A DNA stretch of 36,714 nucleotides, from positions 1 to 36,714 of the forward strand of contig JAAXHO010000298.1 in the NCBI GenBank assembly GCA_012270795.1, read 5' to 3'. The DNA comes from Candidatus Poribacteria bacterium. Its GTDB lineage: Bacteria; Poribacteria; WGA-4E; WGA-3G. Of the stretch, positions 1-36,714 are shown piece after piece. The notes below the pieces were generated by a model that was not told the origin of the DNA, made no database searches, and was given only the letters and a program-made list of their open reading frames with translations. The translations under genes and the position numbers were made by a program. Position 1 is the first letter of the stretch. Every line of letters begins with the position of its first letter.

Positions 1-149
1 GCGACCGGTCCATATTTAGATTGTTCGTTGTAATCGTCCTGCGGCTCAACACCTTTCAGTGCTGTCTCTTGCTCACATCCGGAACAACCGCTGAATAGGA
101 TTACTGTTATTAAAAATAATGTTGCAAGGTTTTCAATACGAAGTTTCAT
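1..149 (-). CDS. Lipoprotein, N-terminal part only (runs off the window)
   Basis: Reading from an ATG at 147-149 on the minus strand gives an open frame of 49 codons that leaves the window. It begins with a type II signal peptide: basic start MKLR, a hydrophobic stretch, then lipobox LFSGC with the lipidated cysteine at residue 22 and a second cysteine three residues later. A good ribosome binding site (GAGGAG, 7-8 bases upstream) fixes the start, and a consensus promoter lies 100 bases further upstream. The mature part visible is short and polar, so the function cannot be named. It is a membrane-anchored exported protein. Confidence 0.75.
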   Translation of the reverse strand, partial: MKLRIENLATLFLITVILFSGCSGCEQETALKGVEPQDDYNEQSKYGPV

Positions 150-246
150 TGTTTTCTCCTCTCTATTTGAGCGTTTATGTATTCTCAATGTCTTTGAGAG
201 CACCTTTCCAAGTTAAGTACGTCTTGTCTAAAGTTCAGTTCTGTAA

Positions 247-274
247 ATTATACATTTTCTTTCAAATTTGTCAA
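247..274 (-). promoter_or_regulatory. Sigma-70 type promoter of the lipoprotein gene
   Basis: On the minus strand TTGACA (269-274) and TATAAT (247-252) are separated by 16 bases; both hexamers match consensus exactly. It points at the lipoprotein start at 149, leaving a leader of about 90 bases. That leader contains a small hairpin (TCTCAA, loop of 5, TTGAGA at 183-199). Confidence 0.75.
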
Positions 275-549
275 AGCAACAGAACTTACGCATTTTCCTT
301 AAATCCCGGATAAGGGGATTGATGCGCGTTTTATTGCACGTTCACATCCCATAATAACTCAATGAAAATGTGGAACAAATTCAGTGTTTCGTAGGAATCT
401 ATTCAACTAACCTAAAAATGTCGGATCCGTGCATTTTGCCGTTGCGCAGATCCTTCGTATTTGAGATTCGGTTTGTGTTTTTGGGATTGAAAACCTTACC
501 ATGTCCGAAAATCCCTGATATTTATGTCAAACCGAATGTTGCATTATTT
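275..549. other. Intergenic stretch with nothing recognised
   Basis: AT-rich sequence between the lipoprotein promoter and the first palindromic element. Short open frames here have no ribosome binding site and no protein-like composition. No RNA gene or terminator was seen. Confidence 0.5.
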
Positions 550-703
550 AACCTAAGTTGCCACCTACTTCAAAACACTCTTGTTGGAGGGGTTTCTAAC
601 CCCGATTTATGATAATTCGCATCAGCATTCGTTGTTTTTATGTTTTTTGTTATCAATCGGGGTTAGAAACCCCTCCAACAAATAACGGGTAGCAACTCAG
701 GTT
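550..703. repeat. Palindromic MITE-like element, family A (AACCTAAGTTGCYACC ends)
   Basis: Terminal inverted repeats AACCTAAGTTGCCACC and its near complement bound about 154 bp. Inside is an inverted pair of the core GTTGGAGGGGTTTCTAACC, itself a hairpin (GGGGTT-tct-AACCCC). A second copy in opposite orientation lies at 21380-21530 and agrees along its whole length, including the centre. No coding capacity. Confidence 0.85.
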
Positions 704-718
704 ATTTAATTCTTTAAC

Positions 719-880
719 TGACGGGTGCATAAATATTTTGATGTTAAAAATTAAATCGTAGGTCGTGTAGAGCTTGCGAAACCCGATATGCAAGGCTGGA
801 TACGATTGTGTCGGGTTTCGCAAGCTCTACATGACCTACGACATAAGCTTAAAATCAAATTTATTTATGCACACCCCTCA
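719..880. repeat. Palindromic MITE-like element, family B with GTAGGTCG core
   Basis: Outer inverted repeats: left GACGGGTGCATAAAT and, read on the other strand, right GAGGGGTGTGCATAAAT. Inside, at 758-839, is an inverted pair of a core starting GTAGGTCGTGTAGAGC and containing CGAAACCCGA. A relative of the core recurs at 7260. The element lies just downstream of the stop of the small protein that ends the NfeD/FloA operon, so it could act as a transcript-end hairpin; that role is inference. Confidence 0.8.
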
Positions 881-908
881 ATTACATGTTTTACTATAAA
901 ATCAATCA

Positions 909-1367
909 TTAACGTCTCTTATTGCGAAGCGTCTTGGGACGACCAAGTATTTCTGCAAGGATAATACCTTGACGAAATGTCTCTGGCGATGGATCAATTA
1001 GAGAGGTAACAGGTATAGGTCTTGTAGGTAACCTTGTTGGAGAATCGACTGGAACAGGAGGGGGTTCAATTGGCTTTCTCTCTGGTGCCGTTTCTTGAGG
1101 AGACTCAGGTTCAACTTGCTGTGTTCCGGTAGGTATCTCAGCTTTGTTGGTCTCTACGACCTCTTGAGACATCTCATTTTCTGCTGGGAAATTGTCAAAA
1201 CTCTCCATAAAAGGAGGGAAAACGGCATCACCTTCGGGTTGTACATCCGTATCTGAGCCGCTACCAGGTTGTGGTCGCTGCTCAGGTTTGCGACGACGTG
1301 TCCCACCAAAGACTATGAATAAAATTGCAAGAATTACAGGTATTAATGTCTGAAGATCAAGATCCAT
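909..1367 (-). CDS. Small membrane-anchored protein at the end of the NfeD/FloA operon
   Basis: 152 residues. An N-terminal hydrophobic helix (about residues 7-22) is followed by a basic RRRK stretch, a long Pro/Glu/Gln-rich linker (about 25-115) and a compact C-terminal segment containing FRQGIILAEILGRPKTLR. The shape is a membrane anchor, a flexible spacer and a short conserved-looking tail. From memory, similar ILxEILGxPK tails occur in small proteins of other bacteria; this was not searched. It starts 21 bases after the second FloA stop with GGAG upstream, so it is almost certainly co-transcribed. The tail may dock to a partner such as the flotillins; that is inference. Confidence 0.7.
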   Translation of the reverse strand: MDLDLQTLIPVILAILFIVFGGTRRRKPEQRPQPGSGSDTDVQPEGDAVFPPFMESFDNFPAENEMSQEVVETNKAEIPTGTQQVEPESPQETAPERKPIEPPPVPVDSPTRLPTRPIPVTSLIDPSPETFRQGIILAEILGRPKTLRNKRR

Positions 1368-1388
1368 CTTATTCTCCTTTAGTAGAGA

Positions 1389-2420
1389 TTACGACAATCC
1401 TAATGAGTGTGCTGAACGCGTTGTGTCAGAATCGGTTGTACCACCAGGTGACGCAATAGATTGACGCATCTCTGTATCTGCTAAGATATTGCGAAGCGTG
1501 TAATAATCCATGACGCTCATTCTTTCAGAATTAAAAGAGTCTGAAATAGAAAGTGGAATCTCTGCTTCCGCTTCAATCAATTTGATAGTCATCTCTTCTA
1601 CGAGAGCCTTGTTTTCTTCTTCTTCCGCTTCTGCTCTGGCACGTTGCTCTTCTGCTTTTGCGCGTGCAATCTTCAGTTCTGCTTGTGCCTGATCCGTTTG
1701 CAATTTCGCGCCAACATTCTCACCTACGTTGATATCCGCAATATCAATTGAGAGAATTTCAAAAGCTGTGCCAGCCTCAAGTCCCTTTTCAAGCACTGTT
1801 TCAGAGATTCGAACAGGATTCTCCAAAACCTGTTTATGATTACCTGAAGAACCGATAGTTGTGATAATACCCTCACCGACCCTTGCGCGGATCGTATCTT
1901 CAGTTGCACCGCCAACAAGACGGTCAATATTTGCCCTCACAGTGACACGGGCTTTTACAATCAACTGTATACCATCACGTGCAACTGCAGTAATTCCGTT
2001 GGTTGGATCTTCTCTACTTGGAATATCTATGATCTCAGGGGTAACGCTAACTTGCACAGCCTGTAAGACATCCCTGCCTGCCAGATCAATAGCAGCAGCT
2101 TGAGCGAACCCAAGTTCAATGTTCGCTTTATCTGCGGCGATGAGGGCAGCCACAACGCTGCCGACACGTCCACCAGCAAGGAAATGTGCCTCAAGCTCAT
2201 CAAGTGAGAGACTCAATCCTGCTTTTGTCGCGTTGATTTGTGGTTCTACTATAGCAGTTGGTGGTACACGACGTAGACGCATCGCGACAAGATCAAAAAT
2301 CCCGACTTTAACACCTGCTGCTATTGCCGTAATCCACAATCCGAGCGGGACTAACCATGCAATAACAATAATAAATAGCAGTATACAAACAGCAATAATT
2401 GCGGGAATAACTGGAAACAT
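1389..2420 (-). CDS. floA: Flotillin-like protein FloA, second copy (with full C-terminus)
   Basis: 343 residues. A hydrophobic N-terminal hairpin (about 3-40) anchors it in the inner leaflet. The FloA/YqfA core follows, with landmarks GMRLRR-like [61 protein letters not shown] and [14 protein letters not shown], and then an Ala/Glu-rich coiled coil (about 235-290). The C-terminus carries [19 protein letters not shown], which matches the conserved end of bacterial FloA. FloA scaffolds membrane microdomains and works with NfeD proteins. The gene begins 2 bases after the first floA stop, with its ribosome binding site (GAAGGAG) inside that gene, implying tight coupling. It is a clear paralogue of the copy upstream. 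Confidence 0.9.
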
Positions 2421-2422
2421 AT

Positions 2423-3343
2423 TTATTCTCCTTCTCTGATAGGTGTGATATCTAATTTTCCTTCACGGAAAGCATTAGCAAGCGCGCGTGGAACAGTCGC
2501 TTCAGCCTCAACAACCTTTGCACGCATCTCCTGCACGTTCGCTGTCATCTGCTGTTTTCGAGCGACTGCAAGCGCACGACGTTCTTCCGCCTTTGCTTGA
2601 GCCACCACAAGATCCGCTTCTGCTTGTTCTGCTTGAAGTTCTGCACCAATGTTTTTACCGACATTCACATCTGCAATATCAATGGATAGGATTTCAAATG
2701 CAGTACCAGCATCAAGACCACGATCAAGCACGGTTTTGGAGATAATGTCTGGATTCTCAAGAACATCTTCATACGTTTCAGATGCACCGATAGCACTGAT
2801 AATCCCTTCACCTACTCGGGCAATGATGGTATCTTCACCTGCACCCCCAACGAGTCTATTGATATTGGTACGTACAGTAATGCGAACGGTCGTAATGAGT
2901 TCAACACCATCAAGTGCAAGTGCACTGATCTTTGGTGTTGTAATGACACGCGGATTTACACTGACTTGAACTGCTTCAAAGACATCTCTACCTGCAAGGT
3001 CAATCGCTGACGATCTTTGAAAAGTAAGGTCAATTTTCGCTTTATCGGCTGCAATGAGCGCGCTGACAACATTGAGCACATTCCCTCCCGCAAGATAGTG
3101 TGCCTCTAATTCGCTGGTTACTACTCTCAATCCAGCTTTGTGACCACTAATTAACGCTTTGACAATGACATTTGGGTTGACTCGTCTCAAACGCATTCCG
3201 ATGAGTTCAGAAATGCGGAGTGGGGCACCCGCTGCAATTGCAGCGATCCACAACCCAACTGGGACGAACCAAAAGAATATAAAGATACCAATGAGAACAA
3301 TGACAGCAATAATTGGAAATGTTACTGACGTTAATTCTCCCAT
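2423..3343 (-). CDS. floA: Flotillin-like protein FloA, first copy (short C-terminus)
   Basis: 306 residues with the same layout as its neighbour: hydrophobic hairpin (about 8-42), [76 protein letters not shown], then an EAxA coiled coil ending near 290. Unlike the second copy and B. subtilis FloA it stops shortly after AFREGKLDI and lacks the conserved MDYxxxxNIxADTxMR end. The start is placed at ATG with GGAG upstream (ggagatctgat). It sits 60 bases after the short NfeD gene. Loss of the tail in one copy suggests the pair may work as a hetero-oligomer; that is inference. Confidence 0.9.
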
Positions 3344-3403
3344 ATCAGATCTCCTTTATGATTGTGTATGTTGAAATTAATAACAACTCTTTTTCACACG
3401 ATT

Positions 3404-3886
3404 TTACAAACTTCGGACGACGACACGACTTCCTTCCACCAGAATCACTTCTACCTCAGTTTCTGGTGCTACAAACTCCCCTTGTGTTACAATATCCACG
3501 CGTTGACCGTTGATGATGGCTACACCCGCAGGACGAAGCGGTGTTACAGTTTTCCCCGATTTTCCTACCAGTGCAGTTAGCCCCTGTGGAGCCGCTTGAA
3601 AGCCCTCTTCAGACCGTTCTGAAGCACTGAGAATTAGACTTTTTCCAACTGATGAGTCTTTAAGCAGATTTAAACACATTATTGACATTGGAATAACAAA
3701 AACGAGAGCAACACTTGCATAGAGGAGAGCAGTAACGTACCCAGATTTTGACCATATCATGCCGATACCGACCAGAAATATTATAATCCCCGGTACACCC
3801 GCAGCTCCAAACCCAGGTAGAATTAGAATCTCAACAAAAATTAGTAGAATTCCGAGCGCAATCAGTATAGTTGGAACCCACAACAT
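3404..3886 (-). CDS. Short NfeD protein (membrane plus OB-fold)
   Basis: 160 residues. Two to three hydrophobic segments (about 4-45 and 52-75) contain the family motif EILILPGFGAAGVPGI. They precede a soluble OB-fold domain (about 100-160) with GKSGKTVTPLRPAG, NGQRVDIVTQGEFV and VEVILVEGSRVVV. Short NfeD proteins partner with flotillins and help organise membrane microdomains; no protease domain is present. The ATG is preceded by GAGG (ctggaggaaataacg). It lies 33 bases after the long NfeD gene and in front of two floA genes, the classic neighbourhood. Confidence 0.88.
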   Translation of the reverse strand: MLWVPTILIALGILLIFVEILILPGFGAAGVPGIIIFLVGIGMIWSKSGYVTALLYASVALVFVIPMSIMCLNLLKDSSVGKSLILSASERSEEGFQAAPQGLTALVGKSGKTVTPLRPAGVAIINGQRVDIVTQGEFVAPETEVEVILVEGSRVVVRSL

Positions 3887-3919
3887 CGTTATTTCCTCCA
3901 GACATATTGATGAAAAGTT

Positions 3920-5467
3920 TTATTCCTCAAGTGCTTCAACAGATATCTTTGAACCCTCTACCTCAAGAACTTTCACAGGCGTATGTTGCGCAATGAAGTC
4001 ACCCACTGTAACAACATCCAGACGTTTATTATCAATTCTTGCTGTCCCAGCAGGACGTAAGGGGGTTAAAGCGACCCCAGTTTTTCCGAGAAAACTTTGA
4101 AAATCTTCACTACCCGCAGAATGATAGCCTTGGTCTGTACTCATCACTGTAGACAACGCAAACCGTTGAAATGGTGCGGATTTCGGAAGGTAGATCGTGG
4201 CGAGAATACCTAATACTGAGGTCAAGATCACTGAAATTGAAAGCCAAAGTAGGGCAGTTGCTATATCATCTGTGCTTTGGAAAAACACATAGAAGACACT
4301 TCCTAACATCAAGACTAAACCGAGAATCCCTGCAATACCAAAACCAGGAATAACAAAAACCTCTAAAACTATGAATGCCAACCCAACAACAAAAATTAAG
4401 GGCATCCACGGATGCGGAATTTGGTTCAGCATGTGCCCACCAAAGAACAGGCCAATAAATAGCATACCCAGAATACCCGGAATACCAAAACCGGGCGTAC
4501 GAATCTCTACAAGAAGCCCGAGGCCACCAAGAGAAAGAAGCAAAGCACTGATGTAAGGACTTGTAATAAAAAAAACCAGACGGTCAGCAAGCGTAACTAC
4601 AAATTTGGATATCCGCGCATTTTCCAATGTTTTGATAACTTTTACTTGGGCAATTCCGAGTTCTTCCTGCTTACTAAGGAAATCTTCCTCTGTCAGTGCC
4701 ATTGTAACGACATCACTATCATTGTCAAGATAACTACGTCCAACTTGAATTATTTTGTACTTTGAGAGAAGTTCATTCATCGTTTCTGCTTGTGCTTCTG
4801 CGAATTTATATTCAAGAGCTTGCCGAGTTGTTAGGGTCAGCAGTTCCCCTTCTGAACATAGTACCTCCATTCTTTCACCGGTCTCTTGCGCATTAGAATA
4901 CTCTTCAGGTCGCAACTTTATTATTTCACCATTTTCTAATCTAACAAGGACAAGCTTCTTATCTACCATTGCCTCTACTATATCAGGATTTCTTGGGCTT
5001 ACCTGCTGATCTTCAACAATTGACCTAAAGGTTGTCCTAATATATGATATTATTTTCTCACCCGCCTCGTTTCCTTGTATATCTACAGGTGCAACATCGC
5101 CAATAGTTGATCCGGATGTCATGACAATCTGGGTGCATGCAGCAGAAATCATCGCACCAGCAGAAATCGCTTGCTTGTTTACAAAGGCAATAGTGGGAAT
5201 TTGCGTAGCTTGAATAGATCTCACAATTTTTACAGCTGAGTCAACTTTTCCACCAGGTGTATCTATATCAAAAACAATAACATCTGCATTCATAGTCTCT
5301 GCTTTTTGGATGCCTTTCTTAATATAAGTACTGACACCACCACCAATTTCAGTGCGGATGTCAATGACATAGACTAAAGCAGTATCCTCAGCAGCCAAAT
5401 GATTGATGCTGATTATGATTATGATGAAAAGACATAAAATAAAAAATTGATATTTCTGGATTTTCAT
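3920..5467 (-). CDS. Long NfeD protein with ClpP-class serine protease domain (NfeD1b/YqeZ type)
   Basis: 515 residues. Signal peptide at about 1-26 (hydrophobic run ending LAAED). The ClpP/crotonase-fold protease domain at about 30-235 has DTPGG (70-73), the nucleophile in AISAGAMIS (Ser102) and a candidate general base Lys138, the Ser-Lys arrangement known from PH1510. Several membrane segments follow (about 300-425, with LGLLVEIRTPGFGIPG and VLEVFVIPGFGIAG), then a C-terminal OB-fold (about 450-510; KTGVALTPLRPAGTARI). It probably cleaves membrane-proximal hydrophobic peptides. The order long NfeD, short NfeD, FloA, FloA extends the yqeZ-floA operon of Firmicutes by a duplication at each step. 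A strong promoter lies directly upstream. Confidence 0.9.
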   Translation of the reverse strand: MKIQKYQFFILCLFIIIIISINHLAAEDTALVYVIDIRTEIGGGVSTYIKKGIQKAETMNADVIVFDIDTPGGKVDSAVKIVRSIQATQIPTIAFVNKQAISAGAMISAACTQIVMTSGSTIGDVAPVDIQGNEAGEKIISYIRTTFRSIVEDQQVSPRNPDIVEAMVDKKLVLVRLENGEIIKLRPEEYSNAQETGERMEVLCSEGELLTLTTRQALEYKFAEAQAETMNELLSKYKIIQVGRSYLDNDSDVVTMALTEEDFLSKQEELGIAQVKVIKTLENARISKFVVTLADRLVFFITSPYISALLLSLGGLGLLVEIRTPGFGIPGILGMLFIGLFFGGHMLNQIPHPWMPLIFVVGLAFIVLEVFVIPGFGIAGILGLVLMLGSVFYVFFQSTDDIATALLWLSISVILTSVLGILATIYLPKSAPFQRFALSTVMSTDQGYHSAGSEDFQSFLGKTGVALTPLRPAGTARIDNKRLDVVTVGDFIAQHTPVKVLEVEGSKISVEALEE

Positions 5468-5542
5468 CTTTTCCTAACCCCATAATGGCATGAAAGACAT
5501 GACAAGATTTTTTATACAATGGATAGCGAACTTTCTGAAGTA

Positions 5543-5572
5543 AGTATACCTTAATTAATATAAACCTGTCAA
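5543..5572 (-). promoter_or_regulatory. Sigma-70 type promoter of the NfeD/FloA operon
   Basis: On the minus strand TTGACA (5567-5572) and TATACT (5543-5548) are separated by 18 bases. The first operon gene starts 76 bases beyond the -10 box. No other convincing promoter was seen inside the operon, so the five genes are probably one transcript. Confidence 0.7.
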
Positions 5573-5612
5573 GAAACTTCCTAACCCACATCAGAACTCG
5601 AAAATGATACAA

Positions 5613-7118
5613 TTACAACTGATCGTTTATATCACGCAGCGCAGGATATATCTGTTGATATGTCTTTAATTTCTCGTCATACGCCTGTGAAATGTCCTTA
5701 CGCGGATAGTAGGTTTTTTGTGGTTTCACCAACAAACCGACCGCTTCTTCTATTGAGTTATACTTTCCAATGGCAGTACCAGCGAGAATTGCTGTACCCA
5801 GACAAACGCCTTCTGAAATGTCAAGTACTATCACTTTTTTCCCGAACATATCTGCCTTTAGTTGCAGCCATTTTTCAGATTTCGCCCCGCCACCGATAGC
5901 ACGGATTTCATTTATCTCCACTCCTGCAGCCTCCAACATGGTGAGATTCTGCTTTATTTCATAACTTATCCCTTCAAGTATAGCCTTGACAAGCTCACCC
6001 TTTGTAGTAGAAAGCGATAATCCAACTATCGCGCCTTTAGACCCTAAGTCAAGATGCGGGGTACCAGAACCTGTAAAGTGTGGAAGTAACATAACTGTAC
6101 CGGGTGTATCGGGAATATCATCAAGCAGTATATCATAAACATCCCGTCCTGACGCTTCAGCTTCAACTAATTCTGCTTGTGCTAAAGTATCACGAAACCA
6201 TCGAAGTACAACGCCACCACTTGAGACAAACCCCAATGTAACATAGAGTCCTTCCACTACATGAGGATAGCAAGAAAAGTTACCATCAATCATCTGCTGA
6301 TTTGCCACAGGTTCAGGAAATGCAGGCGCAATACATTCCACCGTTCCGGTAGCGTCCATAACTTCGCCACCACGAATAATGCCTGCACCTAAAGCACCAC
6401 AAGGTTGGTCATGCCCACCCGCAACAACAACAACACCCCTCGGTAGATTGAGCTCACCTGAGACCTTAGTACCAATTTCTCCTATAACAGTTCCTGAAGG
6501 CACTGTGTCTGGCAAGATGGATACATCTACATTTGCCAATCCGAGCATTCTTTCCGACCAACATTTGTCTATAATATCAAATGCCATGGTTCGAGCTGCA
6601 AGAGAATAGTCAACAACCGGTTGCACGCCTAACCTGAAATTAATGAAATCCTCAAAACCGAAAAACTTCCATACCTCTTTATACAATGCCGGGTCGTTCC
6701 GCTGTATCCATACCAGTTTTGCAAGTGTATGAATATCACTCGGCGGCATTCCCGTGATTTGCATCACCTCAATTGGACTAATTCCTTGTAGGATTTCATC
6801 ACAGATGCCTGTGGTGCGTGAATCAAAAGTCGTGATAGCATTTGCCAAAACATCGCAGTTCCCCCACACAGGTGTTACCGCTTCTCCTTGTGATGCAACA
6901 CTGATTGCTTCAATTGGATCAGATTTTGTTTGTGCTGCGACTTCACGAATACCGTATGATACATTTTCCCAGACTACATTGGAATCCAGCTCAGACCAAC
7001 CCGGCTGTGGATGTATCAAAGGATATTCACCATAAGCTTGTGCAAGAATCTCACCATCCTCTCGAAATGCGATCACTTTACATCCCGTTGTGCCAACGTC
7101 TATACCTAATAAACTCAT
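5613..7118 (-). CDS. FGGY-family carbohydrate kinase (xylulokinase-like)
   Basis: 501 residues, the usual length for the family. It has the phosphate-binding motif GIDVGTTGCKV (Asp7), the substrate region around WSELD and FDSRTTG, the catalytic Asp237 in GGHDQPCGALGAG, and the C-terminal ATP-binding and FGGY signature region (GGGAKSEKWLQLKADMFGKK, from residue 409). Such kinases phosphorylate a free sugar or polyol with ATP; xylulose, fuculose or a related substrate is possible and cannot be fixed from sequence alone. The ATG is preceded by GAAGGAGAG. The gene stands alone with its own candidate promoter and faces a repeat-filled gap on its upstream side. Confidence 0.88.
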   Translation of the reverse strand: MSLLGIDVGTTGCKVIAFREDGEILAQAYGEYPLIHPQPGWSELDSNVVWENVSYGIREVAAQTKSDPIEAISVASQGEAVTPVWGNCDVLANAITTFDSRTTGICDEILQGISPIEVMQITGMPPSDIHTLAKLVWIQRNDPALYKEVWKFFGFEDFINFRLGVQPVVDYSLAARTMAFDIIDKCWSERMLGLANVDVSILPDTVPSGTVIGEIGTKVSGELNLPRGVVVVAGGHDQPCGALGAGIIRGGEVMDATGTVECIAPAFPEPVANQQMIDGNFSCYPHVVEGLYVTLGFVSSGGVVLRWFRDTLAQAELVEAEASGRDVYDILLDDIPDTPGTVMLLPHFTGSGTPHLDLGSKGAIVGLSLSTTKGELVKAILEGISYEIKQNLTMLEAAGVEINEIRAIGGGAKSEKWLQLKADMFGKKVIVLDISEGVCLGTAILAGTAIGKYNSIEEAVGLLVKPQKTYYPRKDISQAYDEKLKTYQQIYPALRDINDQL

Positions 7119-7147
7119 GTATTCTCTCCTTCATTCGGGTTGTGAAT

Positions 7148-7176
7148 ATCATACTATAAAGTACTATTAAATTCAA
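7148..7176 (-). promoter_or_regulatory. Candidate promoter of the FGGY kinase gene
   Basis: Minus strand TTGAAT (7171-7176), 17-base spacer, TATGAT (7148-7153). It lies 30 bases upstream of the start codon. Each hexamer differs from consensus in only one or two positions. Confidence 0.5.
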
Positions 7177-7202
7177 GAGATCAGTTGTCTATTTGTCTAT
7201 CT

Positions 7203-7652
7203 CAGGGTTATTTGGTTTTATGAATTATCAGTAGATGAGTGTTACTATCTGTATATATCGTAGGTCGGGTAGAGTGCAGCAAAACCCGACAGCAACGAAA
7301 CATGTCGGATTTTGCTGCACTCTACCCGGGGAATGCCAATAAGGCATTCATACCCGCCAAATGCCTAAATGGCATTTGTAGCGTTGATTTGGGGGAATAC
7401 TATATAGCATTCATACCGTTGATTTCTTGATTTGGACCTACGCATCTAATTCACGAATGTTATGAATATCTGCCAAAATATAGAAAACTATGGTAAATTA
7501 TACAATTAATTCTACATTCTGAGTTGTAGGAGCGACCTTTGGTCGCGACCCGGGAGGTCGCTCCTACAGAAGAGAACGCACGGGCGCGACCAAAGGTCGC
7601 TCCTACAGAAGATGTGTATAATTATTTCAATAATTCACCATAAATAACCCTG
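7203..7652. repeat. Composite element, family C (CAGGGTTATTTRTGG ends), containing a nested insertion
   Basis: The ends are CAGGGTTATTT (7203) and its complement AAATAACCCTG (7642-7652). The inner arms TATGGTAAATTATACAATT (7488) and GTATAATTATTTC (7616) match the intact copy at 22533-22712, which has no insertion on its left side. The centre holds an inverted pair of the REP-like core GTAGGAGCGACC...GGTCGC (7527-7606). The left arm has been split by the GTAGGTCG element at 7260-7441. Confidence 0.75.
7260..7441. repeat. GTAGGTCG palindromic element nested in family C, itself interrupted
   Basis: The left half GTAGGTCGGGTAGAGTGCAG and the right half ending CTGCACTCTACCCG form a long hairpin, but the expected closing GACCTAC is displaced about 105 bp, to 7435-7441. 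The intervening segment (about 7328-7434) contains its own small hairpins (GAATGCC-aataa-GGCATTC) and a degenerate repeat of the GGGAAT...ATTCATACC unit. The core is related to that at 758-839. Confidence 0.65.
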
Positions 7653-7679
7653 TGTCTATGGGTGTGTAAAGTTTTGGTT

Positions 7680-7809
7680 ATACCAATTCAAATTAATATT
7701 GCTGGTTAGGGTACCTCTCTTCGGTAGGAGCGACCTCCCGGTCGCGACCGGGAGGTCGCTCCTACCAGAACATTTTGACAAATGGCATCTTATTTTTTAG
7801 AAATAGTAT
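7680..7809. repeat. Family-E element (ATACCAWTTCT ends) nested inside family D
   Basis: Ends ATACCAATTC and GAAATAGTAT. The centre TTGCTGGTTAGGGTACCTCT, then GTAGGAGCGACCTCCCGGTCGCGACC and its inverse, is almost identical to 17715-17871. Confidence 0.75.
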
Positions 7810-7813
7810 TACT

Positions 7814-7951
7814 TGTCTGAACCAGGATTTTCAGGATTACAAGGATTACCCTCAACAGGTTCTATTCCCAAAGTTGACATCAAAGTGCATCAAAAAGCCT
7901 TGATGAGGTAATCCTGGTAATCTGGAAATCCTGAAAATCCTGGTTCAGACA
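7814..7951. repeat. GTCTGAACC hairpin element (core of family D)
   Basis: Inverted ends TGTCTGAACCAGGATTTTCA and its complement bound about 138 bp with a central loop. Copies lie at 26173-26319 and 34656-34784. Confidence 0.8.
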
Positions 7952-8152
7952 GAATCACGGAATACACGGAATACACGGAAAAGACCGCTGCCACAGATCG
8001 GCTTGCTTAGTTACGGATTAATCTTTGCAATAAATGTTCATGGGATGTATCTTCCGCGCCCTCCGTGTACTCCGCGAATTCCGCGATTCTGAATCCAAAC
8101 CCGAAATTCTGAACACATACCAAAAACTATACACACCCATTTTATTAATATG

Positions 8153-8180
8153 TTGATTTTCCTCGCGTTTATGCTATAAT
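8153..8180 (+). promoter_or_regulatory. Extended -10 promoter of the GH172-like gene
   Basis: TTGATT (8153-8158), 16-base spacer, TATAAT (8175-8180) preceded by TGC, which gives an extended -10. It is 39 bases upstream of the ATG and probably drives 8220-13312. Confidence 0.7.
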
Positions 8181-8219
8181 AATACCGAATCTAATTCTTA
8201 TGAATAAAGGACCTACTTA

Positions 8220-9368
8220 ATGAACTATATTGGTGGATTATTGTCATCTTTGACACGTGTCAAAAAGGCACGGTCATTACGCGCTTCCTCGTGGGATACC
8301 ACAGGTCGAAATAACGATGCATGGGATATCGCTCCCGGTGAAACTCGCGTCCTTGCAAACATAAAAGGACCCGGGTGTATCAATCATATATGGATGACGC
8401 AGCCTAATGGCTATCGGAACGTATTGATTCGGATGTTCTGGGATGATGAAGAACATCCGAGTGTGTTATGTCCATTGGGGGATTTTTTTGGACTTGGAAA
8501 TGAAATCGTAAACTCTTACGATTCCATACCGTTCTCAGCATCTACACACCACAACAATCGCTTTAATACCGGGTGTGCCCTGAACTGCTATTTGCAATTA
8601 CCATTCAACCGTTCTGCACGTGTGGAACTTGTGAATGAAGGTGAAACCCCGCATCGTCAGTACTTTTACATAGATTATGAAACATATCCTACAGAATTTG
8701 AAGCAGATGTAGCATATTTTCATGCACAATTCCATCGCGAAAATCCTTGTGACGGATGGGGGCATGAAATCCTTGTGAATACACCTGAATCAGACATCAT
8801 CAATGCAGAACGTCTTGCTTGGGAAAACAATTATGTGATATTGTCCGCAATCGGTAAGGGACATTATATCGGTTGTAATTTGTCAGTTAGTAACTTTCAA
8901 GGCACATGGTGGGGAGAAGGCGATGATATGATCTGGATAGACGGCTACAAGTGGCCCCCCGATTTACACGGCACAGGTTCAGAAGATTATCTCAATCAAG
9001 CGTGGGGTATGCAACCCAGTGCTTTTGCACACAACGGTTCATCTATACATGAAAACCATACCAATGGCTATCAGACATCTTATGTGTATCACTTAGAAAA
9101 CCCAATACGTTTCGAAAAAGAAATTCGGGTAACGATAGAACACGGACACGGTAACCATCTCAGAAATGAAATGGCCTCTGTCGCATATTGGTATCAATTG
9201 GAGCCACACAAACCGTTTGATGTACTACCAGTAGAACAACGTAAACCTGTACTGAAGGACGAAGATGGCAATTGGATTTTAGATGAAACCAACCAAACGC
9301 AATTGTCAGACATCACACTCAATGATGAAATGATAGAGAAAAAACAGCAGTGGCAAAAGAAACAATAA
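8220..9368 (+). CDS. DUF2961 / GH172-family protein (candidate furanosidase)
   Basis: 382 residues, no signal peptide. Family landmarks are visible in order: the N-terminal SSWDTTGRNND, IKGPGCINHIW, the CPLGDFFGLG motif (about 85-93), the FNTGCALNCYLQLPF block, GTWWGEGDDMIW and LHGTGSEDYLNQAWG. DUF2961 proteins are now grouped with glycoside hydrolase family 172, whose characterised members act on alpha-D-fructofuranosides or D-arabinofuranosides. The two catalytic glutamates of that family lie about 21 residues apart; Glu233 and Glu255 here are 22 apart in the matching motifs and are my candidates. The ATG follows AAAGGA. The next gene starts 41 bases downstream, so the two are probably co-expressed on one substrate. 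The exact sugar is unknown. Confidence 0.85.
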   Translation: MNYIGGLLSSLTRVKKARSLRASSWDTTGRNNDAWDIAPGETRVLANIKGPGCINHIWMTQPNGYRNVLIRMFWDDEEHPSVLCPLGDFFGLGNEIVNSYDSIPFSASTHHNNRFNTGCALNCYLQLPFNRSARVELVNEGETPHRQYFYIDYETYPTEFEADVAYFHAQFHRENPCDGWGHEILVNTPESDIINAERLAWENNYVILSAIGKGHYIGCNLSVSNFQGTWWGEGDDMIWIDGYKWPPDLHGTGSEDYLNQAWGMQPSAFAHNGSSIHENHTNGYQTSYVYHLENPIRFEKEIRVTIEHGHGNHLRNEMASVAYWYQLEPHKPFDVLPVEQRKPVLKDEDGNWILDETNQTQLSDITLNDEMIEKKQQWQKKQ

Positions 9369-9409
9369 CTTACAATGTCCTGCCAAAAATAGACCAGAGG
9401 AGATTTCAA

Positions 9410-12400
9410 ATGTCAACGTTTTTCCAAAATGTTCTTATGGGAAAAATGGAAGAAGAAACACAGAATACAGAGGAGGTAGTTGATCCTGAACAACCGGAGC
9501 CTGAACCTTCAGAAGAGACACCTATATCGGACACACCTGAACATGAAGATAAACCAAATATAGAAGAAACCCCTGACGACCCTCAAACAGAGGCTGAGCA
9601 TGAAGCGGAATCTTCCCAAGAAATATCCGACGCTAAGGAAGAATCTCATCCCGACCAAACATCTGAAACAGCTTCAGTTGAAGAAATCCTAGAACCTTCT
9701 GAGAACGTTGAAGCAGCGGAAACAAAAGAAAAACCTGCAGAAGATGTAGAATCTGATACTGATGATTCCTCAACTGATCAGCAAGTGTTCGAAGATGGGC
9801 GTGAAGTAGACGAAGAAAATATTGCTTCAGTTGAGGAAACGCCTGATTTAACAGAGACAACAGAAACTGAAGTCACCCCAGAAGTACCAGAAACCTCTGA
9901 GAAAGAAAATACACCTGAAGTAGAGACACCGCCAGATTCCAGCAAACCTAATATCCAATATTCTTTGGGTGAGAGTGAGGAATTATTTGATTTCATTGCA
10001 ATGTTTGAGAATAGTGAACACAGTGGTTCCGATCATATTTCGATAAACATGGTAGATGCTTCTGGAGGTGTTACAAAACCAGCAATCCTCGAACATCCTC
10101 CATCAACAGACTCCTCCCGAATTATCTATCATGTGGACCTTCCAAAAGTCAATGAAAACGAAAGCCTTTGCTTATACTTCAGTACTGGTCTGAGAGATGG
10201 TGTGGTGTTTGATGATCCACAAAGACAACCCGGCGGTGTAAAATTCTCTATTGAAGTTTCAGGGGAAAAGTGTTTTGAATCCACCTCAACTGAATGCCGT
10301 TGGACCCAAAACTGTGTGAACTTAACTGACTATGCAGACAAGAATGTTGAACTTGTCTTTCTCACACAATGTAACGTTGAAGGCAATAGCAATTATGCAT
10401 GGGGATTGTGGGGAGAACCGAAACTATTGAAACTCACCCGAGTCGAAAATAGAGAAAAACCATCAACGATCCAGTGTGGACTTGCAATAGCGAAACTACC
10501 TGAAGAGCACACAGCACTGTTTGAATTCAATCGGGATTGTTTTACACCAACACAAGAAATTGCGGAAGAAATCCTTAACCAATTAGAAACTGAACCGATT
10601 GAATTGATACTATATGCAGCACAACCAAAATTAGAAATTGTCAGTGTAGGAACTACTGCGGCAGTGGTCAGCACGGGTGAAGCTTATGAGATTCAATGCA
10701 CAATTAAAAACGTCGGGACAGGACCTCTGGCAATGGAAAGCAAAACCCGATTAAATATCCATAACATAAAGCTAAGACGGGGTAGAACATCTCAATATAT
10801 CAAAACACTTGCTCCAGGTGAGTCATCCACTTATGTTTGGTATGCCCGAGGTGTTTCCCGGCCAATGACTATTGATTTCTCTGTCTCTCTAAGATCACGT
10901 TTTATTGAAGGTTCAGTCAAGACGACAGGCGAAGTTCACATCCGACCAGCACTGCCGAAACTTGAATCACAAGTTATTCCTGAATTACACACTTTCACAC
11001 ATAATAAAAGTGTGGCTCTTGGCAATAAACACCTACGTATAATATTAGTCCATACCGACGATCAAACCAAATCAAAGGATAGAAAAATTCCAGCACATAT
11101 TCCAGAAAAAAATGAAACTGGAATAGAATATTACGCAATCCATGTTGCAAAAGGGAACACTTATCAGCAAATTGCAACATCTAAGAGAATTGCTGGGATA
11201 ACACATCTTTCAAATGAAACGATACATCACCACAGATTCATGCCAAATGATATACAAATTTCAGGAAACAGTTTAGGTGAATCCATTGTCAGTTTAACAG
11301 ATGAACATATAGATGAAGACGGTGTTAAATGGACACTTCAAGTCCAGATGAGACTCACTGAAGATACCAAACGTATAAGAACATCTTATCAACTATCAAC
11401 AGATAAACCACGCAAACTCCTGTCATTTAAAGGCGTGGAATTATACGCAGGACATAGAAGCACACGAGAAAAGAAAACTGCAGCACTATTTCCAGGCATC
11501 GAATTTCTTGAAGGCGATGAACCTTCCTCAAATACACGGGATGCAGCTCCACCTATTAATAACAGATTAGCACCCCATCCGTATAAAATTACTATACCCG
11601 TAATGGCAGTTGAAATACAAAAATCACTTATCGGTATCGTTTGGAACCCATTACAGTGTTGGGACGGTCAAACACAAAACTTATCCGCAGTTTTCGCATC
11701 ACCAAATTGGATTGATCACCAAAGAAATCATTTGATGGGAGTTTTCCTGCCAACAATACCAGAATGGGTGAAAGAGAATACACTTATTGCCGAAAACGCT
11801 TTCAACATGAAACCTGAAAATCCAATTGAATTTGAATGTGAAATCATCGCAGACAATTACGCAACTATATTAGATGCCGTCTCACATTGGACCGCAGCTT
11901 ATGGAACACCAAAACAACTTGAACCGCCACGCGAGGATAAAGAACAGGTGCTACTATCACGACACGGATTTATGCATACTGTCTGGGATGAAGAAAAAAG
12001 ACAATCCAGACATTGTGTCAATTGGGATTCACGGAACGAACCCGGATTTGCAACCTTGCTTTGGCACGATTATCTAATTACTAAATCCGATACTGTAAAA
12101 GAAAGAGTGAAAGAGATAGCAGAAAAAACTATCAACGATTCAGGCACAAGTGGTTTAGCTGCTCGCGGTTCATGTCATATCCTCGGCGGCGAGTTTCCAT
12201 TTTATTATGGACACATAGACGCTGCTCTTAGTTACTATGAAGCTGAAGTACAGCCAATCATCAAAGCACAAGCAGACAACGGCTCATGGGGTTTTCAGCC
12301 AAATTCCGAAAAAACACAGACGCTTGGAAAAACTGGTGATATAGTCTTGGGAACTTGCGCAGCAAACGCATTAAAACTGCTAAAACACGCACGCATCACT

Positions 12401-13312
12401 GGCAACAAAACCTCTCTTGAAGCAGGTAAAAAAGCACTGTCTTACATGGACCGTTTTACTATACCCCGTGGGGCACAAGGATGGGAATGTCCGTTATATG
12501 AACCTGACATCCTTGCTGCTGCACATGCTATCGGAGCTTACGTAGAAGCACATGCCACTACCGGTAATAAGACATACCTGAAGCGTGCAGAATATTGGGC
12601 AAATGCCGGGTTACCATTCCTTTATCACTGGCATCTGCCCGATCGCCCAGGGATGCAGTTCGCTTCTATACCAGTCTTTGGGACAACATTTTATACGCAT
12701 TCTTGGTTCGGTGTTCCAGTACAATGGAACGGCTTAGTGTATGCATATTATCTGCAACTACTCAATCAGCATACAGAAGATGATAAATGGCGACAAATTG
12801 CCGAAGGTATTACTATCAGTGCTATGTATCAGCAGTGGACAGATGGAGAACTAAAAGGAACTTATCCAGACGGTTTTTACGAATTCTGCACAGAAGGCAA
12901 AGGGCCCCATCTCAATCCTGAAGATATCATGGCAAATGTTTATGCACTTCGTGGACTTGACCCAGGGGTAAAAACAAAAATATCTGGTGCTGTTCACCTC
13001 AGTTCCGGCGCAACCCCTGAAGAATTCAAAAACTCCCGATCCGGTATGTTGAAGTGGACACTCAGTTACGCAGAAAACGAAACAAGTCATACATTGATAG
13101 TTGGATACGGCCAATCCCCAACAGTTATTCGCGCACAAATTGCGGAGACAGATAACGGCACCGACGATGCTGCTTTCGAAATCCCTAAAGTAGAATCGCT
13201 TGAAGAGACCACATCCGGATGGCGTTACATTCCTGAAAAAGACGTGATCTTCATAAAACAAATACACATTCAGACTGAAATGCAATTTCAATTGCTAAAA
13301 GATGTTGAATAA
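9410..13312 (+). CDS. Very large multidomain protein with acidic N-terminus and helical-toroid-like C-terminal half
   Basis: 1300 residues from the ATG at 9410, chosen because GAGGAG lies just upstream; an earlier in-frame ATG at 9350 overlaps the previous gene and lacks a site. Not recognised as a named family. Residues about 10-183 are extremely Glu/Pro/Thr-rich and low complexity. About 195-345 look like a beta-sandwich carbohydrate-binding module (GVKFSIEVSGEKCFES, then NVELVFLTQCN). About 400-500 resemble a CARDB/NEW3-type module (IQCTIKNVGTGPL, LAPGESSTYVW). About 510-830 are beta-rich. About 850-1160 are helical with repeated YxEA, GxxTYL and W motifs, as in alpha/alpha-toroid lyases or hydrolases. 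A short beta tail ends it. Likely a glycan-active enzyme paired with the GH172 protein. There is no signal peptide, so its location is unclear. Confidence 0.8.
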   Translation: MSTFFQNVLMGKMEEETQNTEEVVDPEQPEPEPSEETPISDTPEHEDKPNIEETPDDPQTEAEHEAESSQEISDAKEESHPDQTSETASVEEILEPSENVEAAETKEKPAEDVESDTDDSSTDQQVFEDGREVDEENIASVEETPDLTETTETEVTPEVPETSEKENTPEVETPPDSSKPNIQYSLGESEELFDFIAMFENSEHSGSDHISINMVDASGGVTKPAILEHPPSTDSSRIIYHVDLPKVNENESLCLYFSTGLRDGVVFDDPQRQPGGVKFSIEVSGEKCFESTSTECRWTQNCVNLTDYADKNVELVFLTQCNVEGNSNYAWGLWGEPKLLKLTRVENREKPSTIQCGLAIAKLPEEHTALFEFNRDCFTPTQEIAEEILNQLETEPIELILYAAQPKLEIVSVGTTAAVVSTGEAYEIQCTIKNVGTGPLAMESKTRLNIHNIKLRRGRTSQYIKTLAPGESSTYVWYARGVSRPMTIDFSVSLRSRFIEGSVKTTGEVHIRPALPKLESQVIPELHTFTHNKSVALGNKHLRIILVHTDDQTKSKDRKIPAHIPEKNETGIEYYAIHVAKGNTYQQIATSKRIAGITHLSNETIHHHRFMPNDIQISGNSLGESIVSLTDEHIDEDGVKWTLQVQMRLTEDTKRIRTSYQLSTDKPRKLLSFKGVELYAGHRSTREKKTAALFPGIEFLEGDEPSSNTRDAAPPINNRLAPHPYKITIPVMAVEIQKSLIGIVWNPLQCWDGQTQNLSAVFASPNWIDHQRNHLMGVFLPTIPEWVKENTLIAENAFNMKPENPIEFECEIIADNYATILDAVSHWTAAYGTPKQLEPPREDKEQVLLSRHGFMHTVWDEEKRQSRHCVNWDSRNEPGFATLLWHDYLITKSDTVKERVKEIAEKTINDSGTSGLAARGSCHILGGEFPFYYGHIDAALSYYEAEVQPIIKAQADNGSWGFQPNSEKTQTLGKTGDIVLGTCAANALKLLKHARITGNKTSLEAGKKALSYMDRFTIPRGAQGWECPLYEPDILAAAHAIGAYVEAHATTGNKTYLKRAEYWANAGLPFLYHWHLPDRPGMQFASIPVFGTTFYTHSWFGVPVQWNGLVYAYYLQLLNQHTEDDKWRQIAEGITISAMYQQWTDGELKGTYPDGFYEFCTEGKGPHLNPEDIMANVYALRGLDPGVKTKISGAVHLSSGATPEEFKNSRSGMLKWTLSYAENETSHTLIVGYGQSPTVIRAQIAETDNGTDDAAFEIPKVESLEETTSGWRYIPEKDVIFIKQIHIQTEMQFQLLKDVE

Positions 13313-13390
13313 ATTCTCCTTTTTAGGTAAAGTATCTAAAGAATGTAATCGGTATTTTGATTGAAAATAGATTAACAAAAAAACATAGAT

Positions 13391-13407
13391 ATGGGATAAC
13401 ATCCCAT
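13391..13407 (+). promoter_or_regulatory. Perfect hairpin touching the ribosome binding site of the DUF350 gene
   Basis: ATGGGAT, loop AAC, ATCCCAT: a 7-bp perfect stem whose right arm ends two bases before the AGGAGG at 13409-13414. In RNA it could modulate ribosome access or protect the 5' end; neither was tested. Confidence 0.4.
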
Positions 13408-13418
13408 TAGGAGGAATC

Positions 13419-13760
13419 ATGAAAGCCCAAAGAATCGTATCAACAACCTTCTGTCTTGTAATCGTAGCACTTTGTGTCTTTGCAGTTTTTGTTACAACAG
13501 CAAATGCACAGGAGAACGGTGATGCCTCAGAAGATCCCTCGCTGTTTCCTTGGAAAATTATTGCACGCGATATTATCTTAGTGGCAGTCTTTAGCATTGT
13601 TGGTTTAATCATTTTAATGGTGGGTTACAAAATCTTTGATTTAGCAACCCCGTACGACCTCAACCGACAGATCGCAGAAGATAACAACGTCGCAGCGGGG
13701 ATTGCGGTTGCAGGTGTCCTTGTCTCACTCGGTATTATCGTCGCAGCTTCAATAGGATGA
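13419..13760 (+). CDS. DUF350 (YjfL-like) inner-membrane protein with signal sequence
   Basis: 113 residues. An N-terminal signal sequence (about 1-31, ending TTANAQ) is followed by a short acidic linker and two membrane helices (about 50-73 and 92-112). Between them is DLNRQIAEDNNVAAGIAVAG, the hallmark of DUF350 proteins. Most DUF350 proteins have two such units; this one has a single unit behind an exported N-terminus. The function of the family is not established. The start is certain because of a strong AGGAGG at 5-6 bases. The gene stands alone, followed by repeats. Confidence 0.82.
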   Translation: MKAQRIVSTTFCLVIVALCVFAVFVTTANAQENGDASEDPSLFPWKIIARDIILVAVFSIVGLIILMVGYKIFDLATPYDLNRQIAEDNNVAAGIAVAGVLVSLGIIVAASIG

Positions 13761-13773
13761 TAGGTTAGTTAAT

Positions 13774-13894
13774 AGGAATTTTCTATGGTAGATTTTAATG
13801 TTATTCAAACACACCCATTTTTGATGAGTTAAAATCCATCACCTACCGCTTCACCGAATGTGTCAAATACCATTAGAATTTACCATAGAAATCT
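13774..13894. repeat. Palindromic element with CTATGGTAGATTTTAATG ends
   Basis: Left arm 13774-13800 and right arm 13870-13894 are inverted copies (TTCTATGGTAGATTTTAATG against CATTAGAATTTACCATAGAA). The ends resemble those of family C (TATGGTAGATT), but the centre is unrelated. Confidence 0.7.
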
Positions 13895-13895
13895 T

Positions 13896-13980
13896 ATACC
13901 ATTTCTAATTGATAATGTCTCTTTATTGTAGCATAAACTGCCAGTTTGTGTGTAGCATAAACTGCCAGTTTGGGTTTCCG
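13896..13980. repeat. Partial family-E element with a tandem GTAG-type REP core
   Basis: Starts with the family-E end ATACCATTTCTAATT, followed by two direct copies, 24 bases apart, of GTAGCATAAACTGCCAGTTT. No matching right end was found, so it is probably truncated. Confidence 0.55.
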
Positions 13981-14037
13981 TATTAGATTACATTTCACAC
14001 AAACCTATAATGCGACCTCATTTATAGTGAACTTTGA

Positions 14038-14166
14038 AATTATTGGGACACTTTAAATAAATCTATTTTGGAACATAACGGACAACAGAAGTTGTAGCGT
14101 AAACTTTTAGTTTGTGTCATAAGGACGCAAACTAAAAGTTTACGCTACAAAAGTGTCCCATTAATT
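14038..14166. repeat. Palindromic element with AATTATTGGGACACTT ends
   Basis: Inverted ends AATTATTGGGACACTT and AAGTGTCCCATTAATT surround a long hairpin formed by TTGTAGCGTAAACTTTTAG and its complement (14092-14150). The core is the GTAG-type REP seen in family E, in a different shell. Confidence 0.8.
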
Positions 14167-14183
14167 ATATATTTTATTATATT

Positions 14184-14369
14184 AACGTGAGTTCGGTAAA
14201 AGTCTAATTCAACTTTCATTGTCTGCTTTTCCTCTCAAATAAGAAGATTTCCCCTCGCTTGCTATTCTTAGCTCCCCGCTTGCGGGGGTTGGGGGGTCGG
14301 GATAAAGGGGGGTAGAAGTGTTTGCAACACCGATTCCAGCATAGATTAAAGTTTTACCGAACTCACGTT
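14184..14369. repeat. MITE-like element with AACGTGAGTTCGGTAAAA ends and 5-bp duplication
   Basis: Perfect 18-bp inverted ends AACGTGAGTTCGGTAAAA and TTTTACCGAACTCACGTT are flanked on both sides by ATATT (14179-14183 and 14370-14374), a probable target duplication. The core CCCCTCGCTTGC...CGGGATAAAGGGGGG is shared with 19224-19345, 21527-21708 and 36462-36643, which have other ends. Confidence 0.85.
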
Positions 14370-14411
14370 ATATTAGAATCGGTATAATTATAAACAACAC
14401 GGAGTTACATA

Positions 14412-14801
14412 TTGAATAAAGCTTTTGAAAGACCATACAAACCGATAGATCTCAACTTATCCCAAATAAAGGGATTTCCACTTACAGCAATGGCAGAACA
14501 GTTGATGAAAGATGCAGATGCCGCTACTTCTGGTCGCGCATCCTTGACGCTAGCACGGGGCGATGAAATGACCGTCGTGCTCGTATGTATGAAAGAGGGG
14601 ACAACCCTTGACGAACACTCGGCTCCTGCAACTGCTACAGTTATTACACTCAGCGGCAACATACTTTTTACATCAAAAACCTGTAATGTTACACTCGTCC
14701 AAGGGGAATCTGTTACATTCACAGCTGATATTGATCATGCAGTACACGCAAACGAAGACAGTGCTTTCCTCATCATTATTGGCGGCAAACCTTCTAACTG
14801 A
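14412..14801 (+). CDS. Small cupin-fold protein
   Basis: 129 residues, read from TTG at 14412, which has GGAG 7 bases upstream. The single beta-barrel shows a degenerate first cupin motif (EGTTLDEHSAPATATVITLSG) and a second one (LVQGESVTFTADIDHAVHA). Only one or two of the usual metal-binding histidines remain (in DEHSAP and DHAVHA), so metal binding is uncertain. Small cupins of this kind are often sensors or binding proteins; no reaction is assigned. The PhyH gene follows after 79 bases, and the two may share a transcript. Confidence 0.75.
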   Translation: MNKAFERPYKPIDLNLSQIKGFPLTAMAEQLMKDADAATSGRASLTLARGDEMTVVLVCMKEGTTLDEHSAPATATVITLSGNILFTSKTCNVTLVQGESVTFTADIDHAVHANEDSAFLIIIGGKPSN

Positions 14802-14880
14802 AAACAGAAATACTGAAGATACTACGATCAAAGTTTATAGGAATTAATCGTCAGCAAAGTAAAACAGTTAGGAGCAATAG

Positions 14881-15690
14881 ATGGAACGAATATCTTACTT
14901 GTCAGAACAAAACGTCAACCCAGAACAAATTCAAGAATGGGTTGAAACCTTTCACCGTGACGGATGTCTATTCCTACAAAACGTGTTGACCCCTGATCAC
15001 TGTGCAGAACTTCGGCAAGATTTAGAGTGGTCACTTGAAAACAATCCCAATGGTTTGAATAGCGGAAACTACGAATCGACCATGCATTTATGTCACCGCA
15101 TGTTTGAACATAGCAAGGCAAACCTACGATTGTTTGACCTGGAACCGATTGTCTCGTTTGCAGAAGCACTAATTGCAGGGGAATGCCACGTCATACACAA
15201 TAACTCCTTCCAAACACGTCCTGGCGGCGGTATCACATCATGGCATCAAGACGACTCACCACACTACCTCGTCACAGAAGGCGAACCGCCAAAAAACGTA
15301 AAACTCCCCGTGCTCCTCTTTACCGCAAACTACTACCTTACAGATGTAACTAAGATTGAACATGGGGGAACAGAGGTTATTCCAGGATCACATCTTTTTG
15401 GTGCATCGCCTCCCAACCCAATAGATGGCACAGAATGGGAAGACAAGGTCCAATACAACCTCGGCAAAGCAGGCAGTGTCATTATGTTCAACAATCAGGT
15501 ATGGCACCGTGGCGGTCCCAATCAGAGCCAACGCACCCGTTATATCACACAAATAACCTACGCTCGACGACTGGTCGGTCACAAATTTTATCCATTCATG
15601 AATTATAACATGCCAGAATCGATCTATCAAGACGCAAACCCGCGCCTCCGACGTTTATTAGGCTTTCTCAATCACGGTGCCTACGGTTAG
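14881..15690 (+). CDS. Phytanoyl-CoA dioxygenase (PhyH)-family Fe(II)/2-oxoglutarate oxygenase
   Basis: 269 residues. The facial triad is visible: His122 and Asp124 in TSWHQDDSPHY and His209 in QVWHRGGPN, with a following Arg (QRTRYITQ, about 218-220) placed to bind 2-oxoglutarate. GGTEVIPGSHLFG (162-174) is the usual strand before the distal histidine. The family hydroxylates varied small molecules; the substrate cannot be told from sequence. The ATG follows TTAGGAGC. Such proteins are greatly expanded in Poribacteria, which supports the assignment of the genome. Confidence 0.88.
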   Translation: MERISYLSEQNVNPEQIQEWVETFHRDGCLFLQNVLTPDHCAELRQDLEWSLENNPNGLNSGNYESTMHLCHRMFEHSKANLRLFDLEPIVSFAEALIAGECHVIHNNSFQTRPGGGITSWHQDDSPHYLVTEGEPPKNVKLPVLLFTANYYLTDVTKIEHGGTEVIPGSHLFGASPPNPIDGTEWEDKVQYNLGKAGSVIMFNNQVWHRGGPNQSQRTRYITQITYARRLVGHKFYPFMNYNMPESIYQDANPRLRRLLGFLNHGAYG

Positions 15691-15744
15691 AAACAAATTT
15701 CCGTATCAGTGGGAACAAGCAACATCAAATAAAGAGGACAACCC

Positions 15745-16917
15745 ATGAAAACAACACCATATTTTATACTTACGCTACTTACTTTTACAATGCTTGCCTT
15801 TTTACCGAACAGTTTCGCACAAGACGACACCTCCGAATATGTCGTGCGGGTGATCTACTTTTATCCTAACGACATTGAACCGCAAGAAAGTGTTCCCGCA
15901 ACGCTGAGTTCACTCGTAAAAGACGTTCAAAAGTTTTTTGCCGATGAAATGGAACGGCACGGATTCGACAGAAAAACATTCAAATTAGAAACTGATGAAA
16001 ACGATCAACTAATTGTGCAACAAGTTATAGGAAAATTCGACAATACACATTACTATACACATTACTATGGTGACCCTTCAAGATACGGTGCAGCCGAAAC
16101 AGAAATTAATGATAAAATTGATAGGTCAAAAAACGTTATCTATCTATCTTGGATAGACCTATACAATCCAAACACCGTTGAATTTCAAATTAGTGGCATT
16201 GGCTCTGGCAGCTCTTCCAAGGGGCGCGTATTATTGCGTTCTACTAATTTTGACTTCGCTAACATTGAAAGAATACCTCAAAACCACTACATTCGCGCTT
16301 GGACAGTTATTTTCCATGAACTTGGACACGCCTTCGGATTGAACCACGATTTCAGAAATGATGTATATATTATGTCTTACGGTGCTGCCCCAGATCAATT
16401 GTCGTATTGTGCTGCCAAATGGCTGAGGACTCATCGCTATTTCAACACTAATGAGACTGCAATAAATGATAATACAATGATAAAAATGCTAACACCAGAG
16501 GTCAACTCTACACAGATTTCCATCCGTCTAAAATTTGAAATCGCCGATCCCGATGGACTCCATCATGCAATGTTAATTACACAAGCTGCACAAGGATTGA
16601 TAGATTGTAAAGAATTAAGTGGCTATAGCAGCACTGTAGAATTTGTAACAACCAATATTACAGCAGATTCTACTGTCGTATCTCTTGGTGTTATGGATTC
16701 ACACGGGAACTTTAAAACTGGAAAATTTAGTGTTTCTATTTCCTCTTTTCTTGCCTCGAAAGTTGTACCAATCCCTGATGCAAATTTAGCAAAAGCTGTT
16801 CACGAGGCACTCGCATTAACACCTACAACTTCAATTACACAACTGGATATGCTTAAACTCACGACCCTTAAGAGATCCGAAAAACAAGAACACGAAATAT
16901 TCCTGAACACCAGATAA
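15745..16917 (+). CDS. Secreted metzincin-type zinc metalloprotease, 5' part of a frameshifted gene
   Basis: 390 residues before an early stop. Signal peptide at about 1-25 (FLPNSFAQ). The catalytic zinc site HELGHAFGLNH (191-201) is followed by Asp202, and a Met-turn YIMSYG lies at about 209-213, so this is a metzincin. Residues about 245-335 form a beta domain. The C-terminus runs into what should be leucine-rich repeats (VPIPDANLAKAVHEALAL, then ITQLDMLKLTTL) and then becomes nonsense (KQEHEIFLNTR). The LRR reading resumes in the -1 frame downstream (16959-17618). One missing base near the A-run at 16880-16884 explains the break. The ATG has AAAGAGGAC upstream. Confidence 0.82.
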   Translation: MKTTPYFILTLLTFTMLAFLPNSFAQDDTSEYVVRVIYFYPNDIEPQESVPATLSSLVKDVQKFFADEMERHGFDRKTFKLETDENDQLIVQQVIGKFDNTHYYTHYYGDPSRYGAAETEINDKIDRSKNVIYLSWIDLYNPNTVEFQISGIGSGSSSKGRVLLRSTNFDFANIERIPQNHYIRAWTVIFHELGHAFGLNHDFRNDVYIMSYGAAPDQLSYCAAKWLRTHRYFNTNETAINDNTMIKMLTPEVNSTQISIRLKFEIADPDGLHHAMLITQAAQGLIDCKELSGYSSTVEFVTTNITADSTVVSLGVMDSHGNFKTGKFSVSISSFLASKVVPIPDANLAKAVHEALALTPTTSITQLDMLKLTTLKRSEKQEHEIFLNTR

Positions 16918-16958
16918 CAGACCTAATCGGAATTCAACATGCACTGAATCTAAGGTAT

Positions 16959-17618
16959 TTGTACCTCTGGGACAATCAAATTCAAGACATCGCTCCCATC
17001 ATAGCATTGAAACAATTGAAGGTCGTGGATCTTCGGAACAATCACATTAGTGATTTAACGCCACTTGCAGGACTGACAAATCTAAACAGATTATTGCTCA
17101 GTAATAACCAAATTAAGGATTTAAGCTCCCTAACAGGATTAGTAAGTCTGCAAATGTTACACCTTGAAGGAAACCCAATTGCGGATAGAGAACCTCTCTT
17201 TGAACTCCTAAAAAAGAATCCAGATGTCAAAATATACCTCGAGTGGGGTGGTGAACCTTTACCTGTCAACCTATCTCATTTCCGAGCAGAACACACCGAC
17301 GCAGGCGTTATCCCCAAATGGACAACCGAATCAGAGGTAGACAATGCAGGCTTCTACATCTACCGCAGCACAACAAAAGATGGCGAATTCAAAGTCGTCA
17401 ACTCCACCATAATACAAGGTGCAGGCACAACAGGTGAACGCAACGAATACACATGGACAGACACCACCGCAAAACCGAACACCGTCTATTATTATCGCAT
17501 AGAGGATGTATCACATGCAGGGGAACGGGAACAGTTAGCCACCGTTCGCCTGAGAGGACTTATATCTGCCAATGGTAAACTGACGACAAAATGGGCAGAC
17601 CTGAAAATGCAGCCGTGA
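16959..17618 (+). CDS. LRR and beta-tail part of the frameshifted metalloprotease gene
   Basis: About 219 residues from the first usable start, though in-frame similarity begins earlier, at about 16893 (NIPEHQITDLIGIQHALNLR). Three or four internalin-like leucine-rich repeats (LYLWDNQIQDIAPI, VDLRNNHISDLTPL, LLLSNNQIKDLSSL, LHLEGNPIAD) are followed by a fibronectin-like tail (ILKW-like IPKWTTESEVDNAGFYIY, then TVYYYRIEDVSHAG). It has no ribosome binding site of its own, so it is best read as the 3' half of the gene starting at 15745. The whole protein would be about 624 residues: protease, LRR, beta tail. From memory, this tail type is common in secreted proteins of Poribacteria; not searched. 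Confidence 0.7.
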   Translation: MYLWDNQIQDIAPIIALKQLKVVDLRNNHISDLTPLAGLTNLNRLLLSNNQIKDLSSLTGLVSLQMLHLEGNPIADREPLFELLKKNPDVKIYLEWGGEPLPVNLSHFRAEHTDAGVIPKWTTESEVDNAGFYIYRSTTKDGEFKVVNSTIIQGAGTTGERNEYTWTDTTAKPNTVYYYRIEDVSHAGEREQLATVRLRGLISANGKLTTKWADLKMQP

Positions 17619-17671
17619 GGGGTGACAGAGCATCTTCTTAAACTGCTTTGATTCAATCCAAACCACACTTT

Positions 17672-17695
17672 GTAGCACAAACTTTTAGTTTGCGC
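17672..17695 (+). repeat. Solitary GTAG-headed REP-like hairpin
   Basis: GTAG followed by CACAAACTtttAGTTTGCG. Same core as in 13896-13980, 14038-14166, 20219-20350 and 28030-28138, but outside any recognised shell. Confidence 0.6.
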
Positions 17696-17714
17696 ATCCA
17701 TCAAACGCATACTA

Positions 17715-17871
17715 ATACCAATTCTAAAAAATATTGTCTCATTAAGGAATTCCACTGTTATTGCTGGTTGGGGCACCTCTCTTCGGTAGGAGCGACCTCC
17801 CGGTCGCGACCGGGAGGTCGCTCCTACCAGATCTCCGTAGCTAATGAGAAATTATATTTTAGAAATGGTAT
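17715..17871. repeat. Family-E element with GTAGGAGCGACC core
   Basis: Ends ATACCAATTCTAAAAAATAT and, inverted, ATATTTTAGAAATGGTAT. Second arms TCTCATTA and TAATGAGA. The centre is the inverted pair of GTAGGAGCGACCTCCCGGTC, nearly identical to 7680-7809. Confidence 0.85.
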
Positions 17872-17916
17872 AACTTTCACAGACAAAATATTTGTCTGTT
17901 CTGTATAGCAAAAAAA

Positions 17917-17925
17917 TGTTATAAT
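17917..17925 (+). promoter_or_regulatory. Extended -10 box upstream of the 44-residue ORF
   Basis: TGT followed by TATAAT, 48 bases before the ATG at 17974. No good -35 box at the normal distance, as is usual for extended -10 promoters. Confidence 0.45.
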
Positions 17926-17973
17926 ATTTTCAAGTTGCGCTAAATTACTAAAATTATTGAAAGGAATAGATCT

Positions 17974-18108
17974 ATGGTAGATTTAGAAATTCTGATAAAA
18001 GGATTCTGTTATTTTTGTATTAGTGGATATATTTGCATTAGTGGAATTCTCGGTCTTACAGTCAGTCCAAATTTGTTTTGGCTATTAGACAAAATAACGG
18101 ACTGGTGA
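17974..18108 (+). CDS. 44-residue putative membrane protein
   Basis: The ATG has a good site (GAAAGGAA, 7-8 bases upstream) and is preceded by an extended -10 promoter. The product starts MVDLEILIKG, continues with one or two hydrophobic segments (about 6-29 and 34-39) and ends KITDW. It has three cysteines (12, 15, 21; the first two as CYFC) and a short repeat of ISG. No family is recognised. The ORF is short enough to occur by chance, but site, promoter and hydrophobic pattern together favour a real small membrane protein. Confidence 0.5.
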   Translation: MVDLEILIKGFCYFCISGYICISGILGLTVSPNLFWLLDKITDW

Positions 18109-18162
18109 TTTTAGAATTACAGATTCCATCTGGCGTACACATTCTGACTCATTGGGAAATTG

Positions 18163-19212
18163 ATGGCAATGAAAGCAATTGCGTTCACAGAACAAGGCGA
18201 AGTTGACGTATTGAGGTATCAAAAGGTAGAAAAACCTACCCTTGGTCCCAATGAAATCCTCGTCAAAGTCAAATCATGTGCTGTCAACTACCTTGACATC
18301 CATGCACGCCGCAACCGACCTGAGATAAAACAAAAACTCACAGAAACGGGTACACCCCATATTTTAGGCTCTGATATAGCAGGCGAAATAGTTGAAATTT
18401 TCGGCACGCACCCCGACCTCACTATCGGGGACCGTGTTCTCCTTGCACCATGTATTCCCTGCGGTGTCTGTAGCGACTGCATCAACGGTTATGAAAACCT
18501 ATGTGATACCCAGCAGCTTCTTGGGTTTCAAACTGACGGAGGTTATGCCGAGTTCGTCAAAGCTCCTGCAAAAAATGCGATTCAAATAGCAGCTCCGTTA
18601 TCTTTCACCGAAGCATCAGCATTACCCATCGCTTATCTCACAGCATGGCACATGCTCATCACGCGCGCACAACTCAAAGCAGGAGAAAACATCCTAATAC
18701 TCGGTGCGGGAGGAAGTGTCGGAAGTGCAGGCTTACAAATCGCAAAACTTGTCGGGGCACGCAGCTTTGCAACAGCAAGCACTGACAAAAAGTTAGCACG
18801 GGCAAAAGAAAATGGAGCGGATTTCACAATAAACTACACCGATATCGATTTCTCTGAGGTAATACTTGAATTGACAAACGGTCGCGGCGTTGATGTAGTC
18901 TTAGAACATGTGGGTGAAGCAACTTGGGAACAGAGTATTAATAGTCTCGCAAAAAACGGAAGACTCGTATCTTGTGGGGTAACTACAGGCAACATCGGTA
19001 AAATAAACATCCGCAAAATGTACCAAAAACAACTAACCCTCATGGGTTCCGCATTAGGCACACAAACTGAACTGCAAACACTCGTACATCTCGCTGAACA
19101 GAAGAAATTAATCCCTATAATAGATCGCACACTTCCTTTAGAAAACGCAGATGAAGCACATCAACTGCTCGAGACACGCAAGAACTTTGGAAAAGTCTGT
19201 CTAATACCCTAA
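18163..19212 (+). CDS. Medium-chain dehydrogenase/reductase (zinc-ADH/quinone-reductase type)
   Basis: 349 residues from ATG 18163, five bases after GGGA; ATG 18169 (MKAIAF) is an equally possible start. N-terminal GroES-like domain and a Rossmann domain with ILGAGGSVGSAGLQIAKLVGA (about 178-198). The structural-zinc lobe is intact: Cys100, Cys103, Cys106 and Cys114 with the classic 3-3-8 spacing. The GHExxG motif that normally binds catalytic zinc reads GSDIAGE (69-75), so the catalytic metal may be absent and the enzyme may behave as an NAD(P)H quinone or enone reductase. It precedes SMP-30 and Gfo/Idh genes, suggesting sugar or polyol metabolism. Substrate unknown. Confidence 0.85.
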   Translation: MAMKAIAFTEQGEVDVLRYQKVEKPTLGPNEILVKVKSCAVNYLDIHARRNRPEIKQKLTETGTPHILGSDIAGEIVEIFGTHPDLTIGDRVLLAPCIPCGVCSDCINGYENLCDTQQLLGFQTDGGYAEFVKAPAKNAIQIAAPLSFTEASALPIAYLTAWHMLITRAQLKAGENILILGAGGSVGSAGLQIAKLVGARSFATASTDKKLARAKENGADFTINYTDIDFSEVILELTNGRGVDVVLEHVGEATWEQSINSLAKNGRLVSCGVTTGNIGKINIRKMYQKQLTLMGSALGTQTELQTLVHLAEQKKLIPIIDRTLPLENADEAHQLLETRKNFGKVCLIP

Positions 19213-19223
19213 CGCCAGCGTAC

Positions 19224-19345
19224 TATTATAGTGGAAATCATAATTACTTATACATTTTGCACCTGTCTGATCTCCCCTCGCTTGCGGGGGGATAAAGGGG
19301 GGTAGTCTTTCGTGTGTAAACTTAATTGTGGATTCTACTATAATA
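19224..19345. repeat. MITE-like element with TATTATAGTRGAATC ends
   Basis: Ends TATTATAGTGGAAATCATAA and, inverted, TATTATAGTAGAATCCACAA enclose the CCCCTCGCTTGCGGGG...ATAAAGGGGGG core. The right end carries TATAAT on the plus strand, 17 bases before the SMP-30 start, so it might contribute to that gene's promoter. Confidence 0.75.
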
Positions 19346-19361
19346 ACAAGGAAATTGTTTA

Positions 19362-20219
19362 ATGAACGATAAACTATTTGTTAGTAGCGAATTCACCCCA
19401 GTCAATGGATTCACATCTGGAATTGAAGGACCAGCTTGTGATGCAGACGGCAACCTATATGCAGTAAACTTTGAACGGCAACACACTATCGGAAAAGTAA
19501 CACCTGATGGTGAAACAAGTGTTTTCATCGAACTACCTACTGGAAGTATCGGTAATGGTATCCGTTTCAACAGTGAAGGATATATGTTTATCGCTGACTA
19601 CACAAACCACAACGTACTGAAGGTGGACATGAAGACTCGTGAGATAAGTGTCCATGCACACGAACCAAATATGAATCAACCCAATGACCTCGCCATTGGT
19701 GCGAATGATATCCTCTACGCAAGCGTCCCTAATTGGAGTGAGTCAACTGGTCAACTCTGGAGAGTAGACACAGATGGCACGGTTACGCTGTTGGAAGCAG
19801 ACATGGGTACCACAAATGGAATAGAAGTCAGTCCTGATGAAAAAATACTCTATGTCAACGAATCTGCGCAACGAAACATCTGGATATACGATCTATCACC
19901 TGAAGGTGAGATCAGCAACAAACGCTTGCTTATACAATTCCCAGATTTCAACATGGACGGGATGCGGTGTGATATTGAAGGCAATCTGTACGTAACACGA
20001 CACGGAAAAGGAACCATCGCCAAACTTTCACCTGATGGGAAGGTATTGTTGGAAGTTACATTAACTGGTAAACTATGTACCAACATCGCTTTTGGCGGGC
20101 CTGATGGTCGCACCTGTTATGTAACAATGGCTGACCGTGGAAATGTAGAAGTATTTCGCGCCGACCTCCCAGGGCGGAGTTGGAAGTTGTTTCAACGGAA
20201 TAGCAAACTTGTAAACTAA
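19362..20219 (+). CDS. SMP-30/gluconolactonase-like six-bladed beta-propeller
   Basis: 285 residues, no signal peptide. The four metal ligands of the SMP-30 family are in place: Glu22 (GIEGPACD), Asn108 (QPNDLAIG), Asn152 (GTTNGIEVS) and Asp199 (NMDGMRCD). The blades show the repeating DxxGNLYV-type strands (CDADGNLYAV, CDIEGNLYVT). Family members open sugar lactones such as gluconolactone, consistent with dehydrogenase genes on both sides (18163 and 20373). The ATG follows AAGGAAA. The stop codon abuts the end of a family-E element. Confidence 0.88.
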   Translation: MNDKLFVSSEFTPVNGFTSGIEGPACDADGNLYAVNFERQHTIGKVTPDGETSVFIELPTGSIGNGIRFNSEGYMFIADYTNHNVLKVDMKTREISVHAHEPNMNQPNDLAIGANDILYASVPNWSESTGQLWRVDTDGTVTLLEADMGTTNGIEVSPDEKILYVNESAQRNIWIYDLSPEGEISNKRLLIQFPDFNMDGMRCDIEGNLYVTRHGKGTIAKLSPDGKVLLEVTLTGKLCTNIAFGGPDGRTCYVTMADRGNVEVFRADLPGRSWKLFQRNSKLVN

Positions 20220-20350
20220 TACCATTTCTAATCTTTGTAGCATAAACTTCCAGTTTGTGCTAATCTTTGTAGCATAAACTTCCAGTTTGTGCGGTTCTCC
20301 GGTTCATTCTAACAGCCGGTAATGGAGAGAAAATTTAATAGATATGGTAT
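20219..20350. repeat. Family-E element with tandem GTAG-type REP core
   Basis: Ends ATACCATTTCTAATC and GATATGGTAT. Contains two direct copies, 31 bases apart, of a unit including GTAGCATAAACTTCCAGTTT, then a hairpin-forming tail (CCGGTTCATTCTAACAGCCGG). It fills the whole gap between the SMP-30 stop codon and the leader of the next gene. Confidence 0.8.
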
Positions 20351-20372
20351 AACTTTTTTATAGGAAAAAAAT

Positions 20373-21374
20373 ATGGCAAAAATACGGATGGCACAATACG
20401 GTACTAAACACGGACATGCACGCGGAAAACTACATGCTATGATCAGCAACCCAAATGTAGAGATCGCCGGGGTTTTTGAACCGGACGAAGAACAACGCTC
20501 AAAATTGCAAGCAAACGGTGGTTGGTCTGATGATATCCACTGGTTTAACAAGGCAGACGAAATGTTAGAAGATGAGACAATTATTGCTATCGCCTCAGAA
20601 GGCAACAACGCTGAAAGCTTAAATCAAACAGAACAAATTGTCAATGCTGGTAAACACGTGTGGTACGACAAACCTGCCGGAGAAAACTGGGAACAGTGGC
20701 AACGCGTTATCAAAACAGCTCAAGAAAAATCACTACTAGTTCAGTTGGGATATATGTTGCGCTACCATTCCAGCTTCAAACAAGTGACAGAATGGGCACG
20801 ATCAGGATTTTTGGGGAACGTGTTCTCAGTTCGAGCGCACATGTCAACAAATGTCCCTTATGAAGCACGGATACGGATAAGTCAACATACAGGTGGAATC
20901 TTTTTTGATTTAGGCGGACATGTTCTGGACCAAATTGTCTGGATGTTAGGTAGACCCAAAAAGGTAACGAGTTTTCTCCGAAACGACGGAGGATCAATAG
21001 AACCCTTCAAAGATAATACACTCACCGTCTATGAATTTGAAAAAGCAATGGCTTTTATTACAATCTCTGCCATTGAACCAAAACCTATGGCACGCCGATT
21101 TGAGGTCTATGGCACGGAAGGCAGTGCCATCATCGTGGAACCGTTTGAACCGGGCAATACAATTCGCCTCTGTTTACAAGAAGCAAAGGACGGATATCCC
21201 AAAGGCGAACAGTTCGTGAAGATCGCAGGTGAAGGCCGCCAGCGGTTATATGAGCTGGAACTGGAAGCGTTCTTAGCTACAATTACCGGAGAACAACCAC
21301 CAGACAGACCAGTTTCGCATGAATTATTAGTACAAGAAACACTCCTACGGGCAACAGGCCTGATTAAATCATAG
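20373..21374 (+). CDS. Gfo/Idh/MocA-family NAD(P)-dependent oxidoreductase
   Basis: 333 residues. The N-terminal Rossmann fold has a degenerate nucleotide motif (AQYGTKHGHARG). The EKP motif appears as YDKPAG with Lys100. The C-terminal domain carries GGIFFDLGGHVLD, with the Asp/His pair typical of catalysis. Such enzymes oxidise or reduce sugars, inositols and sugar acids at a ring hydroxyl; the substrate is not predictable. The ATG is preceded by AGGAAAA. The upstream MITE may carry or separate its promoter. Confidence 0.87.
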   Translation: MAKIRMAQYGTKHGHARGKLHAMISNPNVEIAGVFEPDEEQRSKLQANGGWSDDIHWFNKADEMLEDETIIAIASEGNNAESLNQTEQIVNAGKHVWYDKPAGENWEQWQRVIKTAQEKSLLVQLGYMLRYHSSFKQVTEWARSGFLGNVFSVRAHMSTNVPYEARIRISQHTGGIFFDLGGHVLDQIVWMLGRPKKVTSFLRNDGGSIEPFKDNTLTVYEFEKAMAFITISAIEPKPMARRFEVYGTEGSAIIVEPFEPGNTIRLCLQEAKDGYPKGEQFVKIAGEGRQRLYELELEAFLATITGEQPPDRPVSHELLVQETLLRATGLIKS

Positions 21375-21379
21375 TATTT

Positions 21380-21530
21380 AACCCAAGTTGCTACCTATTA
21401 TTTGTTGGAGGGGTTTCTAACCCCGATTGAAAACAAAAAAACAGAAAAACAACGAATGCTGATGCGAATTGTCATAAATCGAGGTTAGAAACCCCTCCAA
21501 CAAGAGTATTCTAAAGTAGGTGGCAACTTA
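21380..21530. repeat. Family-A palindromic element (second copy)
   Basis: Opposite orientation to 550-703 and alignable end to end, including the loop region around AACAACGAATGCTGATGCGA. It starts six bases after the Gfo/Idh stop codon and touches the next element. Confidence 0.85.
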
Positions 21531-21708
21531 GTAGTTCACTCGCTAAACATTTATTATATGAAGGACGAACCTAAATAGATCCAAAAGTCCCTTCCCCTCG
21601 CTTGCTATTCTTAGCCCCCCGCTTGCGGGAGGTTGGGGAGTCGGGATAAAGGGGGGTGAATTTAGGATGTCCAAAATACCAATATTAATTGCCGAGTCAA
21701 CCACTTAG
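21527..21708. repeat. Palindromic element, family F (CTWAGTRGTTYACTCG ends)
   Basis: Ends CTTAGTAGTTCACTCG and, inverted, CTAAGTGGTTGACTCG. The CCCCTCGCTTGC...GATAAAGGGGGG core is in the centre. Only about three differences over some 165 bases separate it from 36462-36643. Confidence 0.85.
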
Positions 21709-21783
21709 GCAATTTAGTAAACTGGGTATAGTTAGGACAGGCACATAAACCTGTCCCACCGTCGTAACAACTATGACTATTTA

Positions 21784-22449
21784 TCAATCTTCTAATCCGC
21801 CAGTCCACTTGAGGCATCCAGTGATGTGCTCCCTGAACCACGATTGACTCCAAAGCACATCAGGATGACCGAAGGCAGTATACATGACGCGACCCTTTCC
21901 ATAAGAATGACACCATCCAAGAGCATAATCGTTGTCATCACGATTGCCACGAGAGACATCAATAGAATCGTTGTCTAAACGCATCAGTACATGTGTCTTT
22001 TCACGAGACCAATTCTTGAAAGTATAGATCTCATCAACAACTTTAAAACTACTTCCGAGCATCCGTGTCGCAGGATGATCCGTATCTTCAACGATGACAT
22101 TAACCTCTTCATGCCACGGATGACCATTGAAGTACCCACCAAGCATTTCCCCAAATTCAGGCCAATCATAGCAAGTGTCAGTCGCGTTGTGGATACCAAA
22201 GAAGCCTTTTCCCTCTCGAACAAAGTTGAGTAACGCGCTTTTTTGCGAATCATCAAACGGTAAGTTGCCTGTCGTCGCAAAGGCAACAATATTCTGTTTA
22301 GCTAAGTTGTCCGCAGAGATACGATCACAACGATGGGTAGTTGTGACTCGCCAGCCGTTTTCTGCTCCAATCGCCTTCAGTGCTACTTCCGCATCAGGAA
22401 GGTAACTATGTTCAAAACCAGCAGAGTGACGTAACATAAGTATATTCAT
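21784..22449 (-). CDS. ThuA-like protein (trehalose-utilisation family, class I glutamine amidotransferase fold)
   Basis: 221 residues from the ATG at 22447-22449; an earlier in-frame start exists at 22497, but the typical ThuA beginning MNILMLRHSAGFEHSY argues for this one, with AAAGGCA upstream. Visible features: GFFGIHNATDTCYDWPEFGEM, GGYFNGHPWHEEVNV, DEIYTFKNW, and the closing GRVMYTAFGHPDVLW. ThuA proteins occur with sugar oxidoreductases; ThuA with ThuB converts disaccharides to 3-keto forms in rhizobia, although the biochemistry of most members is unknown. The divergent neighbour is an Mrp ATPase. Confidence 0.85.
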   Translation of the reverse strand: MNILMLRHSAGFEHSYLPDAEVALKAIGAENGWRVTTTHRCDRISADNLAKQNIVAFATTGNLPFDDSQKSALLNFVREGKGFFGIHNATDTCYDWPEFGEMLGGYFNGHPWHEEVNVIVEDTDHPATRMLGSSFKVVDEIYTFKNWSREKTHVLMRLDNDSIDVSRGNRDDNDYALGWCHSYGKGRVMYTAFGHPDVLWSQSWFREHITGCLKWTGGLED

Positions 22450-22532
22450 AGTATTGCCTTTCAGTCCAAATAATTTGCTGTTATTATACAAGAACATGAT
22501 AAAAAATGGAATTAATATTATTGTAAGTGCGG

Positions 22533-22712
22533 GGTTATTTATGGTAGATTATGGTGAATTATACAATTAATTCTACATTCTGAGTTGTAGGAGGGAGCTC
22601 CGATTCCCGACTATCAAAGGGATTGGTCACAATTCGGAGATCGCTCCTACAAGGAAGGTGTATAATTATTTCCGTATTTCACCATAATTTCATAATCTAC
22701 CATAAATAATCC
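22533..22712. repeat. Family-C element (intact copy)
   Basis: Ends GGGTTATTTATGGTAGATTA and, inverted, GGATTATTTATGGTAGATTA. Inner arms ATGGTGAATTATACAATTAA and GTATAATTATTTCCGTATTT. The core GTAGGAG...GGAGATCGCTCCTAC is altered compared with 7203-7652. It fills the divergent ThuA/Mrp intergenic gap. Confidence 0.8.
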
Positions 22713-22786
22713 TGAAAAAAGATTGGCAATTCTGAAGTTTTTATGGCATTATTACGTATTGAGATATTGAAGAAGGAGGAAATACA

Positions 22787-23728
22787 TTGAAATTTTTTAA
22801 AAAAGGTGACAAAGATACAGAAAAAACTAATCCTTCTGGGAAATCACATCCTGAGCTAAAAGTTATCAGCGGCTCTGAGATTTCTGGAAAACGCAATCAA
22901 CAGCAGCCACCGCAACAAACAACCCCGCAACAAAATATCACATTACCGAACATTAAATATAAGATTGCAGTTGCAAGTGGTAAGGGCGGCGTCGGGAAGT
23001 CAACCGTTGCCACAAACCTAGCTATATCACTTGCACAGGCAGGTGCTGCAGTCGGCCTGATGGACGCAGATGCTTATGGACCCAGCATACCAACAATGAT
23101 GGGTATAAAGGATAAACCACAGACGACCCCTCAACGAAAGTTATTACCCCTTGTTCGGCATAACATAAAGTTGATGTCAATCGGATTTATGGTCCCAGAA
23201 GAACAGGCAATGATCTGGCGAGGACCGATGTTGCACAGTGCTATACGCCAATTTCTCACAGATGTAGAGTGGGAAGAATTAAACTACCTTATTATAGACT
23301 TACCACCAGGAACAGGCGACGTAGCACTTACCCTATCACAAGCAATTCCCTTAACAGGGGCAGTGATTGTTACGACACCGCAGGATGTCGCACTCGCAGA
23401 TGTGCGGCGCGGCGTTGCAATGTTTGAACGACTTGGCGTGCCTATACTAGGGATTATCGAAAATATGAGCTACTTCCTCTGTCCACATTGCAATGAGAAG
23501 ACAGAGATTTTCAGATCTGATGGCGGAAAAAACATGAGTGAACGGTTTAACGTTGCTCTCTTAGGACAGATACCACTTGACGCAGAAGTTTGCACCGCAG
23601 GTGACATCGGTGTCCCTATCGTTGCTGGACACCCAGATTCACCGCAAACTGCTGCTTTCGCTGGGGTTGCTGCGGAATTGGACAAAGTTCTTCAGGAAAG
23701 TGGGGATGATGAGTTAACGATTCTTTAA
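22787..23728 (+). CDS. Mrp/NBP35-type P-loop ATPase, Fe-S cluster carrier
   Basis: 313 residues from a TTG start with AGGAGGA upstream. A Gln/Pro-rich N-terminal linker (about 12-53) replaces the usual MIP18/DUF59 domain. The deviant Walker A GKGGVGKS (65-72), the switch DADAYGPSIPTMMG, IDLPPGTGDV and the CxxC cluster site Cys232-Pro-His-Cys235 are all present. Mrp proteins carry and transfer 4Fe-4S clusters as homodimers. No Fe-S assembly gene lies next to it. The soluble cytoplasmic assignment is firm. Confidence 0.9.
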   Translation: MKFFKKGDKDTEKTNPSGKSHPELKVISGSEISGKRNQQQPPQQTTPQQNITLPNIKYKIAVASGKGGVGKSTVATNLAISLAQAGAAVGLMDADAYGPSIPTMMGIKDKPQTTPQRKLLPLVRHNIKLMSIGFMVPEEQAMIWRGPMLHSAIRQFLTDVEWEELNYLIIDLPPGTGDVALTLSQAIPLTGAVIVTTPQDVALADVRRGVAMFERLGVPILGIIENMSYFLCPHCNEKTEIFRSDGGKNMSERFNVALLGQIPLDAEVCTAGDIGVPIVAGHPDSPQTAAFAGVAAELDKVLQESGDDELTIL

Positions 23729-23750
23729 ACTATTACAACCTATCTCATAA

Positions 23751-23832
23751 ATCGTTGGAGGGGTTTCTAAACCAGATTTAACGAACACACAATCGTTGGA
23801 AGGATTTCTAAACCAGATTTAACGAACACACA
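23751..23832 (+). repeat. Two 41-bp direct repeats derived from the GTTGGAGGGG core
   Basis: Unit 23751-23791 (starting ATCGTTGGAGGGGTTTCTAA) is repeated at 23792-23832 with two changes. The motif is the family-A core, here as a tandem direct repeat instead of an inverted pair. It lies between two convergent genes. Confidence 0.75.
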
Positions 23833-23838
23833 ATATAC

Positions 23839-24333
23839 TCAATAGTGACTGGAATCATCATCTGCAATTGAAAGTCCCATCGCATCTGCAATCATCTGTA
23901 ACGCAGGTTGTAAAAGATCACCTTTTCTTTTGATATTATCAGATGGGGCGTTGCCAAGATTGTGATTTAGATCTTCTAATGGGGATAAACCGAAATTTTC
24001 CATTCCTTCAAGCATCCCCGCAAGATATCCATGGGATGGTAATTCTAAATCTCTGACATCAGCGTGCATCCTATAGTACATAATGTCTTTCTTGTAGTAT
24101 TTGCCATATAGGTGGGGAAATGCTTCATAACTATCAAGTACTTTCTCATCTCCTTCTGAAATTTCCCAAAGACCCCCTTTCACAGACTTTCCCTCAACAG
24201 GAATAATATCTGCATAATACCGAAAAACTAACTGAAATCCTTCCAGTGTAAACTCACCTAAAGGGTCAGCATCCTGACACCGCCACGTCATCTGTTTTAT
24301 ATTAAGATTTGATCCATAAGCAAAGTATTTCAT
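23839..24333 (-). CDS. Gamma-glutamylcyclotransferase-like (AIG2/GGCT fold) protein
   Basis: 164 residues from ATG at 24331-24333; a TTG nine bases upstream is the only alternative, and neither has a clear ribosome site. The signature YFAYGSNL (3-10) and the catalytic-position glutamate Glu70 in DSYEAFPHLY match the GGCT fold. Family members cyclise gamma-glutamyl amines, peptides or glutathione fragments to 5-oxoproline. The true substrate is not evident. The C-terminal third (about 110-164) is extra helical sequence. Same strand as the two lipoproteins upstream, but separated by about 93 bases from the extended end of the nearer one. Confidence 0.8.
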   Translation of the reverse strand: MKYFAYGSNLNIKQMTWRCQDADPLGEFTLEGFQLVFRYYADIIPVEGKSVKGGLWEISEGDEKVLDSYEAFPHLYGKYYKKDIMYYRMHADVRDLELPSHGYLAGMLEGMENFGLSPLEDLNHNLGNAPSDNIKRKGDLLQPALQMIADAMGLSIADDDSSHY

Positions 24334-24426
24334 AGCCGGCAATATGGAATTTTAAAGTCAGTTTCCAGCAAAAATAATTCCTAAATAGAAATAAAATTAA
24401 CTGGAAACTGAGTATCTAATGTTCAT

Positions 24427-24585
24427 CTAAAACAGTAACGCATCAACTTGATGTTCCTGGGGAGCATCAATCGGATCATCTTCGGTTTTGCTTACAGTCT
24501 TATACCCAAACAGTTCAATTTCACTAATTTTAGCAGCTGCGCGAACACGGATGGGCCCTCCAGGCCCACAACCTGCAGGACCTCA
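24427..24585 (-). other. In-frame continuation of the lipoprotein gene past an internal UGA
   Basis: The UGA at 24583-24585 is followed, in the same frame and without any indel, by 51 sense codons to a UAG at 24427-24429. The continuation starts GPAGCGPGGPIRVR and includes AAKISEIELFGYK, which aligns with PAKIGEIGIYGYK in the paralogue at 25241-25906. This is the last strand of the discoidin-like domain. The first 50 bases after UGA are about 70% G+C, against a much lower value around them. It could be a recoded (selenocysteine) codon or a recent nonsense mutation. Confidence 0.7.
24552..24568 (-). promoter_or_regulatory. SECIS-like hairpin just downstream of the internal UGA
   Basis: In the transcript UGGGCC, loop UGGAG, GGCCCA form a 6-bp stem with the apical loop 21-25 bases after the UGA and a G at the second loop position. 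Published descriptions of bacterial SECIS elements (short stem, small loop with an early G, loop roughly 16-37 bases after UGA) would accept this. It was seen by eye; folding was not computed. Confidence 0.45.
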
Positions 24586-25116
24586 GCTAGAACCGCTTTG
24601 TGAGGAGAGAAGTGATTTTGAAATGTCACGTGCCGTTTCTCTACGAGTCAATGCCCCATCATCCGTAGTACCTAATATCACAAGACGAATTTTATCTGTA
24701 GGATATGCATATAAGACAGGAACAACAATCGGACCAGATTTGACACTTTTTTCTTCCTTAATCAATTGCCAGTCCGTTTTTGACAAGGCACTCCCGCCCT
24801 TGTCCGCATAAATGTTAAATTTCTTTATGTTGTCCGAATGTATTACAATACGACGTATGACTTTTTTCTCAGGCAAAGTAATAATGACTTCAGGTGAAGA
24901 ACTGGGGTTACCTACACGATTTCCGGATGTATCTGAGGAACCAGTTGTACCAACCGTGTTTAAATCACCATCTGTCATTTGGATATTTGTTGAATGAACA
25001 CCGTCAAGAAGCGCATAATTTTCGCTCCATTCCTGCTGTGATAACAAGGCACTACAGCCTGCAGTTAGCACACAAAAACAGAAAAGGAGCATGAGTAAAA
25101 CAAATCTATTATTCAT
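24583..25116 (-). CDS. Discoidin-like lipoprotein, paralogue 1 (up to the internal UGA)
   Basis: 177 residues to the first stop, 229 if the UGA is read. Type II signal peptide with Cys21 in VLTAGC. The mature part is a beta-sandwich like F5/8 type C modules: a WSENYALLDGV opening, MTDGDLNTVG, VIITLPEKKVIRRIVIHSDN, FNIYADKGG, DWQLIKE, IRLVILGTTDDGALTRRE. About half its positions match the lipoprotein at 25241-25906. The closing strand AKISEIELFGYK lies beyond the UGA. Without it the fold would probably be incomplete. The ATG follows TTGGAGAAA. No function is assigned; likely an anchored ligand- or glycan-binding protein. Confidence 0.8.
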   Translation of the reverse strand: MNNRFVLLMLLFCFCVLTAGCSALLSQQEWSENYALLDGVHSTNIQMTDGDLNTVGTTGSSDTSGNRVGNPSSSPEVIITLPEKKVIRRIVIHSDNIKKFNIYADKGGSALSKTDWQLIKEEKSVKSGPIVVPVLYAYPTDKIRLVILGTTDDGALTRRETARDISKSLLSSQSGSS

Positions 25117-25240
25117 TTTATTTTCTCCAAGTATATAATGAATTTGAAATAATTTTTATGACAAATTCTGTCTAGTATTAGTTATTTAATAGTATAACAT
25201 TCCTGCAACCAATTTGTCAACCACAAAAATAAATAAAATC

Positions 25241-25906
25241 TCAATTTGACCCAAGAATCCCATCAAGTTCCTCTTCACGTTTGTTTTCTGAATCAGGCGC
25301 GCCATCTGTTTTAGGCTTGTATCCATAAATCCCAATTTCACCAATTTTTGCTGGATAATTCCTGCGGAATCCTCTGTTGCTGAAATTCCCCATAAATTGT
25401 CTATCTCTTGTTGAAGTTTGTTGGTAGAACTCAGCATTTTCTTTCCGTCGTAGAATCCCATCGTCTGTAGTGTCAGAAACAACAATCCTTAAATGGTCAA
25501 TAGGATGCACATGTAAAATTGGTATCACTATTGGTGATTCTTTTATACCTCTTACCTCCTTTAAAACCTGCCAATCTGTAGCAGACAAAGCCGTACCGCC
25601 TTTATCAGCATAGATAACTAACTTTTTGATATTATCAGAATGTATAACAATTTTACGAATACTCTTTTTTTCTGGCAACTTGATCGAAACGCCCGTTCCC
25701 CACCCAGAAAACCTTTGATTACTTAAATACTGTGTTTCACCGACTGTTGCAATGTCACCATCTATCATCTGTGGACTCGTTGAGACGACTCCATTCAAAA
25801 GCGCGTAGTTTTCACTCCATTCCTGTTCAGTCAGCAACCCCTGACAACCGATCGAAAATATAATAAAAGCAAGAAATAACTGGCTTAAAATGAATCGTTT
25901 GAGCAT
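25241..25906 (-). CDS. Discoidin-like lipoprotein, paralogue 2
   Basis: 221 residues. Type II signal peptide with Cys21 in IFSIGC. It has the same module as its neighbour: WSENYALLNGV, MIDGDIATVG, IKLPEKKSIRKIVIHSDN, LVIYADKGG, DWQVLKE, LRIVVSDTTDDGILRRKE, and the closing strand AKIGEIGIYGYK, followed by a charged tail. No cysteine or internal stop in the region matching the UGA of paralogue 1. The ATG follows AAAGGAG. It probably forms one transcript with paralogue 1, 124 bases downstream. Tandem duplication with later divergence is the simple reading. Confidence 0.82.
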   Translation of the reverse strand: MLKRFILSQLFLAFIIFSIGCQGLLTEQEWSENYALLNGVVSTSPQMIDGDIATVGETQYLSNQRFSGWGTGVSIKLPEKKSIRKIVIHSDNIKKLVIYADKGGTALSATDWQVLKEVRGIKESPIVIPILHVHPIDHLRIVVSDTTDDGILRRKENAEFYQQTSTRDRQFMGNFSNRGFRRNYPAKIGEIGIYGYKPKTDGAPDSENKREEELDGILGSN

Positions 25907-26172
25907 TGTTAAACTCCTTTGTAAAAACCAACTTGAAATTGGTACATATTTCTGAAATCTGTTCTAAGGTAGATGGGTTAATGTACAGAACCTATTGTCC
26001 TATCCAATAAATTGCTCTTTGAATGTATATGCAAACAGTATATCAAATTTATACTCTTTTTTCCATATCTTTTAAGGGTTATGCAGTTTTAAGAATTCTT
26101 AGTAATTTATGATAAATATTGGTTTAGGTTCTAAATTGGTAAATACAAACCTTTTTGTAGTATCCACGCTTT

Positions 26173-26319
26173 TGTCTGAACCAGGATTTACAGGATTACC
26201 AGATTACCAGGATTTTCCTCATCAAATCCTATTTCATAAAGGAACGTAAACGTACATCAAAAGTCCTTGATGTGGTAAATCCTGGTAATCTGGTAATCCT
26301 GCAAATCCTGGTTCAGACA
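26173..26319. repeat. GTCTGAACC hairpin element
   Basis: Ends TGTCTGAACCAGGATTTACA and its near complement, with a long imperfect stem of GGATTACCAG-type repeats. Copies at 7814-7951 and 34656-34784. The left family-D end was not found here, so the shell is degenerate. Confidence 0.8.
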
Positions 26320-26486
26320 AAAGAAATATCAAACCGACAATAAACAAACAAATCTATTAACGGATATTAACATATTTTCCTAAAATGCCAAAAAATAAAT
26401 ATCCCTTATCCTCATCAAAACATTTTATTATAGATATCTTTTCCGCGAATTCCGAGATTCCATACACACCCCTTTTGAATATCATT

Positions 26487-26515
26487 TTGACAAAATTTTG
26501 AATTCATGTTATAGT
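26487..26515 (+). promoter_or_regulatory. Strong promoter of the sulfatase gene
   Basis: TTGACA (26487-26492), 17-base spacer, TATAGT (26510-26515) with TGT directly before it. The leader is about 75 bases long. Confidence 0.75.
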
Positions 26516-26596
26516 CTTTTCAAGAAACATTACACATGGCGAAAAAATTCAAACGACTCACAACATGGTAAAGTTTGAAAATAAAAGGAGATAAAT

Positions 26597-27973
26597 TTGG
26601 CAACAACACAACCAAATGTGCTATGGATTTACGGAGAAGACCTTTCACCCGATTTGGGATGCTACGCAACACCCGCAGTAGCAACGCCAAATATTGACAG
26701 ACTGGCTGAAGAAGGCACACGTTTTTCAAACGCTTTTGTAACATGTCCCGTGTGTTCCCCAAGCCGGTCCGCATTAATCACAGGAACTTACCAAACCCAT
26801 TTTGATGCACATAACCATCGCAGCAATAGAAACAAACCCTTGCGCACAGATATGAATCTCATCACAGACTGTTTTCGCAAAGCAGGATATTTTACATGCA
26901 ACAGCCCAGGACCACCCTATAACCGGCGCGGAAAAACTGATTTCAACTTCCAACGAAATAACCCTTTCGATGGTATTGATTGGCGGGAAAGAGCAGATGG
27001 ACAACCATTTTACGCACAAATCAATATACCTGACACACATCGCACCTTTAAACCCGATCCAGACCGACCAATTAATCCCGATGATGTTAAGTTGCCACCC
27101 TACTACCCTGACCACCCACTGATACGCAAGGATTGGACACTCTACTTGGAAACTATACAATTATTAGACAAAAAAGTGGGCAGAATACTCAAACGCTTAG
27201 ATGATGAAGACCTCACTGAGAACACTATCGTATTTTTTATCAGCGATCATGGACGCGCTCATATACGTTGCAAGCAATTCCTATATGATGGTGGCATACA
27301 TATCCCATTGATCGTCCGGTGGCCAAACAATGTTGATGCCAGCACCGTCAGTAATGAACTTGTAAGCGGAATCGATTTTATGCCAACGTCACTATCCCTC
27401 ACAGGTATTGATATACCTGAATATGTACAAGGACAAATCTTTCTTGGTGAAAACGCAACAACTCGCGACGCAATCTTCGCAGCACGCGACAGATGCGATG
27501 GAACAGATGACCGAATTCGTTGTATACGCACCAAAAACTATAAACTCATCCATAATTACTATCCCGAATTACCTTATATGCAATTCAACGCATACAAGAA
27601 GACACAATACCCATTGTGGACACTAATTCGTATACTTGCTGAAAAAGACGAATTAACCGAAGCACAGCAACACTTTGTTCAACAGCCTCGCCCTAAAGAA
27701 GAACTCTATGATTTACAGAATGACCCTTATGAAGTCAACAATATCGCTAACGATAAACAATATCAAAATGTCCTAAACGATTTGAGAAACAGATTGAATA
27801 CCTGGATTGAAACCACCGGAGATATGGGAGAAACTCCTGAATCCAATGAAATCAAATCCTATTGGGATAATAATATGGAGAAAAGCTACAATAAAAAAAT
27901 GAACGACAGAGGCCTATCTCCTAACATCAGCAACAAAGATTATATACACTGGTGGGAAAAACAACTCCTTTAA
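26597..27973 (+). CDS. Type I (formylglycine) sulfatase, S1 family
   Basis: 458 residues from a TTG start with AAAGGAG upstream. The active-site motif CSPSR starts at Cys53 (PVCSPSRSALITG), the cysteine converted to formylglycine by the maturing enzyme. The N-terminal metal site is changed from the usual DD to EDLSPDLGCY. A second metal region, TIVFFISDHGRAHIRCKQFLYDGG, is split by context but recognisable around FFISDHG. The C-terminal LYDLQNDPYEVNNIA is typical. No signal peptide, so a cytoplasmic location or an unusual export route. It removes sulfate esters, probably from sulfated sugars, in keeping with the glycan-related genes nearby. Confidence 0.9.
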   Translation: MATTQPNVLWIYGEDLSPDLGCYATPAVATPNIDRLAEEGTRFSNAFVTCPVCSPSRSALITGTYQTHFDAHNHRSNRNKPLRTDMNLITDCFRKAGYFTCNSPGPPYNRRGKTDFNFQRNNPFDGIDWRERADGQPFYAQINIPDTHRTFKPDPDRPINPDDVKLPPYYPDHPLIRKDWTLYLETIQLLDKKVGRILKRLDDEDLTENTIVFFISDHGRAHIRCKQFLYDGGIHIPLIVRWPNNVDASTVSNELVSGIDFMPTSLSLTGIDIPEYVQGQIFLGENATTRDAIFAARDRCDGTDDRIRCIRTKNYKLIHNYYPELPYMQFNAYKKTQYPLWTLIRILAEKDELTEAQQHFVQQPRPKEELYDLQNDPYEVNNIANDKQYQNVLNDLRNRLNTWIETTGDMGETPESNEIKSYWDNNMEKSYNKKMNDRGLSPNISNKDYIHWWEKQLL

Positions 27974-27984
27974 TATTTTGTTTC

Positions 27985-28013
27985 TTGACACAAACTAATT
28001 TGTCTGTTAAAAT
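27985..28013 (+). promoter_or_regulatory. Promoter of the SOD-sulfite oxidase-PhyH operon
   Basis: TTGACA (27985-27990), 17-base spacer, TAAAAT (28008-28013) with TGT directly before it. A family-E element lies between it and the SOD start, so the leader would be about 135 bases. Confidence 0.65.
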
Positions 28014-28029
28014 ACTGTTTTAAAATATC

Positions 28030-28138
28030 ATACCATTTCTAATTAATCTCTTCATTGTAGCATAAACTGCCAGTTTGTGCTGTTCACCGTTTTATTTCTT
28101 ACAGTCGGTAATGAGAGAAAATAGAATAAAAATGGTAT
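28030..28138. repeat. Family-E element in the leader of the SOD operon
   Basis: Ends ATACCATTTCTAATT and AAAAATGGTAT. One GTAGCATAAACTGCCAGTTT core, then a tail like that of 20219-20350 (CACCGTTTTATTTCTTACAG, CGGTAATGAGAGAAAAT). Confidence 0.8.
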
Positions 28139-28155
28139 GACAACGAGGAGATACA

Positions 28156-28881
28156 ATGAACCGTAGAAATTTTTTGATAACTGGAAGCACCGCAATAGCC
28201 GGAATATTGGCTGTAAAGAACCCATTATCACTTTATGCAGATCAACATGAAGCGCACGACCATACCCATAGTTACGAACTTCCAAAGCTACGTTATGCCT
28301 ATGATGCACTCGAACCACATATTGACAAACGTACTATGGAAATACATCACGGTAAACACCACCAAGGGTATGTGAATAAACTCAACGCTGCTTTAGCAAA
28401 GTATCATGATTTATCAGACCAATCAATAGAAAGTCTACTACGAAATATCGGGAAAGTGCCTAAGGATATCATGCAAACTGTCGTAAACAACGCAGGTGGA
28501 CACGCAAACCATACCCTATTCTGGAGCACAATGATACCAAACGGTAGGCAACTTTCTGGAAAAGTCGCTGAAGCAATGCAAGCTACATTTGGTTCTATTG
28601 ACAAGGCAAAAGAACAATTTGTGACGATCGCAAAATCACAATTCGGCTCAGGATGGGCATGGCTAGTTGTTAATGACAAAAAGAAACTTCAAATTTATGG
28701 AACGAAAAACCAGGATAGTCCACACCTGCTGAAACATACACCTATCCTCGGACTGGATGTTTGGGAACATGCATACTATCTCAAATATCAGAACCGCCGC
28801 GCTGATTACATCAACGCATGGCAAAATGTTGTAAACTGGAAACAGGTTAACCTCAATTACGTCGCGGCAATGAAGGCTTAG
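28156..28881 (+). CDS. sodA: Superoxide dismutase, Fe/Mn family, Mn-type, exported
   Basis: 241 residues. An N-terminal twin-arginine signal (MNRRNFL, hydrophobic to about residue 27) is followed by a His-rich linker (HEAHDHTHS) and the SOD fold. Metal ligands: His64 (MEIHHGKHH), His119 (GGHANHTLFW), Asp201 and His205 (GLDVWEHAYY). GGHANH and NQDSPH are typical of manganese enzymes. It converts superoxide to peroxide and oxygen, here probably folded with metal in the cytoplasm and exported by Tat. GAGGAG precedes the ATG. The next gene begins 10 bases downstream. Confidence 0.92.
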   Translation: MNRRNFLITGSTAIAGILAVKNPLSLYADQHEAHDHTHSYELPKLRYAYDALEPHIDKRTMEIHHGKHHQGYVNKLNAALAKYHDLSDQSIESLLRNIGKVPKDIMQTVVNNAGGHANHTLFWSTMIPNGRQLSGKVAEAMQATFGSIDKAKEQFVTIAKSQFGSGWAWLVVNDKKKLQIYGTKNQDSPHLLKHTPILGLDVWEHAYYLKYQNRRADYINAWQNVVNWKQVNLNYVAAMKA

Positions 28882-28891
28882 AAATAATATC

Positions 28892-30025
28892 ATGAATCGC
28901 AGAGATTTTATACGAAACACGGGTTTAACACTCACCGGGCTATTGCTCAGCCCTTGGGCAGCTTACGCATTTCCTAACCGCGAAGGAGAAACGCTTGTTC
29001 CATTTGCTGATCAACCCCAAGATGCTCCAAGACGAGGACTACTAGATTGGAGCGAATTCAACTCGTTCATCACACCAAACAACAAATTTTTCAACGTCTC
29101 TCACTACAACAGACCAAAAATTGATCCCGCTACATGGAAATTAGAAATCAGTGGGTTAGTTGAAAATGAGATGACACTCACCCTTGAGGACATTAAATCT
29201 CTTCCCAAGAAAGAAACTAACTTTACCTTAGAATGTTCCGGAAATCACGGTTTTCCAACCTTTACCGGCGCAATCGGAAACGCAAAATGGGGAGGGACAC
29301 CACTCGCCCCTATCCTCAAAAAAGCAGGTATCAAAAATAACGGAATAGAGGTCATCTTCTTCGGACACGACAGCAGAAAAGAGAAAATTAGAGACATCAC
29401 AATGCCTCAAAACTTTGCACGTAGTATGTCGGTTGAAGACGCTACAGACGAAAACCATCTACTATGTTACGAAATGAACGGTCAACCATTGCCACAAAAT
29501 AACGGCGCACCCGTACGACTGATCGCCCCCGGTTGGTACGGAATCGCATCCGTAAAATGGCTCAAACGAATTGAAGTGCGAGACACACGTTTTATGGGAA
29601 GATTTATGGGGCGCGACTACGTCACAATACGGGAGGAAAAACGCCCAGACGGTGAATCTGTCTGGATGGAAACCTCAGTCGGAAGAACAAAATTAAAAGC
29701 ACTAGCAGCCAAGGTAACACGCATCGGTGACGAATACAGAATATACGGTGCCGCATGGGGAGCACCCATAAAAAAAGTTGAAGTCAGCATTGATAACGGA
29801 CCTTGGCAAGAAGTGACAATTGAACCAAGAGATGATGACGAATTCGCATGGAAAATTTGGCATCTCGATTGGAAAAATCCAACTACCGGCGAACACACCA
29901 TCGTCGCAAGAGCTATTGATACCTCAGGAAACATCCAACCCGAAGCTGATTCCGACTACATAAAGGGAAAACATACCTATTGGGAAAGCAACGGGCAGGT
30001 AATTCAAAAAATCAATATCGAATAG
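28892..30025 (+). CDS. Sulfite oxidase-like molybdopterin enzyme, Tat-exported
   Basis: 377 residues. Tat-type signal MNRRDFI and a hydrophobic core to about 26 (AYAFP). Molybdopterin domain with the cofactor-binding Cys115 in LECSGNHGF, GTPLAPILKKAGI, and APVRLIAPGWYGIASVKWL. The C-terminal Mo-co dimerisation domain (about 265-370) has VEVSIDNGPWQEV and HTIVARAIDTSGNIQ. Members oxidise sulfite or related substrates; no haem domain is present, so a separate electron acceptor is needed. Placement behind SOD suggests joint periplasmic detoxification. Confidence 0.9.
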   Translation: MNRRDFIRNTGLTLTGLLLSPWAAYAFPNREGETLVPFADQPQDAPRRGLLDWSEFNSFITPNNKFFNVSHYNRPKIDPATWKLEISGLVENEMTLTLEDIKSLPKKETNFTLECSGNHGFPTFTGAIGNAKWGGTPLAPILKKAGIKNNGIEVIFFGHDSRKEKIRDITMPQNFARSMSVEDATDENHLLCYEMNGQPLPQNNGAPVRLIAPGWYGIASVKWLKRIEVRDTRFMGRFMGRDYVTIREEKRPDGESVWMETSVGRTKLKALAAKVTRIGDEYRIYGAAWGAPIKKVEVSIDNGPWQEVTIEPRDDDEFAWKIWHLDWKNPTTGEHTIVARAIDTSGNIQPEADSDYIKGKHTYWESNGQVIQKINIE

Positions 30026-30035
30026 GAGATTATGA

Positions 30036-30803
30036 TTGATTAAAATAACCGACGAGCAAAAACAGCAATACAAGCAGGAAGGTTATCTCATACTAGAAAG
30101 TGTGATCCCACAACCATTCCTCAAATTGCTACGGGGTGAATGCGGGACATTCATCTCTCAAATTGAAGAACGAATGCAACGTGAAAACAAAGATGTTATC
30201 GGCCTAAACCATAAGAACAAACGCTATTTTGTCTCAAACTGCTTTAGAACACAACCGAAACTCCGTGAATTTCTGTTCAGTGAACTGATGACTGAAGTTT
30301 GTCGAGCTACTCTGGGTGATACCGCATATCTCTTTTGGGAACAGTACGTTGTCAAAGGGGCAGAGACTGGTATGAAATTCAGTTGGCATCAAGATTCAGG
30401 CTACGTCGGGTATCCCAACCACAAACGATATCTCACCTGTTGGTGTGCCCTTGACGATATGTCCGAAGAAAACGGCACAGTATACGTCATGCCGTTTTCG
30501 CATATCGGCATCCGCTCTTGGGTAAAGCATATCCGAGAGGAAGGCAGTAACGATATGATCGGGTATTTCGGACCTGAGAAAGGTGTGCCTGCCATCGTTC
30601 CTGCCGGCAGTATTGTCGCATTCACAAGCATAAACTTTCATTGTAGCGGAACAAACTCAACAGACAAAATGCGACGGGCATATCTCGCACAATACTCCCC
30701 AGAACCCCTACTCTCACAAGACGGAAGCCGGCTATGGGGCAACGCCGAACCCTTGTTGAAAGATGGAAAGTCTGTCGTCGGTGAACCTCCACCCGTTATC
30801 TGA
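30036..30803 (+). CDS. Phytanoyl-CoA dioxygenase (PhyH)-family oxygenase, second copy
   Basis: 255 residues from TTG at 30036; an ATG four bases earlier leads straight to a stop, and GGAG at 30025-30028 fits the TTG. Fe(II) ligands are His118 and Asp120 (FSWHQDSGYVG) and His202 (INFHCSGTN). Arg213 or Arg214 (KMRRAYLAQ) is placed for 2-oxoglutarate. The substrate region NHKRYLTCWCALDDMSEENG is typical. It is only distantly similar to the copy at 14881. It lies 10 bases after the sulfite oxidase stop, so it is in the same operon. Substrate unknown. Confidence 0.88.
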   Translation: MIKITDEQKQQYKQEGYLILESVIPQPFLKLLRGECGTFISQIEERMQRENKDVIGLNHKNKRYFVSNCFRTQPKLREFLFSELMTEVCRATLGDTAYLFWEQYVVKGAETGMKFSWHQDSGYVGYPNHKRYLTCWCALDDMSEENGTVYVMPFSHIGIRSWVKHIREEGSNDMIGYFGPEKGVPAIVPAGSIVAFTSINFHCSGTNSTDKMRRAYLAQYSPEPLLSQDGSRLWGNAEPLLKDGKSVVGEPPPVI

Positions 30804-30817
30804 TATGCCTAATCGCT

Positions 30818-31171
30818 TCAGTCCAAATTATCAAGTTCTTGCAGTGATTGTTTAACTTCCTCTATGAGCTCCTCATTTTCTTCTTGCTCCGCCAATTCCA
30901 AGCCTTTCTGAAAATCTGCCCTTGCTTCCACAGTCTGTTTTAGTCCATATTTTGCATAACCACGCATGAAGTATCCTTGAGCGCAGTTCGGTTCACGTTT
31001 AATACACTCATCAAAATCAGAGATCGCAGCCTCATAGTGTCCTAATTCATCCTTTGCAGAACCCCGTCTGAAGTAGGCAAGGGCATCATCGGGTTTGAGT
31101 TGAAGACCTTTATCAAAATCAGAGATCGCAGCCTCATAACGTTCTAATACATCTTTCGCATGTCCCCGCAT
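30818..31171 (-). CDS. TPR protein, C-terminal part of a frameshifted gene
   Basis: 117 residues in a different frame from the upstream part. Three TPR units (around YEAAISDFDKGLQLKPDDAL, YEAAISDFDECIKREPNCAQ, and TVEARADFQKGLELAEQEEN) and an acidic end. Adding one base near 31174, where TATTCATG would become TATTTCATG, joins it to 31144-31920. There is no ribosome site of its own. Confidence 0.6.
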   Translation of the reverse strand: MRGHAKDVLERYEAAISDFDKGLQLKPDDALAYFRRGSAKDELGHYEAAISDFDECIKREPNCAQGYFMRGYAKYGLKQTVEARADFQKGLELAEQEENEELIEEVKQSLQELDNLD

Positions 31172-31920
31172 GAATATGCTTGAGCGCAGTTCGGTTCACG
31201 TTTAATACACTCATCAAAATCAGAGATCGCAGCCTCATAGTATCCTAACATGTCCTTCGCATGCCCACGTATGAAATAAGCATGGGCATCTTCCGGTTTA
31301 AGTCGTATACCTTCATTAAAATCAGTTATCGCAGCCTCATGTTGTTCTAACGCACATTTGGCAATCCCTCGATAATTGTAAGCCTCCGCATAATCTGGTT
31401 TTAGATGTAGTGCTTCGTTATAATCGGAGATTGCCTCCTCATGGTTATTAAGTACATCCTTTGCTCTCCCCCGATTGTAATATGCCTCCATATACTCAGG
31501 ATTCAGATGTATTGCTTCATCAAAGTCAGATATAGCGGACTCATATTGTTCTAAAAGGGATTTCGTGGCACCTCGATTATTATAGAAAATAGCATTATCA
31601 GGTTTCAGGTTAATTGCATTGTCGTAAGCTAAGAGGGCATCTTCCGGAATGCGATTCAAGAGGAGACCACCGATAGAAAACCATGCATGTGCTGTAAGGA
31701 CGTTATCTATTCCTTTTGCAATATTTGCAATGGAACGCCATTTTTCTATCGCTTCAAGAATATTACCATCCCGTTCAAGCAAGTAAGCCTCAATTATCGC
31801 GTTGTCTATGAGCGATAACTCGGAATTCCGCAGCTCTTCTTGCCAGACTTCAGGTATTGTCCCAACTTTCTCAGGATTACTAATATTCTCAATGATTTCA
31901 AGTATTGTTTTTGTGTTCAC
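31144..31920 (-). CDS. Tetratricopeptide-repeat protein, N-terminal part of a frameshifted gene
   Basis: 258 residues from a GTG start. A helical N-terminal region (1-75) is followed by five TPR units with the YxNRGxAK...EAISDFxEAIxLxPDYxEA pattern, then an out-of-frame end (YSCGDMRKMY). The correct continuation is in the -1 frame (30818-31171), so the full protein would be about 367 residues. TPRs mediate protein contacts; no catalytic domain is present. The gene begins 16 bases after the MazF-like stop, so it probably belongs to the same transcript. No clear ribosome site; coupling to the toxin gene is likely. Confidence 0.72.
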   Translation of the reverse strand: MNTKTILEIIENISNPEKVGTIPEVWQEELRNSELSLIDNAIIEAYLLERDGNILEAIEKWRSIANIAKGIDNVLTAHAWFSIGGLLLNRIPEDALLAYDNAINLKPDNAIFYNNRGATKSLLEQYESAISDFDEAIHLNPEYMEAYYNRGRAKDVLNNHEEAISDYNEALHLKPDYAEAYNYRGIAKCALEQHEAAITDFNEGIRLKPEDAHAYFIRGHAKDMLGYYEAAISDFDECIKREPNCAQAYSCGDMRKMY

Positions 31921-31936
31921 GATTCACTAAAACTTA

Positions 31937-32299
31937 CTATTCACCCCATATAATCGTTTCTAATATCTGAGAAACTGCAATTACCGTATCATAAGGTATT
32001 TCACACCGAAATACCGCCCTTCTTGCATGCCAATCAGGACTTTTAACCTGGTCTGTTCGTATAAACCCATTTACATCAAGTCCTTTAGGAATTTCAATTT
32101 CAAAAGGTCCACCTCTTTTGGTCTTGGTAATCGGACATATAATCGCTAAATTTTTCTTGAGATGAAAGTCTGATGAGGAGATAACAAGCCCAGGTCGCAC
32201 ATCCCAAATTTCTTTCCCCGCTTGAGGATCAAAGTCAATATCAACTACGTCACCCCGCAAAGGGATATAGTTTGGATCATACATAGTTCCAGTTAACAT
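31937..32299 (-). CDS. MazF/PemK-family mRNA-interferase toxin
   Basis: 120 residues. Family signature blocks: PLRGDVVDIDFDPQAGKE, RPGLVIS, AIICPITKTKRGGPFEIEIP, GFIRTDQVKSPDWHARRAVF, and IAVSQILETI at the end. MazF toxins are ribosome-dependent or free RNases that cut specific RNA triplets to heptamers. The ATG overlaps the last codons of the upstream gene by 7 bases (ATGTTAA), a toxin-antitoxin-like coupling. A second ATG five codons in is possible. The upstream partner is not a recognised antitoxin. Confidence 0.88.
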   Translation of the reverse strand: MLTGTMYDPNYIPLRGDVVDIDFDPQAGKEIWDVRPGLVISSSDFHLKKNLAIICPITKTKRGGPFEIEIPKGLDVNGFIRTDQVKSPDWHARRAVFRCEIPYDTVIAVSQILETIIWGE

Positions 32300-33102
32300 A
32301 TTTCATTGCCTACTGCTTTTCCTGTATCTGCCTCCTCAGATGCATTGCCATCGACTTCTTTCGCTAAAAGGTCCGCCAGTTTTAAGCGAGGGAGCATAGC
32401 GGGACGGCCTGTCTTTTCCAAACGATGGGGTTTATGTGCAACAGTTTCTGCTGGGTTTCGGCGATTATCAATTTCCTGCTTTAAAAGGTCGGCTAGTTTT
32501 AAATAAGGAAGCATAGCGGGACGGCCTGTCTTTTCCAAACGATGGGGTTTATGTGCAACAGTTTCTGCTGGGATTCTACGTTTTTCAGTTTCATGTGGAA
32601 GGAGACCAGAAACTTCATTACTATTTTTAATTAGATTTGCAATGAAATCTATCAGTGGAACAAAGGGGTGATTTTCATTCTCTCCAGCTGCATTTTTTAA
32701 TCTGTCTCGAGCCGTAACTAATCTCTGAATATCATCTGCTGTCCATGTAGAAAAGAGATGATTTTCATCCTCACCGATTAGAACTATTAGTTTATCCACA
32801 ATCGCAGCGATAGTTTGTGGTAAAGTTACCGCTTTACTTATGGAAACACTATGTGAAGCAGTTAAATCAGATTTAAAAAATGCTTGCTGCTGGGGGATAA
32901 GCATAGTAAATTCACCAGCATTTTTAAAGGGGAATATTAACTCATCCAAGTTTGCAGTTAGTTTCTGATGCAGGATAGACCGTGTATCGGGACCGTTGAA
33001 ATCAAACCAGCGAGATCTACATTCATCTTCAAGCTTACGTAGAAATTTAGGAACAAATGAAATTCGTGATTTGTGTCGCACCGTTTGGCTTTCATATATC
33101 AT
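32293..33102 (-). CDS. Unrecognised protein coupled to the MazF toxin, with two 39-residue C-terminal repeats
   Basis: 269 residues. No domain recognised in 1-174: helical, with PKFLRKLEDECRSRWF, LIVLIGEDENHLFSTW and DDIQRLVTARDRLKNA. Residues 175-213 and 214-252 are two copies of a 39-residue unit, RR(I/N)PAETVAHKPHRLEK, then TGRPAMLP(Y/R)LKLADLL, differing at about six positions. It occupies the antitoxin position and overlaps the toxin start by 7 bases. It is three times longer than typical MazE. The repeated unit may be the toxin-binding segment; that is inference. The start ATG is fixed by TTTGAGGAA upstream. Confidence 0.7.
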   Translation of the reverse strand: MIYESQTVRHKSRISFVPKFLRKLEDECRSRWFDFNGPDTRSILHQKLTANLDELIFPFKNAGEFTMLIPQQQAFFKSDLTASHSVSISKAVTLPQTIAAIVDKLIVLIGEDENHLFSTWTADDIQRLVTARDRLKNAAGENENHPFVPLIDFIANLIKNSNEVSGLLPHETEKRRIPAETVAHKPHRLEKTGRPAMLPYLKLADLLKQEIDNRRNPAETVAHKPHRLEKTGRPAMLPRLKLADLLAKEVDGNASEEADTGKAVGNEIC

Positions 33103-33142
33103 ATTATATTCCTCAAATTATCATATTATATTCCTCAAATTC
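33099..33142 (-). repeat. 22-bp tandem duplication of ribosome site plus start codon
   Basis: On the minus strand the unit AATTTGAGGAATATAATATG is repeated exactly with a 22-base period. The downstream ATG starts the 269-residue gene; the upstream ATG opens a three-codon frame (M-I-I-stop) whose UGA lies in the second ribosome site. Confidence 0.65.
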
Positions 33143-33199
33143 TCCTCAAGATAATGGTGTCAGAATGTTGGCAGTGCTTTTATCCAGTCTACAACGAAT

Positions 33200-33228
33200 A
33201 TTATATCACAAGAAATTCTTACTGACAA
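33200..33228 (-). promoter_or_regulatory. Promoter of the toxin module
   Basis: Minus strand TTGTCA (33223-33228), 17-base spacer, TATAAT (33200-33205) with TGA before it as an extended -10. The leader is about 90 bases, ending in the duplicated ribosome site. Confidence 0.7.
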
Positions 33229-33283
33229 GAATTTTACCCTAATATGAAAACAATTTCATGGTATATTTCACAGAAAACTTGTA

Positions 33284-34555
33284 TTATTTGCGTATCCTTA
33301 TGCCACGTCGACGAAACCCCGTCAATAAATTCCCAATCCTATCCTGAACCCCACGCGCAGCCACCGCAGAACCAACATAATGACTTATCAAAATACCAAA
33401 CGCAAGCACCTCACCATCAGCACTACGCGTATAACCAGCAAGCGCAGATACACCACTCAACGTCCCCGTTTTCGCACGCAACGTCTTCGCAGCATACATC
33501 CCGCGCATCCGACTTCTTAACGTGCCATCAACGCCAGCAATCGGAAGCGATGACGTAAATTCCGGCATCAACTCAAAATCATGATACATACCCACCAAGA
33601 GTTGCGTAAGTAATTCCGCACTGACAAGATTGTAACGTGAAAGACCAGAACCATCAACAAAGCGATGAACAGACGGCTGCCCCAAAATCTCTACTAAATA
33701 CGCACTGATCGCTTCTCTACCCTTTTGCCAAGAGCCCGGTTCACCCTTCACCTCAGCACCAAGCGTCTTAAATAGCATCTCAGCAATCCAATTGTCACTC
33801 GGCTTATTCATCAATGTAACAATATCAGCAAGCGGCAGAGATTCATGAATAGCAAGGATACGAAAGTCAGAAGGAACAATACCTACAATGACTTGACCCG
33901 ATACCTTAACACCTTTTTCTTCCAGCGTTTTCTTCAGAAGTTGTCCACAAGCTATTGCCCTACTTGCAGTCTTTGGGTCGGGTTCAAGACTTCGTATACT
34001 CAACGCACTTATCAAATACGGACGGTCATCCCACATCCATCCAGGCCCCTCACGAACCGTGTCAAAATACGACTCATCCACGATAATGTCGCCAGCAATA
34101 GACAAAATACCAGACTCTGCAACTTTTACTACCAAATTCACAACATCCTCTGTCTTAAGAATGGGATCGCCACAACCTTTGAGATAGATACTGTTTATTG
34201 TTTGTGCCCCTTTTTCTGCGTCTGTATATAGGGCTGTGGTGAACCGAAATTCTGATCCAAGTTTCGCCAACGCTGTTGCTGCGGTAAAGAGTTTTGTAGT
34301 GGAAGCAGGATGATGCAACTTCTGTGCGTTTTTCGCATATATCATCTCACCCGTTTCCACCGCAACCACCTTTATGCCAATACTCGCAGTTGAAAATAGC
34401 ATATCTTTCAAAACATCTTCAATCTCAGTATGCAACGTCTCAAGTGGATCAACAGCCGGAATCGGAGGGGGCGTTTCAACAGACTTTGTTCTCAGAATGC
34501 CACAACTTGATAGTAATAAAACACATAAAAATATAAAAATACTAAAGGTTCTCAT
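33284..34555 (-). CDS. D-alanyl-D-alanine carboxypeptidase/endopeptidase, S13 (PBP4/DacB) family lipoprotein
   Basis: 423 residues from ATG 34553-34555, chosen because it gives a clean lipoprotein signal (lipobox LLSSC, Cys18); a longer frame upstream is not protein-like. Active-site motifs: Ser85-Thr-Thr-Lys88 (PASTTKLF), Ser253-Asp-Asn255 (KPSDNWIAE) and Lys362-Thr-Gly364 (RAKTGTLSG). YLKGCGDPIL and DGSGLSRYNLVS are typical of PBP4. The segment after YLISALSI (about 187-200) is much shorter than in E. coli DacB, so an insertion domain seems to be missing. It trims or cuts peptidoglycan cross-links at the outer face of the inner membrane, or anchored in the outer membrane. Confidence 0.88.
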   Translation of the reverse strand: MRTFSIFIFLCVLLLSSCGILRTKSVETPPPIPAVDPLETLHTEIEDVLKDMLFSTASIGIKVVAVETGEMIYAKNAQKLHHPASTTKLFTAATALAKLGSEFRFTTALYTDAEKGAQTINSIYLKGCGDPILKTEDVVNLVVKVAESGILSIAGDIIVDESYFDTVREGPGWMWDDRPYLISALSIRSLEPDPKTASRAIACGQLLKKTLEEKGVKVSGQVIVGIVPSDFRILAIHESLPLADIVTLMNKPSDNWIAEMLFKTLGAEVKGEPGSWQKGREAISAYLVEILGQPSVHRFVDGSGLSRYNLVSAELLTQLLVGMYHDFELMPEFTSSLPIAGVDGTLRSRMRGMYAAKTLRAKTGTLSGVSALAGYTRSADGEVLAFGILISHYVGSAVAARGVQDRIGNLLTGFRRRGIRIRK

Positions 34556-34607
34556 GCTTCTTATATTAGCATGAATCCTTAGATTAAAAAAGAAAAACAT
34601 CTTCAGA

Positions 34608-34806
34608 GGGTGTGTAAAGTTTTTGGCATGAATTGTGAGTAAAGTTGTTTTCACTTGTCTGAACCGGGATTCTCGGGATTATCAGATTACAAGGATTACC
34701 TCATCAAGGCTTTTTAATGCGGATTGATGTCAACTTTGGGAATAAAACCTGTTGAGGAAAATCCTGAAAATCCTGGTTCAGACAGAAGCAAAAACTTTAC
34801 ACACTT
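34608..34806. repeat. Family-D element with GTCTGAACC core
   Basis: Ends GGGTGTGTAAAGTTTTTGG (34608) and CAAAAACTTTACACAC (34789-34804). The core hairpin 34656-34784 begins TGTCTGAACCGGGATTCTCG. It is the simple form of the composite at 7660-8138. Its right end lies within five bases of the cimA -35 box. Confidence 0.8.
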
Positions 34807-34810
34807 AATT

Positions 34811-34839
34811 TTGACTTTTGGCTTGAAATGTGATAAAAT
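34811..34839 (+). promoter_or_regulatory. Promoter of cimA
   Basis: TTGACT (34811-34816), 17-base spacer, TAAAAT (34834-34839) preceded by TGA (extended -10). The leader is about 33 bases. Confidence 0.7.
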
Positions 34840-34879
34840 TCCAGTTAGTAAAAATAAAAACTGCTGAAAGAGACACAAC

Positions 34880-36451
34880 ATGGTTGAATTTTACGATACA
34901 ACGCTCAGAGACGGAAGTCAAGCCGAAGGCGTTTCATTCTCCGTTGAAGACAAACTTATTATCATAGAAGCACTTGATAAATTGGGTATACACTACATCG
35001 AAGGTGGGTACCCCGGTTCAAATCCAAAAGATATTGAGTTCTTTAAACGCGCAAAAAACCTAACATTAAAAACAGCAAAAGTCGTTCCATTCGGCAGTAC
35101 ACGCTATCCCGCATTCACCCCAGAGGACGACCCAAACCTTTCTGCACTACTTGATACAGGTACAAGAATCGTCACTATTTTCGGTAAAAGTTGGCAGCTG
35201 CATGCAACCGAAGTTCTACGCGTTTCAGCAGAAGAAAACTTAGAACTAATTGAAAGTTCCGTTCGATATCTTGTAGAAAATGGACGTGAAGTCATATACG
35301 ATGCAGAACACTTCTTTGACGGTTATACCGATGATCCCGATTATGCGATAGAGACACTACATGCCGCTGCATCGGGCGGAGCAAATTGTATAGTGCTATG
35401 TGATACCAACGGCGGAAGATTACCTTTAGAAATTCAGGAAGGTGTAAAAACCGCAATCTCCGCACTCGCATTGCCTATCGGTATTCACGCACACAACGAT
35501 GCAGGAATGGGCGCAGCAAACTCAGTATTAGCTGTCCAAGCTGGCGCAAATCACATACAAGGCACATTCAACGGCTACGGGGAGAGATGCGGAAACGCGA
35601 ATCTCGCTTCAATTATACCAACTATTCAACTCAAATTAGGTATTGAATGTCTCACCGAAAGTCAATTACAAGAAATTACCACCGTTTCCCGAATAATCAG
35701 TGAACTGGCAAACCTACCCCACGACGAACGACAACCCTATGTCGGACGTTCCGCTTTTGCACACAAGGGAGGGCTACACACAGATGCCATCCGTAAAAAT
35801 CGGCTTACCTATGAACATATTGAGCCTGAAAAGGTCGGAAACACACAACGCATCCTCGTTTCTGACCAGGCGGGTCGCGGCACTATCATGAAAAAAATCG
35901 AGAAAGAGTACCCTAACTATGATAAGAATTCACCCCAAGTCCTGGAACTCTTCAACCAACTAAAAAAAGCAGAAAATGAAGGATATCAATATGAAGCCGC
36001 TGAAGCATCATTTGAACTCTTGACACATAAAATCTTCAATGGATATGAACCCTTCTTTGAACATCTCGGTTTTCGTGTCATCATAGAGAAATTTTCAGAC
36101 CACACCATGCGATCTGAAGCAACCGTGAAAGTAACAACCCCTGATGGAGAAGACATACATACTGCCGCAGATGGCGACGGACCTGTCAACGCTTTGGACA
36201 CCGCACTCCGAAAAGCACTTGAACTCTACTATCTTGAATTACGGACAGTCAGATTGATAGATTACAAAGTGCGGGTCTTAGACACAAAAGCAGGTACCGG
36301 CTCTAAAGTCCGAGTACTCATTGAAGCAGGGGACGGACAGATAAGTTGGAGAACAGTCGGCGTATCTGAAAACATCATATCTGCAAGTTACGATGCACTC
36401 ATAGAAAGCTTTGAATACAAATTGTATAAAGACAAGAACTTCATTAAGTAA
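34880..36451 (+). CDS. cimA: (R)-citramalate synthase
   Basis: 523 residues, the expected length. TIM-barrel catalytic domain with DTTLRDGSQAEGVSFS at the start, EGGYPGSNPKD, the metal motif HAHNDAGMGAANS, and NGYGERCGNANL. The C-terminal LeuA-type regulatory and dimerisation domain (about 390-520; HIFNGYEPFFEHLGFRV-like KIFNGYEPFFEHLGF, then DGDGPVNALDTALRKAL) binds the feedback inhibitor. The YPGSNPKD and AEHFFDGY features separate it from isopropylmalate and homocitrate synthases. It condenses acetyl-CoA with pyruvate to citramalate, giving isoleucine without threonine. Own promoter; AAAGAGAC precedes the ATG. Confidence 0.93.
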   Translation: MVEFYDTTLRDGSQAEGVSFSVEDKLIIIEALDKLGIHYIEGGYPGSNPKDIEFFKRAKNLTLKTAKVVPFGSTRYPAFTPEDDPNLSALLDTGTRIVTIFGKSWQLHATEVLRVSAEENLELIESSVRYLVENGREVIYDAEHFFDGYTDDPDYAIETLHAAASGGANCIVLCDTNGGRLPLEIQEGVKTAISALALPIGIHAHNDAGMGAANSVLAVQAGANHIQGTFNGYGERCGNANLASIIPTIQLKLGIECLTESQLQEITTVSRIISELANLPHDERQPYVGRSAFAHKGGLHTDAIRKNRLTYEHIEPEKVGNTQRILVSDQAGRGTIMKKIEKEYPNYDKNSPQVLELFNQLKKAENEGYQYEAAEASFELLTHKIFNGYEPFFEHLGFRVIIEKFSDHTMRSEATVKVTTPDGEDIHTAADGDGPVNALDTALRKALELYYLELRTVRLIDYKVRVLDTKAGTGSKVRVLIEAGDGQISWRTVGVSENIISASYDALIESFEYKLYKDKNFIK

Positions 36452-36461
36452 ATCCCTTCTA

Positions 36462-36643
36462 CTAAGTGGTTCACTCGCTAAACATTTATTATATGAAAGA
36501 CGAACCTAAATAGATCCAAAAGTCCCTTCCCCTCGCTTGCTATTCTTAGCCCCCCGCTTGCGGGGGGTTGGGGGGTCGGGATAAAGGGGGGTGAATTTAG
36601 GATGTCCAAAATACCAATATTAATTGCCGAGTAAACTACTAAG
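36462..36643. repeat. Family-F element (second copy)
   Basis: Ends CTAAGTGGTTCACTCG and, inverted, CTTAGTAGTTTACTCG. Same centre and spacing as 21527-21708. It starts 10 bases after the cimA stop. The remaining 36644-36714 shows only a short CCTGAAAATCCTGATTCA fragment related to the GTCTGAACC element. Confidence 0.85.
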
Positions 36644-36714
36644 CAATTCAATCTAATACAGAAGTCTTCTCCTGAAAATCCTGATTCACACCCCCCAAAC
36701 CTATTGTATATCTA

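Follow-up and report, generated by a model that had tools for sequence, protein, structure and literature searches.

Does the in-frame UGA in an exported lipoprotein gene of Candidatus Poribacteria end translation, or is it read as selenocysteine (Sec)? The gene lies within the 36,714-nt stretch of DNA analysed here (the window), and close homologues of the window are found in Candidatus Poribacteria MAGs. Reading the sequence alone had shown a frame that stays open beyond the UGA, and this was confirmed: 51 sense codons separate the UGA from the TAG that closes the frame (Table 1). Because the UGA is conserved, the frame downstream of it is under selection, a covarying hairpin resembling that of selD follows it and Sec machinery is encoded, we conclude with a probability of about 0.93 that this gene encodes a genuine selenoprotein, the first of a new family, with Sec inserted at the UGA. 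Judged from these sequence features, Sec insertion itself is very likely.

Table 1 Features of the candidate Sec-lipoprotein locus (window coordinates).
Feature	Position	Strand	Remarks
Sec-lipoprotein gene with UGA read through (229 aa; stop TAG at 24427-24429)	24427-25116	-	
In-frame UGA, probable Sec codon (residue 178)	24583-24585	-	UGA in 17/17 orthologues
Apical hairpin, bSECIS-like (GUGGGCC-UGGAG-GGCCCAU; 20 nt from UGA to loop start)	24551-24569	-	
Predicted signal peptide and lipobox LTAGC (putative lipidated Cys21 at 25054-25056)	25054-25116	-	From sequence; G20-C21 invariant
Conserved last strand KISEIELFGYK (residues 196-206), 3' of the UGA	24499-24531	-	Completes the predicted beta-sandwich
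Neighbouring UGA-free paralogue (221 aa, without Cys past the lipobox)	25241-25906	-	
Downstream neighbour, gamma-glutamyl cyclotransferase (GGACT/AIG2-like)	23839-24342	-	Gene order kept at most Sec-gene loci

Conservation of the UGA was surveyed across 85 genomes of the phylum, 18 of which make up the genus of the window. Together, 15 of the 18 genus genomes hold 17 genes with exactly one in-frame TGA at the equivalent place; all 17 are confined to this genus, in which G003, G007 and G017 lack such a gene. The codon at this site is UGA in every case (TAA or TAG in 0/17), and sense codons follow it as the sequence-only reading had proposed, whereas at their actual ends these genes use TAG (10 genes) or TAA (7 genes) and never TGA. 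The continuation past the UGA is conserved, ending in AKI[RS]EIE[IL][YF]GY, and neither frameshifts nor other stops occur in any of the 17 genes, which form one clade (support 99/95). As the same UGA is present in independent MAGs, an assembly or sequencing error was ruled out. Purifying selection was judged in sufficiently divergent pairs only, and in these dN is well below dS both downstream and upstream of the UGA; in the downstream part, dN is 0.056 versus a dS of 0.474 for L001/L006, and 0.103 versus 0.795 for L010/L014. (In the alignment used for dN/dS, the row for L132 is one column off at the UGA, which is present in L132's own translation.) The conservation across 17 genes and the purifying selection downstream agree with the earlier view that the frame is intact across the stop and not simply decaying. 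That view had named two observations as fatal to recoding, a genome devoid of Sec machinery, and close relatives with a sense codon other than Cys at this site or with frameshifts past the UGA; instead, the machinery is present (see below) and the relatives keep the UGA and the open frame after it.

Sec insertion in bacteria depends on a hairpin in the mRNA, for which the bSECIS model places a G in the first two loop positions and the loop 16-37 nt from the UGA (PMC13188914). We scored hairpins with an apical loop of 3-9 nt, a stem of at least 4 bp, a G in loop positions 1-2 and a loop 16-37 nt after the UGA. All 17 genes have a hairpin 3' of the UGA, with the loop starting after 17, 20 or 23 nt, and it shows these properties clearly in 16 of them and weakly in L018 (G006:C61). 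There, a 5-bp stem of mostly wobble pairs carries the loop AGGUG as elsewhere, possibly as a deviating bSECIS or in early decay. For the window gene, a count gave 70% G+C in the 50 nt 3' of the UGA, in agreement with the earlier figure, and the TGGGCC/GGCCCA stem, which closes the loop UGGAG at +21 to +25, is present, extended by flanking pairs. Apical loops among the UGA genes read UGGAG, UGGAU, CGGUG, AGGUG/AGGU or AGUUC, and stems vary between GUGGGCC/GGCCCAU in the window gene, GUGGGAC/GUCCCAC in L006 and UGGCGGC/GCCGUCG in L010, with positions 2 (AU/GC/CG/GU) and 4 (GC/AU/CG/GU) of the stem changing in a compensatory manner. The proposal that the segment folds like a bSECIS is thus supported by a hairpin conserved with compensating stem pairs. 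Compared with random synonymous recodings, hairpin stability is higher in most lineages (p=0.001-0.04). Fisher's combination over eight lineage representatives gives 6.5e-7 at loop distances of 16-24, a range chosen after seeing the data; with the published range of 16-37, p is 0.01-0.04 in several lineages. UGA-free paralogues have no such hairpin in the equivalent loop, except for one with a hairpin at +36, and Rfam returned no match at the UGA. Matching elements occur in selD genes of the phylum, which encode a Sec-type SelD and have a UGA themselves: that of the window's own genome carries the hairpin GCUC-CGGGU-GAGC at +16, and that of genus g8 carries AGUCC-AGUU-GGACU at +17.

The four components associated with recoding in the sequence-only reading (selA, selB, selC and selD) were recovered in part from the window's own genome. 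A tRNA-Sec with anticodon UCA (78.5 bits) directly adjoins a full-length SelB (TIGR00475, 353 bits versus a cut-off of 242), and SelD (TIGR00476) is itself of the Sec type, with an in-frame UGA. SelA was not found in the own assembly (5.18 Mb, 298 contigs, 95% complete) but is present in 15 of the 17 congeners, the two genomes that lack it being 81% and 73% complete. The initial search for SelA in the own genome had raised the possibility that Sec machinery is missing altogether, which the tRNA-Sec, SelB and SelD rule out. The selA region of G013 is absent from the own assembly, flanks included. Because the flanks are missing too, this points to a gap rather than gene loss, although loss of the whole region is possible. 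A precise loss of selA was rejected, since the flanks orthologous to those in G013 are equally absent and the match on C289 (68-70% identity) appears to belong to a paralogous cluster.

In the mechanism that we propose, SelB bound to Sec-tRNA(UCA) would recognise the hairpin 17-23 nt downstream of the UGA, Sec would be inserted and translation would continue for 51 codons to the UAG. The product would be exported and held by a lipid anchor, its single domain being a beta-sandwich like those of CBM32 and discoidin. By eye, the alignment shows a signal peptide and lipobox, with an invariant G-C after the hydrophobic segment. The AF2 model has moderate confidence (pLDDT 65.5), falling below 50 in the loop at 178-186, and its top Foldseek matches have the CBM32/discoidin/F5-8 type C fold (E 4e-5 to 1e-3). 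The single-domain matches reach a target-normalised TM of about 0.4-0.5, and the best in the PDB are 2xqx (the CBM32 of EndoD), the muskelin discoidin domain, APC10/Doc1 and 3nng. CBM32 and F5-8 type C sequence profiles gave no significant match, and one member has a weak match to Pfam F5_F8_type_C_2. In the model, Sec178 is placed in a flexible loop of low confidence that precedes the last strand (197-206). This strand is encoded after the UGA, and therefore a stop at the UGA would leave the predicted domain incomplete.

The surroundings of the predicted Sec were inspected for a redox partner. Most members share the motif [GS]S[TSI]U in a glycine-rich loop. A Cys had been placed six positions past the UGA in the window gene as a possible partner; its actual position is +5, and a fixed Sec-Cys pair is not conserved. 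A nearby Cys is present in 14 of the 17 UGA genes at shifting positions (+1, +5, -6 or -8) and absent from L015, L018 and L132, and no conserved UxxC or CxxU motif was found among the UGA genes. In the aligned proteins, a classical UxxC redox pair is made less likely by the missing fixed partner, and the nearby Cys may serve as an optional partner of Sec in most members. Sec might act at the cell surface as an exposed nucleophile or as a group reactive with soft metals or oxidants; an exposed selenol could reduce oxidants, bind soft metals or form selenenylsulfides.

UGA-free paralogues bear on the origin of the Sec codon. The segment around the UGA had been described as absent from the adjacent paralogue and hence as inserted, which did not cleanly hold: at the same place the paralogue carries a loop similar in length but not homologous, so we replaced insertion by a diverged loop. 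Close full-length paralogues contain no internal TGA, and no Cys beyond the lipobox was present in any of the 28 UGA-free paralogues examined; no Cys-containing homologue of the Sec-lipoprotein was found. Because these 28 paralogues lack Cys after the lipobox, substitution of Sec for an ancestral Cys is unsupported. Since the Sec genes form one clade and the paralogues are without Cys, Sec seems to have been gained once, with no Cys ancestor. Tentatively, and at somewhat less than even odds, we picture this single gain as having occurred on a non-enzymatic surface-binding fold of these sponge symbionts, where Sec, the sole thiol-like group in some members, acts alone, perhaps as a covalent tether exposed to the outside or a soft-metal/oxidant trap, and not in a thioredoxin-type redox pair. 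Separately, in L035 (JAJEBZ010000013.1, Candidatus Poribacteria) and G013:C207, a UGA-free paralogue stands between two tandem Sec-lipoprotein genes, and the second Sec copy carries three Cys, not one, downstream of its Sec.

Most selenoproteins have Cys homologues or a conserved Cys partner. Here the lack of either speaks against the Sec reading, as do the SelA missing from the own assembly, the weak L018 hairpin and the moderate confidence of the AF2 model. With no Cys homologue and no fixed Cys partner, residues other than Sec come into question, and a selenium-free programmed read-through might be envisaged, in which a near-cognate tRNA (e.g. tRNA-Trp) decodes a leaky UGA under stimulation by the hairpin, yielding the lipoprotein in a short and a long form. 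Among stop codons UGA is the leakiest, and hairpins can stimulate read-through. However, the genus has Sec machinery and its own UGA-containing selD, and the hairpin's distance, early loop G and loop types match those of selD and the bSECIS model (PMC13188914), which makes selenium-free decoding unlikely. Considerably less probable still is genuine termination at the UGA, with the short form as main product and the downstream frame reached only by ribosome bypassing (hopping) or other recoding. In-phase resumption after a variable segment would also be expected from bypassing, but no matched take-off and landing codons are evident by eye, the variable segment stays in codon phase, with the loop at +17, +20 or +23, and reads as Gly/Thr/Pro-rich coding sequence, and Sec accounts for all features with no extra assumptions. 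Decay of the gene, with the UGA truncating the protein and the open frame a relic, could be imagined from the interrupted frame and the adjoining functional paralogues, but has a negligible probability given the same UGA in 17 genes of a deeply diverged clade, free of frameshifts and other stops and under purifying selection past the stop.

As a probable selenoprotein, the lipoprotein resembles formate dehydrogenase, SelD and other products of the SelB/bSECIS system in its in-frame UGA, its early-loop-G hairpin at 16-37 nt and the accompanying SelB, tRNA-Sec and SelD. With SelD of the same genomes it shares UGA recoding and hairpin geometry (selD loops CGGGU and AGUU), although the two proteins are unrelated and Sec is catalytic in SelD. 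The predicted fold is like that of CBM32 and F5-8 type C (discoidin) domains, from which the lipoprotein differs by the lack of a significant sequence match and by a probable Sec in the loop that leads into the last strand. It differs from catalogued bacterial selenoproteins in that no Cys homologues were found and no UxxC/CxxU motif is conserved. A 2026 catalogue holds 119 prokaryotic selenoprotein families and subfamilies (PMC13188914 Table 1), none of which matches the lipoprotein or a CBM32/discoidin-like fold by listed name or domain; NCBIfam gave no match above cut-off, and Pfam likewise has no model that fits the family. The lipoprotein would thus represent an uncatalogued selenoprotein family, and since no Cys homologues were found, homology searches that rely on Cys/Sec pairs would overlook it. 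Its existence suggests that a beta-sandwich lipoprotein can acquire Sec de novo in bacteria. In Poribacteria genomes, such genes will be mis-annotated as truncated. Poribacteria and selenocysteine are rarely named together in the open-access literature. Enrichment of SelA/SelB in sponge symbionts is described in part of one report (PMC5649159), where the client proteins are not named; the Sec-lipoprotein may bear on the enrichment described there.

Gene order around the locus was also compared. Most Sec loci retain the order with the GGACT gene, mostly together with a gene for an Mrp-type ATPase; this order also persists where the Sec gene is absent. The window further contains two kinds of repeats. 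At 26169-26323 there is a 57-nt inverted repeat (95% complementary, 41-nt spacer), whose 23-nt core AGGATTACCAGATTACCAGGATT has 45 copies in the genome at up to one mismatch, versus 0 for the control; it is a dispersed palindromic element, REP/MITE-like. A match of this repeat to Rfam mir-3938 is below cut-off and probably spurious. A second, dispersed intergenic repeat, GGGTTTCTAA[AC]CC[AC]GATTTA, occurs at 590-672, 21411-21494 and 23761-23821, its six window copies (expected 0) forming two inverted pairs and one tandem pair.
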